DNA from: Planctomycetaceae bacterium
GTDB lineage: Bacteria; Planctomycetota; Planctomycetia; Planctomycetales; Planctomycetaceae
Reading direction: 5' to 3'
Assembly: GCA_900299185.1 (NCBI GenBank)
Contig: OMIV01000123.1
Coordinates: 1 to 61,052, forward strand
Length of the DNA: 61,052 bases
The position numbers and the translations under genes are program-made. Of the stretch, positions 1 through 61,052 are shown piece after piece; the first letter of the stretch is position 1, and every line of letters begins with the position of its first letter. Below the pieces are notes generated by a model. That model was not told the DNA's origin. It saw only the letters and a program-made list of their open reading frames with translations, and did no database searches.

Positions 1-117
1 AACGCTTGAGCGGACATTCTGGGACTCCGTTGAAGTTGCGACTTGAGAACTCACAACCCCAGCTGAACCAGTCTGTCCGCTCTTTACCAGTTACCCCCAC
101 GGTTTTGCGATGAGCCA
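1..117. repeat. Left copy of a 117-bp terminal inverted repeat
   Basis: Bases 1-117 are the exact reverse complement of bases 60932-61048, with no mismatch, and identity stops sharply at base 118. Inside the copy, GAGCGGACA (8-16) is repeated inverted as TGTCCGCTC (74-82). The right copy lies just upstream of a Flp pilin gene, while the sequence following this left copy is unrelated to that gene. The likeliest reading is a repeat present at least twice in the genome at which an assembler stopped on both sides. A true linear end or a mobile element is possible, but nothing else in the window supports either. Confidence 0.95.
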
Positions 118-340
118 GAAATTCGACGACATCAAAACAGCAGCGAACTTAACTGCTTCGAATTGCCCAAATCTCCTTGGGACGACCACATCAAAACGCC
201 ACAGCCGGGCGAAGTGACGGACACCGGCGTGCGTGAGTTGGTCGGCGACATGCGAGCACTGAGCGACTCGCTAATGCGGCTCAGTCGCTCCGTAAATGAG
301 AGCATGGACCAGACTGAGAACTATTCCGAGCCGCAAAAAA
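118..340. other. Short stretch without a convincing gene
   Basis: This stretch lies between the terminal repeat and the stop of the SLC13 gene on the opposite strand. A frame from the ATG at 110 encodes only 35 residues and has no ribosome binding site. A second frame from a TTG at 163 looks mildly protein-like up to about 310 but then runs antisense into the SLC13 gene. A decayed or frameshifted small gene remains possible. I see no terminator. Confidence 0.4.
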
Positions 341-2149
341 CTACGGCAGCACCGCTCCGGCAATGGGCAAATGGAACGGCCAGATCATTGGGATCAGCAC
401 CACCGCGACGATCCACAACAAGACATTGAGCGGCACTCCCACTTTGACGAAGTCGCTGAAGCGATAACCGCCGGGACCGTAAACCATCATGTGAGTCTGG
501 TAGCCCACGGGTGACGCGAAGGCGAACGATGCCGCCAGAGTCACCGCAATCAAGAACGGTCGCGCATCGCAGCCAATTTGCTCCGCCGCCTTCAGCGCGA
601 ACGGCACAGCCAAAGCCGCGGCCCCGTTATTGGTAATCAGCTCATTGAGCACCATCGTCACGAAGTAGATGGCAGCCAACGTGGCGTATGGACCCAGCGG
701 TTGAGTCAGCGACACTAACTGGCCCGAGAGGTAACTCGCGGCCCCAGTCTTTTCCAAAGCGGTTCCCAGGCCAAACGATGCTCCAATGGAAATCAGCACC
801 GACCAGTCAATCGCCTGACGAGCATCCGCCCCCGACAAGCATCGAGTAGCGATCATCAAGCCGCCGGCCGTGAACGCAGCCAACATCGGGTCGAGCAGCT
901 TGAAAGTGATGGCCACGATCATGCCCAGCAAACACAGCACCGCGACCCACCAACGGTCATGTCGCAGCGGAATGGAATCATCAACATCGCTGACCAGATA
1001 GAAGTCCGGGTTGTTGCGATGAGCCTTCACAAAGTTTGGCCCGGTTTGCATCAACAAGGTGTCGCCCGGTTCCAACCGCACGTCGCCGATTTTGGTCGTG
1101 ACTCGTTCGCCGTTGCGATGAATGGCCACGATCGCCGCGTTGTAATGAGTACGAAAACCGGCATCTCGCACGGTCTGACCGACGAGCGGCGACGACTGGC
1201 TGACCACGGCTTCGACCATACGACGACTCTGCCGAGCAGCCTTGGTCGCGACCTGGTAGTTGTCATCCTCAGCAGGCAACAAGCCGGGGATCTTCTTGAG
1301 ATCCACGATCGTGCTCACCACGCCGGTAAACGTCAGTCGGTCCTGAGCTTCGATCACCACATCAGGACTCACCGGGCCGATGACGGCTCCGCGACGGTCG
1401 ATCTCGAACAAGAACAAGCCCGGCAAGTTTCGCAGCCCCGCAGTCTCGATCGTTTGGCCGACGAGCGGACAAGTCGGCTGCACGATCATCTCGACGAGGT
1501 ACTCGCGGCGCGAATCACCCAATTGCTCGATCAATTCCTTACGCTCTGGCAAGAGCTTGCGTCCAACCGTCAGCAAGTAGACCAACCCAATCAACGCGCA
1601 TGGCACACCCACCCATCCGATCTCGAACATACCCATCGGCGTGATGTTGGCCTTACGCATCAAACCGTCGACGACCAAGTTGGTACTGGTCCCGATTAGC
1701 GTGCAGCAACCGCCCATGATCGTGAGGAACGACAGTGGTATTAGGAGCTTCGATGGAGCTACCTGATTCTTGCGGCACCAATCGATGACCACGGGCATCA
1801 GCAGCGCGACGGCGGACGTGTTGTTGAGGAACGCTGACTTGGTCGTGCAGAAGACAGCCAAGCACAGCAGTGCTCCGACTTCGGTCTTCACGGGCCCCAA
1901 GAACCGAGTCCCCATGGCGTCCATCACACCGGTCTCGCGCAGCCCGGCAGCGACGACCAGCAGCCCGCCCACCAATAGCACTGCGTTATTCACGAAGCCG
2001 CCGAATGCCTCTTCGGGCTTCAAAATGCCGAGCACCGACAGCAACACAATCGCGGCCATAAAGACCATGTCGGTCGCGGCCAATTCTTTGGCGAGCGCGT
2101 AGAGAACTAAAACCGTCACGGCGACCGTGATCCAAGCATCGCCACTCAT
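341..2149 (-). CDS. SLC13-family (DASS) permease with two RCK-C (TrkA_C) domains
   Basis: Predicted inner-membrane transporter of 602 residues for divalent anions such as sulfate or dicarboxylates; the substrate cannot be read from the sequence. The N-terminal half starts directly with hydrophobic spans and holds a helix-breaking NNTS motif (in SAFLNNTSAVALLMP). Two RCK-C modules follow at about residues 205-375, each with a PLVGQT motif (CPLVGQTIETAG, SPLVGQTVRDAG). A second membrane half carries the matching NNGAAALAVP motif. This transporter/RCK-C/transporter order is the usual one for YbiR/SLC13 permeases with TrkA_C domains. The frame stays open 92 codons further upstream, but ATG 2149 has GGGAG seven bases before it and begins the hydrophobic region, so it is preferred. 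No sulfur-assimilation genes are adjacent. Confidence 0.88.
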   Translation of the reverse strand: MSGDAWITVAVTVLVLYALAKELAATDMVFMAAIVLLSVLGILKPEEAFGGFVNNAVLLVGGLLVVAAGLRETGVMDAMGTRFLGPVKTEVGALLCLAVFCTTKSAFLNNTSAVALLMPVVIDWCRKNQVAPSKLLIPLSFLTIMGGCCTLIGTSTNLVVDGLMRKANITPMGMFEIGWVGVPCALIGLVYLLTVGRKLLPERKELIEQLGDSRREYLVEMIVQPTCPLVGQTIETAGLRNLPGLFLFEIDRRGAVIGPVSPDVVIEAQDRLTFTGVVSTIVDLKKIPGLLPAEDDNYQVATKAARQSRRMVEAVVSQSSPLVGQTVRDAGFRTHYNAAIVAIHRNGERVTTKIGDVRLEPGDTLLMQTGPNFVKAHRNNPDFYLVSDVDDSIPLRHDRWWVAVLCLLGMIVAITFKLLDPMLAAFTAGGLMIATRCLSGADARQAIDWSVLISIGASFGLGTALEKTGAASYLSGQLVSLTQPLGPYATLAAIYFVTMVLNELITNNGAAALAVPFALKAAEQIGCDARPFLIAVTLAASFAFASPVGYQTHMMVYGPGGYRFSDFVKVGVPLNVLLWIVAVVLIPMIWPFHLPIAGAVLP

Positions 2150-2288
2150 CGAACACTCCCTTAATACCAGTCTTTTCAGCCGAGTTTCGCCTGATTGGGC
2201 TGGAGATGCTATCGGAACAAGTCCGTCAGCCGTAAGCCAACTCAATTGAACGTGTCCGAGCCGCCGCAACTTGGAAGTCCATCCCAAG

Positions 2289-2786
2289 CTACGAAGTAAC
2301 CACAGGCAACGTGCAGATGGCCCATTGACCGAAGTTCTCTTCGACTTCGATCTGCAACGACGACACAGCAGCTCCCGGATAGCTGGTGACAGTTGGCAGC
2401 AGCCGTTCTCCGATCCACCGAGCAATCAACTCGGCGGTCGTGTTGGCTACGGGCAGCAAGACGCAATCCTCACGAGGAAAGATCCAGCGTCGCTCCTCGA
2501 AGCGCGCTTCGACTTCTTTGTCCGTCGCGGTCACGTGAATCGCTGGGTGTAACGTCGGCAACAAGACTCGATGATCAAGCTCTGCCACGATCGCCTGCAG
2601 AGCGTCACGCAGCGCGATGAAATCAAACACATACGAGTTCTCGTCCAACGGCCCCACAACTTCGACGGCCGTCCTCCAATTGTGACCATGCAAACGCTCG
2701 CAGATCGTTCCGTTGAACGTGATGAAGTGAGCGGCGCTGAAGACCAAATGATCCTTCGTCACACGAACTCGATACACAGGAGACAT
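2289..2786 (-). CDS. queD: 6-pyruvoyl-tetrahydropterin synthase / QueD family protein
   Basis: A 165-residue member of the 6-PTPS/QueD fold, which converts dihydroneopterin triphosphate to 6-carboxy-tetrahydropterin (queuosine pathway) or to 6-pyruvoyl-tetrahydropterin. The zinc ligands are visible as His in FSAAHF and the HxH of LHGHNW. The catalytic Cys lies four residues before that motif (ICERLHGH). DHR occurs in ELDHRVLL and the late Glu in VEENFGQW. The ATG at 2786 starts just before the conserved core; an upstream extension of 22 codons has no family features. No other queuosine gene is in the window, so QueD versus a pterin synthase of another pathway is not settled by context. It is slightly longer than E. 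coli QueD (about 120 residues). Confidence 0.82.
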   Translation of the reverse strand: MSPVYRVRVTKDHLVFSAAHFITFNGTICERLHGHNWRTAVEVVGPLDENSYVFDFIALRDALQAIVAELDHRVLLPTLHPAIHVTATDKEVEARFEERRWIFPREDCVLLPVANTTAELIARWIGERLLPTVTSYPGAAVSSLQIEVEENFGQWAICTLPVVTS

Positions 2787-2825
2787 CAACCCGAGCCTTT
2801 CATGAATGGCGATTCCGGCAGATCT

Positions 2826-2890
2826 CGTGGAGCACGTTTCTAACGTGCTCACTTCTCATGAATTGAGGCACGTTGGAAACATGCCCCACG
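2826..2890. repeat. Palindromic intergenic repeat, two hairpins in tandem
   Basis: Two adjacent hairpins lie between queD and mnmE. The first is built on GCACGTTTCTAACGTGC and the second on GGCACGTTGGAAACATGCC. An outer CGTGG (2826-2830) pairs with CCACG (2885-2889). The layout resembles the element at 36411-36476, although the stem sequences differ. Confidence 0.75.
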
Positions 2891-3053
2891 GGAATTCTCC
2901 GGTTCCGCTCGAACTCGCGCCGGATTGATAACGGCTTCACGACCGAAATGCGTTGAAGGCCGACGGACTCACCAAACCTGGGTGAGCCTCCGTCCGACGT
3001 GTTCTTCGCAAAGTCAGACGGCCCAGTTCGTGATCACTCCCGCGCCGCAATGC

Positions 3054-4436
3054 TCACTTCCCGATGCAGAACCGGCTGAAGATGCGGTCGAGGATGTCAT
3101 CGGTGTAAACGGCACCGACGATCTGGCCGAGATGCTCCAACGCCTCGCGAATCTCGATCGCTACCAATTCGTCGCCCAGGTTTTCAGCCGTCGCTTGCCC
3201 AGCCCGATCGAGGGACTCGATGGTGGCCCGCAGCGACTCGCGCGACCGAGCCGCAGTCGAACCAACCAACTCCGACGCCGCAACGTTCTGCTCCGCAAGA
3301 CTCGCGACGATGTGTGCTCGCAACTCGGCCAGGCCAGCCCCCGACCGAGAACTCACATTGAACTCTGACAAATCACCAATCGAGCAGGCAGTCGACTCGG
3401 GGCTTAGCAGATCGCACTTCGTCCGCACCACCAACAGCGGATTGCCACTCGCACGCAGGCTTTCGAGATGCTCTTGATCGAGTGCAGCTTCATCGTCCGA
3501 AAGCACTGCAGCTCGACACCACAAAACCAGATCCGCGCGCTGGAGCTGATCGTCGCGCTGTTGCTGAGCGGCTTGCTCAATGGCTTGCTCGCTACTCATC
3601 CAACCGGCGGTGTCGAGCAATTCGATATCAATCCCGTCCCACTGCAGCGGCAACGACAGGTAATCGCGCGTGGTCCCCGAGACTTCAGAAACAATGGCGG
3701 CATCGCGACCCGTCAGAGCGTTGAAGAGCGTGCTCTTTCCAGCGTTCGGCAGTCCTCCCAAGACGACTCGATTTCGATGCTGCGACTGCATGCGTTGCTC
3801 GGCTTGCTGATGCAGTCGCTCGATCTGTTGCCGTACCGCACCCAGGCGTGCGAGCAACTCGGCTCGCCCGATGAACTCAATGTCCTCGTCGATAAAGTCG
3901 AGTCCCGCTTCAAGGTCCGCCAGCACATTGAGCAGCTCGCTGCGAGCGCTTCCAATCAAGCCGGACAAGCCGCCCGCCAATTGCTTCAGCGCGACTTGCA
4001 GTTGCTCGAAGTCGGCAGCATCGATGACACCCAGCACGGCATCTGCTTGAGCCAAGTCCAACCGCCCCGCCATGAAGGCTCGAAACGTGAATTCACCGCG
4101 TTGAGCAGGCCGAGCACCCAACTGAAACAATTCTTCCAGCACCAATTCGAGCAGCGGAGGTGCCCCCAACACCCGCAACTCGACGCTGGGTTGCCCTGTA
4201 TAACTTCGCTGCGTCGGCCACACATAAGCCTGAACCGTCAGCCGACCTCGGCCACCGCATCGCGCGAGATCAATCGACGACTCCCGGCAAGTCGGCTGTC
4301 TCGTCATCCGCAAGGACTCATCACCAAGCAGTTGGCTCGTGAGTTCCAGAGCCCGCGGTCCGCTGGCTCGAATGACGCCAATCTCTGCTGCCCCTGGAGC
4401 AGATGCGATCGCGGCAATCGTGTCGTCACTACGCAT
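3054..4436 (-). CDS. mnmE: tRNA uridine-5-carboxymethylaminomethyl(34) synthesis GTPase MnmE
   Basis: MnmE works with MnmG to modify the wobble uridine of certain tRNAs, using GTP hydrolysis and a folate one-carbon donor. This 460-residue protein has normal length. It opens with the N-terminal folate-binding domain (DTIAAIASAPG, then GVIRASGP and RGEFTFRAFMAGRLDLAQ). The inserted G domain follows, with the P-loop GLPNAGKSTLFN, the G2 loop SGTTRDY, the G3 motif DTAGW and TKCD as G4. The protein ends in CIGK, the invariant C-terminal motif with the catalytic cysteine. ATG 4436 matches the family start; an upstream extension of 33 codons is not homologous. No mnmG or other tRNA-modification gene is beside it. 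Confidence 0.97.
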   Translation of the reverse strand: MRSDDTIAAIASAPGAAEIGVIRASGPRALELTSQLLGDESLRMTRQPTCRESSIDLARCGGRGRLTVQAYVWPTQRSYTGQPSVELRVLGAPPLLELVLEELFQLGARPAQRGEFTFRAFMAGRLDLAQADAVLGVIDAADFEQLQVALKQLAGGLSGLIGSARSELLNVLADLEAGLDFIDEDIEFIGRAELLARLGAVRQQIERLHQQAEQRMQSQHRNRVVLGGLPNAGKSTLFNALTGRDAAIVSEVSGTTRDYLSLPLQWDGIDIELLDTAGWMSSEQAIEQAAQQQRDDQLQRADLVLWCRAAVLSDDEAALDQEHLESLRASGNPLLVVRTKCDLLSPESTACSIGDLSEFNVSSRSGAGLAELRAHIVASLAEQNVAASELVGSTAARSRESLRATIESLDRAGQATAENLGDELVAIEIREALEHLGQIVGAVYTDDILDRIFSRFCIGK

Positions 4437-4502
4437 AAAAGAAGTCGCTGAAAGAGAGAGTTGATGCTTCGGACAAAAGCCTCGGTGTCGAAGGGGCCCG
4501 AA

Positions 4503-4697
4503 GCCGAATTCGTCAGAATTCGGAGCCCTTTGCATGAGCGTCTGAAGTCTGACGACTTCAGCTACTGTCCCCGAGTTCCAAACATCGCAGATCGAACGAC
4601 GGCTTGAAACTCAGCGCCGCGCTTTGAGGAGCAACATGACTGATACTTCTCAGTCGCAGAGCGACTGAGCTACGTAGGCGAGTCGCTCCGCGACTCG
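4503..4697. repeat. Cluster of three different palindromic repeats
   Basis: The 400-bp gap between mnmE and the PadR gene holds three palindromes. The first is CCGAATTC/GAATTCGG around GTCA (about 4504-4523). The second is CTGAAGTCTGACGACTTCAG (4542-4561). The third is a hairpin doublet at 4651-4697, made of CAGTCGC/GCGACTG and then GAGTCGC/GCGACTC separated by a CTACGTAG-like core. Related doublets lie at 52373-52421 and 57367-57413. I see no gene in the gap. Confidence 0.8.
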
Positions 4698-4839
4698 CGT
4701 CCTTTTCTTGGACTAGCACTTTCTGCTTCAACTTCAGAAACAACCCCTTGCCTCTCGATACATAGCCAGGCAATATGTCGCGACGCCATGCATGGGATCT
4801 GATTGGCGTTGGGCTCTTGTAGTTGAAGAGGACCGCACG

Positions 4840-5193
4840 ATGGACGCGATTAATCCCGAGTTACTCCGAGGCAGTCTGGAGTTGATGGTGCTGTCAGCAC
4901 TCTCGGACGGAAAGCAATACGGCTATTCGATTCAGGCGAAGCTGTGGGAATCGAGCAGCGAGATCATCGATCTGAAAGCCGGAACGCTCTACCCAATCTT
5001 GCATAAGTTGGAGAAAGAAGGGCTCGTGAAGAGCCTGTGGGAAAACGAGACTGGCCGACGTCGAAAGTGGTACGAGCTGACCGCAGCCGGGCGAAAGCAG
5101 TTACGGAATCGCGCCGATGAATGGCGGCGTTATGTCGATTGCCTGCGTCGCATCCTGGGACCACTGGGCGATCTGGCCCCGCAGCCCGCTTGA
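4840..5193 (+). CDS. PadR-family transcriptional regulator
   Basis: A 117-residue winged-helix repressor of the short PadR type. The typical PadR core is visible: LLRGSLELMVLSALSDGKQYGYSI, then LKAGTLYPILHKLEKEGLVKS and RRRKWYELTAAGRK. A short C-terminal helix (LRNRADEWRRYVDCLRRIL) would form the dimer. ATG 4840 follows a purine-rich GAAGAGGA. The next gene begins with a HAAS domain. PadR regulators paired with HAAS/DUF1700-like or permease-prefix proteins are a recurring arrangement, so this regulator probably controls the gene at 5306, 112 bp downstream. The inducing signal cannot be read from the sequence. Confidence 0.92.
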   Translation: MDAINPELLRGSLELMVLSALSDGKQYGYSIQAKLWESSSEIIDLKAGTLYPILHKLEKEGLVKSLWENETGRRRKWYELTAAGRKQLRNRADEWRRYVDCLRRILGPLGDLAPQPA

Positions 5194-5305
5194 CCGTGGG
5201 TGGCACGCTCTGAGCCTTCAGCGAAGGGCGTGTCTTCAAGCCGAGTCTGCACCACCCCGAACTTGAGTTTTTGCCACTGGATCATCGCTTGCCGAGGAAC
5301 ATGTC

Positions 5306-7261
5306 ATGCCCGAGCGAGAGTTCGAAATCTATCTGTCAGTGCTCAGTCGCTTGTTGCGGCTGAACTCCACTCAGAAGGACGCCATCGCGGATGAGCTGCG
5401 CGATCATCTCGAAGAGCGTCTGGCCGACTTAATGGCCTCGGGACTGTCGCGCGACGACGCCATCAAACAGGCGCTCGATGACTTCGGAGATGTCTCCGGT
5501 CTGGCGCTCGACTTCACACAGGCTTCACTCACACCACTGAGGAGGATCGCTATGCGTACGACGCTCGCAGCTTCGGCACTCGCACTGCTGGTCACGTTGG
5601 GATTGTTCCTCTTCGCGCCGCAGCCCGAGAACGGCTCACGCATCGTTGCTCAAGTGCTCGCAGAAGAAACGAAGGAAGTCACTGCGCCGGTCGAAAGAAA
5701 GTCGGTGTTCCTGGACGACGAAGAACTCTTTCCGAAGTTTCTGTCCGAGATGACCGCCGTCGATTTCGCAGATACGCCGCTAACCGATGTCGTGCAGTTC
5801 CTGGGGGACAAGCACAAGGTCACGTGCCTGATTGATCTCAAAGCCTTGGAAGCGGCAGGAATAGCGATGGACGCGCCGGTCACGTTGTCGCGGCAGAGCA
5901 TCACGCTGGAAGAGTTACTGACTCATCTCTTGCAGCCTCTTTCATTGGGATGGCGAGTTGATGGAGACATCTTGATCGTCACGACCATCGACGAAGTCAG
6001 TCAGCGACTGCTGACTCAGCATTACGACCTAGCCCCGCTCTTGATGAAGGGGTACTCGCTCGACGATCTGACAGCCGCGATCACGCAGGCCGGTCGCAAC
6101 AACTGGGAAGCAGATGGCACCGGCGCGGGAACAATCATCACGATCAATGACTCCGTCATCGTTCGTCAGAACTATCAAGGTCACCGCGAGATTTCCCGAA
6201 TGCTGGCCGCGCTGGAGCAACCGCAGCGATCGTCGCCGCTTCGCGTGTGTTCGAATTGCGCGAAGCTGGAAGCGGCTTTGAAGAGTTCGAGCGAGTGTAA
6301 TTTCACAGACACACCGCTGGCCGATGCGATGACGTTCTTGGCAGACAAGCACGGCATCTCCATCGAACTGGATCGCGCGGATCTTGCGAACGCGAATGTT
6401 GCCCTTGATGCTCCCATCACGCTCAGCCTCACCAACAAGCCGCTCCATCAGATCTTGAGTATCTCGTTGAAGAGCTTGAACCTCGCCTACTTCATTCGCG
6501 ATGGCGTCATCAAGGTCACGACTCAAGACCTCGCCTACCAACTTTTCGACCACGTTGTCTATGACGTCCGCGATCTGGTTGCAGCGAACTCTGGAACGAC
6601 GGCGGACGGCGAGAAGATGTCGCAGCTCAAGACGGCCTTGCTCGATACCACGTCGGCAAATTGGTTGGAGAAAGGAACCGGCGAAGGAGCCATCCTCACG
6701 ACGGATCCCGGAGTGTTGGTTGTTACTCAAACGAGCGTTGGGCATGCAGAGATCGAGACGCTGTTGAATCGACTGCGACAACAAGCCCGGAAGAATCCTG
6801 TCGCAGCGAATCGACACGCGATGCCGCAGCTGGTCACCAAGACGTATCGCGTCACCAAAGAGGCGGCGAACGACTTGTCGCAGGCGTTGCCGAAGTTGGT
6901 GGCCGTGCCGAGTTGGACGGTCGTAATTAACCACGAAGAGCCATCGCTCCATGTGATCGCCGGCGAGCCGTGGATGTAGGAAGTCGAAGGGCGAATTGTC
7001 GGCAGTCCATTTGAAGTGCGAGTGCCCGAGACTCCAGCCACTCCCAAACCCGAACCCGGCAAGCCCGCTCCTGCTAACCAACCCGCTGCGGCGAAGAACA
7101 TCTTGGTCCGTCCGTGCTCGAACCTTGTGATTCGCCAAACGTTCGAAGTCCATCGCGAGATCGAACGTTTCATCAGCAACATGGTCGGCTCAGAATTCCG
7201 AGGCACCTTCGATCCGACCAAAGGCAACACGGGAGGCATGGGAGGCGGCGGCTTCTTTTGA
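5306..7261 (+). pseudogene. HAAS-domain / secretin-N-domain fusion protein, interrupted by an in-frame TAG
   Basis: The frame encodes a HAAS-type alpha-helical domain (about residues 1-75: LLRLNSTQKDAIADELRDHL and DDAIKQALDDFGD), one membrane span (about 82-103) and then a long extracytoplasmic part. That part holds two STN-like (secretin/TonB short N-terminal) modules at about 142-235 and 320-410, recognisable from DTPLTDVVQFLGDKH and DTPLADAMTFLADKHG. Each is followed by a secretin-N1-like module (GHREISRMLAALEQ; GHAEIETLLNRLRQ). Codon 558 is TAG (6977-6979). The same frame continues for 93 codons with a related ending (VHREIERFISNM), a Pro-rich linker and a Gly-rich tail, so one base change probably split a 651-residue protein. 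Sequencing error, recent mutation and readthrough are all possible. A GAGGA precedes ATG 5306. The upstream PadR gene is the likely regulator. Confidence 0.72.
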
Positions 7262-7295
7262 ATTCTGTCCGAATGGCTGAAGATCGTAGGTACTA

Positions 7296-8717
7296 TTACT
7301 CGGGGCGTTTGGCACGTGCTCGCTTCAGGGCCTGAGCGATCTCATCAGCGATGAGATCGTTACCGGCCTCGACCATATGCACTCCGTCATACGTAAAGAC
7401 ATTGCCTTCGGGCCGGTCTTTGCGAATGGCTTCACGCTCACGGAAAAACGCGGCTCGTAGGTCGCAACTCGTGACTCCTTCTTGGCTCGCGACATCCAGT
7501 GCGATGGCGGCGTATTCATCGAGCTTGGCATCGAAGTCATTCTTGCCGCGCGGCTTTTCGCCGATGAGCGTCGGCGTGGCGACAATGACGGTCGCCTTCG
7601 CCTGCTTGGCGTCCGCGATCATCGAATGCAGGGCTTCGCGATACTTCTCCGGCGAGTTGCCCTTGCCATTCGCTTGATGCCACACGTCGTTGATCCCGAT
7701 GTAAATGACGACGACCGAGGAGCGATCATCCTTAATGACTTCTCTCAGCGGCTTCTGAGTGCATCCGTAGAGATTATTACAGCCATCGCGGAGGTCCGTT
7801 GACTTGCCGCCGTTGATGCCGCGTTTGAAGAACTCGACGTTCAGATCCGGGCGACGATCACGCACGACCTTGGCCACGCCATCCAGATACCCGCCCTGCC
7901 ACGTCACCGAGTCTCCGAAGAAGCTGATTCGATCTCCCTGCACCAGCGGCGTTTCATCTCCGACCAACATCTCGATCGATGCCGAAAGCTTCTTCGCCAT
8001 CTTCGGCTGAGCCACCACCGTGCCGGGCACAGTTTCCTTGCTGGTACCTTTTGTCAGTCCCAATGCTTCGCGCGGTGAACGAGCCAAGCCGATCCGATGC
8101 AGCTCCAAAACCTGCGAACCGTTTTTGCTCAGATAGAGGTGGCTTATCGATCGAGCCGCCAGCGGCGCATCATGAAAGAGCGGCTTCGCGGCGAGCCGTC
8201 CGGCGGGATCAAGCAACGCTTCGCCAGCACCTTCCGCCGCCCAGCCACTCCAGCGCTGCAGATCAAAGTCGTAACGCACCAACATGGTCTGCAAGGTCGT
8301 GCTCGGCCAATTGGTTTTCACCACGGCGGGCGCGTTGGTCCACAAGCCCTTCGAGTCTCCGTAACCACGATTGAACCCGAACTCACTGAATTGCGAGACG
8401 TTGTTCGCAGCCGGCGAGACTGTTGCGTACCCCTCAATCGCCTGCAGAGTCTTGAGTGTCAGCGCATACCAAACCGTGCCTGCGTCGACCGGAACTGCCA
8501 ACGCACGAAAGTGATTGCCATGCGTTGTAACGAGTATTCCATCGCGTTCGTTGACCTTCGGAATCAACGCCCACTCGCCAAGACCTTCTTGAGCAAAGCC
8601 GCTTCGGGTCTTGCCGTCGAACTCGTCCACTGCGATCACCTGAGCCAATACCGGCTCAAGCCCAATCGACATCGCGGTGACAACAGCCATCCCCGCCGCA
8701 AGATTCATGAAGCCCAT
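7296..8717 (-). CDS. Secreted SGNH/GDSL hydrolase with N-terminal extension
   Basis: A 473-residue exported esterase-like protein. An N-terminal signal peptide (MGFMNLAAGMAVVTAMSIGL) precedes a beta-rich region of about 220 residues without a recognised motif. The SGNH domain follows: block I is FFGDSVTWQ with the nucleophile Ser, the Gly/Asn blocks appear in KRGINGG and YIGINDVW, and the catalytic Asp/His pair lies in DGVHM near the C terminus. Deacetylation of polysaccharides is a common role of such enzymes, but nothing here fixes the substrate. ATG 8717 has GGAG 12 bases upstream; a GTG at 8756 is a longer alternative. It follows the DUF1501 gene on the same strand with a 56-bp gap and may be cotranscribed. 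Confidence 0.85.
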   Translation of the reverse strand: MGFMNLAAGMAVVTAMSIGLEPVLAQVIAVDEFDGKTRSGFAQEGLGEWALIPKVNERDGILVTTHGNHFRALAVPVDAGTVWYALTLKTLQAIEGYATVSPAANNVSQFSEFGFNRGYGDSKGLWTNAPAVVKTNWPSTTLQTMLVRYDFDLQRWSGWAAEGAGEALLDPAGRLAAKPLFHDAPLAARSISHLYLSKNGSQVLELHRIGLARSPREALGLTKGTSKETVPGTVVAQPKMAKKLSASIEMLVGDETPLVQGDRISFFGDSVTWQGGYLDGVAKVVRDRRPDLNVEFFKRGINGGKSTDLRDGCNNLYGCTQKPLREVIKDDRSSVVVIYIGINDVWHQANGKGNSPEKYREALHSMIADAKQAKATVIVATPTLIGEKPRGKNDFDAKLDEYAAIALDVASQEGVTSCDLRAAFFREREAIRKDRPEGNVFTYDGVHMVEAGNDLIADEIAQALKRARAKRPE

Positions 8718-8773
8718 AAGTCGCCAACACTCCGGGAGATGATCGTTGTGGTTCACGCCAGTTGGTCACGCTG

Positions 8774-10195
8774 TCAGCTCAGCATGTCCTTCACGACCTC
8801 GCCATGAATGTCAGTCAGGCGATAGTCGCGGCCTTGATGGCGATACGTGAAGGCGGTGTGTTCGATGCCCAATTGCTGCAACAACGTCGCGTTCAAGTCA
8901 TGAATGTGGACGGGGTCTTTGACGATGTTGTAGGAGAACTCGTCGGTCTCACCGATGGTGTGACCGCGTCGGATGCCCGCGCCTGCCACCCAAATGCTGT
9001 AGCAACGCGGATGATGATCGCGACCGTAGTTTGTCGGAGTCAGCACACCCTGCGAGTAGACCGTCCGGCCAAACTCGCCGCCCCACACGATCAGCGTGTC
9101 ATCGAACATGCCACGTTCTTTGAGATCCGACAACAACGCGGCCGTTGGCTGATCGGTGTCGTAGCACTGGCTCTTAATGCCGCTCGGCAGCGACGCGTGC
9201 TGATCCCATCCGCGATGATAAAGCTGTATGAACCTCACTCCGCGCTCGGCCAATCGCCGCGCGAGCAAACAGTTCGCGGCATACGTGCCGGGCTTCTTCG
9301 CTTCAGGTCCGTAACGCTCGAAGACATGCGCGGGTTCTTGCGACAAGTCGGCTAACTCAGGCACGCTCGTCTGCATGCGAAACGCCATTTCGAACTGATC
9401 GATGCGCGTCTGAATCTCGGGGTCTTGGTAGTCCGCGAGCTTCTGTTTGTTGAGTGCGGCGAGGTCATCCAGCATCGCGCGGCGCCGGTCCTGAGTGAGC
9501 CCCTCCGGGTTCGAGAGATAAAGCACGGGATCTTTGCCCGAGTTCAATCGCACGCCTTGATACTTCGCGGGCAAGAAGCCGCTGCCCCACATCCGTTCGG
9601 CCAAAGGTTGCGCGTTCGTGCCACCGCTAGGTCGCGAGATGAGCACCGTGAAAGCCGGCAGATTGTCATTTTCGCTACCCAGTCCATAAGCGATCCAGGC
9701 GCCGAACGACGGACGTCCCGAGATCTGATGACCGGTCTGCAACAGCGTCATCGCGGGATCGTGATTGATGGCTTCGGTATGCATCGTGCGAATGAGGCAG
9801 AGGTCGTCGGCATGCTTCGCAGTGAAGGGCAGGATCTCGCTGAGTTCCATTCCGCACTCACCATGCTTGCCGAAGCGATAGATGCTCGGAGCGATCGGAA
9901 AACGCTTCTGCCCTGCGGTCATGCCGGTGAGTCGCTGCCCATTGCGCACGCTCTCGGGCAAGTCCTGATCGAACTGGTTCCTCAAGCCAGGCTTATCGTC
10001 GAATAGCTCCAATTGAGACGGAGCTCCGCCTTGAGTCAGCCAAATAATTCGCTTCGCCTGAGGCAGGAAGTGCGGCAACGTCCCAGTTCCAGTCGCCGCC
10101 GCAGCAGACGTCGAATTAAGCAAAGAGGCCAGCGCCGACGCGCCTGCCGCCGCAGTGGATGCACCTAGAAAACAACGGCGATTGAGTGAGTTCAT
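8774..10195 (-). CDS. DUF1501 family protein with Tat signal
   Basis: A 473-residue member of DUF1501, a family hugely expanded in planctomycetes and related to the alkaline phosphatase/sulfatase fold; its activity is not established. The N terminus carries a twin-arginine-like signal (NRRCFLGASTAAAGASAL), so export as a folded protein is likely. Family landmarks include the KRIIWLTQGGAPSQLELFD region, SRPSGGTNAQ, RFIQLYHRGWDQH, DTLIVWGGEFGRT and GRDHHPRCYSIWVAGAG, which hold the presumed metal-binding Asp/His residues. DUF1501 genes usually sit directly beside a DUF1549/DUF1553 gene. Here that partner is upstream at 11179-14241, with a nucleotidyltransferase and a small ORF in between. ATG 10195 begins the signal; an ATG at 10201 is also in frame. 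Confidence 0.93.
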   Translation of the reverse strand: MNSLNRRCFLGASTAAAGASALASLLNSTSAAAATGTGTLPHFLPQAKRIIWLTQGGAPSQLELFDDKPGLRNQFDQDLPESVRNGQRLTGMTAGQKRFPIAPSIYRFGKHGECGMELSEILPFTAKHADDLCLIRTMHTEAINHDPAMTLLQTGHQISGRPSFGAWIAYGLGSENDNLPAFTVLISRPSGGTNAQPLAERMWGSGFLPAKYQGVRLNSGKDPVLYLSNPEGLTQDRRRAMLDDLAALNKQKLADYQDPEIQTRIDQFEMAFRMQTSVPELADLSQEPAHVFERYGPEAKKPGTYAANCLLARRLAERGVRFIQLYHRGWDQHASLPSGIKSQCYDTDQPTAALLSDLKERGMFDDTLIVWGGEFGRTVYSQGVLTPTNYGRDHHPRCYSIWVAGAGIRRGHTIGETDEFSYNIVKDPVHIHDLNATLLQQLGIEHTAFTYRHQGRDYRLTDIHGEVVKDMLS

Positions 10196-10257
10196 AGTCA
10201 TCTCAAAATTCGTAGCGACCGTTGTTCGACGGCGGCTGAGTAGGATGGTTGCTTCAC

Positions 10258-10447
10258 GGAGTGCTCCGGCTCGACGGAGCATTCCAACTCTTATCGTTTG
10301 GGTTTGAGACTCGCTGTCGATCGGGTCGGAGGCACAGGCGGAATCAAAGACTTATCAGTGATTGATCTCGGCCTTCGATCTCACCCGTCTTGACTCAGCG
10401 ACTCAAGCGACAGCAGTCGGAGGGCTCCGTCGAGCCTGAGCACACCA
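10258..10447. repeat. Inverted pair of CTCCGGCTCGACGGAG-type arms
   Basis: Arm 1 (10258-10285) contains GTGCTCCGGCTCGACGGAGC. Arm 2 (10419-10447) is an inverted, slightly diverged copy containing GGGCTCCGTCGAGCCTGAGC. About 130 bp of unrelated sequence lies between them. A third, single arm occurs at 42228-42255. Arm 2 overlaps the 3' end of the small ORF at 10395-10643, which may have lost its original C terminus to the repeat. Apart from these arms, I see nothing between the DUF1501 start and that ORF. Confidence 0.7.
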
Positions 10448-10643
10448 AGTGGCTCTCTGACGCAATCGAATTAGCAGTTTCACAACCGCCTTGCTGCTCG
10501 TGGGAAGTTGAAGTGGTTGTTCGAATTGCTGGCACTGCTTTCTGAATGCTGAGCCCGAGTTTGCACAAGTTTGAAACGGCTCGCAGTCGCAGCGCAACGG
10601 CTTCGGGCGACATATCAACTGAGGAAGAGTCATGTCCCGGCAT
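10395..10643 (-). CDS. Small unknown protein, translationally coupled to the nucleotidyltransferase
   Basis: An 82-residue frame not recognised as a named family. Its ATG (10643) lies 14 bases inside the end of the nucleotidyltransferase gene. It is preceded by a perfect GGAGG with six bases spacing, contained in the last codons of that gene, a strong sign of coupled translation. The first half looks like real protein, with a helical segment SPEAVALRLRAVSNLCKLG and a Cys. The C-terminal third runs into a palindromic repeat arm and is low in plausibility, so the natural stop may have been displaced. A toxin/antitoxin-like or regulatory partner of the nucleotidyltransferase is conceivable but is inference only. 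Confidence 0.5.
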   Translation of the reverse strand: MPGHDSSSVDMSPEAVALRLRAVSNLCKLGLSIQKAVPAIRTTTSTSHEQQGGCETANSIASESHLVCSGSTEPSDCCRLSR

Positions 10644-11103
10644 TGGTAGCCTCCAATCGAGCAATGTCGACGAGATCTTGAGGACGCCCCGCGCGCTGCT
10701 TCATCGCGATGAGGTCGACCTTTGAGATCACTCGCAGTTCATGCTCTTCCCATTTGACACTCACAACTCGGTCCCAAAACGCTGCTTGCTCCACATTCAG
10801 AAGGATCATGTCGAGCACGAGCAACTCCTTACCGACAATTTTCGTAATGCGGGCGATTCGCGTTCGATCATGAGGCTCGCGCTGACTTCCCAATTCGAGA
10901 ATCCCTTCATCGAACTGATAGCCGGACGACAACAACGCCGACTTCGCCGCCTCAAGTTCAGACTCATCGACGACAAGATCAATGTCTTGCGTGAAGCGAA
11001 CAAACCCATGAAACGCTAAAGCCAATCCGCCGCACAGCGCGAAGCGGATGCCTGCTGCTTGCAGCGAATTAACGACGATCTGAAGCTCGTTATAGAGGTC
11101 CAT
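10630..11103 (-). CDS. Nucleotidyltransferase of the MNT/AbiEii-like superfamily
   Basis: A 157-residue single-domain protein of the DNA polymerase beta-like nucleotidyltransferase superfamily. The key region is GGLALAFHGFVRFTQDIDLV: the GG motif and the DxD (DID) that binds the metal ions. A third acidic position may be in LLVLDMILL. The C-terminal RVISKVDLIAMKQRAGRPQDLVDIARL is typical of the AbiEii/DUF6036-like branch (KxxAgRpqDlxDi). Such proteins act as toxins or transfer nucleotides to RNA or proteins; the target here is unknown. ATG 11103 has GGAG five bases upstream. It lies between a DUF1549/1553 gene and a DUF1501 gene that are usually adjacent, as if inserted there. The small ORF at 10395-10643 overlaps its 3' end. 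Confidence 0.85.
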   Translation of the reverse strand: MDLYNELQIVVNSLQAAGIRFALCGGLALAFHGFVRFTQDIDLVVDESELEAAKSALLSSGYQFDEGILELGSQREPHDRTRIARITKIVGKELLVLDMILLNVEQAAFWDRVVSVKWEEHELRVISKVDLIAMKQRAGRPQDLVDIARLEATNAGT

Positions 11104-11178
11104 CAAGACTCCGATTGGCCGCTGCGAAAAAACGCGTTTGTGGCGGCGTTGTGTCTGCCGTTAGCAACTCGCTGCCCG

Positions 11179-14100
11179 TTACTCCTTCGTCACCGTTTCA
11201 TCGAGACATAGCAGCGTGCTGGCGACTCCGGTCATGGCGGCCAGCGCTGCGGGTTCGAGCGCGGTGTCGGTTGGCGTTGAGGTTCCGGTCTTCAAGAGGC
11301 CGACGGCGGCGTTGGGGTTGGCGGCGAAGTCAGCTCGGTTACGTTCGAAGGCTCGCGTGAGTACGGCGAGTTCTGTGGTTGTGGCCTCTCGACCGAGCAA
11401 CAGCCGATAGCCGTGCTGTAATTGTTCTGGCAGCCCGGCACTTGCTTTGAGCATTCTCAGTGCGAGGTGCCGCGCGGCTTCGACGTAGGTCGGGTCATTC
11501 ATCAAGTTTAGCGCTTGAATGGGGGTGTTCGATCGCGGCCGTCGCAGGGCGCAGACCTCGCGGCCCGGTGCGTCGAAGGCCAGCATCGCGGGATGCGGCA
11601 CGCTGCGTTTCCAATAGGTGTAGAGACTGCGGCGACGTAGCCCCTCGCCCTTGTCTTCGACATACACATTGGTCGTGCTGCCGGCAGTGACGAGTTCATA
11701 AAGCCCCGGCGGGTGATACGGCTTCACGGACTTGCCGCCGATCTTCTCTGACAGCAGTCCCGCAGCGGCAAGTGCTTGATCGCGGACGAACTCACCATGC
11801 AACCGAAAGCGAGCACCTCGCGAAAGCAGTCGGTTATCGGGATCTGCGGCCATTACTGCCGGAGTCAATCTCGATGACTGTTGATAAGCCGCGCTCGTCA
11901 GCATCAGTCGCAGCATGTGTTGCATGTCCCAGCCGCTGCGAATGAACTCGCCCGCAAGCCAATCGAGCAGTTCGGGATTACTTGGCAGCTCGCCCTGCGA
12001 ACCGAAGTCCTCGCTCGTGCGGACAAGTCCGATGCCGAAGACTTGCTGCCACAAGCGATTGATCGTGACGCGCGCGGTCAGTGGATGCTCTTTGCTGACG
12101 AGCCATTGCGCGAGCCCCAGTCGATTATGCGGAGCGCCCTCTGGCAGCGGCGGCAAGACACCGGGAGTCGCGGCGGTCACTTTCTCGCCGGGTTTGTTGT
12201 AGACGCCGCGCATCAGAATGAAGGTGTCTTTGACCTTAGCTTGCTCGCGCATGATGAACGCATTCGGCTGCTGCCTGCGGAGGGCGGCGATCTTGTCATT
12301 GAGTTCGGTGATCTTCGCGTTCGCTTCCTTCGAGACCGCAAGACTGAGCTGATACTCGCGCTTCAACGCTTCTTTCTCGTTCTTCCTCAGCTTGGCAGCG
12401 TCCTTTGCCGCGAGATCGAGAGTGCTTTGCGCGACAAGCTGATCGACCGGCGCGTCAGTGAATTGAATGCGCCATTCAGTCTCGCGCCCGGCATTTGTCA
12501 CGGTGATGTTGAAGTCAATCGTGTCGCCGTCCTTCGTTACTGACAGCGGCTTGTCGAGCTGCCAAACCAACGACGCCGTTTGCTTCGGAGTCGGCTGCAG
12601 CGCGACGTTCTGCTTGCGGTTTGGTCCGTCGAGCAAGTCGTCGGCTTGAGCTGCCTTCAACGAGACGCCTTCGACGGCACCGCTGACTTCGAGCGGCTTC
12701 TTGCCGTATTGCGGGTACGTCTTCCCGAGCGTGATGTTCGCGCCATCGGCCTTCGTCGAGCACTCGATCCGCAGAGCCGTGATCATCTTGCCGGTCGGCA
12801 GCGCGGCAGTGACTTTGACCGGAGTATTCTCGCGATTGATGAGACTCAACTCGAAGCTTTGCGAATCGCTCGTGGCCTTCGGAGCCCCCTGCTTGCCAGT
12901 GACCTTCTTAATCTCGAACGACTGCCACTGTAAGCGTTGTTGCACCAGCCGATCGGCCCATTGTTGCACGTCAGCGTCGGAGACCTGCAACTGCTTGAGC
13001 TTGCCTTGCCACTCATCGAGCTGAGCTTGCAGAGGCGCGACCTTCGCTTCGATCTCCGCAGATGGCATCGAGAGCGCGTCTTGTCCGCCATCGCCTTGCT
13101 CGCCGACGTTATTGAAGAACGCCTTCATGCCGTAGAAGTCTCGCTGCGTGAACGGGTCGAACTTGTGGTCGTGACAGCGAGCACACGTAAATGTCTGCCC
13201 GAGCCACACCGCAGCGGTCGTCTCGACGCGGTCAGCGGTGTATTCGGCAATAAACTCCGCCGAGATGATGCCGCCTTCTTGATTGACCATGTGATTGCGA
13301 TGAAACCCCGTTGCGACCTTTTGTTCGAGCGTCGCATTGGGCAGCAGATCTCCCGCAAGTTGCTCGATCGTGAATTGATCGAACGGCAGGTTCTTGTTGA
13401 ACGCGGCAATGACCCAATCACGATAAGGGTGCATGTCTTGATCGCGATCAACTTGATAGCCCTGCGTGTCGGCGAACCGCGCCGCGTCGAGCCAATCAAC
13501 GGCCATTCGCTCGCCGAAGTGCGGTGAGGCGAAGTGCGCAGTGATGTAGTCGTTGAGCTGCCTGTCATCGAAATTACTCGGCAACTGCAAGCTGCTATTT
13601 GATGTTGAGCCATCTCCTGATGCAGTCGATGGCTTGCGGCTGGCGAACTCGGTCGGCAGGCCAGTAAGGTCGAGCGAGATACGTCGTGCGAGTGTCGCGG
13701 CATCTGCCTGAGGCGACGGTTTGAGTCCGTGCTTCGCGAGCCCTTGCAGCACAAACCAGTCGATGGGATTTCGAGGCCACTTCAACGACTCGGTATCAAC
13801 TTGCTTAAGGTCTGCGGCTGTCGGAACTTTGACAAGAGCCGGCGGAATGAAGGCCCAATGTGGCTCGTACTCCGCGCCCTCACGAATCCATTGAGCGAGG
13901 ATCGCCTTCTGCTTTGCGCTGAGCTTCTTATGAGAAGCCGGCGGCGGCATAACTTCATCGCCGTCTTTGCTGTTGATGCGTTGGATGAGCGAACTCTCGG
14001 CAGGCTTCCCCGGCACGATCGCCGGTGCTCCCGATTCAAGCTTGGCGAGCGCCGCATCACGCTGATCAAGCCGAAGTCCCGCCTTCTGATTGGCCTTATC

Positions 14101-14241
14101 CGGCCCATGACAAGCAAAGCAGTTATCAGAGAGAATCGGCCTCACATCGCGGTTGTAGCGCAGTGGTTCAGCAGCATGGGCCTGAGAGCGAAGCATCGCA
14201 GCAACTAGTCCGATGACGAACCAAAGTGCGTTGAGTTTCAT
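11179..14241 (-). CDS. PSCyt1 / DUF1549 / DUF1553 planctomycete surface protein
   Basis: A 1020-residue exported protein of a class almost confined to planctomycetes and relatives. A signal peptide ([23 protein letters not shown]) leads into a cytochrome-c-like PSCyt1 domain (about residues 25-125) with the haem motif CFACHG and a later MPPP motif. DUF1549 (PSCyt2) follows at about 150-400 ([35 protein letters not shown], and a second [11 protein letters not shown]). A variable beta domain with a coiled segment comes next, then DUF1553 (PSD1) at about 700-980 ([52 protein letters not shown]). It is usually paired with DUF1501, found here at 8774. The function is not established; an electron-transfer role in polysaccharide breakdown is a common guess. 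ATG 14241 starts the signal peptide. Confidence 0.95.
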
Positions 14242-14513
14242 GAGTGTGAGCCTCTTTAGACCGAGCATTCGATGGAGCGAACGAAATCGCTGATCTGTCA
14301 ATGTGCGAAGAAGAAGTTCCAGTAGCAAGCCGCAGATGAAACTTGGCTCGGACCGCGTTCGCAACTCAACCTTCTTTCGAAAGAACCGTTGATGCAGGAA
14401 TCACTCTGAACTGTCACGTCGGCGAAACAAATAGAGTGGTTCGGGAGCCAGACAGTTTGATTTCATCAGGACTCATTAAGCACCGATCTTCAACAGTCTC
14501 GGCCCGATGAGTA

Positions 14514-15749
14514 ATGATCCCGAAACCGGCGACAACTGCGTCCGCCATCACTGGCTCGAACCCAACTGTTCTTCGTATGGCTGCTCGGCTTTGGCAAACA
14601 CCATCGGGATCAGATCACTCGTCCGATCGTCAACGATCGCTGCCGAGCTGGGTCGTGTCTTGCCTGATGCACGTGCTGCTTTATGGCTGCCTGGTCATGT
14701 CGATGAAGTCTTGGGGAGCTGGCACCGGTGGCTTGGGAGATAGCCGCTTCATGCAAGTGGGTTTGCTGGCCAATGACGGTGACGAAGGTTGCGGTTCGGG
14801 CACTGGAGTCGATGGCGCGGCGGGTGACGGTCGCGGCGGGCAGCCATTCCCTGGTGAAGGACAACTCGCCGATCCCGACGGTTTGCCAGTCGGTAATACC
14901 GAGCCTTCAGAAGCAGCGCTTGCTGCGATGGTTGGTCAAAGCTTGGATCAACTCGTTGGCGGTCAAGCAGAGAGCTTGGCAATCGGAGAGAGTGGCGCCT
15001 CGCGCGATCCGATTGCTGGTTCAAACGGCGGCTTTGCCTTGCCTCCGTCCGTGGGTTCGACTGCTTTGCTGGATGGTCTATCGGGACGAGGCGGCCGCAA
15101 CGGCTCGGGTACCGGAGGCGGCTTTGGAACGGGAGGACTCGGCAGCGGCGGTTCTGGTGCTGGCAACGGTTCGGGCGATGGAGCAGGCCGAGGCGGTGCG
15201 GGCGGTGGTCGCGGCGGGACTTCGTTCTTTGAGATCTCGGCCAAGGGCTCGCGATTCGTCTACGTCATCGATCACTCGGGCAGCATGGCGACCTACAACC
15301 AACTGCCTGCAGCCAAGGCCGAGCTATGGGCCAGCTTGCAAAGCCTCGACTCGTCGCAGCAATTCCAAATCATCTTCTACAACGACATGCCCCGTGAGTT
15401 CCGGGTTTCGTCCGGTAAGCCATCCTTGGTGTGGGCCAACGAGATCAACAAAGGACTGGCTCGACAGTTCCTGGCCGAAGTGCAGCCCGATGGCGGCACG
15501 ATGCACATGCAAGCGATTGAAGCTGCAATGCGACTGAAGCCCGACCACATCTTCTTGCTGACCGACGCCGACGAACCGCAGATGACCGAAGCTGAACGTC
15601 GCAAGATCAAGCAGGTCAACGCGGGCAAGTCGCGCATTCATTGCGTCGAGTTCGGCAAAGGCGGAGACCTCGGTGCCCCCAGCTTCTTGAAGCGGCTCGC
15701 AACCGAGAACGGCGGGACTTATCGCTATCGAGACATCACCAAGCTCTGA
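14514..15749 (+). CDS. Membrane-anchored VWA-domain protein with glycine-rich linker
   Basis: A 411-residue protein that begins with a short cytoplasmic region and one membrane span (about residues 46-65, WVVSCLMHVLLYGCLVMSM). A long Gly/Ser-rich linker (about 66-235) is presumably extracytoplasmic. A von Willebrand factor A domain (about 240-400) follows. The MIDAS motif DHSGS is intact in FVYVIDHSGSMATYN; the further metal-binding Thr and Asp fit PDGGTMHMQA and IFLLTDADEPQM. Such domains mediate metal-dependent adhesion or assembly. A similar design, a TonB/ExbD-like N-terminal span plus a VWA, is common among planctomycete proteins. The start is uncertain because ATG 14514 has a weak ribosome binding site; ATG 14577 is an alternative. 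No MoxR ATPase gene is adjacent. Confidence 0.8.
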   Translation: MIPKPATTASAITGSNPTVLRMAARLWQTPSGSDHSSDRQRSLPSWVVSCLMHVLLYGCLVMSMKSWGAGTGGLGDSRFMQVGLLANDGDEGCGSGTGVDGAAGDGRGGQPFPGEGQLADPDGLPVGNTEPSEAALAAMVGQSLDQLVGGQAESLAIGESGASRDPIAGSNGGFALPPSVGSTALLDGLSGRGGRNGSGTGGGFGTGGLGSGGSGAGNGSGDGAGRGGAGGGRGGTSFFEISAKGSRFVYVIDHSGSMATYNQLPAAKAELWASLQSLDSSQQFQIIFYNDMPREFRVSSGKPSLVWANEINKGLARQFLAEVQPDGGTMHMQAIEAAMRLKPDHIFLLTDADEPQMTEAERRKIKQVNAGKSRIHCVEFGKGGDLGAPSFLKRLATENGGTYRYRDITKL

Positions 15750-15770
15750 GGACGCCCGCTCGCTCCGCAC

Positions 15771-15900
15771 TCGAACCCAGGCTCTGCCTCAAGCTCCATT
15801 ACATACGGCATCGCCAGCAGGCGGCGGGAAGAGCGGACAAAAAAGACTCGTGAGGCAGAGCCTCCGTGAGGCCGTTCCCAGGCAGAGCCTGGGAACGAGT
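15771..15900. repeat. Inverted-arm element of the CCCAGGCTCTGCCTGGG family
   Basis: The left arm (about 15771-15798) reads CGAACCCAGGCTCTGCCTC. The right arm is inverted and holds GAGGCAGAGCCTC (15852-15864) and then CCCAGGCAGAGCCTGGG (15877-15893). About 50 bp of unrelated sequence lies between. The same architecture recurs at 24499-24645 and 42001-42160. It fills most of the 335-bp gap between the VWA and dipeptidase genes, where I see no other feature. Confidence 0.85.
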
Positions 15901-16084
15901 AGGGAGACGCTCCGGCTGCGGTGCCAATTGTCTCCATACTCAACCGCGACAAACCAAGTGGTGCTGCGGGTATCCACGTCCTGATCGAGTCATAAGACCG
16001 CCATGCTCTCATGGTTCCTGGCACGTCATCTTCAAAAGCTTTATGAATCGGCACCCTCTGATTCGATCGAAAGGAATCACTCTC

Positions 16085-17218
16085 ATGTCTGCTTCCGAGC
16101 CTGTCTTCATCTTCGACGTTCACCTTGACCTCAGCATGAATGCTCTCGAATGGAATCGCGACCTGCGCTGGCCATTGGAGAAGATTCGTCGGTGGGAGCA
16201 GCACATGAAGGACAAGGTCGACCGTGGTAATGGCACGGTCAGCCTGCCCGAGATGCGGAAGGGACGCATTGGTCTGTGCGTGGCGACTCAGATTGGTCGC
16301 TATTCGCCGTACTTCCATCGGTTGCCCGGCTGGAACTCGCCCGAGCAAGCCTGGGCTCAAACTCAGGGACAGCTCGCTTGGTATCGAGCGATGGAAGAGC
16401 AGAACGAATTGGTCCAAATTCGAAATCGTGCTCAGCTCGATAAGCACTTGGATCTTTGGCTTAAGGCGCCTCTGTGTGACGATGGCACGCCGTATGTCGT
16501 GGAGTCCAAGAAGCAGGCTGGCAAGCTACCGATCGGCTACATCCTTAGCCTCGAAGGCGCGGACTCGATCATCACACTCAAGCATCTCGAACGCAGTTAT
16601 GCCGACGGTTTGCGAGCCTTAGGCCCTGCTCACTACGGACCGGGCCGCTACGCGCATGGCACCGATGCTGATGGTGGCTTGCCGCCACAGGGCAAGGATC
16701 TTCTGAAAGAGATGCAGCGTCTGGGCATCATTCTCGATGTGACGCATCTGTGTGATGAATGCTTCTGGGATGCGCTCGATGTCTACGACGGACCGCTGTG
16801 GGCCAGCCATCAAAACTGCCGCACGTTGGCACCTTGGAATCGTCAGTTTGCAGACGATCAAATCAAGGCCGTGGTCGAGCGTGGTGGCATCCTAGGTATG
16901 GCCTTCGACGCGATCATGATGGTGCCCGGTTGGGTCCATCTCAGAAGCAAGCCGTCTGACTTCCAACTGAAGATCGAACGCATCTGCGAGCACATCGATC
17001 ACATCTGCCAGATTGCTGGCAACGCCAAGCATGTGGGCATCGGCACGGATCTCGACGGTGGCTATGGCACCGAGCAGACGCCGATGGACATGAATTCGAT
17101 CGCGGATCTGCAGACCATCCCCGGCCTCTTGAAGAAGCGCGGCTATAGCCAAGAGGACATCGAAGGCATCATGTGGCGGAACTATGTGGAGTTCCTGCGC
17201 CGCACTTGGAAGGACTAG
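16085..17218 (+). CDS. Membrane dipeptidase (peptidase family M19)
   Basis: A 377-residue zinc dipeptidase of the renal dipeptidase/amidohydrolase-fold family, which cleaves dipeptides including some D-amino-acid substrates. The metal ligands are present: HxD in FDVHLDLS, the bridging Glu in YILSLEGAD, His in DVTHLCDECF, His in LWASHQNCR and Asp in GIGTDLDGGYG. No signal peptide is seen, so it is probably cytoplasmic. ATG 16085 follows AAAGGA with a good spacing and matches the family start; a longer frame upstream is only repeat-derived sequence. A hairpin lies 33 bp after the stop. Peptide or cell-wall turnover is the general role; neighbours do not narrow it. Confidence 0.92.
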   Translation: MSASEPVFIFDVHLDLSMNALEWNRDLRWPLEKIRRWEQHMKDKVDRGNGTVSLPEMRKGRIGLCVATQIGRYSPYFHRLPGWNSPEQAWAQTQGQLAWYRAMEEQNELVQIRNRAQLDKHLDLWLKAPLCDDGTPYVVESKKQAGKLPIGYILSLEGADSIITLKHLERSYADGLRALGPAHYGPGRYAHGTDADGGLPPQGKDLLKEMQRLGIILDVTHLCDECFWDALDVYDGPLWASHQNCRTLAPWNRQFADDQIKAVVERGGILGMAFDAIMMVPGWVHLRSKPSDFQLKIERICEHIDHICQIAGNAKHVGIGTDLDGGYGTEQTPMDMNSIADLQTIPGLLKKRGYSQEDIEGIMWRNYVEFLRRTWKD

Positions 17219-17250
17219 TTCTTCTTCGAGATCGAAGAGAAACCCAACGC

Positions 17251-17276
17251 GCCACGACCTACAGAAAGGTCGTGGC
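17251..17276 (+). terminator. Hairpin downstream of the M19 dipeptidase gene
   Basis: A perfect 10-bp stem, GCCACGACCT/AGGTCGTGGC, with the six-base loop ACAGAA lies 33 bp after the dipeptidase stop. No U-run follows (CTCCTGGAG), so it may instead be one more dispersed palindrome that ends transcripts only weakly. Confidence 0.5.
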
Positions 17277-17396
17277 CTCCTGGAGATGTGGTGTTTGAGC
17301 TGATTGCTCGGCGAACTACCTTCCGCCGCGAAATCACTCGGCCAGAGTGCGTACTCTGGTTGTCATTAAGCAACCGCCTCACTTCGGGAGTCGACG

Positions 17397-20336
17397 TTGG
17401 ACGATCACCAGCGACGCATCATCGAAGATCTGTCTGGGCTCTTCAGTGGCGAAGTCCGCTGCGACGAGCTGGCGGTGTCGATGTATTCGACCGATGCCAG
17501 CTTGTTCGAAGTGAAGCCGCTGGGCGTTGCTTATCCCTGGCACAAAGAAGACGTGATCACGCTCGCTCGGTACGCCAGCGAGATGAAGCTGCCGCTGATC
17601 GCGCGCGGCTCTGGCTCCAACGTCAGTGGCGGAGCGCTGGGACATGGCTTGATCGTCGACTTCTCGCGCCACATGAACGCGATCGAGCACATCGGGCATA
17701 AGACTGTCACGGTGCAAGCCGGTGTGGTGCATGAGCGACTTAATCAAGAGCTACGCAAGCACGGTCGGTACTTTGCCCCGGATCCATCGTCGACCTCGAC
17801 GACCACAATCGGCGGCATGCTGGCCGTTGATGCTGCCGGCTCACGAGCCGTCCGAGTGGGTTCAACTCGCGACCACGTTGTGTCGATCGACATGGTGCTG
17901 GCCGGAGGTCAGTCGTTCGAATGTGCGATCGAGTCGTCACTGATTCCCAGTGATCTCGACGACTCTTGTGACGGTCTGGTCGATCAATCCGACGAGGTGC
18001 TTAAGAAGTCGATCGTCGGGCGGCTGCATCGAATCTTGGCCGAGCACCATGACACCATCTTGCGACATCAGCCGCCGCTGTTTCGCAATTCCAGTGGCTA
18101 TTACTTACGAGGCATCCTCGCCAATCGGCACATCAACTTGCCGCGGTTGCTGGTTGGTTCCGAAGGCACGCTGGGACTGTTTACGTCGGCCAAGTTACAC
18201 ACATCGCCGCTGCCCGAGTTCCGAGGTGTCGTGCTGTTGCTCTTCGGTCAGATGGATCATGCGATCGAATCCGTGCCGCTGGTCATGCCGCAGCAACCGA
18301 GTGCTTGTGATTTGCTCGATCGTCGCTTGCTGAGCCTTGGTCGCGAAAACGATTCGCGGTTTGCGAGCATCATTCCGCCGACGGCAGAAGCGGCACTGCT
18401 CATCGAACAAACGGGCTTCAGTCGCTTGCAGACTCAGGACCGCATCTCGATGGCCATCGGGGCCGTGCAAGAACGATTCCGCGATGTGGTCGTCGCTCTC
18501 GAAGCGTATGACTTCGACCACGTCGAGTTCTTATGGGAGCTCCCGCGCAAGGTCGTGCCGATGCTCGCTCGCATGAAGGGCGAGATCCGGCCTTTGCCAT
18601 TCATTGAAGATGTCGCCATTCCCCCCGATGCGTTGAAGGACTTCTACTCGCAAGCTCAACGAGCCCTGCAACGCAACGAAGTCACGGCGTCGCTGTATTC
18701 GCATGCGGCCTCGGGCCAGATTCACATGCGACCGTTCTTGCCCTTCCCACGCCACGTCGATGCCGCACGCATGGCGGCCATCAGTCGCGATGTCTTTGAG
18801 ATCGCGTTGTCTGTCGGTGGAACGGTCAGTGGCGAACATGGCAACGGCATCGCTCGCTCAGCTTACGTCGAGCAGCAGTACGGTCCGCTGTATCCAGTCT
18901 TCCAACAGATCAAGTCGCTGTTCGATCCCGAAGGCTTGCTCAATCCCGGCAAGATCATCCTCGCGCAGAAAACATTCCCCGCCGATCAACTGCGTCCCGT
19001 CACTAAGACCAATTCCAACTTGGTGCAGCTCCAGTTGAATTGGAACCCAGCCCTCGTCGCTGCGGCTGTTGAGACCTGCAATGGCTGCGGTCTGTGTCGG
19101 TCTCAGAAGGAAGAACTGCGCATGTGCCCGTTCTTCCGAGTGAACTTGGACGAGGAATCCAGTCCGCGCGCCAAAGCCAATGTGATGCGTGCGTGGCTCA
19201 ACGACGAGCTGCCCCGCACCGCGTCGTCTTCGGACGAGATGGAACGACTCGCATCGCTGTGCTTCAACTGCAAGCAATGTGATCTCGAATGTCCGACCAA
19301 CACGCCGATCTCGCGGCTGATGATCGAGATGAAAGCGCAAGTCGTCGAATCGAACGGGCAGTCACGCTCCAATTGGTTCTTGTCTCGAGCTCATGAACTC
19401 GGAGCCTTGGCCTGCAAGTTCTCATGGTTGATGAATCCGCTACTCAAGAACCGGCTAGCCCGCTGGCTGATGGAAGTGATGTTGGGCATTCATCGCGAAC
19501 GACGATTGCCGTCCTTTGCGAATCGCTCGTTCTTGAGTTCTCACGGACGCGAAGAACGAGACGTCGGCGGCAAGCCCGAGCGTTCGATCATGTACTTCGT
19601 CGATCACTTCGCCAACTTCCACGATCCCGAACTGGCGCGAGCGTTCCTGGCCATCATGCAGAAGCACGGCATTCGAGTGCATGTGCCGTCGGGGCAAAGT
19701 GGATCGGGAATGGCGATGGTGTCTTCGGGAGACATCGTCGGCGCGCGGCGTATTGCCGAAGCCAACATTCGCGAATTGGCCGAGTTCGCACGAGACGGTG
19801 TGCCGATTATCTGCACGGAACCGTCAGCGGCCTTGTGCCTGCGAGATGAGTACCCGGCGCTGCTCGACAATCCCGATACGGAAGTGGTCGCGAATCGAGT
19901 CATCGAAGCCGGAGCCTTTCTGATGCAGCTCCATCAAGCCGGGCAGTTGCAGACCGACTTCGACGAACTGCCCGTACGAGTCGGCTATCACACTCCGTGC
20001 CATCTAAAGGCCCTGAAGTCAGGAACGGCGTTGCAGGAGTTGTTACATCTTGTGCCCGGCATCGATCTCGTCTCTCTTGAATCGGGATGCTCGGGCATGG
20101 CGGGTACGTTCGGTCTTTCAACCGAGAACTTCGAGACGTCACTCCTGATTGGCCGCGACTTAATCGAGCACATGCGGCATCCCAACTTCGTCATCGCCGC
20201 GACCGAGTGCAGCAGTTGCAAACTGCAAATGGAGCAAGACGCCGCCGTGCCGACGCTGCATCCCATCAAACTGCTCGCCGCCGCCTACGGCCTGCTGCCG
20301 CGCGTGAAGCAACTCGTGACTAACTCAAAGCCATAG
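17397..20336 (+). CDS. FAD-linked oxidase / Fe-S / CCG-domain dehydrogenase (YdiJ-like)
   Basis: A 979-residue three-part redox enzyme. The first part is a PCMH-type FAD-binding domain (about residues 35-260, with LIARGSGSNVSGGAL and SSTSTTTIGGMLAVDAAGSR). The second is a GlcD-type FAD-oxidase C-terminal domain (about 265-535, with GTVSGEHGNGIAR). The third is an HdrD/GlpC-like part with two 4Fe-4S clusters (CNGCGLC near 560, CFNCKQCDLECP near 622) and cysteine-rich CCG motifs (CHLK near 866, ESGCSGMAG near 898, then ECSSCKLQ). This layout is that of YdiJ, described as a D-2-hydroxyglutarate dehydrogenase; D-lactate or glycolate remain possible substrates. The start is a TTG (17397) with GGGAG six bases upstream. 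It probably feeds electrons to the respiratory chain. Confidence 0.9.
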   Translation: MDDHQRRIIEDLSGLFSGEVRCDELAVSMYSTDASLFEVKPLGVAYPWHKEDVITLARYASEMKLPLIARGSGSNVSGGALGHGLIVDFSRHMNAIEHIGHKTVTVQAGVVHERLNQELRKHGRYFAPDPSSTSTTTIGGMLAVDAAGSRAVRVGSTRDHVVSIDMVLAGGQSFECAIESSLIPSDLDDSCDGLVDQSDEVLKKSIVGRLHRILAEHHDTILRHQPPLFRNSSGYYLRGILANRHINLPRLLVGSEGTLGLFTSAKLHTSPLPEFRGVVLLLFGQMDHAIESVPLVMPQQPSACDLLDRRLLSLGRENDSRFASIIPPTAEAALLIEQTGFSRLQTQDRISMAIGAVQERFRDVVVALEAYDFDHVEFLWELPRKVVPMLARMKGEIRPLPFIEDVAIPPDALKDFYSQAQRALQRNEVTASLYSHAASGQIHMRPFLPFPRHVDAARMAAISRDVFEIALSVGGTVSGEHGNGIARSAYVEQQYGPLYPVFQQIKSLFDPEGLLNPGKIILAQKTFPADQLRPVTKTNSNLVQLQLNWNPALVAAAVETCNGCGLCRSQKEELRMCPFFRVNLDEESSPRAKANVMRAWLNDELPRTASSSDEMERLASLCFNCKQCDLECPTNTPISRLMIEMKAQVVESNGQSRSNWFLSRAHELGALACKFSWLMNPLLKNRLARWLMEVMLGIHRERRLPSFANRSFLSSHGREERDVGGKPERSIMYFVDHFANFHDPELARAFLAIMQKHGIRVHVPSGQSGSGMAMVSSGDIVGARRIAEANIRELAEFARDGVPIICTEPSAALCLRDEYPALLDNPDTEVVANRVIEAGAFLMQLHQAGQLQTDFDELPVRVGYHTPCHLKALKSGTALQELLHLVPGIDLVSLESGCSGMAGTFGLSTENFETSLLIGRDLIEHMRHPNFVIAATECSSCKLQMEQDAAVPTLHPIKLLAAAYGLLPRVKQLVTNSKP

Positions 20337-20441
20337 AGCCGCGTCCCGAAGAGCACTGACGCAAACATGATTTTCGAAGCGGCGCGGTTCTGATTTTCTC
20401 CGTGCCCTCAGTTCCTCTGTGTTTCAAATCTTACATGTCGT

Positions 20442-21563
20442 CTACATGCCGTCGGCGAGGCTGAAGCGGATGGGTACTCGCACCCATGTACCAACTGGCC
20501 GACCGCGATAGGTCGCAGGTTGGAATTGCCAAGCTCGCACCGTCGAGAGCGCGGCGTCATCCAGCAGCTTAAAGCCGCTCGACTTATCGAGCCGAACTTG
20601 GCGCACTCGTCCTTCCGCAGAGACTGAGACGAGCAGCATCACGTCGCCTTCTTCACCGCGCTGATAAGCCTCGGCGGGATACTTCGGAGACGGGTTTGTT
20701 GGCAGCTTGCTCGGTGGTTGATCGGGGCGCGCTCCCGGCGGAAGTTCAGAGGCCGCCATCGCTGTGCTCGCGCTGCTGCTTTGTCCTTTGGCCGCAGTGC
20801 CATCGGCGTTGCCCATTCGTTTGGGCGAGTCCTCGGCCCCCGCTTGAGCACCAGCCGCAACGGTCGGTTGAGCATTCCCTGTCGGCACTGCTGCGAGTGG
20901 TCTCGTGCCTTCTGCAGCGACCGGCTTCGGCGATGTCGGCTGAGGTCGATCGGGCACCTCATCAGGTAGAGGCGGCTCATTGGGAGTCGGAAGCGAAGCC
21001 ACTCGCGTTGGCATCGGTCGAGCTTGCGTCGGAGCAGCTTTGCGCGGTTGCTCGACGGGACGATCAACGGTCTCAGGAGTCGGCGGCGCATCCGCAGGCT
21101 CTGCAGTTTGAGTCGGCTTCTTGACCACCGTGCGACGCTGTTCGAAGACGGGTTCATCCAATCGTTCGGGCAAAGCCAATGCTTGGTAGCGTTGATCAAC
21201 TTGCTGCTGAGCATCGGCAGGCTCGGTGCGTTTCGGCGATGCTTGAGGTTGAGCAACATCGACTTCAGCGGCCTCTCGCTGCCGCAGAACATCGACCGCC
21301 GTTGTCACCAACACCGACTCATCATGCGGCTCTCGAACATGCTCATCCCCCAGAACAGACACGAGCGGTCCGTCATCAAACGGGGCTCGCGCTTCCGGTG
21401 CCCACGCCGATGAAATCGACGAGTCCATCTCTCCCCAACGCACATCAAACGCTGGCGGGACATACCCACCCCAGCCCAACCCAATCCACACCAAGCCCGC
21501 AGCCGACAAGTGGATCGCTCCACTGGCGAGATAGGGGACGATGGAGTGAGAGTAAGACAGCAT
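20442..21563 (-). CDS. TonB-family energy transducer
   Basis: A 373-residue protein with one N-terminal membrane anchor (about residues 10-32), a long Pro/Ala-rich periplasmic spacer (about 100-280) and a C-terminal TonB domain (about 290-370, with PKYPAEAYQRGEEGDVMLLVSV, GRVRQVRLDKSSGFKLLDDAAL and AWQFQPATYRG). TonB couples the proton gradient to outer-membrane transporters or other envelope processes. Neither exbB/exbD nor a TonB-dependent receptor is adjacent, so this is an orphan copy. The low-complexity spacer probably crosses a large periplasm. It converges with the dehydrogenase gene; a short CTCTGTGTTTCAAA repeat arm (about 20412-20430) lies between them. Confidence 0.87.
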   Translation of the reverse strand: MLSYSHSIVPYLASGAIHLSAAGLVWIGLGWGGYVPPAFDVRWGEMDSSISSAWAPEARAPFDDGPLVSVLGDEHVREPHDESVLVTTAVDVLRQREAAEVDVAQPQASPKRTEPADAQQQVDQRYQALALPERLDEPVFEQRRTVVKKPTQTAEPADAPPTPETVDRPVEQPRKAAPTQARPMPTRVASLPTPNEPPLPDEVPDRPQPTSPKPVAAEGTRPLAAVPTGNAQPTVAAGAQAGAEDSPKRMGNADGTAAKGQSSSASTAMAASELPPGARPDQPPSKLPTNPSPKYPAEAYQRGEEGDVMLLVSVSAEGRVRQVRLDKSSGFKLLDDAALSTVRAWQFQPATYRGRPVGTWVRVPIRFSLADGM

Positions 21564-21685
21564 GAAGTCGAGTCAGTTAAGCGGCCAATGGAAACCAGAA
21601 TCCATGCGGAGAATGTCCCCCTCACCTCATTGCGAGTAGGGCCGAGCGCGGCGCGATGAATCATTCGTGAGATTCAGTAACTCGG

Positions 21686-21762
21686 TGCCCCCCGGCGTCT
21701 CTGTGTTTCAAACTCTGATTGGAGAGATTTGAAACACAGAAGCACGAGGACACAGAGCACAT
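21686..21762. repeat. Inverted repeat of the CTCTGTGTTTCAAA family
   Basis: CTGTGTTTCAAACTCT and AGAGATTTGAAACACAG face each other around a short centre. Flanking bases also pair loosely, GTCTCTGTG against CACAGAG. A single related arm lies at about 20396-20430, on the other side of the tonB-like gene, so this gene is bracketed by copies of one family. Confidence 0.7.
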
Positions 21763-21826
21763 ACGAGGGAGCGACCGTGACACCATCTTGCGTCCATTGA
21801 CGATGCCAGCAGCGGGCTCGATCCCC

Positions 21827-22579
21827 CTACTTCTTCGCAGCCGCGAGCTTCGTCTTCAATCGCTTCGCCAGCTCAGCGATCTTCTGACCGCAGGCCTTGC
21901 GAGCTTCAGCGAAGTCCTTCGGATTGAGATTCGAACCTTTGACGTAGTCGAGAATGATCTTCTCGGCATCCGCGAGTTCGATGCAGGCGTCAGGCACTTC
22001 CGATGCAATCTCGATCGGAATCGACGTCACGCCATTGCGATCACCGTGCAAGAGGTCGCCCGGATAAATTGTCATGCCGCCCACTGTCACCGGCACGTTG
22101 ATGTGCAGCATGTGGCAATAGCCGTGGGCACAAATCGCTCCGTTGGTGAAGCACGGGTAATCGAGCGGCTCGACCTGATCGAGATCTCGTCCCGTTCCCG
22201 ACGTGATCAACCCCGCCGAACCGAAGGCTTTGTAGGTCGAGCACATCACTTCGCCGAAGGTCGCTGAAGCGCATGGCTGATCGAGGTCTTGGAACACCAC
22301 AACCGGAGGACCGGGGAACAATTCGAAGGCTTCGAGCTGTCCGGCAATCCCGGCATACACGTCGCCCGAACGAGGCGGGTTCATGCTGCGGAACGTAGTC
22401 GTCAGAGCGTAGCCAACCATCGGAGGCAGCTTCGGATAGCACGCCGAAATGCTCTTATCCATGTAGCCCCGGCTACGAGGATAGAGATCCCAAAGCTCGA
22501 CCACGTTGCAAATCGTCGGGGTGTCAAACTTCTGGAGGGCAGCCAGGGTTTCGGCGGAAACGCCGGGGAATGTGCTCAT
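21827..22579 (-). CDS. RraA-family protein (aldolase / RNase E inhibitor-like fold)
   Basis: A 250-residue member of the RraA/HMG-aldolase superfamily. Typical features are the [13 protein letters not shown] start, the glycine-rich [22 protein letters not shown] region containing the conserved substrate loop, the [17 protein letters not shown] segment with the Arg-Asp pair, and the [25 protein letters not shown] region with the metal-binding Asp. Family members include RNase E regulators and 4-hydroxy-4-methyl-2-oxoglutarate aldolases. The GDxxxGD-type residues here favour an aldolase/lyase, but the substrate is unknown. ATG 22579 has GAGG upstream; the codon before it is a TTG. The C terminus is a short Lys-rich helix. 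It is divergent from the plus-strand signalling cluster. Confidence 0.85.
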
Positions 22580-22868
22580 CAAATTGCCTCGCGAGAGAGA
22601 AAGAGTCGGTGGCCAGCGGAACGAGGCGGGGAAGGTGATGAGTCAGACGCGGGTTTTCAACCGGGGCATTTTCAGCATCCACTGAACTTCACCGCTGAGT
22701 TTCGACCAGGCGGAAGGGGCTCCGAGTATTTCCCAAATTCTTTCCAAAATGAGCTAAGGAACGGCGAGGCTCGGCGAAGTAGTCAGTGTGAGCGTCGGAT
22801 TTGGCCGCGATGAGAACAGCCACGACGACCAGTTGCAGCACTTCAAACCACTGCTTTGGAGCATTCCC

Positions 22869-23684
22869 ATGATGACATCCATGATGAAGAAAGCCGTCCT
22901 TAGTTCTGCCGGGCTGCTCGTGGCCGGCGGCTTTGTGTTTGGTCGCGACCTGTGGAGCTACGTCGCCACCGCAGGCAGCTCGGTTAAGTCGGCGGTCCGT
23001 GATTCCGTGCCGTTGGAGTTCGAACTCAAGCGTGCCAAAGAACTGCTGACCTCCATCGACCCCGAGATGAACCGCGCGAAGAAGCTGGTCGTCGAGCAAC
23101 AAGTTGAGATCGAAGACATTCAGAAGAAGCTCGCGCTCCGAGCCGACAACGTTGCCGAGCACCGCTTGGCGGTGATGACTCGATCCGAGCAGCTCAAGTC
23201 CGGCAAGGACACCTTCTTGATTTCGAACCAAACCTATTCCGCGACGCAATTGACCGACGATTTGAAGAAGCGTTTCGAGACCTTGAAGGTTGTCGAAGCG
23301 ACGATGCAAGAAGAGCAGAAGCTGCTGGACCGTAAGAAGGAAGCCATGCAGGCCAATCTGTCCAAGCTGGAGATGATGAAGGGCGCGAAGGACGACCTCA
23401 GTCGGCAGATCGAGATCCTGCAAGCCCGGCTCGAAAAGGTTCGAGCTACCGAAGAAGTGAAGAACATTCGCGTCGATGATTCGGAGTTCAACAGCGTCCG
23501 CGCTCTCGTTGATCAGCTCGATAAGCAACTCAAGGTGCGTGAGCGAGTGGCTGATGCCGAGTCGCGTCCCAGCGAAGGCGGTTTGATTCCCGTTGAAGAA
23601 AAAGTCTCCGCCAAAGGACTGCTCGATGAAGTCGATGCGCACCTAGGCGGCAAATCGAAGACAGCAGAGATCGCAGCAAACTAA
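22869..23684 (+). CDS. Membrane-anchored coiled-coil protein, unknown function
   Basis: A 271-residue protein not assigned to a named family. It has a short N-terminal hydrophobic anchor or signal (KKAVLSSAGLLVAGGFVFG) and then about 200 residues of nearly continuous coiled coil rich in Lys, Glu and Leu (for example LEFELKRAKELLTSIDPEMN and KLEMMKGAKDDLSRQIEILQ). The general look recalls PspA/IM30-like or other envelope scaffold proteins, but no family motif proves that. ATG 22869 has GGAG seven bases upstream; an adjacent ATG at 22872 is also possible. It is first in a same-strand run with an FHA-like protein, a Ser/Thr kinase and another membrane protein. Confidence 0.8.
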   Translation: MMTSMMKKAVLSSAGLLVAGGFVFGRDLWSYVATAGSSVKSAVRDSVPLEFELKRAKELLTSIDPEMNRAKKLVVEQQVEIEDIQKKLALRADNVAEHRLAVMTRSEQLKSGKDTFLISNQTYSATQLTDDLKKRFETLKVVEATMQEEQKLLDRKKEAMQANLSKLEMMKGAKDDLSRQIEILQARLEKVRATEEVKNIRVDDSEFNSVRALVDQLDKQLKVRERVADAESRPSEGGLIPVEEKVSAKGLLDEVDAHLGGKSKTAEIAAN

Positions 23685-23817
23685 GGTGGGTTCGCTGTGG
23701 TTGTTGTCCCGCCAGAGAGACGGACGAGGCCGGCGTGTCGAATGTGCTTTCTAAGTTCAATCCGTCACATTGGTCTGGTTCGTCTCTCTCATCTTCGCTG
23801 GCTCAGAGGATGCTTCG

Positions 23818-24441
23818 ATGTCGGGTCATGCCGCTCTCGCGACTCGTTGGATCTTGTGGATCGATGGAGTCGGCGCGTTCCTGATGCTGCTGTCCGAAGA
23901 AGTTTTGGTCGGACGAATGAACTCAACGACGAATCCTCCGTTCGACGACGCGGACATTTCATGGATGGGCAACCTCTCGCGACGCCACCTGACGTTGCGA
24001 CGGACCGGCGATGACTATGTCGTGCAACCGCTCGCGCGGACGAGTTTGCAAGGTCGAGTCATCACAGAACCGACCTGGCTTCCCAGTCCCTGCGAGCTGT
24101 TGCTGAACGATTCAGTGCGACTGAAGTTTGAACTTTGCTCGCCACTGAGTGCGTCGGCTCGAATTGAAGTACTGAGCAATCACCGAGGACGTTGGCCGGT
24201 CCAAGGAATCATCCTGATGGCCGACACGTGCTTGCTGGGAGCTGGTCCTGAAAACCATATCCGCTGTCCAAGTTGGCCCAGCCAATTGGTGCTGGTTCGA
24301 CGCGACGGAGGATTGGCTATCAAGTCCCGAGAAACATTGACCATCAACAACTCACCTCGCAGTGGCTGGGGGAGTTTGAGTCACGATCAGACGGTGTCAG
24401 GCGAGGGGTTCCGCATGCGACTGGAAGAACTAAAGCCGTGA
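23818..24441 (+). CDS. FHA-like domain protein
   Basis: A 207-residue protein that resembles a degenerate forkhead-associated module. After a first strand (RWILWIDGVGAFLMLL) come EEVLVGRM, where FHA domains have the GR turn, then ADISWMGNLSRRHLTLRRTGDDYVVQP, which matches the SRxH phosphothreonine-binding loop. A later LNDSVRLKF matches the conserved xxDxIxLxF strand. A second, weaker repeat may follow (QGIILMADTCLLGAGPENHIRCPS...QLVLVRRDGGLAIKS). FHA domains bind phosphothreonine, and a Ser/Thr kinase gene follows 261 bp downstream, which supports the call. GAGG lies upstream of ATG 23818; a longer frame from 23770 is less likely. No enzyme domain is fused to it. Confidence 0.65.
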   Translation: MSGHAALATRWILWIDGVGAFLMLLSEEVLVGRMNSTTNPPFDDADISWMGNLSRRHLTLRRTGDDYVVQPLARTSLQGRVITEPTWLPSPCELLLNDSVRLKFELCSPLSASARIEVLSNHRGRWPVQGIILMADTCLLGAGPENHIRCPSWPSQLVLVRRDGGLAIKSRETLTINNSPRSGWGSLSHDQTVSGEGFRMRLEELKP

Positions 24442-24498
24442 AGCAAGCCGCGAATGAAAACATATCGAGCCATCTACGAAGACAAGCACGATGCATTC

Positions 24499-24645
24499 TC
24501 ACTCGTTCCCAGGCTCTGCCTGGGAATGCAAGTCCGGAGGCTCTGTCACATTCTCTCTCGGATGACAACAGAGAGCTGACTGTAGGAGAAACATGAGGCC
24601 GAGCCTCCCATGCGCTCGTCCCCAGGCAGAGCTTGGGAATGAGTG
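24499..24645. repeat. Inverted-arm element of the CCCAGGCTCTGCCTGGG family
   Basis: The left arm at about 24501-24545 contains CCCAGGCTCTGCCTGGGAA and then GGAGGCTC. The right arm at about 24598-24645 is inverted, with GAGCCTCC and CCCAGGCAGAGCTTGGGAA. The centre (about 50 bp) has its own small stem, CTCTCT with AGAGAG. It occupies most of the 261-bp gap between the FHA-like gene and the kinase gene. Confidence 0.85.
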
Positions 24646-24702
24646 GAACCTCAGTCATTCATCACAACACTTAAGGCAGCGCGATCAAGAAACGGGCAGC
24701 CG

Positions 24703-26550
24703 ATGACCTTTCGATATCCTCCCGAATCCAAGCCGCTCGACGGCTACACCATTAAGCGAGCCATCCAACGCGGTGGCTTTGGCGAGGTCTATTTCGCGCT
24801 CAGTGATGCCGGCAAAGAAGTCGCTCTGAAGCTGCTGCAAACTAATCTCGACATTGAGCTACGCGGCGTTTCGCAGTGCCTCAATCTCAAGCATCCCAAC
24901 TTGCTGACGCTCTTCGACGTCAAACAAAACTCGTCGGGCGAGCATTGGGTGGTGATGGAATACATGGCGGGACAGACGCTTGATGCAGTCTTGGCCGCTC
25001 AGCCAGCAGGACTGCCGATCGCTCAAGTGGAGCAGCTCTTACAGGGCATTGCCGACGGGGTCAGCTACCTGCACGGACAAGGCTTGGTTCATCGCGACCT
25101 CAACCCCGCCAACATCTACGTCGAGAACGGCCTCGTGAAGATTGGCGATGTCGGACTGTCGAAGTTCATTTCAGTAAGCCACCGCAGCGGGCACACCGAA
25201 AGCGTCGGTACGGTTTATTACATGGCTCCCGAGATTGCTCATGGTCGTTACGGCCATGAGATCGACGTCTACGCGCTGGGAGTGATTCTGTTCGAGATGT
25301 TGACCGGCAAGGTGCCATTTGAAGGCGAGACCACCGGCGAGATCTTGATGAAGCAACTCACACAACCGCCGGACTTGTCGTCACTGCAACCGAAGCTGCG
25401 GCCCGTCTTGCAACGAGCGTTGGCCAAAGATCCGGCTCACCGCACACCGTCGGCACAAGCACTCGTCGCAGAGTTTCGCGCGGCGAGCAAACCTGTAGTT
25501 CCCATTCCGGTGACCTTGGTGGCTTCAGTGCCCTCGGATTCCAAGCCAGAACCAGTGCCGGTCTTCGTCCAGCCGTCTGACTGCTTCTTGCCGGACACTG
25601 TTACAGGCACGTCGTCGAACGGTAACTCGTTCTTGCAATGGATCGTCGACAGACCGGTGCTGGCCGTTCTGGGTCTCGCTGTCCCGTGGTTCTATCTCAT
25701 TGCCTTCACGACCCGCTTCGCCGGAATGCCACGCGCCCTGGTTCCAACGATCGCTGGAGCCTGCTTGCTTTTGTCCTTCATCATTGTGCGAATCATTACA
25801 GCGATTGTACGTGGCACCTTTCTGAGTCCACCGCGTGAAGCAATGCAATCAGTCCGTCAGCGATCCAAAACCGACGACCGCGTTCATCGACTCAACGAGG
25901 AATATCACCGTTATCGAGGCCCCGAGACTCGGGAGCTCGATCTGCTGGATCGACTGGCTGAGATGACCGGATCGATGGCGGTCGCGGCGCTGTGCTCGGC
26001 GTTGATCGCGTTGGCGTTGTGGTGGTTGAACGCCTTTGTGAAGTCACCGTCTCAAGCGACGTTCTTTGCAATTGGCACCACGCTGGGAAGTTGGGCGGCC
26101 ATCATGCCTGCCAAGCTCTGGGAAGGTCGTGGCCGAGATGGTGTCGCTCGGCGAATAGCAACCATGACGTTGGGAGCGATCGCCGGCGCCACGCTCTTTG
26201 CGATGTCAAACGTCCTAAAGATCGACATGCACATTGAGTGTGCCGAGCACGTCGCGGCGTCTTGGGCTCCGACGTTTCAGATGTCGCGAGTCTCGGCGAT
26301 GGCCCTGCAGGGTTACTCGATCTTCTTCGCCGCGCTGCTGTTGGCTCGACGTTGGTGGTATCGAGTTGATGCTTATCGCGACAAACGCCTGAGCTTCGTG
26401 TCGATCATCATCACCACGGGCGCAGCTTTTGTGCTCTCGCTGGTGACGAGATTCCCCACCGATTGGGCCGTGATGTGGGGACTAACCATGTCAGCCGTTT
26501 CGCAATTGGCTGCAGTCTGGATTCCGACTCCCGAACGACAACGCAGCTAA
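24703..26550 (+). CDS. Ser/Thr protein kinase with about eight C-terminal membrane spans
   Basis: A 615-residue Hanks-type kinase. The catalytic domain covers about residues 14-265: a Gly-rich loop GGFGEVYFA, Lys43 in VALKLL, a catalytic loop HRDLNPAN (130-137), an activation segment starting DVG (149-151) in place of DFG, and MAPE for the APE motif. The usual Lys of HRDLKPxN is Asn134 here. Other key residues (Lys43, Asp132, Asn137, Asp149) are kept, so activity is possible but not certain. The C-terminal half has about eight hydrophobic spans, with a charged loop (about 395-440) between spans two and three. PASTA or other sensor repeats are absent. The neighbouring FHA-like protein could recognise its products. 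ATG 24703 has no strong ribosome binding site; a frame from 24643 begins inside a repeat. Confidence 0.9.
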   Translation: MTFRYPPESKPLDGYTIKRAIQRGGFGEVYFALSDAGKEVALKLLQTNLDIELRGVSQCLNLKHPNLLTLFDVKQNSSGEHWVVMEYMAGQTLDAVLAAQPAGLPIAQVEQLLQGIADGVSYLHGQGLVHRDLNPANIYVENGLVKIGDVGLSKFISVSHRSGHTESVGTVYYMAPEIAHGRYGHEIDVYALGVILFEMLTGKVPFEGETTGEILMKQLTQPPDLSSLQPKLRPVLQRALAKDPAHRTPSAQALVAEFRAASKPVVPIPVTLVASVPSDSKPEPVPVFVQPSDCFLPDTVTGTSSNGNSFLQWIVDRPVLAVLGLAVPWFYLIAFTTRFAGMPRALVPTIAGACLLLSFIIVRIITAIVRGTFLSPPREAMQSVRQRSKTDDRVHRLNEEYHRYRGPETRELDLLDRLAEMTGSMAVAALCSALIALALWWLNAFVKSPSQATFFAIGTTLGSWAAIMPAKLWEGRGRDGVARRIATMTLGAIAGATLFAMSNVLKIDMHIECAEHVAASWAPTFQMSRVSAMALQGYSIFFAALLLARRWWYRVDAYRDKRLSFVSIIITTGAAFVLSLVTRFPTDWAVMWGLTMSAVSQLAAVWIPTPERQRS

Positions 26551-26596
26551 GTCGACAAGTCGGACAGGGCCGCGTCTGCTTTAGAAAGTCATCAGC

Positions 26597-27427
26597 ATGT
26601 CGTCGCTTCAACCATCATTCGCTTTCGTCTTGATCGCTCTCGCGCTGATAGGCGGACTGGTGTTCGGGCTCATTTGGGGCTTGATGAAGTTGTCGTCGAG
26701 GACAGTTCAACCTCAGCGTTCATCGTCTCAAAGTTCCGCGCGACCGATGCTGATCATGGCCACTTCGTTTGCATTCGGCATCGCGTTGTTCCTGTCTCTG
26801 ACTCTCGTCTCAGTCAGGACGAGCGTGTCGACCGTGCAATCGTCGATGGTCTCTGAGACAAAGCAAAAAGCACAACGCACTCCCACCAGCGAACCACCGG
26901 CGGAAGCGTTGATACCGATTAAGGAAGACTCATCCGAAGCACTGCCCGAATGGGTCAACTTAGAGCACCAGACCTTGAAGACCGGTGAAGTTCCCACCGA
27001 GCTGCTGGTGACAAAAAGCAGCGAGTGCCCAACGGTGGCGGAAGCCGAAACGGAAGCGCTCTCGAAAGCCAAGCAAGAATTGTTGAAGCGGCTCGCTGCG
27101 AAGTATCCCGGCATCGACACGTGGAACATGCCGCTTTCATTGATCAACGACCTCTCGAAGCAGCAGTATCACGTTCAGTTCAAGCTTCGCAATTTCGGAT
27201 CGTTCCAGGACACGATGTTCGTGGCCTACGTCCAATACATGGACTCGCCCGAAGTTCGTGAGCGAGTCGTTGAAGAATGGGAGCAGATCAATCTCAACTC
27301 TCGTTTGCTCCAAGTGGCCGGCGTCTTTGGAGCGTCAGTTATCGGGCTCAGCACGCTATCGATCGCGCTCCGCTGGAGTTCGCGTTACAGGAAGTCACAC
27401 CAAGCTCAACTGACCGAAGTCGCCTAG
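26597..27427 (+). CDS. Three-span membrane protein, unknown function
   Basis: A 276-residue protein without a recognised family. Hydrophobic spans lie at about residues 7-30 (FAFVLIALALIGGLVFGLIW), 50-70 (MLIMATSFAFGIALFLSLTL) and 238-260 (LLQVAGVFGASVIGLSTLSI). The region between spans two and three (about 75-235) is probably extracytoplasmic and forms one globular domain: PEWVNLEHQTL, a helical ETEALSKAKQELLKRLAAKYP and a beta-rich QYHVQFKLRNFGSFQDTMFVAY. It follows the kinase gene after 46 bp on the same strand and is likely cotranscribed. A role as a partner, sensor or target of the kinase is inference from position only. Confidence 0.8.
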   Translation: MSSLQPSFAFVLIALALIGGLVFGLIWGLMKLSSRTVQPQRSSSQSSARPMLIMATSFAFGIALFLSLTLVSVRTSVSTVQSSMVSETKQKAQRTPTSEPPAEALIPIKEDSSEALPEWVNLEHQTLKTGEVPTELLVTKSSECPTVAEAETEALSKAKQELLKRLAAKYPGIDTWNMPLSLINDLSKQQYHVQFKLRNFGSFQDTMFVAYVQYMDSPEVRERVVEEWEQINLNSRLLQVAGVFGASVIGLSTLSIALRWSSRYRKSHQAQLTEVA

Positions 27428-27482
27428 ATTCAATGATCGCCAAGCACGTGCTCAATCGAGATCTCAACGCACGACCGCATTC

Positions 27483-28523
27483 TCAACACATGACGGCCTT
27501 CAAGTAGTAGGCCCAGAACGCAACAACCTCGCGAGCGATCAAGAACGGCAATTGGCGCAGTCGTCGCGTCTCAGTCGCTGGGACCGTGAAGACGTCCCAA
27601 CCCGATCGCTGATACGCCAACTTCACGCGCGGCAAGTGATAGAAGTGGCTCACGGCGAGGACTCGACTGACAGACGATTGAGCAAACATCGGGCTCGTGT
27701 TGCGAACCGTCGCCCAGGTATTGAGGCCGTCTGGATCAAGCACGATCCGCTCAGCCGGAACACCCAAGCTGATCGCCAATTGCTTCATCGCTTCGGTCTC
27801 GTGAATAGCTCCTTCGCCCGGTCCGCCCGAGAACACCACCAACGGAGCCAGCCCCGCTTGATACAGCGCGCAGCCAGTGCGTACTCGATCGGAAAGTGCC
27901 AGCGACGGTTCTCCATCCGAGTAGACCTTGCACCCAAACACCACGATGGCATCGGCAGGTCGGCGATAGTCCGTCAGCCCAAAGCAATACATCAGTCCCA
28001 GCGGGAAGCCGATCGCGCAAACCGAGAGCGTCAGCGCTTGCAGCAAGCGGCGACGAACTCGGAATGATTCTGAAGCCAACGGGAGAGGACTCGACGTTTC
28101 GGAATTCGCACCGGACACAGCACGGTGTTGAGAATCACGAGCGCGACTCATCCCCACGATCACGATGCCCACCAGAGTTGCCATCATCAGCGAGAACGGC
28201 ACGGGCATGCTGCTGGTCACGTCGCCGCGCAGCAGCAACTTCCAAAAGACTCCGGCATTGAACGCAGTCGCGATCAGCAGGCACATGCTCACCACGATGG
28301 CCACGCGACGCCCCGTCGTCCGCAAACGAATGCCCAGCCCAAAGGCCAACCACAGCACGGCCGCCATCAGCAGCAACGGCACCGAGATACCGTTGGGAAC
28401 AATTCGTAAGTCGATCCACCACATGTTGGGTTCGAAGTGCTGTCGGCGAGCTTCAGCCACCAGATTGAGCAACGTGAACGAACCCAAGAACAGCGCGATC
28501 GTTCGAGCGATTGAAGTCAGCAT
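27483..28523 (-). CDS. YdcF/SanA/ElyC-family (DUF218) membrane protein
   Basis: A 346-residue protein with about four N-terminal membrane spans and a fifth near residue 165. A DUF218 domain follows (about 185-330). Landmarks are DAIVVFGCKVYSDG, LSDRVRTGCALYQAG, PLVVFSGGPGEGAIHETEAM, ERIVLDPDGLNTWATVRN, VLAVSHFYHLPRVKLAYQRSG and a final hydrophobic helix. In E. coli the related SanA and ElyC affect envelope integrity and lipid-carrier metabolism at low temperature; the chemistry is not settled. ATG 28523 has a good GGAGG five bases upstream (the codon before it is a GTG). It converges with the membrane-protein gene at 26597. The small gene at 28610 lies just upstream on the same strand. Confidence 0.88.
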   Translation of the reverse strand: MLTSIARTIALFLGSFTLLNLVAEARRQHFEPNMWWIDLRIVPNGISVPLLLMAAVLWLAFGLGIRLRTTGRRVAIVVSMCLLIATAFNAGVFWKLLLRGDVTSSMPVPFSLMMATLVGIVIVGMSRARDSQHRAVSGANSETSSPLPLASESFRVRRRLLQALTLSVCAIGFPLGLMYCFGLTDYRRPADAIVVFGCKVYSDGEPSLALSDRVRTGCALYQAGLAPLVVFSGGPGEGAIHETEAMKQLAISLGVPAERIVLDPDGLNTWATVRNTSPMFAQSSVSRVLAVSHFYHLPRVKLAYQRSGWDVFTVPATETRRLRQLPFLIAREVVAFWAYYLKAVMC

Positions 28524-28609
28524 CACGACCTCCGTGTGTGATGTGCGTCTCTTGAACTAACTCCTCACAGCGCTCGGCAACCTATCGCGCCGGCGCATTT
28601 GAGTCGTCG

Positions 28610-29035
28610 TCAATTCTCGACTGAGTTTTCAGGCGGCTCGCTCGTCGGACTCTCAGCGGCTGCAGATTCAGACGCTGCCAACTGCAGACTCAACGCTAGC
28701 AACTCTTCGAGTTCTCGCATGCAGATCTGCATGGACCGCACGGCCATCGCAAAGTTGGTGTGCATCGAGATGCGAGGTGCATCAACCGCGAACTGAGCAG
28801 TCGCCGCTTTCAGTTTGCTGAACTTCTTGCGGAGCATCTGCGAGTACCCCGGAGGATCCGAAACGCGAGTCTCCAACGCTCGCGATGCATCGAAGACCAT
28901 CCGCACGATCTCCATGAGTTCGGGATAGTCTTCCACTTCTTCCGAGTGCTTGACGAAGGTTCGAACCATCCACGCATGCGACATCACGTCGTCACAACGT
29001 TGCACGAGTTCGGCGAGTGTTTGCGGTTGGGGCAT
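28610..29035 (-). CDS. Small helical protein, unknown function
   Basis: A 141-residue, mostly alpha-helical soluble protein that I do not recognise. It opens with TLAELVQRCDDVMSHAWMVRTFVKHSEEVEDYPEL, continues with a helix around MEIVRMVFDASRAL and SQMLRKKFSKLKAATAQF, and ends in an acidic Ser/Pro-rich tail. There are no membrane spans or signal. ATG 29035 has no clear Shine-Dalgarno. It sits 51 bp after the end of the MBL hydrolase gene and 86 bp before the YdcF-like gene, all on the minus strand, so the three may share a transcript. Confidence 0.7.
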   Translation of the reverse strand: MPQPQTLAELVQRCDDVMSHAWMVRTFVKHSEEVEDYPELMEIVRMVFDASRALETRVSDPPGYSQMLRKKFSKLKAATAQFAVDAPRISMHTNFAMAVRSMQICMRELEELLALSLQLAASESAAAESPTSEPPENSVEN

Positions 29036-29086
29036 AGTGAGCTTTGAAGCAAGGTAAGCAGCCAGGCGAAGCTAAGTCGGCAATCG

Positions 29087-29884
29087 CTAGAACGGAATGC
29101 GCAAGCCGTCGTAAGCGAGTTGCACGTGCGACGGCAGCCGAGCGTTAGTGGCTTCGTATTCCAGATTGTGCGAGCAATGCGTCAAGAACGCGCGGCGTGG
29201 CTTCGCTCGACCGATCACTTCGAGAGCTTGAAACACCGCTAGATGAGTCGGGTGAGGTTCGTCGCGCAGCGCGTCGATGATGAGCACATCCAAGTTCTGC
29301 AACAGCGGCCAAGTCACATCAGGGACGTAACTGACGTCGGTGCAAAAGGCGACGTTGTTGATGCGAAACCCCAGCACCGGCAAGCGACCATGTAGCAGCC
29401 TCACAGGTTGCACGTGTTGCCCGCAGACTTCGAAGGGCTCTTCCCCAATTCGCCTCAAATCGAACTTAGGAATCGCACCTTTGAGCGCTTCCGGCGGATG
29501 CTCTTTGAAGGCATAGCCGAAGGCCGAACGAATGTTGTGCTCGGTCGACTCTTCACAAAACAACGGCATCGGTTGGTCGTTGTGATGAATGCAAATGCGA
29601 GTGTCATCCAGCCCAAAGAGATGGTCGGCATGCCCATGCGTAAAGACGATTGCCTGCACCGAATTGATGCGTTCTCGTACCAGTTGCAGGCGCAGTTCGG
29701 GCGGCGTGTCGATCAAGAACGTGCCCTGCTCGGCATGAACCGCGACTCCCGTACGAGTGCGTTGGTTGCGAGGATTCGGTGAGCGGCACACGTCGCAATC
29801 GCAGCCAATAACCGGCACACCGACGCTGGTGCCCGTACCTAATAAGACGATCTCGTTGCGATGAGGAGAAGCAGACGCGGTCAT
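29087..29884 (-). CDS. MBL-fold metallo-hydrolase (PhnP-like)
   Basis: A 265-residue metallo-beta-lactamase-fold hydrolase of the PhnP-like branch. The N-terminal region has LLGTGTSVGVPVIGCDCDVC, a Gly-rich strand followed by paired cysteines typical of PhnP-type enzymes. The metal-binding motif is FTHGHADHLFGLDD (HxHxDH). Further ligands fit the His of LLHGRLPVLGF, Asp in CTDVSYVPD and His in LTHCSHNLEY. PhnP hydrolyses cyclic phosphodiesters of ribose; no phn genes are here, so the substrate is unknown. The start is placed at ATG 29884, which lies 11 codons inside the open frame. Confidence 0.88.
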   Translation of the reverse strand: MTASASPHRNEIVLLGTGTSVGVPVIGCDCDVCRSPNPRNQRTRTGVAVHAEQGTFLIDTPPELRLQLVRERINSVQAIVFTHGHADHLFGLDDTRICIHHNDQPMPLFCEESTEHNIRSAFGYAFKEHPPEALKGAIPKFDLRRIGEEPFEVCGQHVQPVRLLHGRLPVLGFRINNVAFCTDVSYVPDVTWPLLQNLDVLIIDALRDEPHPTHLAVFQALEVIGRAKPRRAFLTHCSHNLEYEATNARLPSHVQLAYDGLRIPF

Positions 29885-30094
29885 AAGAACTCTTCGAAGA
29901 GAACGTGCAATGGGCAATGTGTGCGAGCATTCGAACGAGCGGCAAACGCGGGCGAAAGGGAAGGGGCGACAAATCGCAAATCGCCGCTTGCCGGAAAAGA
30001 CATTCGAACTGAACCTCAGCCTGCGATACGTTCCCGCCCACTAAGTTCGAGGTTTGTCACGTTGTCGTTTCCTCCAATCCTGCGGAGCGCAGTC

Positions 30095-31279
30095 ATGCGA
30101 AAGTCAGTGCGGCTGATGTTCTTGATGGTGGTGATCGTACTCAGCGGCGCTTGGTGCATGGCTGCCGACACGACTCTGCCGAAGGTGGCTGAAGATGCCG
30201 TCACGGCTTACGACCAGGTCGTTCAAGAAGCGCGGCAAGCCATCTTGAAAGTACTCGATGACCAAATCGATGCCGTCTCAAAGACCGGCAATCTCAATGA
30301 CGTGAAGGCCTTGCAGGCTGATAAAGAAAACTTCGAGAAGCATGGCATCTTTCCGAAGTCACCTCGGATGAAGACGGCCGTCACCAAGAGTCGCGGTCAG
30401 ATGAAGGGCGCCTATGAGAAAACCAAAGGCAGCTTAGAAGCAGCAGTTAAGGAACAGACGAAGGCCAAAGACTTCGAATCGGCAGAACGCGTGCAGAAGG
30501 CGCTTGATACTCACGTCCGAACGTGGGGCGATGTTGTATCGGGTACTCGTTCAACGCTTGGTGCGCCCAAGTCAGGGACGACAACAAATCCAGGAATCGT
30601 TGCAAACGGAGCGGGCCAAACTGGAGTTAAGGCCGGATCCGCTCCCGGCACTGGAGCGGCTTCAGGTGTCGGAATTGTTCCAACGACGGGTGCCGGTTTA
30701 GCGATTGGAGGCAGCCCTAAGAAGGAACCGGGCAAAGCACTGCCAGCGGACTCGCTGTTTGCGGTGAGTTCAGCGACTTGGGGATACAACGAAGTCTTCA
30801 AACAAGGCTTGCCCCGCCAAGACGTGTCAGCTCAGTTCGCCAAGCTCCTGTTCTCTGGCAACGAAGCCTCCATCGATGAAGCGACTTTTGGACCGCTGCC
30901 ATCGAATGTCTCGCCGTTCAAAGCACTTAACGTCGACCTGCAGTGTGAACGCCAAACATTGCGACTTTGGTTGAACAACGGCACGAAGGTCCGCATGGCG
31001 ATTGCGCAACGTTCGAATGCCGAAGTGTGGGATGGCGGACCAATTCAGTTGGTGTCGTCGACCTGGTCGCTCGAAGACGGATCGCAAGCATCGGACTCGC
31101 TGGGACGACTGAAAGATCTGTTGAAGACCAAAGGTCGCGCGATCGTGGGCTATCACGAGTTCGGAGAGATCCAATTCGGCAAAGGCAAGGTGATGCAACT
31201 TCAAGTACAGGCTAAGCAAGTAAGCTTGAGCTTGAGAGTCGCAGAATCTAGCCGCATCGAAATCATCTCGGAGAAGTAA
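30095..31279 (+). CDS. Secreted protein with helical and beta domains, unknown function
   Basis: A 394-residue exported protein. A signal peptide (MRKSVRLMFLMVVIVLSGAW) is followed by a Lys/Glu-rich helical region (about residues 25-150: AYDQVVQEARQAILKVLDDQ and AVKEQTKAKDFESAERVQK). A Gly/Ala/Pro-rich linker (about 155-225) leads to a C-terminal beta-rich domain (about 228-394) with WGYNEVFKQGLPRQDV and FGEIQFGKGKVMQLQV. I do not recognise the family. ATG 30095 has GGAG nine bases upstream. It is the first of three plus-strand genes for exported proteins (30095, 31490, 32664), which may work together in the envelope. Confidence 0.75.
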   Translation: MRKSVRLMFLMVVIVLSGAWCMAADTTLPKVAEDAVTAYDQVVQEARQAILKVLDDQIDAVSKTGNLNDVKALQADKENFEKHGIFPKSPRMKTAVTKSRGQMKGAYEKTKGSLEAAVKEQTKAKDFESAERVQKALDTHVRTWGDVVSGTRSTLGAPKSGTTTNPGIVANGAGQTGVKAGSAPGTGAASGVGIVPTTGAGLAIGGSPKKEPGKALPADSLFAVSSATWGYNEVFKQGLPRQDVSAQFAKLLFSGNEASIDEATFGPLPSNVSPFKALNVDLQCERQTLRLWLNNGTKVRMAIAQRSNAEVWDGGPIQLVSSTWSLEDGSQASDSLGRLKDLLKTKGRAIVGYHEFGEIQFGKGKVMQLQVQAKQVSLSLRVAESSRIEIISEK

Positions 31280-31489
31280 CTGACCGCAGAGCCATCTCGG
31301 CCCCGATGTTGACGTCTTACGCCGTTCGCTTCGGGGCGACTTCGTTTTGGGATCGCCGTTAAATCCGTTCGCACTTGCGCCAAAGTTGCTCCGCGGAATT
31401 GAACTGCATTCCGCCGAGTTCGCTGTGTGCGTAAGCTTGAAGGCGACCCCTCACCAAATCGTGATGAGATTCTCGCAAAGGTCGTCACT

Positions 31490-32302
31490 ATGAAGTCGTT
31501 CCCGTTTGCCCTCGCTGTCTTGATTGGAGCTGCTTCAGCCAGTCTGCCGGACTCTGTGCATGCCGCCCCGCCCAAGAGCAGTGCCTCAACACAGAAGGCT
31601 CAAGAGGACGTCAAAAAAGCCAATGAAGCGGTGCAGCAAGACATGAAGCAACTGGCAGAAGGTCAGAAGCTGTTGCAGCAAGCTCAGAACAACATCAAAG
31701 CCGCCAACAAGAATCTGGCAGCCGCCAAAGAGAAGGCCGAAGCCAACCAAGAGCGCACGCTGGGGTTCGACAAACTTCTGGCCGACCAAAAGACGGCACG
31801 CAAGGAATTGAAAGACGCTTCGGAGCCCGTGTTGGATGCTCTGCATAAGACCGAAGCCTACGCCGAAGCCAAACGTAAAGCAGAAGCAGCTAAGGCACGC
31901 ATGGCAACGAAGTCGAGCGACTCATCGTCCGACGAAAAGAAGACGGTCGATACGGCGACCGCTCAGGAAACGATGGCGGTCACTCATCTAGAGCGTGAGA
32001 CAATTGAAACCGATCCCAAGACCAAGCCGTTGAAAGAGAAGTTGGTGGCGGCAGACAAGGCCGTGCTGGAAGCACGCGGCAAGATCAAAGCCAACATTCC
32101 CAATGACAATGATGTCAGGACAGCGGAGAGCGAACTGGAGAAGTATCGCGGCGAGCTGCGGCAAGCTCAGAACTATGTCGGTCAGCTTTTGCAGAAGGCG
32201 GGCTATGACCAGGCTGTTGCTAACAAGGAATCTCAAGAAGCTCACTTGATGCAACTCATGCAACGTTCAAGAAGCCGAGGTCGTAGCAGCCGACGTCGGT
32301 GA
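31490..32302 (+). CDS. Secreted coiled-coil protein, unknown function
   Basis: A 270-residue exported protein. The signal peptide (MKSFPFALAVLIGAASASLP, cleavage probably after SVHA) is followed by almost continuous helix and coiled coil rich in Ala, Lys, Glu and Gln (for example QEDVKKANEAVQQDMKQLAE and EAYAEAKRKAEAAKARMA). A basic Arg/Ser-rich tail (RSRSRGRSSRRR) ends the protein and could bind RNA, nucleotides or an acidic surface. No family is recognised. ATG 31490 follows AAAGG. A strong stem-loop with a T-run 34 bp downstream marks a clear transcript end. Confidence 0.75.
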   Translation: MKSFPFALAVLIGAASASLPDSVHAAPPKSSASTQKAQEDVKKANEAVQQDMKQLAEGQKLLQQAQNNIKAANKNLAAAKEKAEANQERTLGFDKLLADQKTARKELKDASEPVLDALHKTEAYAEAKRKAEAAKARMATKSSDSSSDEKKTVDTATAQETMAVTHLERETIETDPKTKPLKEKLVAADKAVLEARGKIKANIPNDNDVRTAESELEKYRGELRQAQNYVGQLLQKAGYDQAVANKESQEAHLMQLMQRSRSRGRSSRRR

Positions 32303-32335
32303 TGAGCACCTTCGACTCAGGTCTTGAAAATAAAG

Positions 32336-32382
32336 ACGTCAGCGAGAGGCAGGTTTCGACCAACTCTCGCTGACGTTTTTTT
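32336..32382 (+). terminator. Rho-independent terminator after the coiled-coil gene
   Basis: A 13-bp perfect stem, ACGTCAGCGAGAG (32336-32348) with CTCTCGCTGACGT (32364-32376), has a 15-base loop and is followed by a run of seven T. It ends the transcript of the gene at 31490-32302. The remaining 280 bp up to the thioredoxin fusion hold no gene I can see and probably contain that gene's promoter. Confidence 0.9.
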
Positions 32383-32663
32383 GTGAGCACCAACTCTTCG
32401 CCACCTTACTTTGGACGAGCCACAGATGCTGGCACACCCCTTGCTTTGTTAGCGGGCGATTCGACTTCGAACGAATTCGCCCGACCAATCGCCGACGCGA
32501 TTCCGACCGACTCGTCGTCGATTTGTCTCTGTGATTTAGCTCCAAACCATCAAACGATTGACCGCACATCGCCCATCAGACGGACGACTCGCTGGACTGA
32601 GTTTTGTAAGTCTGACATTTCGGCGATTGAAAAAATTACAAACTCCAAGGATGGAGATCGCGA

Positions 32664-34208
32664 ATGAACTCACTGGCGGCAGTGGCCTTGCTCATGGCAG
32701 CAATGGGTGGCACACCTGACGGCGTCGTCTTGAACTTCACTGCGAGTTGGTGCGGCCCCTGCCAGCAAATGGCTCCCGTTGTGAGTCGTCTGCAACAGCA
32801 GGGTTATGCGATTCGCAAAGTCGACTTCGATCGCGAAGTTGATCTGCGTCGCCAGTTCGGAGTCACCAGCGTGCCGACTTTCGTGGTGATCGTTCGCGGT
32901 GAAGAACGAGGCCGCTTCTCCGGCGCAATGTCTGAGAGTGATCTCCGTCGAATCGCGGGCTCCATACCAGAGAAAGTTGCCGCGATCCCCGTCGCCGAAA
33001 CTAAGACCACGAACGGCTTCAAGTTCGGATCATCCAAGCAAATCGAAGCGCCCCCACCGCGATCAGCTTTGGCGGGCAAGGCGAAGGCATCCGACGATGC
33101 GACCATCATTCGCGCTAACATCGGAGATCCCGTCGACAGTAACTTTACTTCCAACCCCATGAAGGTCAGCGTGCGATTGAAGGTCACTGACTCCAAGGGC
33201 ATGGACTGGGGCTCGGGCACGATCATCTTCAGTGAGCCTGGCCAAACACTGGTGCTGACCTGCGGCCACGTCTTTCGGCACTTTGATCAACAAGCTCGCG
33301 TCGAAGTCGACATCTTCGAAGACACCAAGTACCAGCGGCTCGAAGGCGAAGTCATCAAGTACGACCTCAAGAAGGACATCGGGCTCGTGCTGATTCGGAC
33401 TCCGAAGGTCTTGCCAGTAGCGCGAGTCGCCACGGAGTCGGCTCGTCTGGGTGATGTCGTTACGAGCGTGGGCTGTGGTGGCGGCGATCCTCCACTGTTG
33501 CTGCAGCATCGAGTCAGCAAGACCACCGGCTTTGTGGAAGACCTGCTGGAATGCACGGGCACGCCAGTCTCTGGCCGTTCGGGCGGCGGATTGTTCTCGT
33601 CGAAAGGCGAAGTGGTCGGCGTGTGCATCTTGGCCGATCCCAATGGACGCAGCGGGCTCTATACCGGCCTCAAGACCATTCAAGAACTGCTGCGACAATC
33701 CGGTCTGCGTTCGATCGATGTTCCTGCCGCCTCGAGCTTGGCGGCTCGTGCTTTGAGCGACGATGGCCGAGCACCGTCGTTGCCAGATCTAAATCCCGAG
33801 GGAGAGTCGGCTCAGCCCATCTTCGTTGACGATCAGCCTGCGGATCATTTGGAGGAAGCTCCAGCGCGATCGATCGCCAGTCGTCCCACGACAACGAAGC
33901 CTGCTGCGAAGACAAAGATCCCCGACAACGCAGTCGTTGCGGGCCCCAGCGTCGAGTCACTCCGCGAGACGCTCGATGCCGCCAAAGGCGCAGAAGTGGT
34001 CTGCATCATTCGGGACCCCGCTCGGCCAGACTCAGCCAGTCGAGTGGTCATTATTCATCGAGCAAGCGAACGCTTCGTGGCCGACTTGACCGGTGAGGTC
34101 GAGCACCAAGTTCAACGCACTTCCTTGCCAGTGCGCAACGCCGTGGCCAGCGCCAAAACGATGACTCCCGCCGAGGAAGATTCGTTGCGTTATCGACGTC
34201 GACGCTAA
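32664..34208 (+). CDS. Thioredoxin / trypsin-like serine protease fusion
   Basis: A 514-residue protein joining two enzyme folds. After a short hydrophobic start (SLAAVALLMAAMGG, probably a signal) comes a thioredoxin-like domain with the redox motif WCGPC (Cys30, Cys33) and the cis-Pro loop GVTSVPTFVV. A spacer follows. The trypsin/HtrA-like domain (about residues 165-350) has a likely catalytic triad of His202 (LTCGHVF), Asp238 (KKDIGLVLI) and Ser306 (GRSGGGLF). No PDZ domain is visible; a low-complexity linker (about 365-430) and a small alpha/beta tail complete it. The tail (GAEVVCIIRDPARPDSASRV) is unrecognised. A periplasmic enzyme that couples disulfide handling to proteolysis is a reasonable inference. 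Ribosome binding site GGATGGAGA precedes ATG 32664. Confidence 0.88.
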   Translation: MNSLAAVALLMAAMGGTPDGVVLNFTASWCGPCQQMAPVVSRLQQQGYAIRKVDFDREVDLRRQFGVTSVPTFVVIVRGEERGRFSGAMSESDLRRIAGSIPEKVAAIPVAETKTTNGFKFGSSKQIEAPPPRSALAGKAKASDDATIIRANIGDPVDSNFTSNPMKVSVRLKVTDSKGMDWGSGTIIFSEPGQTLVLTCGHVFRHFDQQARVEVDIFEDTKYQRLEGEVIKYDLKKDIGLVLIRTPKVLPVARVATESARLGDVVTSVGCGGGDPPLLLQHRVSKTTGFVEDLLECTGTPVSGRSGGGLFSSKGEVVGVCILADPNGRSGLYTGLKTIQELLRQSGLRSIDVPAASSLAARALSDDGRAPSLPDLNPEGESAQPIFVDDQPADHLEEAPARSIASRPTTTKPAAKTKIPDNAVVAGPSVESLRETLDAAKGAEVVCIIRDPARPDSASRVVIIHRASERFVADLTGEVEHQVQRTSLPVRNAVASAKTMTPAEEDSLRYRRRR

Positions 34209-34248
34209 GTCACGTTGATCAATCCAACTTTCACATCGCATCCAAACA

Positions 34249-34278
34249 AAAGGCCGCAGCGAGTTCGCTGCGGCCTTT
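34249..34278 (+). terminator. Terminator hairpin after the thioredoxin-protease gene
   Basis: AAAGGCCGCAGCGA (34249-34262) pairs with TCGCTGCGGCCTTT (34265-34278), a GC-rich stem with a minimal loop starting 40 bp after the stop. The A-rich and T-rich flanks make it usable in either direction. The only minus-strand gene that could use it, the 51-residue gene ending at 34425, lies about 150 bp away. Confidence 0.85.
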
Positions 34279-34424
34279 GTTTGCTTCTAGTGTTTGCGAC
34301 TAAGTTCATCCTCAGAACAGCACCGCGTAACGAGGAGCCACTTTGCTCACGCTCCATTGTCGCATGACGACAGAGCAACGAAGCGAACTCATTCTACGAC
34401 TCGGACTTGTTCTGAGATCAGTGC

Positions 34425-34580
34425 TTAGTGCTTCACGAACTTGTCGATGCCTTCGTCCTTCCACACCTTCAGCGTGGCTGCGTCTTTGCTATCGATCTTC
34501 ACACCGATGGCGTTAACTGGCACGTCGTACTTCTTCTGAATGTCGACCCAAGACTTCTTCACATGTTCTGGCAGAGCCAT
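34425..34580 (-). CDS. 51-residue small protein, unknown function
   Basis: A short, well-formed gene. ATG 34580 has AAAGGA with good spacing, and the 51-residue product is compact and charged (MALPEHVKKSWVDIQKKYDV, then VNAIGVKIDSKDAATLKVWK and ending GIDKFVKH). There is no membrane span or signal, and no cysteine. I do not recognise a family. The frame stays open 20 codons upstream, but that part is less protein-like. The next gene on the strand is the broken M16 gene starting at 35964, so it is probably transcribed on its own. It was too small to judge further from sequence alone. Confidence 0.7.
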   Translation of the reverse strand: MALPEHVKKSWVDIQKKYDVPVNAIGVKIDSKDAATLKVWKDEGIDKFVKH

Positions 34581-34738
34581 TGCGGTTCCTTTCTGAGAAC
34601 GAGGCCCCTGAAATAACGGTCGCCCCTCGACGACCACCACTCTCGATCGTTGCCAGTCCGTGACGCTGCGAGCGAAGTCTCCGACTCGCCTTTGGTCTGT
34701 TGCTGGTGCTTAAAGGCGACAGCCTTACGAGCAACTCT

Positions 34739-35964
34739 TCAGACCGAGATCCCTTGAAAGTCAGCCATCAACTCGCGGATTGACGACTCGTTGAAACACT
34801 CCGCGGCATCGGGTCCAACCACGGCGACAGACACATCGCCGAGCGACGGCACGAAGGTCCGGTCGACGTAGTTCTGAATCCCCTCAAGGTCGATGGCGGC
34901 GATCTCTTGCAGCACCTCGGTCTCGGCCACTTGCCGATCGAAATAGAAGTGCTGAGTCGCCAGCCGACTCATCCGCGTATGAGTGTTCTCCGCAGCCAGC
35001 AGATGCTGACCTCGTATCTGCATGCGAGCGGTCCACAGCTCTTCCTCGTCGATTGGCCGCTCGGAACTATCGAGCCGATACAGCTCCATCATCGTCAGCG
35101 CGAGCACTTGCATAAGCTGCTCTGGAGCGGTGCTGCCTTCAATCACCAACAGGCCGCCGTCGCGATAGCCGTGGTACTCGGACTGAATGCCATAGACCAA
35201 ACCGCGTGACTCTCGGAGTTCGCGAAAGAGACGCGAACTCATGCCACCACCCAAGATCGAATTCAGTACGAACTGCCGATAGCGATCGCCGTGCGCATAA
35301 GGATTCGAGCGAATGCCCAGCGCGAAATACGCCTGCCGATAAGGAGACGCTTCGACGCTGACTCCTCGTTCGAAACCACACGCTTGTCGCGGCAGATCGA
35401 CTCGGGAACCACTCAATGACCACAGCGCATCCTGAGCTTGTTCCACGATGGTGTCGTGATCGAGGTTCCCCGCCGCAGCGAGAGTGATCCCATCGGGCAC
35501 GTAATGCTGTTGCACAAAACGGATGACGTCGTCGCGTGTCAGTTTTTGCACATCCTGAGGATCGCTGCCTTCTCGCGTTCGATGTTCTCTGCCGGAAAGA
35601 TCGAGTTCACAAGCACGTCGCCCAGCAAGTCCATCGCATAGGTCGAATACTCATCGAGCACATTGGCGTAGAAGCAGGTGTAATCGCGGCTGGTGAAGGC
35701 TCCCATCTGCCCGCCCGCAGCGTCCATCAAGCGCGAGATCGCAGCCGCGTCGCGACACGTCGTGCCTTGAAACAACGCGTGCTCGGTCAGTTGAGCCAAC
35801 CCACTTTGCCCTACAGGATCATGCTGAGGGTTCGCGTTGACCATCACACCGAGCGAGATCGTCCGCGAGTTCGGAACGGTCTCTGTCACAACTTGCACAC
35901 CATTGGCCAACATGGTTTTGCGATGCACGGTGTCCGACTCCGATCTGCATGTGAAGAGCTCCAC
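34739..35964 (-). pseudogene. M16 (insulinase-family) peptidase homologue, frameshifted with an internal deletion
   Basis: Two overlapping frames encode the halves of one M16 protein. The N-terminal half (35539-35964) has LANGVQVVTETVPNSRTISLGV, the motif region GLAQLTEHALFQGT, FTSRDYTCFYANVLDE and EREKAAIL before a stop. The C-terminal half (34739-35551) resumes with LTRDDVIRFVQQHYVPDGI, GGGMSSRLFRELRESRGLVY and the family end. Compared with typical M16 proteins, about 45 residues between these parts are missing. In the zinc motif HxxEH the first His is Gln58 (QLTEH), so even an intact copy would probably lack catalysis, like the non-catalytic partners in M16 pairs. The start is uncertain: GTG 35964 or an internal ATG at 35913. 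No second M16 gene is adjacent. The 600-bp region upstream holds only the repeat at 36411-36476. Confidence 0.8.
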
Positions 35965-36573
35965 GGGACTCGAAGGTCCAAGATTGGGGCAACTCTAAAA
36001 CATGCATGCATCGAGCTTCCGACTTTGCCATGCACGCATCAGTAATTCGCCTGACACCGCGAGCGTTCTGCCGACAAGTCCCAGACGACACCTCGCGACA
36101 CGTCGCAACGACGCCACATCAATGATGCTGCTAAGCAACGCGTCGACACGACCCGCAGTACAAGCCGTCGCGTCAGGGAGTGTTCTGACCGCAAATTCGC
36201 CGTGAGGTCAGCGGCACAGCTTGCTCCCAATGAAACGACTGACCAACGCGATTTTCGTCTCAGTAGAACTCGATACTTCCCTGCGACCGCAAGTCTTCAA
36301 TGCCTTCCACACGTCGGTCCCTCAATGGCCAATGTCTCACACAAGGTCTCTGTGGTCGCAGAGAAGAGCGAACGTCAAAACAGTCCTTTCTCCGACGCTG
36401 TGATTAATTCGTGGGGCAGGTTTTTAACCTGCCTGGTTCCTCGCAGTTTCGCAGGTTGAAAACCTACGCCAGGAATTTGGATCACAGCCTCTCTGCGAGA
36501 TGCCTCTTCTGAGGTCGCGCGATGCTGATGCTCTGGGCCCATCGGCCTCGTAAGTTCCGCCGTGTCGCTCGAG
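35965..36573. other. Gene-free stretch between the M16 and alpha-2-macroglobulin genes
   Basis: About 600 bp without a convincing gene. Short frames here (for example 36039-36230 on the minus strand) lack ribosome binding sites and family features. The 3' part holds the palindromic repeat at 36411-36476. The part next to 35965 probably contains the promoter of the M16 gene, but I see no clear -35/-10 pair. Confidence 0.5.
36411..36476. repeat. Palindromic repeat, two hairpins in tandem
   Basis: GGCAGGTTTTTAACCTGCC forms the first hairpin and CAGGTTGAAAACCTACGCC the second, separated by about 20 bp. The layout matches the element at 2826-2890 but the stems differ. It lies 98 bp after the end of the alpha-2-macroglobulin gene and may also act as that gene's transcript end. 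Confidence 0.75.
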
Positions 36574-39500
36574 CTACTTCTCAATTTTCACCGTCGTTGC
36601 GGCGTCGACTGAAACCAAATCGGGCGAGTACATCGAGACTGCTTGAATGCCGGGAGCGTCGAAGTTGCCCACCGCTGTGGCTCGCACGAGATAGCTGTAG
36701 CTGGAGCCATGCAAGCGAGCCGTCGTGAAGAGCAGCACTCGATCGTCGAGGAACTCTGTCCGCTGCGGGCCTTGCTCAGCTTCGTCTTCAGCTTGCTGAT
36801 TCGCCGAGTTCGCAAGGCGCGGGTTCTCAACTTCGAAGCCCGCTGGCAAAGCATCAACGATCACGATGTTGCGCAACTCTTGAGTCAGCGATTGCAGCTC
36901 AATGGTCACGTTGATGAGATCGCCGACCTTCACGTTCTGAGGATTGATCACCTTACCTTGGCGATCCTTCCAAACTCGTCGCACCTTCAACCCAGCATCG
37001 GCAACTTGCGGATTCGCTCGCAGCCCGGATGTCGTATGAGTGACATAGCACTCGCCCTTGCCGATCGTCTCCAGATGCAAAGGCTGCAGCGGCTTATCGA
37101 ACTTCAATGTCTTGAGTGCGCTGTGATCGAACTCAATCGACTCTCCATTCGCCGCTTTCAACACACCTTTGAAGTCTGGAGCCTCGCGACTGAATGCCGC
37201 CTGTGCTTGAGCCAAGGCCGACAACGCTGCGGCGTTCTCCAGAGTTGATAACCAGTAGCCACCTCGACGGCTCGCTTCGATCGATCGCACTAACTCTTGG
37301 ATGCGAGCATCGCGCGGATCGAGCTCCGCCAGGGCTTTCAGCACAGCGGCTTGTTGCACGAATGGCGAAGTCAGACGTCCGTAGTACGAATGCTGTTTGG
37401 TCAGATGGCTCACAGGATTCTCGGCCAACACCACAGCCGCACGGTCGCGACGACCAGCCGCCAACCAGGCTCGTGCCAAGTCGGCTCGCCCACCGGCATC
37501 GAGCTGATCGAGTTGCTCAGTCAGCTTGGCCATCCACCCCAACGGAGCTTGCTGATAGACCGCGAACACACGGCAAATGGAAGCTCGCGTATTGGCATCG
37601 AGCGACTCGCCATTTCGGCCATCCAAAGAAGCTGCGAGGTACTTCAGCAAGTCCCCAATGAACCGTTCGTTGACGGGCCGACCATACTGCTTGACGTCGG
37701 CCAAGATTCCGGCCGCATAAGCCGTCAGCCACATCTCAGGATTCATGCCCGGCCAGTAACCAAGTCCGCCTGAGGCATTTTGATAAGACCACAGCCGAGC
37801 GACGCCAGCATCCAGCATGTCATCAATCGCGGCGCGACGATGATCCTTGTCGGCTTCATGCGAGAAGATTTGCGCGGCCGCCAAGAGACCTGCCATACGG
37901 CTGCTGGTTTGTTCGACGCAGCCATAGGGATAGTCGATCAAGTTCTCGACCGCCGGCAGCAATCGCAGCAACGGTGACGGACCGACGGTCAGCGTCTGCT
38001 TGGACTGCTCGGCGATGAAACCATTGGGAACATCGAAGCTCAGCTTCTCACCAGCTTGCAACGTCACCACTCGCGACTCAGAACCAAAGGCTGTCGCGGT
38101 TCTTACAGGCAGCTTTACCGCTTGATGATGAGTGAGTTCGCCCAGTTCTGCGGACTTCGTCACCCCGATCACCGAGACTTCCGCCAAGCCCAATCCCGTC
38201 GCGGCTACATCCAGCCACACGGTTTGAGGTTGCTGCGGCGCGACCGTGATCTTGGTCATGTCGCCGCGTGGTGCGATCGACACCGGACCTGAACTTTGCA
38301 GTTGCAGGCTGACATCGAACGGCTGAGTGGTGGAGTTAAAGAGCTTGACCGGAACTTCCAGCCGATCACCCGGAGCGGCGAAGCGCGGCCACGACGTTTC
38401 CACCAACAACGGCGAAGACAAAGTCATGCCGAATTCAGAATGGCCATAAGAGTCGTCCGCAATCGCGACGGCCATCCAACGCAGCCGCCCGGTATGTTCC
38501 GGCAAAGCCGCATCGACGGTGACCATCCCCGACTCATCAACTGGCACCCACTTGCGCCACAAGACGATCGACTCGCGTTTGCGACTGGGCGACGGCCCGC
38601 GAGCTTGCTCTTCGGTCTCGCTGGCATCACCACCGATGCGTTGCAGTCCGGCCGCTCGCTGATGATCTGGCAGCAAGTCGCGGAAGATGTCCGCCGAAGC
38701 AATCTCTGAACGACGCGGAGCAAAGAAGTACTGATGCGGGTCCGGCGTCTTAAAGCCGGTCGTCAGCAAGACTCCTTCATCAACGGCCCACAGATGCACC
38801 ATTGCGCGGCGCGGTTGCTCGCCACCGACCTTCGCACTGACCTTCACGGATTCACCGGGACGAGCCTGCGACTGTGCCTCGATCGAAACCGGCAGTTGCT
38901 GAGCGCGATGATCGACCACCAATCGAGTCAGCCCGGCGGCGCGATGAGGCAGCCAAGTCTTCTCGGTCGGATCAACAGGGCGAATGACCGTCGCACTCAG
39001 GAACGCTCCGCCGCGTAAGTCCGCAGGGACCGGAACTTCGACCGTCATCGACGTGCCAGTCAGCGTGACTTGCTGCTGATGACGAACACGCTCGGATTCG
39101 AGCGTGATCCAACTCGTGCCTTTGAATGGACTGCGAATGAGCAGCTTGGCCTTCGAACCTGGTGCATAGCTCGCTTGTTCGAGAACCAGCTCAACGCGTT
39201 CTGGTCGGTTGCTCGTGATTTGCGAGGACTCGCCATAACCGCCGCTGCCGTAGAACGAGAACCCCGTTTGATTGCCCGATCGTTCGTCGGTCGCGGTCAG
39301 TCGATACTGGCCCCAATCGGCGATCTCGAACGCCGCGCTGCCAGCGCCTGCCGAGCCGTCCGTCTTGATCGTCTTAATGATGGTCGGTCGTTCGAAGTGC
39401 TCCCAATGTACGCCACTGTCATTGCGACGCCACGTCCAGTCGTACTCGATGCGTGCCAACTCCAAGATGACCGCACCTGGTTCTGCAGCGGCATCGAGCG

Positions 39501-41967
39501 ATGATCGCAGTGACCATTCAACGTTGAGCGGCTTACCGATCTCTGCCGAGCCCGACAGTGCATCGGACTTCAGCCCGACATGCCGGCCAGCCGAGTCCAA
39601 AGACAACGACACGATCTTCGACATCGAGCGGCCACCCTCTTCGGTAACCGTCACGACGAAGTGACCATCCCACCAACCAGGCTCCAACGACTGCGGCATC
39701 GGCAGTTCGATACGCAGCTTGCCAGCTTCATCCAACGCACCTTCGAAGGCGGGCACTTCGCGCATCCGATGCTGATTGCGATCAGCGAACGAGAAGCCAC
39801 GCAGCTCCTTCGATTGGAACTGGCCGCGTCGAAATTCTCCGGTCACGGAGACAGCAAGATCCGCTGCCGGTTGACCAAAGAGGTACTTAGCATCGACGTT
39901 GATGACGGGTTGCTCGCCGGCTTTCCACAGCGGCTTTTCGGCTTGAGCAGACATTTCAATGCGCACGGGCTCGAAGGCTTCGACCAGCGTTCGCGCCGAA
40001 CCAATCACCTCATTCGAACCCGGTAATGAAACCTTCATGCGGTACGGCCCGGTCTGAGATGAATCACGAGTCGGCACATCGAACTGGAACGTGCCTTGCG
40101 CGTTCGCAGCCGGGTTTATCGTCTGCTCGAAGAACAACCGACCGTCAGGTCGAGTGACCGTGACTTGCAACGGAAACGCTTCCGGCGTCTTGCCAAGCGC
40201 ATCGCGAATCACGCCGCTGACATGCAACGTCTCACCAGGGCGATAGACGCCGCGCTCGGTGTAGAGCAGGACGTCGTAAGTGGTCGGAATGGGTTTGCCC
40301 TTTTGATCGATCTCATCGAGCACCCACTGCGAATCATCAAGCTTCAGGTACGAGGCATCGTCGTTCTTCATCGCGACAAGCACGAAGGGCAGACCATCAG
40401 GATGCTTCGGATCAAACGGCATTCGTGCGATGCCATTGGCATCGGTCGCTACCGTCCCCAAGGCTTGGTTGTTCGGCGACACCGCCGTGATCTGCACGCC
40501 ATCAATTGGCTGAGCACTTCGTAATGACGTCGCGAGAATGACCACGCCATCGCGCTCCAGCTTCGCTGTAAGAGCAATGTCTGTGATGCTGACAACGCAC
40601 TCGTCAGCGACCCAAGCCTCGTTCGTCGCTGCGGCTCGCAAGCGATAGATGCCGCGCTGACCGGCCAGCAATTCTTTGAGATCGAAGACGGACTCTTTCC
40701 ATTCATCGTTACTGGCCGTGACCGCGATCGTCTTATCGAACAACGCGCGAGACGTACGCGTCGATGGCAAACCATCCAAGTGAGCGAGCAAGTTATTGGC
40801 CAGGACGCGCGACACTTGCAGGTTCAATCCCGTGACACTGGCAGTCTCAACGTCGACCAACAAGTTGCCATGCGGCGATAAGAAACCAGCTTCATTGGCG
40901 AAGCGAACCACCGGACTTCGCGGCGGCAAAACGACGCTGGCGGTTTGAGCTTCACCCAAAGGTTGCTCGCTCTCATTAAGCAACGTGCTTGGGACTTCGA
41001 TCGAGTAGCTGACTCCCGATTCAAACGGCCCGCTGAGCAGGATCGTGTTGCGATCCCAGGACGCAGCTCGACTGCGCAGTCCTTCAATCGCAGGGGTAAC
41101 TTTGATGCCGTCAAACTTCTGCTTCCGATCCAGCGGCACACTGAAGCTCAAACGCACTTCGCGATCACGACTCGTTCTGTAGTAGTACTGCGGCTCTGCC
41201 TTGAGCAGTACGAAACGCTTCGTAACTTGGTACTCGGATTCGTATGCGCTCTTCAGTCCCAGCTCGGCTCCGCGACCGGTCAGATGCTCGTCCACGCGAG
41301 CCTGCAACCGCAAGCTCCCTGGTCTCGGCACTTGCACCAGCAACTCTTTGCTGGCCTTCTTATCGAGCGAAGTCACTGACAACGGCTCGCCCAAACGCTG
41401 CTTGGGATCAGGGTGATTTGGAAAGGCTTCGCGAATGACAACATGCCGCAAGAAGTCCCCCGGTTCGACGGGCTGATTGAATTGGAATTCGAGTGTGGCG
41501 TGCTCGCGGTCCGCGAATTTGAAGCGCGACGAGACAACTTCGAGCGCGGGCGTTTGCAGTACGGCTTCATCTTTAAATAGGACGTCTTGCCCGGTCTCTT
41601 GAGCGAAGTATGCCGCCGGAACAACTCGAAACTTGCGACCGGCAGGTAATGGTTCTGCCAGCACGTAATCCAAGCGTTGCGGCGATTGCCATTGCCAGTA
41701 GCCCAACGGTTGAGGTTGCAGCAACAGCGGCGAGTTCACGACCGGTTGATCGAGCGGCACCGAGCCTTTGACCGGGCGATCGAAGTCGAACGAGAGTCGT
41801 TCGGCAGTCTGCGGATCGCGAGTCGTCAGCGAAGCGAGCACCGTCGACTCTGACGATTGAGGAGCCAGACGTTGTAGGACTTCATGACGAATCCAAACCA
41901 ACGCTCCCGCATTCAACGTCAGCAGCAGCGCCGCCAAGATCCAGAACCGCTTGAAACTCTGTCGCAT
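36574..41967 (-). CDS. Bacterial alpha-2-macroglobulin (YfhM-like), membrane-anchored
   Basis: A 1797-residue protease trap. An N-terminal membrane anchor (about residues 6-26, FWILAALLLTLNAGALVWI) precedes a long series of macroglobulin (MG) beta domains, including the MG2-type region with TYDVLLYTERGVYRPGETLH. The bait region is not recognisable. The thioester motif GCVEQ lies near residue 1350 in DYPYGCVEQTSSRM, followed by the helical thioester domain and a C-terminal receptor-like domain (KVGDLINVTIELQSL). Bacterial family members guard the periplasm against host or rival proteases, usually with the penicillin-binding protein PbpC beside them; no pbpC is here. GGGAGG precedes ATG 41967. 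An ABC exporter follows upstream on the same strand after a repeat-filled gap. Confidence 0.93.
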   Translation of the reverse strand: MRQSFKRFWILAALLLTLNAGALVWIRHEVLQRLAPQSSESTVLASLTTRDPQTAERLSFDFDRPVKGSVPLDQPVVNSPLLLQPQPLGYWQWQSPQRLDYVLAEPLPAGRKFRVVPAAYFAQETGQDVLFKDEAVLQTPALEVVSSRFKFADREHATLEFQFNQPVEPGDFLRHVVIREAFPNHPDPKQRLGEPLSVTSLDKKASKELLVQVPRPGSLRLQARVDEHLTGRGAELGLKSAYESEYQVTKRFVLLKAEPQYYYRTSRDREVRLSFSVPLDRKQKFDGIKVTPAIEGLRSRAASWDRNTILLSGPFESGVSYSIEVPSTLLNESEQPLGEAQTASVVLPPRSPVVRFANEAGFLSPHGNLLVDVETASVTGLNLQVSRVLANNLLAHLDGLPSTRTSRALFDKTIAVTASNDEWKESVFDLKELLAGQRGIYRLRAAATNEAWVADECVVSITDIALTAKLERDGVVILATSLRSAQPIDGVQITAVSPNNQALGTVATDANGIARMPFDPKHPDGLPFVLVAMKNDDASYLKLDDSQWVLDEIDQKGKPIPTTYDVLLYTERGVYRPGETLHVSGVIRDALGKTPEAFPLQVTVTRPDGRLFFEQTINPAANAQGTFQFDVPTRDSSQTGPYRMKVSLPGSNEVIGSARTLVEAFEPVRIEMSAQAEKPLWKAGEQPVINVDAKYLFGQPAADLAVSVTGEFRRGQFQSKELRGFSFADRNQHRMREVPAFEGALDEAGKLRIELPMPQSLEPGWWDGHFVVTVTEEGGRSMSKIVSLSLDSAGRHVGLKSDALSGSAEIGKPLNVEWSLRSSLDAAAEPGAVILELARIEYDWTWRRNDSGVHWEHFERPTIIKTIKTDGSAGAGSAAFEIADWGQYRLTATDERSGNQTGFSFYGSGGYGESSQITSNRPERVELVLEQASYAPGSKAKLLIRSPFKGTSWITLESERVRHQQQVTLTGTSMTVEVPVPADLRGGAFLSATVIRPVDPTEKTWLPHRAAGLTRLVVDHRAQQLPVSIEAQSQARPGESVKVSAKVGGEQPRRAMVHLWAVDEGVLLTTGFKTPDPHQYFFAPRRSEIASADIFRDLLPDHQRAAGLQRIGGDASETEEQARGPSPSRKRESIVLWRKWVPVDESGMVTVDAALPEHTGRLRWMAVAIADDSYGHSEFGMTLSSPLLVETSWPRFAAPGDRLEVPVKLFNSTTQPFDVSLQLQSSGPVSIAPRGDMTKITVAPQQPQTVWLDVAATGLGLAEVSVIGVTKSAELGELTHHQAVKLPVRTATAFGSESRVVTLQAGEKLSFDVPNGFIAEQSKQTLTVGPSPLLRLLPAVENLIDYPYGCVEQTSSRMAGLLAAAQIFSHEADKDHRRAAIDDMLDAGVARLWSYQNASGGLGYWPGMNPEMWLTAYAAGILADVKQYGRPVNERFIGDLLKYLAASLDGRNGESLDANTRASICRVFAVYQQAPLGWMAKLTEQLDQLDAGGRADLARAWLAAGRRDRAAVVLAENPVSHLTKQHSYYGRLTSPFVQQAAVLKALAELDPRDARIQELVRSIEASRRGGYWLSTLENAAALSALAQAQAAFSREAPDFKGVLKAANGESIEFDHSALKTLKFDKPLQPLHLETIGKGECYVTHTTSGLRANPQVADAGLKVRRVWKDRQGKVINPQNVKVGDLINVTIELQSLTQELRNIVIVDALPAGFEVENPRLANSANQQAEDEAEQGPQRTEFLDDRVLLFTTARLHGSSYSYLVRATAVGNFDAPGIQAVSMYSPDLVSVDAATTVKIEK

Positions 41968-42000
41968 GATTGGGTCTCCCTCCCCTACAGCACTCGTCTG

Positions 42001-42160
42001 CACTCGTTCCCAAGCTCTGCTTGGGAACGCACGATCGGGAAGCTCTGCTTCCCGTCTGGTTCAGTTGCGGCCCGCCTTATTGATTGATGGCCCTCGACGA
42101 CTCGTCCCGGCAAGCAGAGCTTGCCGACACCGCGTTCCCAGCAGAGCTTGGGAACGAGTG
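42001..42160. repeat. Inverted-arm element of the CCCAGGCTCTGCCTGGG family
   Basis: The left arm has CCCAAGCTCTGCTTGGG (42009-42025) and GGGAAGCTCTGCTTCCC (42038-42054). The right arm, inverted, has CGGCAAGCAGAGCTTGCCG (about 42108-42126) and CCCAGCAGAGCTTGGG (about 42137-42152). About 50 bp separate them. A single arm of the CTCCGTCG family follows at 42228-42255. Together these fill the gap between the macroglobulin and ABC exporter genes. Confidence 0.85.
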
Positions 42161-42268
42161 CGCTTCCTGCGACAGTCATTGATGACGCTCACGTTGTCCT
42201 CTTGAGAGATCGCTGCGGCGCTGAGTTGAGGACTCCGTCGCAGCCGGAGCACTCCAAGTACTCGCCGG

Positions 42269-44272
42269 TTACGCGGCCCGTCGTTGTCCACTGGCTCGAT
42301 ACAGCCGCTGATACGTCGGGCATGTCGCCAACAGTTCGGCGTGCGTGCCCGTCGCGAGAACTCGCCCTTGCTCCATCACGATGATCCGTGTCACGAGATC
42401 CAAGAAGGTCTCGTTGAAAACGTGAGAGATCACAAAGACGGTCCGGCCCTTCACGAACGACATCAGCACTTGATGAATGATTTGCTCAGACTGCGAATCA
42501 ATCGCAGAGGTCGCTTCGTCCAAGATCAGAATCGACGGGTTGCGAATGATGGCTCGTGCCAACGAGATGCGTTGTCGCTGCCCGCCCGAGAGCTTCATGC
42601 CCTTTTCGCCCACCTGAGTTTCAAAGCCTTCCGGCAACTGGCTGACGAATGGCAGAACGTGTGCGCGACGCGCGGCTTCTTCGATCTCTTCTTTGGTGGC
42701 GTCAGGTTTGCCGTACCGAATGTTGGCGGCGATGGTGTCATCAAACAGCAGCGTCTCTTGAGTGACGATGCCAATCTGCGAGCGCAAGTCCTTCGAACTC
42801 ACATCGCGAATATCGACACCATCAATCCGCACGCAGCCTTGCTCGGGGTCATAGAACCGAGGCAGCAAGTTGATCAGAGTCGACTTGCCCGAACCGTTGC
42901 CGCCGACGACCGCGACCACTTCGCCTGCTTGCACCTTCAGATTCACATCCATCAAAGCCGGAAGTCGATGCTCGCCTTCAATGGCAGTCGTCCCATAGTG
43001 GAAGGTGATGTTTTCAAACTCGATGCTGTCGCAGTGCCGTGGCAGCAACGTGGGGACTTGCGGCTCGGGAACTCGCGTCGGTGTGTCGAGCAATTGGAGA
43101 ATGCGTTCGCACGCTGCCGAGCCGCGCTTCATCTCGCGATTGACCGACGACATCTTGCGAATGGAGTCGAGCGTACCCAGCAAGAACGTGTAGAGCATGG
43201 CCAACTGCTCGGACCCCATCGGACCATTGGCCAACTTCAGTCCCAAGAGCTTGTCCGTCTGATTGAGCACCAGATACGCGCCCGGAAAGACGGCGATCGT
43301 GACAGCAATCACGCCCATCAATTCGGTCGACTGTCGCATGATCGACGCCAACCTCAACACGCGCGACTGCTTCTTGAAGTAGAACTTGTTGGCATGGTGA
43401 AACTGCCGACGATGTCGACGCCCTGCTCCAAAACCAATGACGGCTTTGATGCCATCGAAGCTCTCGACCGAGCACTTCGAAATGCGCGATATGCTTTCCA
43501 GCGTGCCATGCGACGCGCGCTTCAGACGGCCTCCGAAGTAGTTCAGAGTCAGCCCCATGCACGGCAGCGCGATGACTGACAACAAGGCCAAACGCCAATT
43601 CACCAGGAACGCCGCCAACACGCAGCCGCCAGCTTTCAGCGGTTCGCGAATGAGCCTCACCAACATCGCGGCCAACCCCGCGCCCAACACTTCGATGTCG
43701 TTGCCGAGCCGCGACGTCAGATCGGAAGTGCCAGCCTTCGAGATCGTCTGATAGTCCAATTCCAGAGCATGTCGAAAGCACGTCTTGCGGATGTCGACCA
43801 GCGCATGATTGATGGCATCACCGACCAAGATGTCTTCGAGATAGATGAAGACGCTCTTGAGCAACGTGCCCACGATCAAGACCGACAGCACCAAGACCAA
43901 CGTGCGGAATGGACTGGTCGGCACCCACGGCAAAACGTTTTCGCGCACGGACAGCAACATCGCGAGGTAATACGACGAGTCCGACCCCTTGCTCATCCAC
44001 CGCCCAGCTTTGAGTGCTTGCTTGGTGTCAAAGATCTCGCCTTCCAGAGCCGCATTGGCTTGCTCGGCGTCGATCTTCTTTTGGGTCTCTTCGATCTCGG
44101 CATCCACAAACGAATGCAGACTCTCGCCTTTGAAGAGCAGCTTCATCACCGGAAAGGTGGCAGAGAGATTGGCTGCCCAGAAGAACGAGATCGCCAAGGC
44201 ACAAAACGCCGACAGCACAAGAGCTCGGCGGTAGGGCCAGAGATACGGCAAAATTCGAGCAAAACTTCCCAC
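42269..44272 (-). CDS. MsbA-type ABC exporter (fused permease and ATPase)
   Basis: A 667-residue half-transporter that would act as a homodimer in the inner membrane, probably flipping lipids or exporting hydrophobic compounds. Six membrane spans occupy about residues 1-380. The ATPase domain (about 430-650) is complete: Walker A GGNGSGKST, Q-loop in IGIVTQETLLFDD, signature LSGGQRQR, Walker B SILILDEATSAID and the H-loop in VFVISHVFNE. The loop between spans one and two is about 80 residues, much longer than in MsbA, and holds a charged helix (EIEETQKKIDAEQANAALEG). The GTG start at 44272 has GGAGG 11 bases upstream. The lipoprotein gene lies upstream on the same strand; the substrate cannot be assigned. 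Confidence 0.92.
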   Translation of the reverse strand: MGSFARILPYLWPYRRALVLSAFCALAISFFWAANLSATFPVMKLLFKGESLHSFVDAEIEETQKKIDAEQANAALEGEIFDTKQALKAGRWMSKGSDSSYYLAMLLSVRENVLPWVPTSPFRTLVLVLSVLIVGTLLKSVFIYLEDILVGDAINHALVDIRKTCFRHALELDYQTISKAGTSDLTSRLGNDIEVLGAGLAAMLVRLIREPLKAGGCVLAAFLVNWRLALLSVIALPCMGLTLNYFGGRLKRASHGTLESISRISKCSVESFDGIKAVIGFGAGRRHRRQFHHANKFYFKKQSRVLRLASIMRQSTELMGVIAVTIAVFPGAYLVLNQTDKLLGLKLANGPMGSEQLAMLYTFLLGTLDSIRKMSSVNREMKRGSAACERILQLLDTPTRVPEPQVPTLLPRHCDSIEFENITFHYGTTAIEGEHRLPALMDVNLKVQAGEVVAVVGGNGSGKSTLINLLPRFYDPEQGCVRIDGVDIRDVSSKDLRSQIGIVTQETLLFDDTIAANIRYGKPDATKEEIEEAARRAHVLPFVSQLPEGFETQVGEKGMKLSGGQRQRISLARAIIRNPSILILDEATSAIDSQSEQIIHQVLMSFVKGRTVFVISHVFNETFLDLVTRIIVMEQGRVLATGTHAELLATCPTYQRLYRASGQRRAA

Positions 44273-44384
44273 GATGCGGGTCGCCTCCCTGCGGTACTTC
44301 AGCGTTGGGCGAGCATCTTCACTCCCCCTCTCGACAGCGAAACAAAGTCGCCGCCATCCAATCAGTCGAGATTAGAAGCCACTT

Positions 44385-44924
44385 TCAGCGAATGCGTCCA
44401 GACGAGAGTTGCCACCACGGGCGGCGTTGCCGTTCAGCCTCGGCTTGTTCGGCAACTTCGCGTTTGTGACGAGCGTACTCTTCTCGTTCGAGTTGCTGCT
44501 GACGTTCCAATTGGGTGAGCAACGTGGCGAGCACTGGCTCATCAAGCCGCCACGGTCCGTAAGACGAACTCAGGTGACCAGCGATGCCGCCAGCTTCGGA
44601 CAACCAAGCCACTTCAGCTTCGCGATCAACGATCAACACACGATTCATTCCGTCACATGCCAAGGTTGGAAACTGGTAGTGATCGTAGGTCGCACTCGGA
44701 TTGAACCGCGATTGCATTTGAGTGTCGAAAGGCGGAGTTTCGATCAGCTCAGCAAGTAGGATTTGCTCGTCAGCACTCTGCGGTGTAGACGGCGAGTTCG
44801 AGTGCAACTCAGTCCGAACCGCTGCGTTGGGCTTGCTCGCAACTTGGCAACCGGCACTCAAACCAAGGCTCAGCCAAACCCAGACAACCAGCATGGAAGG
44901 ACGCCGCATCAGCCAACCAGTCAC
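44385..44924 (-). CDS. Putative lipoprotein, unknown function
   Basis: A 179-residue protein with a lipoprotein signal: a hydrophobic stretch (SMLVVWVWLSLGLSAGC) ends in a lipobox whose Cys would be lipidated. The mature part has a short Ser/Pro-rich region, a domain with FPTLACDGMNRVLIVDREAEVAWLSEAGGI and a C-terminal charged helix (TQLERQQQLEREEYARHKRE). GTG 44924 is chosen because a full AGGAGG lies nine bases upstream; ATG 44909 would give a shorter signal. The family is not recognised. It precedes the ABC exporter gene by 112 bp on the same strand and is divergent from dapL. Confidence 0.75.
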   Translation of the reverse strand: MTGWLMRRPSMLVVWVWLSLGLSAGCQVASKPNAAVRTELHSNSPSTPQSADEQILLAELIETPPFDTQMQSRFNPSATYDHYQFPTLACDGMNRVLIVDREAEVAWLSEAGGIAGHLSSSYGPWRLDEPVLATLLTQLERQQQLEREEYARHKREVAEQAEAERQRRPWWQLSSGRIR

Positions 44925-45189
44925 GATGAGCGACCTCCTACTATGTCGAAGTTCCGCACATTGCTCGCTCCTAAAGGCCGCGATGTGCGGGGCGATTAGA
45001 CGCAGCATCTGGCTCATGCGTCCAGACGAGAGTTGCCGTTTGAGTTTTGTCAGGGGCTCCGTTTTACTTCCGCCCCTCTTCGGCCCTTTGCTGAGCGGTC
45101 CGATGTTCGTCGCGTGCTGAACGACGACTCGCAAGTTGCTCATTCAACAGCACTCCGATCTCCATTTCCCTAGTCCGAGGTTCCTCCAC

Positions 45190-46422
45190 ATGGCCCGAGT
45201 CAACGAACACTACTTGAAGCTGAAAGCCGGCTATCTCTTTCCTGAAATCGGTCGTCGCGTGACCGCCTTCTGCAAGGCGAACCCCGATGCCAAAGTCATC
45301 CGTTTGGGGATTGGCGACGTCACCGAACCGCTGCCCCCAGCCATCATCGAAGCCATGCACAAGGCAACCGACGAGATGGCCGATCGCTCCAGCTTCCGAG
45401 GCTATGGCCCCGAGCAAGGCTATGACTTCCTTCGCAACGCCATCGCTGACAATGACTACAAAGCTCGCGGCTGCGATGTCTCTGCCGATGAAATCTTCGT
45501 GTCGGATGGTTCGAAGTGCGACAGCGGCAACATTCTCGACATCTTCGGTATCGACAACGTGATCGCGGTCACCGACCCCGTCTATCCGGTCTATGTCGAC
45601 ACCAACGTCATGAGTGGCCGAACGGGAGCTGGTGACAACGCGGGCCGTTACGGCGGCATCGTCTACATGCCTGCGACTGCCGAGAACAACTTCACTCCCG
45701 AGCTGCCCACGCAGCACGTGGACCTGATCTATCTGTGTTACCCCAACAATCCCACGGGCACGGTTGCCACCAAGGAAACGCTGAAGAAGTGGGTCGACTT
45801 CGCGAAGGCCAACGACGCGATCATCCTTTACGACGCGGCCTATGAAGCATTTATTACAGACCCCTCGATCCCGCACTCGATCTACGAGATCGAAGGTGGG
45901 CGAGATGTCGCGATCGAGTTCCGCAGCTTCAGTAAGACCGCTGGCTTCACGGGTACTCGGTGTGCCTTCACCGTCATCCCCAAGACGCTGACGGGGACCA
46001 CTCCGACCGGCGAACGCATCGACTTCCACCGCCTGTGGAATCGCCGCCATTGCACCAAGTTCAACGGCGTGTCGTACCCGATTCAGCGAGCTGCCGAAGC
46101 TGTCTACAGCGAAGCCGGCAAGCCACAAGTGGCCGCGATCATCAAGTTCTATTTGGAGAACGCTCGGCTGCTGCGTGAAGGACTCGCCAAGGTTGGCATC
46201 ACCACATACGGCGGCGTGAATGCTCCTTACGTGTGGTTGAAGACCCCCAACAACGCCACGAGCTGGGACTTCTTCGACCTGCTGTTGAGCAAAGCCAACT
46301 TGGTCGGCACTCCTGGCAGCGGCTTCGGCGCCGCCGGCGAGCGCTACTTCCGCCTGAGCGCCTTCAACAGCCGCGCGAATATCGAAGAAGCAGTCAACCG
46401 CATTGGCAAGCTGTTGGGTTAG
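45190..46422 (+). CDS. dapL: LL-diaminopimelate aminotransferase
   Basis: DapL makes LL-diaminopimelate from tetrahydrodipicolinate in one step, supplying lysine and peptidoglycan synthesis. This route is typical of plants, chlamydiae and planctomycetes. The 410-residue fold-type-I PLP enzyme starts with [20 protein letters not shown] and shows [12 protein letters not shown], the PLP-stacking [20 protein letters not shown], the Lys249 Schiff base in [12 protein letters not shown], and C-terminal [17 protein letters not shown] with the substrate-binding Arg. The length is normal. GAGG precedes ATG 45190. No other dap gene is adjacent. A hairpin at 46460-46496 probably ends its transcript. Confidence 0.96.
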
Positions 46423-46459
46423 TGTCGGTCTTTGTCGTGATCGCCTCGTGCGTTGACAT

Positions 46460-46496
46460 GAAGAGTCCGGGCTCAGCTATTGAACCTGGACTCTTC
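46460..46496 (+). terminator. Hairpin downstream of dapL
   Basis: GAAGAGTCC (46460-46468) pairs with GGACTCTTC (46488-46496), and internal GG/CC bases extend the stem. It begins 38 bp after the dapL stop. Only GTATTT follows, so termination may be moderate. The rest of the gap to 46647 is otherwise featureless. Confidence 0.6.
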
Positions 46497-46646
46497 GTAT
46501 TTCCAAGTTGGAGCAAGACTCGCTGGGTATCGCACGATCATCCCAGAAGTCGGCTCGTCGTGGATTTGTTCTCGGAGAATTGAACCTCGAGTCTCTAAGA
46601 TCGCGAATGATTCGAATTGGGGATGTGACTAAGAGGAGATTCAAGC

Positions 46647-46865
46647 ATGGCAACGACAACAAAGCTGCGGCACTCGACGCCATCACCTTCGGATGAAGAC
46701 TTCTTGCGTTTTCGCGGCCAATGGATCGTCATGCTTATTGCTGACGGAACTGTCGTTGCGCATGGCGATGACGCGGCCTCGATCACCCGGAACGTTGAAG
46801 CGGCAGGTTATTCACGATCGGAATTCCTCGTTGAATTCATCCCCATCGACGAGTCATTGATGTGA
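46647..46865 (+). CDS. DUF5678-type small protein
   Basis: A 72-residue protein that fits the DUF5678 pattern: FLRFRGQWIVMLIADGTVVA, then the HGDD turn and a helix, then a last strand (FLVEFIPIDESL). The role is unknown. GAGGAGA precedes ATG 46647 by a good distance. The next gene, a retropepsin-like protease, starts eight bases after its stop. This pair (DUF5678 followed by an aspartic protease) is a recurrent two-gene unit in my knowledge of environmental bacterial genomes, probably cotranscribed. Its position suggests a partner, substrate or inhibitor of the protease, which is inference. Confidence 0.75.
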   Translation: MATTTKLRHSTPSPSDEDFLRFRGQWIVMLIADGTVVAHGDDAASITRNVEAAGYSRSEFLVEFIPIDESLM

Positions 46866-46872
46866 GCGGCAC

Positions 46873-47358
46873 ATGGAATTCCGATTTCCCTACAGCCTTC
46901 ATCCGATGCCGCGTCCGATCGTTTCTTTGGCTGGACGACTTGTCCGACCGCGACCATTCATCCCTCTCGTCGTCATCAATCCGGCAACCGCTCAGTGGAT
47001 TCGCTGTCGCGGTCTCGTTGATAGCGGGGCCGATGATGTTGTCTTCCCGCTCTCCGTCGCAGAACTTGTGGGAATCGACCTGACCGGAGCGATCGCCAGA
47101 ACTGCTCAAGGTCTGACCGGTCCTGCCACGACGATTTGGTACGCCAAAGTTGGCTTACAATTAGCAAACGACGAGGGCGATATCATCGAATGGGAATCAA
47201 TGGTGGCATTCTGCGAGAAGAGCACACAGCACGCCGTCTTGGGCTTTGCCGGTTTCTTGCAGTACTTCACGACGACGTTTCGAGGTGACAACGAAGATGT
47301 CGAACTCGTCCCCAATGATCTGATGCCGAAGCATGTGCCGACGGTTGTCGTTCTCTGA
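46873..47358 (+). CDS. Retropepsin-like aspartic protease
   Basis: A 161-residue protein with a retroviral-type aspartic protease fold. The active-site motif is GLVDSGADDVVFP, where D-S-G replaces the common D-T-G; the later hydrophobic-glycine motif may be VLGFAGFLQYF. These single-domain proteases must dimerise to form the active site. No signal or membrane span is present, so it is cytoplasmic. Its targets are unknown. It starts eight bases after the DUF5678 gene and 27 bp before the CDF transporter gene, so all three may be one transcript. Confidence 0.82.
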   Translation: MEFRFPYSLHPMPRPIVSLAGRLVRPRPFIPLVVINPATAQWIRCRGLVDSGADDVVFPLSVAELVGIDLTGAIARTAQGLTGPATTIWYAKVGLQLANDEGDIIEWESMVAFCEKSTQHAVLGFAGFLQYFTTTFRGDNEDVELVPNDLMPKHVPTVVVL

Positions 47359-47385
47359 CATCGTCGGCCAGAGGAATCCAACGTC

Positions 47386-48399
47386 ATGACGGAGCATGTC
47401 GAACCTGCGTGGGAGCAGGATCACTCGTTCGGCCAACATCAGAAGCGACCGGGGGAAAGTCGCACGGTCGTTGTCATTGCTATTACAGCCGTGATGATGG
47501 TGATCGAGATCGTTGCCGGTTGGTTGTATGGCTCGATGGCTCTGCTCGCCGACGGCTTGCACATGGCGTCGCATGCAGCGGCGTTGACGATCTCGGCTTT
47601 CGCGTATGTCTATGCCCGAACTCATGCCCGCGACCCGCGGTTCAACTTCGGAACTGGCAAAGTTAACGCGTTAGGCGGCTATACCGGTGGAGTGCTGCTG
47701 GTGTTGTTTGCTTTGGGCATGGGCTTTGAATGCGCCGAGCGGCTTCTCAACCCCGTGCCGATCAACTTCGACGATGCCATCGCTGTGGCCGTGCTGGGCT
47801 TAGCTATCAACATCGCGTGCGTCTTTGTGCTCGGAGACTCGCACGACCACGGACACGATCATGATCACGACCACAGCCACGACTGTGATCATCGGCACGA
47901 TCACGGACATCATCATGACCATGACCACCACCACGATCATGACCATGATCACGGGCATGATCACGGCCTCTCGCACGAGCATGACCACAACCTACGAGCG
48001 GCCTACTTGCATGTATTGGCCGATGCGCTGACTTCGGTGCTTGCGATCGCGGGACTCTTGGCCGGGAAGTACGCAGGCCGGGTGTGGGTTGATCCGTTGA
48101 TCGGAGTGCTGGGGGCCTTCATGGTTGCGCGGTGGTCGATCGGTTTATTGCGCATCACCGCTCGCATGCTGCTCGATCAACGCTCGTCCGAGACTCTCCA
48201 TCAACTCTTGAATGCCTGCTTGGCGACCGACATCGATCGAGTCGTCGACTTGCACGTTTGGCGCATCGGCCCGGACATCCATGCCGTTGAAGCCACGATC
48301 GTTTCGACAAACCCGCAAGTCCCGGCCTTCTATCGAGCCAAGCTACCGGTCGACTTGGGCCTGGCTCATATCCATATCGAAGTGCATCGCGCCGGCTGA
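47386..48399 (+). CDS. dmeF: CDF-family metal efflux transporter, DmeF-like
   Basis: A 337-residue cation diffusion facilitator that exports Co, Ni or Zn in exchange for protons. Six spans are present. The metal site residues lie in LLADGLHMASHAAAL (span two) and HVLADALTSVLAI (span five). Between spans four and five is a loop of about 50 residues with roughly 25 His and many Asp in HDHDHDH runs, far longer than the usual His loop. The HMASH motif is characteristic of DmeF. The C-terminal domain contains VDLHVWRIGPDIHAVEATIV and ends in LAHIHIEVH. GAGGA precedes ATG 47386. The adjacent upstream pair (DUF5678, protease) may share its transcript. The exact metal cannot be fixed here. Confidence 0.9.
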   Translation: MTEHVEPAWEQDHSFGQHQKRPGESRTVVVIAITAVMMVIEIVAGWLYGSMALLADGLHMASHAAALTISAFAYVYARTHARDPRFNFGTGKVNALGGYTGGVLLVLFALGMGFECAERLLNPVPINFDDAIAVAVLGLAINIACVFVLGDSHDHGHDHDHDHSHDCDHRHDHGHHHDHDHHHDHDHDHGHDHGLSHEHDHNLRAAYLHVLADALTSVLAIAGLLAGKYAGRVWVDPLIGVLGAFMVARWSIGLLRITARMLLDQRSSETLHQLLNACLATDIDRVVDLHVWRIGPDIHAVEATIVSTNPQVPAFYRAKLPVDLGLAHIHIEVHRAG

Positions 48400-48535
48400 T
48401 CTCGCCTGATCCACAGTGCCGCTGGTGCGAATTGAGAGGACTCACCTGGTCTCGGTCTGTTCCCTTTGCAGAACATCGAACCGACAGAAAAATGAACGAA
48501 CCAACGACTCCTCGCCTCTAACCACTGTCACCACC

Positions 48536-49054
48536 ATGAAGACGCTGATTGATGCTGCTGAGATTCGGCAACGAGTCCACAACCTCGGACGCCAAATCTC
48601 TGACGACTACCGCCACAAACCGCTAACCGTTGTGAGCGTGCTGACGGGAAGCTTGGTCTTTGTCGCCGACTTGGTGCGTGAGATCTCAACGCCCCATCGC
48701 ATCGGAGTCGCTCATGCTTCGAGCTATCGAGGCAAGACCACCGTGCCGGGAGAGCTCAAGATCAGCCTAAGTTTGGTGCCCGATATTCGAGGTCGCGATG
48801 TATTGATCGTCGACGACATCTTCGACACCGGGCAAACGCTGAAGCGAGTTGTGGAAGCCTTCGAAAGCTATTCACCATCCAGCATTCGAACGGCAGCACT
48901 CCTGTTGAAGGAAGGTCGCAGCACCGTCGAGATGGTCCCGGACTACTTCTGCTTCCGCATCCCCAACGTCTTCGTCGTGGGTTACGGGCTGGACTACAAC
49001 GACGATTATCGCCACTTGCCGCACATCGCAGAGATGGAAGAGGCAGATCTCTGA
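48536..49054 (+). CDS. hpt: Hypoxanthine phosphoribosyltransferase
   Basis: A 172-residue purine salvage enzyme that joins hypoxanthine or guanine to PRPP. Landmarks are the N-terminal VVSVLTGSLVFVADLVRE, the flexible loop HASSYRGKT (the SSYG-like motif), the PRPP-binding VLIVDDIFDTGQTL and the base-binding PDYFCFRIPNVFVVGYGLDY. The family's usual length is matched. ATG 48536 lies 40 codons inside the open frame and begins the conserved domain. Its neighbours are a metal transporter upstream and a sulfatase downstream, with a repeat between hpt and the sulfatase, so it is likely a separate unit. Confidence 0.94.
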   Translation: MKTLIDAAEIRQRVHNLGRQISDDYRHKPLTVVSVLTGSLVFVADLVREISTPHRIGVAHASSYRGKTTVPGELKISLSLVPDIRGRDVLIVDDIFDTGQTLKRVVEAFESYSPSSIRTAALLLKEGRSTVEMVPDYFCFRIPNVFVVGYGLDYNDDYRHLPHIAEMEEADL

Positions 49055-49065
49055 GACTTAGAACG

Positions 49066-49182
49066 TCTTATCTCCGCGTGCTCCGCGCCACTGCGTGAGG
49101 CTCTTAGATAGGACTACCGAACCACGAGCCATTTGATGAAGTCAAAGACCGATCTCACGCAGAGGCACGGGGGACGCCGAGT
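49066..49182. repeat. Inverted-arm element of the TCTCACGCAGAGGC family
   Basis: The left arm (about 49066-49098) reads as the reverse complement of CTCACGCAGTGGCGCGGAG. The right arm (about 49152-49180) contains TCTCACGCAGAGGCACGG. A second element at 53127-53210 has the same arms in the opposite order. About 50 bp of other sequence lies between the arms. Confidence 0.75.
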
Positions 49183-49224
49183 AAATGCGGTTGCTGGCTG
49201 CAGGTGCTTTAAGAAGGACTCACG

Positions 49225-50739
49225 ATGAAGCGCGTGTCGTTACTAATACTCGTCGCGATCAGTGCTTGGTTGATGTCAGGTCTCGGGCTCGGTGCTGCCG
49301 AGAAACCCGCGGCCAAGCGACCCAATATCGTCTTCATTCTCGCGGACGATCTCGGCTATGCCGAGCTGGGTTGTTATGGGCAGAAGAAGATCCGCACTCC
49401 CCACATCGACCGGTTGGCGAGCCAAGGGATGAGGTTCACTCAGCATTATTCGGGAGCTCCGGTTTGTGCTCCGTCGCGCTGCGTGCTGATGACCGGCAAG
49501 CATTTGGGACACGCTCAAATTCGAGGCAACCGGCAGCATCGCGGGCCAGACGGTCAACCCGTCGAAGGTCAGCACCCCATCACCGCCGACGCGCTGACGA
49601 TTGCCGAAGTGCTGAAGAAAGCAGGCTATGTCACCGGAGCATTCGGCAAATGGGGACTTGGTCCGGTCGGCACTTCGGGAGCACCGCACGAGCAAGGCTT
49701 TGATTTGTTCTTTGGCTACAACTGCCAAGGAGTTGCTCACAGTTACTTCCCGCCGCACTTGTGGCGTAACGGCGAAAAGATCCCGCTCAATGCCAAGCCC
49801 ATTCCCGGTCATGCCAAGCAACCGACAGGGCTCGTGAAGCTCGAAGATTGGCAGGGCGAGAAGTACGCCTCGACCTTGCTGGAACAAGAAGCCGTCAAGT
49901 TCCTGCATGACAACCAGCACCAGCCGTTCTTCCTCTACCTGCCTTTCATCGAACCGCATGTCGCGATGCACCCGCCGAAGGAACTGGTGGAGTCGTACCC
50001 GGAAGCCTGGGACGACCGACAGTATCGAGGACAGTGCGGCTACTTGCCACATCCACGTCCGCGAGCGGCCTATGCAGCCATGATTACACACCTCGATCAA
50101 CACGTTGGCGCAGTTCTCAAAGCGCTCGATGACCTCCAACTGACCGACAACACCATCGTGCTTTTCAGCAGTGACAACGGGACGACTCATGGTTCGCCCG
50201 GAGATGAAGTCTTTGGAGTCGGTGGGTGCGACTCGGCGTTTTTCAACAGTGTTGGTGACCTAAGGGGCTTCAAAGGCAGCTTGCATGAAGGTGGCATTCG
50301 AGTTCCCTTCATCGTGCGCTGGCCGGGTCGAGTTCAAGCCGGTGCGGTGTCGAGTTTTCCCAGCTACTTCGCCGACCACTTTCCGACTCTGTGCGATGTC
50401 GCGAAAATTACAAAGCCCGACGGACTGGACGGCATCAGTCTCATTCCAACCTTCACCGGACAGGGTCAGCCAGCCGCTCGCAACCCGCTCGTCTGGGTCT
50501 TCCCCGAGTACGGCGGACAAGTCGCGGTGCGCATTGGGGACTTCAAAGTCATCCGCAAGCAATTGGCAACCAAGACGCCCGGCGAATGGGAAGTGTATGA
50601 CCTCGCAAACGATTGGTCGGAAAGCCGCGATGTAGCGAAGGACCGACGCGACTTGATTGCTCAAGCCGAGGACATCCTGCGAAAAGAGTCCGTTGCCAAC
50701 GCTGTGTTTCCCGTCAAAGTTCCGGGAGTCCTTGAGTAG
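49225..50739 (+). CDS. Secreted sulfatase (family S1, CxPSR)
   Basis: A 504-residue exported sulfatase. A signal peptide (RVSLLILVAISAWLMSGLGL) precedes the alkaline-phosphatase-type domain: NIVFILADDLGYAELG binds the metal, and Cys81 of CAPSR would become formylglycine. Substrate- and metal-binding residues are in GKWGLG, FIEPHVAMHPP, SSDNGTTHG and FKGSLHEGGIRVPFIVRWPG. The C-terminal part (RIGDFKVIRKQL) is normal. Planctomycetes use many sulfatases on sulfated algal polysaccharides; the target of this one is not readable. No anaerobic maturase or formylglycine-generating enzyme is nearby. The stop is 52 bp before the Hsp70 gene. Confidence 0.93.
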   Translation: MKRVSLLILVAISAWLMSGLGLGAAEKPAAKRPNIVFILADDLGYAELGCYGQKKIRTPHIDRLASQGMRFTQHYSGAPVCAPSRCVLMTGKHLGHAQIRGNRQHRGPDGQPVEGQHPITADALTIAEVLKKAGYVTGAFGKWGLGPVGTSGAPHEQGFDLFFGYNCQGVAHSYFPPHLWRNGEKIPLNAKPIPGHAKQPTGLVKLEDWQGEKYASTLLEQEAVKFLHDNQHQPFFLYLPFIEPHVAMHPPKELVESYPEAWDDRQYRGQCGYLPHPRPRAAYAAMITHLDQHVGAVLKALDDLQLTDNTIVLFSSDNGTTHGSPGDEVFGVGGCDSAFFNSVGDLRGFKGSLHEGGIRVPFIVRWPGRVQAGAVSSFPSYFADHFPTLCDVAKITKPDGLDGISLIPTFTGQGQPAARNPLVWVFPEYGGQVAVRIGDFKVIRKQLATKTPGEWEVYDLANDWSESRDVAKDRRDLIAQAEDILRKESVANAVFPVKVPGVLE

Positions 50740-50791
50740 GCTTCTCCGTCTACATCCCTGCCAAGAACAGCAGCCCCACTTGAGTCCCACC

Positions 50792-52366
50792 ATGAAGTTC
50801 GTCGAAGGCAATACGGTCGGCATTGATCTCGGTACGTCGTACTCGTCGATCTCGATGTTGGATCCAGACGGTAGCGCGATGGTCGTTGAGAACTCACAAG
50901 GGCGACCGATCACGCCGTCGGTCATTCTGCTGGGCGACGATGGCAAGGTAATGATCGGCCCCAACCCCGAAGTCGTGGCGGGGTATCCGCCGGATCGAGT
51001 CGTCTCGGCGATTAAACGAGAGATGGGCACGAACTTCGCCCTCCAGCACGAAGGTCGCAAGCTGACTCCCGAACTGCTGTCGTCGATGATTCTGACGAAG
51101 CTGAAGCAAGAGGCCGAGAAGCGCATCGGGCCGATCGCTAACGCAGTCATCACGGTGCCGTATTACTTCAACGATCCCAAGCGACAAGCGACGCGACACG
51201 CCGGACGAATTGCCGGTCTGAACGTCATCGACATCATCAACGAGCCGACTGCCGCGACCTTGTGTTATGCCTGGCAGCAGAATGAACTCGGGCATCCCGA
51301 TCGACTGAAGAAGGAAAAGAAGGTCTTGGTTTACGACCTCGGCGGAGGCACCTTCGACGTCACTCTCGTGAAATACACGGCCAGCGATTTCAACGTGGTC
51401 TGCACCGACGGCGACACCATGCTAGGCGGGCTCGACTGGACCGGCCGCATCGCGGACTACGTCGCGGAAGAGTACCTCTTGAAACATGGGCTCGATCCTC
51501 GCAACGAAGCCGGCAGCCAACAGAAGCTGATGATCGAAGCCGAAGCCGCGAAACGCGAACTGACACTGTGGCCGCAAACCACCGTCAACTTCGAGCATCG
51601 CGGTCAGTCAGTGGAGGTCACGCTCGACCGCGCCAAGTTCGAAAGTCTGACGTTGGATTTATTACAGCGGACGCAGGACACGACCGAGTTCGTGCTGGAT
51701 CAAGCGAAGCTCAAGGCCAAGGACTTGGATGAGATCCTGCTGGTCGGAGGCTCTACGTCGATGCCGATGGTTTCGGCGATGCTGGAGAAAACCTTACATC
51801 GCAAGCCATGCAAGGATCTCAACCCGCATGTGGCTGTCGCTCAAGGCGCCGCCATCCACGCGGCGATCCTGGAAGCCCAGGAGAACTCGGGACGCGGCCA
51901 CGTGGGGCAAGCCATTCGCAAGCGGTTGCAATCCATCACCACGACCGACGTGAACTCACACTCGCTGGGTGTCGAGCTAACCGATCGTGAGAACAAGACT
52001 CGCAAATACAACCACATCATGATCCCGCGTAACTCGCGACTGCCGGTGCAAGCCAAGCAACGATTCGTCACGACGTCGGGCAACCCGCGTTCGATTCACG
52101 TGCGACTGTTAGAGGGCGAGACGATGGACGTCGCCGGTTGCTCATTCATCGGCGACTTCCGACTCACGGCCTTGCCCGAGAATTTGCCCGCAGGCTCGCC
52201 GGTCGAACTGACCTATGCCTACGACGAACGTGGTGTCATCAACGTGAAGATGAAAGAGCTCACGGCCAACAACAAAGTCGAGCTCGCGATCGAGTGGAGT
52301 CACGGTTTGGATGAGAAGTCGATCGACGGTCTGAAGGTGCTCGCCAAGCAGTACAAGGTCCAATAG
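50792..52366 (+). CDS. Hsp70-family protein without the C-terminal lid
   Basis: A 524-residue DnaK-like protein. The nucleotide-binding domain (about residues 1-375) has phosphate-1 GIDLGTSYSS, the connect-1 region INEPTAATL, phosphate-2 VYDLGGGTFDVTLVK and the adenosine motif LLVGGSTSMPMV. A beta-sandwich substrate domain follows (SHSLGVELTDRENKTRKYNH and SIHVRLLEGETMDVAGCSF). It ends soon after the beta domain, so the helical lid of DnaK (about 100 residues) is missing. No DnaJ or GrpE gene is adjacent. It is likely one of the specialised Hsp70 paralogues frequent in planctomycetes, with an unknown client. The ATG at 50792 begins the conserved domain; a longer frame overlaps the sulfatase end. 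Confidence 0.9.
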   Translation: MKFVEGNTVGIDLGTSYSSISMLDPDGSAMVVENSQGRPITPSVILLGDDGKVMIGPNPEVVAGYPPDRVVSAIKREMGTNFALQHEGRKLTPELLSSMILTKLKQEAEKRIGPIANAVITVPYYFNDPKRQATRHAGRIAGLNVIDIINEPTAATLCYAWQQNELGHPDRLKKEKKVLVYDLGGGTFDVTLVKYTASDFNVVCTDGDTMLGGLDWTGRIADYVAEEYLLKHGLDPRNEAGSQQKLMIEAEAAKRELTLWPQTTVNFEHRGQSVEVTLDRAKFESLTLDLLQRTQDTTEFVLDQAKLKAKDLDEILLVGGSTSMPMVSAMLEKTLHRKPCKDLNPHVAVAQGAAIHAAILEAQENSGRGHVGQAIRKRLQSITTTDVNSHSLGVELTDRENKTRKYNHIMIPRNSRLPVQAKQRFVTTSGNPRSIHVRLLEGETMDVAGCSFIGDFRLTALPENLPAGSPVELTYAYDERGVINVKMKELTANNKVELAIEWSHGLDEKSIDGLKVLAKQYKVQ

Positions 52367-52372
52367 TAAGAC

Positions 52373-52421
52373 CGAGTCGCGGAGCGACTCGGCTACGTAG
52401 CTCAGTCGCTCCGGGACTGAG
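52373..52421. repeat. Hairpin-doublet repeat around CTACGTAG
   Basis: GAGTCGCGGAGCGACTC and an imperfect CAGTCGCTCCGGGACTG flank the palindromic core CTACGTAG. Relatives are at 4651-4697 and 57367-57413. It lies directly after the Hsp70 stop and 10 bp before the stop of the convergent glycosylase gene, so it may also serve as a two-way transcript end. Confidence 0.85.
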
Positions 52422-52430
52422 GCGCGTCGA

Positions 52431-53057
52431 CTACTCATCGCTCGGAAGTTCCAAGCTTCTCCACAAATACCAAGACGCAACTGTTCCATACGGTCGCCAC
52501 GGCCGCGCGATCTCTTCGGCAACAGCTCGCTTCGGAAGCTCATCCAAACCGTAAAGCTTCTGGATGGCGGACTTCAGTCCGAAGTCGTCGGGAGCAAACA
52601 CGTCAGGTCGCCCCAAGCAGAAGATCAAAAACATCTGCACGGTCCAACGGCCAATGCCCTTCACTTGAGTCAGTTCGGTGATGATGGCTTCGTCGTCGAA
52701 GCGATGAACTCGATCCAATCGCACGCTGCCATCGAGCACGCGCGCGGTGAGGTCTTGCAGGTACGTCGACTTCTGCCGCGACAAGCCGAGCGATCGCAGG
52801 TCATCGAACGTCAGCTCTCTCAAGCTGTCCGGGCAGATGCGTCGCGGCGCGATGCGATCCTTCAACCGCTTGAGCATGGTCCGCGCCACCGCTGTTGAGA
52901 TCTGTTGAGCCAAGATCGACCGCACGAGTGCCTCGAAACGTTTGCGTGACGGTTTCAATCGAAACGGCCCAACTCGCTTTATCACATCCGCCATAATGGG
53001 ATCAACGGCACTCACATGAGCAATCGCAGCCGAGATCTCATCAGGTGTGAAAGACAT
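52431..53057 (-). CDS. DNA-3-methyladenine glycosylase, AlkA-like (HhH-GPD)
   Basis: A 208-residue base-excision repair enzyme of the HhH-GPD superfamily. The helix-hairpin-helix is in LTQVKGIGRWTVQMFLIFCL, followed by GRPDVFAPDDFGL, where the second Asp of PDD is the catalytic residue. The N-terminal part (RFEALVRSILAQQISTAVAR) is the usual MxxxQxS helix region. It lacks the extra N-terminal domain of E. coli AlkA, as do many short AlkA-type enzymes. There is no Fe-S cluster motif. ATG 53057 begins the domain; the open frame extends upstream into a repeat. It removes alkylated bases, mainly 3-methyladenine. Confidence 0.9.
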   Translation of the reverse strand: MSFTPDEISAAIAHVSAVDPIMADVIKRVGPFRLKPSRKRFEALVRSILAQQISTAVARTMLKRLKDRIAPRRICPDSLRELTFDDLRSLGLSRQKSTYLQDLTARVLDGSVRLDRVHRFDDEAIITELTQVKGIGRWTVQMFLIFCLGRPDVFAPDDFGLKSAIQKLYGLDELPKRAVAEEIARPWRPYGTVASWYLWRSLELPSDE

Positions 53058-53126
53058 AGATGCCACGGGGTTTCTGGAGTGAAGTAGTCGTTCGGCAATA
53101 CCCATCAGTTTGCAGGCTGAAGAAGA

Positions 53127-53210
53127 TCTCACGCAGAGGCGCGGGGAACGCAGTGCTTCGAAGGAAAGACAGAGCAATCTCCTCTGCAATCCCTGCGTCT
53201 CTGCGTGAGA
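53127..53210. repeat. Inverted-arm element of the TCTCACGCAGAGGC family
   Basis: TCTCACGCAGAGGCGCGG (from 53127) is mirrored by CCCTGCGTCTCTGCGTGAGA ending at 53210. About 30 bp lie between the arms. It lies in the gap between the glycosylase start and the coaB stop and is related to 49066-49182. Confidence 0.8.
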
Positions 53211-53245
53211 CAATGGTTTTCGTCACTCCAATGCACCGAGCCGCC

Positions 53246-53866
53246 TTATCCGAGATGCTCGCCAATCCAATGCATCAGCGACGTCGCGATCTCGGTCTTC
53301 AGTCCGCTCCATTGAGCCACAACGTCACCCGTCGGACCGATGAGCTGCACGTCGTTGCCTTCCGCTCCAATCGCTTGCGGACTGTTAAGCACGACGACGT
53401 CGCAGTTCTTCGCTCGCAGCTTTTGCAGCGCGTTCTCGCGAGCATTGCTGGCTTCGAGCGCAAAGCCCACCACCCAGTGCTTGTCGCGCATGCGTCCCAG
53501 TTCCGCGAGCACGTCGTCCGTCTCGATCAGTTCGATGGTGATCGCCTCGCCGCTCTTGCTCATCTTGCCTTGAGTTCGAACCTTTGGCTTGTAGTCGCAG
53601 ACGGCGGCTGTCGCGATAACTCCATCACAGCGAGGAAACGCTTCAATCGCGGCATCTCTCATCTGCCCCGTCGTCACGACGTTGTGGACTTCGCACCCGA
53701 CCGGCGGCTTGAGATCCACTGGCCCAGTCACCAACACGACTTCATGCCCGGCGTCGAGCGCCGCTTGAGCCAAGGCATAACCCATGCGTCCGCTGCTGGC
53801 GTTGGAAAGATAACGCACGTCGTCGAGATACTCGCGCGTCGGACCGGCGGTAATGAGAATCTTCAT
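53246..53866 (-). CDS. coaB: Stand-alone phosphopantothenate-cysteine ligase (CoaB)
   Basis: A 206-residue enzyme of coenzyme A synthesis that joins 4'-phosphopantothenate to cysteine. The ligase domain is complete: ITAGPTREYLDDVRYLSNASSG, the Rossmann-like strands (GHEVVLVTGPVDLKPP), ATAAVCDYKPK and KMSKSGEAITIELIETDDVL (the flexible loop KxKK-type region). Most bacteria fuse CoaB to the decarboxylase CoaC; here there is no CoaC domain and no coaC gene adjacent, so CoaC must be encoded elsewhere. ATG 53866 starts the domain. The gap to the small-gene pair upstream is 89 bp. Confidence 0.93.
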   Translation of the reverse strand: MKILITAGPTREYLDDVRYLSNASSGRMGYALAQAALDAGHEVVLVTGPVDLKPPVGCEVHNVVTTGQMRDAAIEAFPRCDGVIATAAVCDYKPKVRTQGKMSKSGEAITIELIETDDVLAELGRMRDKHWVVGFALEASNARENALQKLRAKNCDVVVLNSPQAIGAEGNDVQLIGPTGDVVAQWSGLKTEIATSLMHWIGEHLG

Positions 53867-53955
53867 AACGCTGCGATCTCACTGTAAGAAATCCGGCACA
53901 GGCAACTCGCGACCAAGCAACTCGTCATCGCCCCGACGAGCACACCCTGCCCTCA

Positions 53956-54219
53956 TCAATCACCAGCCACAACTGACAGCGGCGGCATCTCGGCAGCCAC
54001 CAACTTATTCAGTTCGTCCTCGATCAGGTGCAGACGACGCGTGAGTTGGTCTTGCTTCTGCGACCATTGATTCTGCCAGTCGATCATGCCTGCAACCGGT
54101 CGCGGCTGAACTCGGTCGCGCACCGCTTGAGACTTAGACTGCAACTGCATCAAACAGTCGCCTAATCGGGAACCACCAGCGGCATCGTCGGCCAAATCGG
54201 CGAGTCGTAGTCGAGTCAT
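53956..54219 (-). CDS. Small helical protein, coupled to the gene at 54216
   Basis: An 87-residue soluble protein with a predicted helical core (MIDWQNQWSQKQDQLTRRLHL and IEDELNKLVAAEM). I do not recognise its family. Its ATG at 54219 overlaps the TGA stop of the preceding gene as ATGA, the classic mark of translational coupling. An upstream in-frame ATG at 54231 is an alternative. No signal or membrane span is seen. It lies between the 73-residue membrane protein gene and coaB, all on one strand, and probably acts with that membrane protein. Confidence 0.65.
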   Translation of the reverse strand: MTRLRLADLADDAAGGSRLGDCLMQLQSKSQAVRDRVQPRPVAGMIDWQNQWSQKQDQLTRRLHLIEDELNKLVAAEMPPLSVVAGD

Positions 54220-54437
54220 GTTGTGGTCCATCTGGAGTGAGTGGGCATCGCCGACGAAGCACCGTTGCGAGACGGATTGAACCATCCAAGATCGAACATC
54301 ATCACCAGCAACATCGCCCCCATGAGCGGCAGCCAAAGCCAGGCTGGTCGATGTGGGCCATCGGGTGGCAAGCTCGTCTTTCGAACAATCTCATGAGCAA
54401 CTTTCCTCAGCGATTGGCGAGTACTCTCGACACTCAC
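54216..54437 (-). CDS. Small single-span membrane protein, coupled to the gene at 53956
   Basis: A 73-residue protein with a charged N terminus (RQSLRKVAHEIVRKTSLPPD), one membrane span (about residues 33-50, WLWLPLMGAMLLVMMFDLGW) and a short polar tail. The family is not recognised. The GTG start at 54437 has only a weak AGAG next to it, so the true start could differ. The stop overlaps the start of the next gene by four bases (ATGA), which supports both as real. Confidence 0.55.
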   Translation of the reverse strand: MSVESTRQSLRKVAHEIVRKTSLPPDGPHRPAWLWLPLMGAMLLVMMFDLGWFNPSRNGASSAMPTHSRWTTT

Positions 54438-54792
54438 CTCTGAGTTCAGTCGGCGAAAGGATGTGGAATAAGAACGTCAAAAGGATCGGCCTATGTCGCA
54501 AAACACATGCAGCGAATTAGCGTCGAGTCTTCCGGCTACGCAGACTGATCAGCGGATCGCACGCTGAATGACGATCGAAACGGCTTGACCGATCCATCTC
54601 AGCCGCCGGTTATGCGCACGGTGCCGAAGATGCCGACGCTGCATCGGCTCGATGCGACCTGCTGGCAACGCACATCGAGATCGCCGCGCTTCAAATACGT
54701 CTCGACAATTTGTTTGAGATGCTGCCAACTTAGGACTGTGACTCGCTGAGCGACGTGATCAGTCACAACTAAGCCGCGATAAGGAAGCACGG
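54438..54792. other. Divergent intergenic region
   Basis: About 355 bp between the small membrane protein gene (minus) and the metallophosphoesterase gene (plus). A 63-residue minus-strand frame at 54599-54790 begins with GTG two bases from the phosphoesterase ATG; it has no ribosome binding site and is not supported. The region probably holds both divergent promoters, but I cannot point to clear -35/-10 pairs. Confidence 0.45.
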
Positions 54793-55662
54793 ATGAGTTT
54801 CTTGCCGAAGGGTGTTCGTATTACCCGACGACGCTTCATTGGAGGGCTGTTGCTCTCGGGAGTCGGCGTCATGAGCTACACGTTCGGCATTGAACCGCAC
54901 TGGGTCGAAGTCGTTGAACGCTCGATGCCGATCGCCAACCTGCCCTCCGAACTCGTCGGCTGCCGTCTGATTCAGATCAGCGATTTGCACATCGGCCCGA
55001 TCGTCGACGACCAGTATCTCTTGAGAGCCTTCGAACTCGTGCGGCAACTCGAACCGGACCTGCTGGTGATCACCGGCGACTTCATGAGTTATCGCGGGCC
55101 ACAGCAGATCGACCAAACAGCGCGCGTCATCGAAGAACTTTCGATTCCACGATTCGGCGTCTTTGGGATCCTCGGCAATCACGACTACGGCGATAAGTGG
55201 AAGTCGAACGAGGTCGCATCACAACTGACGCAGAAGATGCAAGACCTTGGTGTGTCGATGCTGCGAAATCAGATTCACTCGTTGCAAGGACTCCAGATCA
55301 TCGGACTCGATGACATGTGGGGGCCAAACTTCGCTCCACTCAACGTCCTTACGAAGCGAGATCCACAGCTCGCTCAGTTAGTGCTCTGCCACAACCCCGA
55401 CGCTGTCGATGCTCCCGTATGGTCGGACTACAAAGGCTGGATCTTGTCGGGACACACGCACGGCGGGCAGTGCAAAGCTCCTTTCCTCACACCGCCACTC
55501 TTGCCCGTCAAGAACTCACGCTATGCAGCCGGTGAGGTAGATCTCGGCGATGGCCGAAAGCTCTACGTCAATCGAGCCCTGGGCTACTTGAGAAAAGTGC
55601 GATTCAACGTGCGTCCTGAAATCACCGTCTTCACGCTCAGTCGCGAACCGTCGCTGAGTTGA
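54793..55662 (+). CDS. Tat-exported metallophosphoesterase (YaeI-like)
   Basis: A 289-residue calcineurin-like phosphoesterase. The start carries a twin-arginine motif (ITRRRFIGGLLLSGVGV), so it is probably exported folded or anchored. The five metal motifs are present: SDLHIG (DxH), ITGDFM (GD), GILGNHDYG (GNHD), LCHNPD and SGHTHGGQ (GHxH). The closest named relatives are YaeI-type phosphodiesterases and the LpxG/LpxH-like UDP-diacylglucosamine hydrolases. The exact substrate is not clear. ATG 54793 is preceded by a weak AAGGAAG. It is convergent with the NarL-type regulator gene. Confidence 0.9.
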   Translation: MSFLPKGVRITRRRFIGGLLLSGVGVMSYTFGIEPHWVEVVERSMPIANLPSELVGCRLIQISDLHIGPIVDDQYLLRAFELVRQLEPDLLVITGDFMSYRGPQQIDQTARVIEELSIPRFGVFGILGNHDYGDKWKSNEVASQLTQKMQDLGVSMLRNQIHSLQGLQIIGLDDMWGPNFAPLNVLTKRDPQLAQLVLCHNPDAVDAPVWSDYKGWILSGHTHGGQCKAPFLTPPLLPVKNSRYAAGEVDLGDGRKLYVNRALGYLRKVRFNVRPEITVFTLSREPSLS

Positions 55663-55749
55663 TGTTGCCGACAAGAATCCGTGGTGCAGGTTGCCGGAAA
55701 CGTCAGAGTTAATCGGCGTTTCGTTTCACGGTCGCGCAACAAAGCAGAC

Positions 55750-56409
55750 TCAAACAGTGCCCTCTTGCGACAGCAGTCCAAGCTCCAACGCCATTTGAGT
55801 AAGCTCAGCGCGAGACTTCAAACCCAGCTTTGTCATCAAGCGAGCGCGATAAGACTCGACGGTCTTCACACTCAAGAAGAGCTTGTCCGCAATGGCCTGA
55901 TTCGTGTGACCGTGCGCGACCAAGTGAAAGACTTCACGCTCGCGTTCGCTGAGCTGGTCCAAGACTTCTTGAGCGTTCGTGCCCGGAGTCGGCGTTCGGA
56001 CAAGCGGACCAGTAGCGAGTTCCACCTGCGCGAAACTACGACCGCCAGCGACCGTTCGAATGGCCGTGAGCAGTTCGGTATCGGCAGACTTTTTCATCAC
56101 ATAGCCCGCCGCACCAGCAGCGATCGCCAGTCGAAAGTAGGCCGGGTCGTCGTGCATCGTCAGCACCAGTAAGCGCGTTTGCGGTGCGACCTTGGTCAAC
56201 GTTTCCACGAGCTTGATACCGGTTCCGCCGGGCATCGTTAGGTCGACGGTCGCCACATCCGGAAGCATTCTGGTGACTGCCTCAACGGTCTCGCTGACAG
56301 TGCCCGATTCGCCGATCACTTCCATGTCCGGCTGAGTGTTGATGAGCAGTCGCAAGCCCGTCCTTAAAACGGCATGGTCGTCAGCTATGTGTACTCGAAT
56401 CTTCGCCAT
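55750..56409 (-). CDS. NarL/FixJ-family response regulator
   Basis: A 219-residue two-component regulator. The receiver domain has the acidic pair IADDH, the phospho-acceptor Asp56 in VDLTMPG, the Thr switch (LVLTMHDD) and Lys in YVMKKSAD. The C-terminal LuxR-type HTH is complete (LSEREREVFHLVAHGHTNQA and LSVKTVESYRARLMTKLGL). ATG 56409 has AGGA upstream inside the end of the sensor kinase gene; the two genes overlap by 29 bases, so they are coupled. Its kinase partner at 56381-57296 is frameshifted. Target genes are not visible. Confidence 0.93.
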   Translation of the reverse strand: MAKIRVHIADDHAVLRTGLRLLINTQPDMEVIGESGTVSETVEAVTRMLPDVATVDLTMPGGTGIKLVETLTKVAPQTRLLVLTMHDDPAYFRLAIAAGAAGYVMKKSADTELLTAIRTVAGGRSFAQVELATGPLVRTPTPGTNAQEVLDQLSEREREVFHLVAHGHTNQAIADKLFLSVKTVESYRARLMTKLGLKSRAELTQMALELGLLSQEGTV

Positions 56410-57296
56410 GAACTTCATCCTGATGACTGATCGGCAACGAAACACTCAACGTCGTTCCTGCTCCGCGTTCAGACTCTAAAGACACCGATCCTCCCAACAA
56501 CCCGACACGCTGACGAATGCTCCACAAGCCCACGCGTTTCAAAGTGCCTCGACGATCAACTTCCACTTGTGGATCAAAACCGGCCCCGTTGTCCTTCACA
56601 ACTAGAGTTAAGACCTGGGGAGCCATGCTCATCGCGATTGATATCTCGGTTGCCCGACCGTGTCGCAGTGAGTTCGTCGTCGCTTCTTGCACAATGCGGT
56701 AACAGGCGGTCTCTATCGCGCGAGGCAAGCGGTTGGCGAGTTCCCCTGTCACTGACAACGTGACCTTAGCAGCCTGGGTGCGATTGAGGTCTTCGCTATG
56801 CCGCTCAAGCGCCGCTTGCAGACCCACATCGTCCAACACCGTCGGACGTAGCCCGCTGGAGATACGTCGGATCTCGTTGTGAGTCTCGCAATGCTTGCAG
56901 ACGAACCCGCAATGCCACGTCGTCGGTCGATTCTTCGACAGCTCGCAAGCCCACTTGCAGGCAAGTCAGCAGTTGCCCCAATGAGTCATGCAGGTCACGA
57001 GCAATTCGCCCGCGTTCTTCCTCCTGAGCTTCCAAGATGCGGTCCAGCAACTTCAACCGAGTCGCAGCCAACACCTGCAACGGCACGACGACCAGCCGCC
57101 AAAGCAACGGCGACAACACCGACGTCAGCAAGCATGCATCCAAGATGGCGTAATAAGTCTTACCTTCCTCGCCAGGCAGGACATGAGGCAAGACAAGCAT
57201 CACCGAAACTTCGACCGAGAAGATCAGTGCGAGCACGATCCAAAACAAAGTCGAAGGCCGCCAATCGCCCGCCGCCTGCAATCGTTCGAGCTTCAT
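56381..57296 (-). pseudogene. NarL-type sensor histidine kinase, frameshifted
   Basis: Two overlapping frames form one kinase. The N-terminal half (57296 downward) has two membrane spans, a coiled linker and the HisKA_3 box with the phospho-His in RIARDLHDSLGQLLTCLQVG. The C-terminal half (to 56381) is the ATPase: EATTNSLRHG (N box), VKDNGAGFDP (G1), GLWSIRQRVGLLGG (G2) and GAGTTLSVSLP. The frame changes at 56873-56885. On the minus strand the bases there read GACTCACAACGAG. One more CA (GACTCACACAACGAG) would give RDSHNEIRRISSGLRP, which matches the family, so two bases are probably missing. Ribosome binding site GAGG precedes ATG 57296. It pairs with the intact regulator downstream; whether it is dead or a sequencing error is unknown. 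Confidence 0.82.
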
Positions 57297-57366
57297 TGAA
57301 ATCTGACCTCATGAGGAATGGAGTTCTTCGCGACTCGGTTTGAAACTTTGTGAGCCGAGCACTGCT

Positions 57367-57413
57367 AGTTGCAGAGCGACTTGCCTACGTAACTCAGTCG
57401 CCCCACGACTGAG
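57367..57413. repeat. Hairpin-doublet repeat around CTACGTAA
   Basis: A first hairpin, AGTTGCAGAGCGACT, and a second, CAGTCGCCCCACGACTG, flank CTACGTAA. It is the most diverged of three copies (4651-4697, 52373-52421) and lies between the mutS stop and the sensor kinase start. Confidence 0.75.
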
Positions 57414-57449
57414 ACTCACCCTAAAACCGAAACACGTTCAAACCCCGGG

Positions 57450-60053
57450 TTATCGCACTTGTTGATGAAACTGACTCAACGCCTGCAGCGCCGCGATCGG
57501 AGTTAACTCGTCGATCTTCAACTTGCGAAGCTCCTCGATCACCGGATGGTCGTCGGCAATGAAGAGCTGCAACTGCTTTTGCTTGGGCTGTGGACGAGCA
57601 GGGATCTTGGTCTTGCCGGTCTCGTCGACGTGATCGTTCTCCAGTGTTTCGAGAATGACCTGCGCTCGTTCGATGACGGCACGCGGCACACCCGCCAAAC
57701 GCGCGACATGAATGCCGTAACTCTTATCCGCCGAGCCTTCGACGATCTTGTGCAAGAAGATGATGCCGTCGCCTTTTTCATGCACCGCGACGTTCCAATT
57801 CGAGGCTTGCTTGAGCGTCGACGTTAGATCGGTCAGTTCGTGATAGTGAGTGGCGAACAAGGTGCGGCAACGCACGGTGTCATGTAAGAATTCAGTCACT
57901 GCCCAGGCCAGCGAGATTCCATCGTAGGTACTGGTGCCGCGTCCGATCTCGTCGAGCACCACCAAGCTCCGCTCGGAAGCCGAGTTCAAAATGCGAGCCG
58001 TCTCAGTCATTTCGACCATAAACGTCGACTGCCCCTTGCTCAGTTCGTCGCTGGCCCCCACTCGCGCGAAGATGCGATCGGCAACTCCAAGTCGCGCAGA
58101 CTTCGCCGGCACGAACGAGCCCATCTGAGCCAACACGGTGATCAACGCCGCTTGCCGAATGTAGGTACTCTTACCGGCCATGTTCGGACCGGTGATGATC
58201 TGCACGCGACCGTAGTCGCCGCCTAGCAAGATGTCGTTGGGCACGAACTCACCGGTCGGCTGCAATCGTTCGACGACCGGATGTCGTCCGTCGCGAATAT
58301 CGAGCGTCGGTTCCTCGGTCATCTCCGGGCGATTGAACCGCTGCGTACTGGCCAGGATCGACAGACCAAACAAAACGTCGATCTCGGCCAGGACATCGCC
58401 AGTGTTCTTCAATCGCATCACATGCTTGGCAACGCGTTCTCGCAGTTGGTTGAACAGCGTCAGTTCGAGTGCCTTTGCTTCGTCCTCGGCCCGCAAGACC
58501 TTCTCTTCATACTCCTTCAGTTCGGGCGTGATGAACCGCTCTTTATTCACGAGCGTCTGCTTACGGATGTAGTCCGTCGGCGTCTTATCCTTATGCGTCG
58601 ACGTGATCTCGATGTAGTAGCCGAAGACGTTGTTGAACCCGACTTTCAGCGACGAAATCCCGGTCCGCTCGATCTCACGAGCTTGATACTTAGCGATCCA
58701 CTCCTTGCCGCCCCGAGCCAGCTCTCGAAACTCATCCAATTGCGAGTGATAGCCAGTTCGAATCATCCCTCCGTCCGACGTCAGCAATGGCGGATCTTCA
58801 ACGAGAGCGGCTTCAATGTCGGCTCGCACTTCGGGCACGAGATCTAAGTCAGCCTCCAGCAAGCAGAGAAGGTCAGCCTTTCGTCCCGCCAGCTTCGCTT
58901 TGATCTTCGGAAGCTGCGACAACGTCCGACACAAACTGCCGAGATCACGAGGTGAGCAACGGCCCGTCGCGATGCGAGCCGTGAGCCGTTGCAGGTCGTA
59001 GATCTGACTCAATTGCTCGCGCAGTTCGCGGCAAAGCAATGTGTCGGGCGACAGCTCCTCGATCGCATCCAGCCGCGCGTTGATCATCTTGAGGTCGGTC
59101 AACGGATTCGACAGCCACTCGGCGATCAGTCGTGCTCCCATCGGCGTGACCGTTTGATCGATGCAATCCAGTAACGAACCCTCGCGCCGCCCCTCGCGAA
59201 TCGTTCGAGTCAGTTCGAGACTCATTCGCGTCGCTTCGTCGATGATCATGTTGCGACCACGCCGAAACGGCTCCAACTTCAAAATGTGCGACAGCGAACT
59301 TTTCTGAGTCTCCTGCACGTACTCGAGCAACGCCCCCGCAGCCGTGACGCCCGCAGATTCCACATCAACATCAAAGCCCGCCAACGAACTCGTCTGAAAG
59401 TGAGTCAGCAGCAACTTCACGCAGCGTTCGGACGCAAACATCCACGGCAACCGCTTCGTGATCAGCATGCCGCGAACATTGAGCAACGGCATGAGCTGAT
59501 CGCCCCGAGCTGGGGCTTCCGAGACCAGCAACTCAGACGGGCGGATCCGCGCCAGCTCATCTGGAACTTGCTCAATATCGAGATCGGACACAAAGAAGCG
59601 ACCGGTCGACACTTCAAGCCAGGCCAAACCGACCTTGGCTTTCCCCACAAAGATGCTCGCGAGGTAATTGCTCTCACGGGGATCCAGCAGATTCTCGTCG
59701 GTCACCGTGCCCGGAGTGACGATCTGCGTGACCTCGCGCCGCACCAACCCCTTCGCGAGCTTGGGGTCCTCCATCTGTTCGCAAATCGCCGCGCGATAGC
59801 CCGCCCGAATGAGCTTGTGGAGGTAGCTTTCCAAAGCGTGATACGGAAAGCCCGCCATCGGAATCGGACTGGCCGAGCCCTTGTCCCGACTCGTCAGCGT
59901 GATGCCCAGCACCTTGGCCGCGATCTCGGCGTCTTCGAAGAACAGCTCGTAAAAGTCGCCCATCCGAAACAGCAAGATCGTGCCGGGGTTCTGCCCCTTC
60001 ACCTCGACGTAACGTTCCATTGCGGGCGATAGCTTGGCAGTGCCGGCATCCAT
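57450..60053 (-). CDS. mutS: DNA mismatch repair protein MutS
   Basis: An 867-residue mismatch sensor that binds mispairs and starts repair with MutL. The N-terminal mismatch-binding domain has [14 protein letters not shown] (the Phe-x-Glu finger). Connector, lever and clamp domains follow (for example [13 protein letters not shown] and [14 protein letters not shown]). The ATPase is complete: Walker [23 protein letters not shown], Walker [17 protein letters not shown] and FATHYHEL. A short C-terminal helical tail ends the protein. The length is normal. ATG 60053 fits the family start, though no strong Shine-Dalgarno precedes it. No mutL is in the window. Confidence 0.98.
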
Positions 60054-60601
60054 GTCAGGAGAGTACTCGTAAGCGAGAAAAAGAGATCATCAACGGCCAA
60101 CTCATTGCAAGTCGGCGCAGAAGCGAGATGTTGAGACCACCGGCAGTCGAATGCCACCGAACCTGCGCAATACGTGCTCAGTTCCCCATTGACGAACGTC
60201 CGTCGCGCCTGCTGCAACTGTGGAAGCACTAATCCGGCCAATCCCAGATGAATGGACCTGCCGACCGCCCGACGCAGCACTAACGCTGCCGCATCAAAGG
60301 CTTACTGAGAATTCCTGCGACGATGTCGCCACGACAGCACGGGATTTGTTTCATCTCGGCGCCTGAAGGAACTCAATCAGAATGCATCGCTCAACCCCCG
60401 GATCTATCCCGGCGGAACGATGAAATAGGTGAGGTAAGAAAACGGCTCGAACTTAACCCACGCGAGGACCATTGATGCCGTTCATCAAACACGATGCGGC
60501 AATCACAAACGTCGCTAACATTTGAGCGACACTCGCAATTTCAAATTCACCCAAAATTGTAAACATATTTATTTCCATAACCTGCTAACGAAACGCCTAC
60601 G
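60054..60601. other. Gene-free stretch upstream of mutS
   Basis: About 550 bp without a supported gene. Short frames on either strand lack ribosome binding sites and family features. The part next to 60054 should hold the mutS promoter, but no clear -35/-10 pair stands out. Base composition becomes AT-richer after about 60500. Confidence 0.5.
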
Positions 60602-60646
60602 CAGCCAGCACGATGATTCAGGAATTGCTGAATCATCGACTGGCTG
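60602..60646 (-). terminator. Long stem-loop downstream of the Flp pilin gene
   Basis: An inner stem CGATGATTCA/TGAATCATCG (60611-60620 with 60629-60638) and an outer stem CAGCCAG/CTGGCTG (60602-60608 with 60640-60646) form about 17 bp with an eight-base loop and one small internal bulge. It begins 28 bp after the flp stop. No T-run follows on the minus strand, so it may protect the 3' end of the abundant pilin transcript as well as, or instead of, terminating it. Confidence 0.65.
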
Positions 60647-60673
60647 TTTGGTGTTAGACACAGGGATGAAGTG

Positions 60674-60856
60674 TTACGAACCGCCGCCGTTCAACGCAGC
60701 TTCGACTTGACCGAACCGAGCATTTGCGTTGTTGCCGATAGCAGTAATCGTCGTGATACACACAACAATAATCAGAGCCATCATAACCGCGTATTCAACT
60801 GCGGTTGGGCCATCTTCGGAAACCAGAAACTTCTTGACGCTGTTGACGATCTGCAT
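60674..60856 (-). CDS. flp: Flp-family type IVb pilin
   Basis: A 60-residue prepilin for Tad-type pili. A short cytoplasmic leader (MQIVNSVKKFLVSEDG) ends with the Gly before the peptidase site. The conserved pilin core PTAVEYAVMMALIIVVCITT follows with the Glu at position five after the cleavage point, and the short tail ends in ALNGGGS. GAGAGGA precedes ATG 60856. No tad genes (prepilin peptidase, secretin, ATPase) are in the window, so the assembly machinery is encoded elsewhere. The terminal repeat (60932-61048) lies 76 bp upstream and may hold part of the promoter. Planctomycetes often carry several flp copies. Confidence 0.93.
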   Translation of the reverse strand: MQIVNSVKKFLVSEDGPTAVEYAVMMALIIVVCITTITAIGNNANARFGQVEAALNGGGS

Positions 60857-60931
60857 GGTGTGTCCTCTCTGAAGTTGCTCTCTAGGAGCGTCTCGGGAAT
60901 GGCCATTATTCGTGCCTGTGAACACAAAAAA

Positions 60932-61048
60932 TGGCTCATCGCAAAACCGTGGGGGTAACTGGTAAAGAGCGGACAGACTGGTTCAGCTGGGGTTGTGAGT
61001 TCTCAAGTCGCAACTTCAACGGAGTCCCAGAATGTCCGCTCAAGCGTT
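60932..61048. repeat. Right copy of the 117-bp terminal inverted repeat
   Basis: This is the exact reverse complement of positions 1-117. Four extra bases (61049-61052) follow it at the window end. On the minus strand the copy lies directly upstream of the flp gene. The genome may carry the repeat upstream of other pilin genes, but only this copy is next to one here. Confidence 0.95.
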
Positions 61049-61052
61049 TTAT

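Follow-up and report, generated by a model that had tools for sequence, protein, structure and literature searches.

A conserved planctomycete gene cluster around a membrane Ser/Thr kinase and its probable link to an ECF sigma factor

Results

The four-gene cluster described here is probably the membrane and cytoplasmic half of a kinase-controlled, envelope-sensing ECF sigma factor module. The genes and their order are conserved, an ECF sigma gene is linked to them in many lineages and lies elsewhere in the genome from which the analyzed sequence comes, and a strand-specific promoter-like motif precedes the first gene and differs with the type of sigma factor. This supports one regulatory unit with the sigma factor, and likely transcription, as its output. 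A first-pass annotation had proposed a phospho-signalling unit from the sequence; one conserved unit was indeed recovered, and its likely transcriptional output through an ECF sigma factor and a promoter-like motif had been overlooked.

Gene cluster and genomic setting

The window, a stretch of 61,052 nucleotides, lies on a contig of a 7.87-Mb planctomycete genome assembled in 383 contigs. Four consecutive open reading frames were present on the plus strand where four genes in a row had been annotated. They encode a coiled-coil (helical hairpin) protein of 271 aa with a hydrophobic N-terminus (g1, 22869-23684), an FHA-like protein of 223 aa (g2, 23770-24441), a Ser/Thr kinase with a multi-span membrane tail (g3, 24643-26550), and a three-span membrane protein (g4, 26597-27427). 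The g1 reading frame sits inside a larger open reading frame that opens at 22788, and g4 is followed in the window by a DUF218 gene on the opposite strand.

Sixty regions around g1 were picked by hand for genus diversity among 120 genomes of the order. In the set of 57 loci, which includes the window and excludes four paralogous clusters, g3 was found in 56, g4 in 53, and g2 in 43 loci. The full cluster in the order g1-g2-g3-g4 occurred in 40 of the 57, and some of the genes missing from loci fall at contig ends. The first-pass annotation had named gene-order conservation in other planctomycetes as a check, with scattering in relatives as the outcome that would speak against a unit. Scattering was not seen and is ruled out by the conserved order; as this order is kept across many genera, which chance adjacency would not give, the association of the genes is real. 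Single-sequence searches of the same order returned g1 homologs in 115, g2 in 84, and g4 in 45 of the 120 genomes. The neighbour families listed by BLAST clustering were for the most part antisense shadow ORFs of the cluster genes.

Across the phylum, the g1 profile matched 60 of 246 genomes, and 16 of these 60 belong to the same order or class. Among 20 deeper loci picked by hand (4 in the same class and 16 elsewhere in the phylum), a kinase matching the g3 profile was found in 18, a g2-profile protein in 17, and an ECF sigma matching the sigma profile in 17. Two gene orders occur in these loci, g1-g2-kinase-g4-sigma and g2-kinase-sigma-g1, and the whole set is also present on Pirellulales contigs. 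The FHA part is less sure here, since a Pfam scan of two long g2-profile proteins (loci L264 and L271) gave no FHA match. In several loci with the order g2-kinase-sigma-g1, a small cysteine-containing protein is encoded between sigma and g1, and one of the two that were scanned scored above the zf-HC2 cut-off. With the order g1-g2-kinase-g4-sigma, a comparable extension with cysteines is present at the C-terminus of most deep-branching sigmas.

A second g2-like gene was found in six genomes. Four of them also have a second sigma, which adjoins the second cluster in two and lies on another contig in the two others, and the second sigma is absent from the remaining two genomes. Two genomes that lack a second g2-like gene still had a second sigma match, one of which is a fragment.

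Proteins of the cluster

No Pfam, NCBIfam, or PHROGs family was matched by g1 above cut-off. Its structural model (pLDDT 76.5, low in the N-terminal helices) has two helices, the first of them hydrophobic, and a long hairpin whose tip is a small beta element. A hydropathy peak above threshold was found in 45 of the 57 members of the g1 set and none in the window copy. Of the "anchored coiled coil" in the annotation, the predicted helical hairpin stands, and the anchor is represented in the window by a hydrophobic N-terminus whose hydropathy stays below threshold. In the proposed topology, g1 probably faces the periplasm, where it would sense the state of the envelope. A phage origin of the cluster was considered and discarded, as neither g1 nor g2 nor g4 matched PHROGs.

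The FHA-like assignment of g2 is based on a sub-threshold Pfam match (17.8 bits to PF00498, cut-off 20.7) together with aligned relatives, of which 24 of 32, window included, matched this profile at E<=0.01 with a best value of 7e-10. The annotated FHA relationship thus holds by profile in most aligned members. By eye, the protein is perhaps composed of two FHA-like halves, and the g2 sequence gave no match to solved structures at E<=5. Phosphothreonine binding by FHA domains involves the GR arginine and the serine and histidine of the SRxH motif, and all of these residues are kept in the window copy. The arginine after the first-motif glycine is retained in only 5 of the 32 aligned sequences, with Gly in 18, Ala in 5, Ser in 3, and Asn in 1 of the 27 from which this canonical binding residue is absent; at the SRxH positions, Ser occurs in 25 and His in 30. 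Furthermore, g1, g3, and g4 occur with no detected g2 in 13 of the 53 loci having g3 and g4. Fewer than 250 bases separate g1 from g3 in 7 of the 13, which makes the FHA gene an optional part; in the other 6, a diverged g2 could be hidden in the gap. The proposal that the FHA protein reads threonine phosphorylation is weak, given the rarity of this arginine among the relatives and the loci where g2 was undetected. The role of an adaptor suits g2 better than that of an established phosphothreonine reader.

The kinase encoded by g3 is of the Hanks type, with 154.2 bits to PF00069 (cut-off 31.7) and a kinase domain at 24745-25464 on the plus strand, where this profile matched at 157.2 bits. Its true start may be the ATG near 24703, as read from the sequence. 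The window copy carries the catalytic motif HRDLNPAN and has DVG in place of DFG. HxDxxxxN is present in 50 of 52 family members, and 38 of these 50 likewise have DVG for DFG. Five membrane peaks were found in the hydropathy profile of the window copy; among 50 family members, 46 have four to seven peaks behind the kinase domain. The description as a Ser/Thr kinase with a multi-span tail was borne out; "about eight spans" is possible, but hydropathy gives five peaks.

Three hydropathy peaks were found in g4, which matched no accepted family. The region between the second and third peaks was modelled with pLDDT >90 (residues 121-220) and contains an alpha/beta soluble domain of LPP20/Tip-alpha/dodecin-like character (residues 118-216, 26948-27244 on the plus strand). 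With VIA-align, the domain scored Z 4-6.8 to LPP20, HP1454, Tip-alpha, BP26, and dodecin, values that common arrangements can reach as well. The alignment to LPP20 (5ok8) had Z 6.8 and rmsd 4.2 over 100 residues, and rows of equal Z were g4 membrane helices on unrelated chains. None of 23 g4 members matched the LPP20 family in Pfam at E<=0.05. The domain may be compared with LPP20/Tip-alpha/SIMPL-like domains through its alignment to 5ok8; unlike LPP20-type proteins, g4 is a membrane protein with helices on either side of the domain. The annotated three-span protein with an outside domain agrees with the peaks and the modelled domain, and the predicted position of this domain on the outer side was derived by eye from the three spans together with the positive-inside rule.

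ECF sigma factor

Reading of the ORFs downstream of g4 yielded an ECF sigma factor of ~214 residues. Of the 53 loci having g4, 29 encode this sigma no more than 1.2 kb past the g4 gene, and in the other 24 it is not adjacent. A sigma gene beside a kinase gene, the arrangement that characterizes STPK-linked ECFs, is therefore seen in those 29 loci and not in the genome of the window. Sigma loci came from Gimesia, Planctomicrobium, Fuerstiella, Schlesneria, Thalassoglobus, and others. In the genome of the window, the sigma gene is unlinked and lies on another contig (C270:6185-6766). Its product is 57% identical to the query sigma at 215 bits, with the next ECF of this genome at 37 bits. In the other genome of the genus, the sigma gene is likewise on a contig separate from g1, and the two sigmas are 63% identical; between C270 and the stretch in this sister genome, no other ORF was matched apart from an antisense shadow. 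The window genome's own sigma scored 57.4 bits to Sigma70_r2 (cut-off 24) and 68 bits to TIGR02937 (cut-off 42.9), and 18 bits to Sigma70_r4_2, which is under the cut-off of 25.7.

Of 120 genomes, 115 gave a sigma match at E<=1e-15, as did every one of the 47 genera, and the gene is single-copy in all but 6 of the 115. Five genomes lack g1 and five lack the sigma, with an overlap of three (P=3.5e-4), part of which could be explained by assembly gaps.

The acidic ED of region 2.2, placed by eye, is kept in 93 of 97 collected sigmas (SEDVVQ, AEDVVQ, and similar), so that the loss of the acidic DAED motif that marks the ECF43 type is not seen in this sigma. The linker carries the motif R-x-A-S-S-x-x-R-S-x-E, whose first serine is invariant in 30 of 30 aligned sequences. 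The motif is present in 85 of the 97 collected sequences, a set that includes non-orthologs. Judged by this conservation, the linker is the best candidate for a phosphorylation site, and a structural role is as possible.

Promoter-like motif

In the regions ahead of g1, a spaced word-pair search gave CAAGAT-N13-GCGAAT. The exact pattern CAAGA-N14-GCGAA occurred in 31 of 77 non-redundant g1 upstream regions, compared with 0 of 319 control segments away from g1 and 5 of 385 control segments that could include the motif site itself. PWM scores exceeded the 99th percentile of controls in 71 of the 77 regions and in 0 of 77 on the reverse strand, with sites 69-205 bases ahead of the g1 start. In half-and-half cross-validation, 31-37 of the 38-39 regions held out were recovered. 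The two blocks are not spaced as in textbook ECF promoters. The six regions where the motif was missing are the four paralogous clusters and loci L145 and L258.

The site of the window (22754-22784, plus strand) is a weak copy of the family motif, with a degraded upstream block and the downstream GCGAAG kept. Its PWM score was 19.0, where the 99th percentile of the genomic controls is 12.8 and the window was part of the training set, and it passed three of four held-out tests. A scan with the strict consensus missed it even when 3 mismatches were allowed.

The motif differed with the type of sigma factor. The difference concerns the downstream block: of 71 clusters with a short sigma, 40 had GCGAAKNAC and none had CGACYACC in this position, while paralogous and deep clusters had 0 of 11 and 5 of 11, respectively (2 of the 4 paralogous clusters among the five). 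This set of 11 is mixed, comprising the four paralogous clusters, only two of which have the sigma adjacent, and seven deep loci, of which L259 has a short sigma with no extension, unlike most deep loci. As the paralogous clusters share their genome with a short-sigma cluster, genome relatedness alone does not explain the difference. Sigma genes standing apart had the motif upstream in 2 of 55 non-redundant cases.

A strict motif scan gave 37 sites in 31 of 170 genomes and none for the reversed pattern. By coordinates, 19 sites were at g1, 13 elsewhere, and 5 in genomes where g1 was unplaced. The looser pattern gave 5 reversed-pattern matches in 120 genomes. Strict sites away from g1 stand in front of genes for a second kinase, SecA, TM2 and DUF6677 membrane proteins, and DUF58, and looser ones precede signal peptidase and an NfeD-type protease. 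In 20 non-g1 regions picked by hand, 18 sites scored at least 13.2 and two scored 6.0 and 6.8. Among orthologs, the motif was above threshold in 4 of 30 for the second kinase (two of these scored 12.8 and 13.1, and the reverse-strand control gave 1 of 30), 2 of 30 for SecA, and 0 of 30 for signal peptidase. The window genome's own second kinase and signal peptidase were negative. Since the ortholog tests were mostly negative, the operon itself is the sole general target that was kept. A wide envelope and secretion regulon was rejected, as these tests show the candidates to be lineage-specific at best, and an envelope theme among the other targets is only hinted at.

Discussion

Kinase-linked ECF groups of planctomycetes are already in print (PMC8999054, PMC8103513; available parts). 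In the available parts of the review, STPK-linked groups with planctomycete representatives are ECF59, ECF61, ECF62, and ECF217, with Rhodopirellula represented in ECF62 and ECF217, and ECF43 is listed with the pairs EcfP-PknT and EcfK-PknS (PMC8999054). Groups besides ECF43 retain an acidic DAED-like motif there, and the mechanism of kinase-linked ECFs that keep this core-binding motif is described as still open (PMC8999054). The sigma of the cluster is of this kind: it shares with these groups the ECF sigma beside a Ser/Thr kinase and, as outside ECF43, the acidic motif, whereas coiled-coil, FHA-like, and three-span partners and the promoter motif are not described for them in the same parts (PMC8999054). 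It also differs from EcfP, which lacks the acidic motif of region 2.2 (PMC8999054), and so, unlike EcfP, need not be inactive without phosphorylation. No published description of the cluster composition or its promoter was found in the literature that could be reached, and the accessible parts of PMC8567305 and PMC11032199 hold no mention of the cluster.

For the module as a whole, we infer topology, complex formation, the step from kinase to sigma, recognition of the motif by the sigma, and the signal. The periplasm-facing g1 and g4 domain would sense the envelope state and gate the membrane kinase g3. The kinase would phosphorylate or otherwise switch the dedicated single-copy ECF sigma, with the FHA-like g2 helping it as an adaptor in most lineages. 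The sigma would then act at the conserved motif ahead of g1 to transcribe the operon and would, in some lineages, also transcribe a few envelope and kinase genes. Several observations speak against this module: in the genome of the window the sigma is unlinked and the upstream motif block degraded, free-standing sigma genes seldom carry the motif, a second sigma does not always go with a second g2-like gene, and the extra targets hold for single lineages at best. An extended and rather improbable version would have a phylum-wide transmembrane complex of the anchored coiled-coil hairpin, the three-span protein with its LPP20-like outside domain, and the polytopic kinase sense the envelope and phosphorylate the conserved linker serines between sigma regions 2 and 4; in deep lineages, the same sigma line would carry a cysteine-containing, anti-sigma-like domain, either fused at the C-terminus or encoded adjacent. 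If true, linker phosphorylation would be a sigma switch unlike both anti-sigma release and the region-2.2 mechanism of EcfP.

The cluster could instead be a post-translational switch on an envelope machine, in which the kinase, FHA protein, coiled coil, and g4 act together and the sigma supplies transcripts and is not a target of the kinase. The PpkA-Fha pathway of type VI secretion has the same composition of a membrane Ser/Thr kinase, an FHA protein, and membrane partners, and the sigma can depart while g1-g4 stay, as in the 24 loci where it is not adjacent. However, the kinase adjoins an ECF sigma in other orders and classes and in both gene orders, and no secretion-machine gene is among the neighbour families listed. 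In these two respects, and in having mostly lost the FHA arginine, the cluster departs from PpkA-Fha, which leaves this reading doubtful. A quite unlikely reading makes g1 a PspA/Vipp1-type membrane-remodelling or scaffold protein whose amount is controlled by the other genes. Like these proteins, g1 has a long helical hairpin near the membrane, placed after a membrane-proximal helix; Vipp1 and PspA chains are among its structural matches (Foldseek E 0.017 or weaker), and single-sequence searches find g1 in more genomes of the order than g2 or g4. The matches are nevertheless all weak (best E 5e-3) and mixed with unrelated, generic coiled coils, no PspA entry is among the 25 listed of 37 Pfam families for 20 g1 orthologs, and PspA is not known to have a hydrophobic anchor like that of g1. 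What speaks for membership of g1 in PspA comes down to the likeness shared by coiled coils in general.

Inherited synteny of genes that serve separate processes would agree with the loci where the sigma is not adjacent (24 of 53) or where no FHA gene was detected (13 of 53). It is very improbable, since the set persists across classes despite its rearranged order and is duplicated in four genomes, each with a second sigma and a different promoter version. The kinase-controlled sigma module remains the reading that we favour. The envelopes of planctomycetes are unusual, and their genomes hold many kinases and ECF sigmas, few of which are tied to a defined circuit in the literature that could be reached. 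The cluster is widespread and in most genomes present once; its parts are named, it has a candidate promoter, and a duplicate of it that arose naturally has a promoter version of its own. How a membrane kinase may reach transcription in this phylum thereby becomes directly testable.

Stress responses of ECF sigma, kinase, and FHA genes, possible counterparts of those described here, are on record for R. baltica. In the accessible parts of that study, heat, cold, and salt each raised the ECF sigma RB138, which was up along with the kinase RB140 at 300 min; the FHA protein RB1789 is listed as induced by all three stresses, and the ECF sigma RB1790 was up only under high salinity (PMC2754498).

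Repeats in the window and an additional gene within the cluster

A 23-base palindromic repeat, TTCCCAGGCTCTGCCTGGGAATG, occurs four times in the window when close copies are included, and 0 times in 100 shuffles. Two of the four copies lie in the gap between the FHA-like gene (g2) and the membrane Ser/Thr kinase gene (g3), at 24506-24528 on the plus strand and 24617-24639 on the minus strand, where they are arranged as an inverted pair. The remaining copies are found at 15873-15895 (minus strand) and 42007-42029 (plus strand).

Among the relatives, eight loci carry a protein of ~74-94 residues inside the cluster, upstream of g3 (L114, L118, L119, L120, L134, L136, L153, and L157). It was judged hydrophobic by eye and is present as three consecutive copies at L114. 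A Pfam scan of the L120 copy returned no match.

Genes associated with the ECF sigma factor

A cysteine-containing domain with the pattern SCP...FH...C.FC.A.L.DL appeared in two forms, either as a separate small gene after sigma, located between sigma and the coiled-coil gene g1 (L265, L271, L272, L273, L275, and L277), or as a fusion to the sigma C-terminus (L112, L130, L263, L264, L266, L267, L269, and L276). An anti-sigma-like role is possible for this domain. The zf-HC2 match in the small protein of L265 falls on a different part of that protein than the domain.

Downstream of sigma, a protein of ~840-965 residues was observed at seven loci (L108, L110, L116, L121, L134, L143, and L156), and an eighth copy, at L136, is placed elsewhere. 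By eye, this protein appears to be exported and built of helical repeats.

Paralogous clusters and genome-wide copies

Four genomes hold a second, paralogous cluster (L112, L130, L132, and L152), in which the FHA-like, kinase, and g4 (three-span membrane) proteins are longer and the promoter-like motif upstream of g1 has a version unlike that of the main cluster. A second sigma is also present in all four of these genomes. Genome-wide, 62 Ser/Thr kinase profile matches were found in the window's own genome, some of which are fragments of one protein. In the sister genome of the same genus (G119), the unlinked sigma (G119:C80:33838-34434) was reported with one in-frame TAG, which may mean that the gene is decaying or that the base call is wrong.
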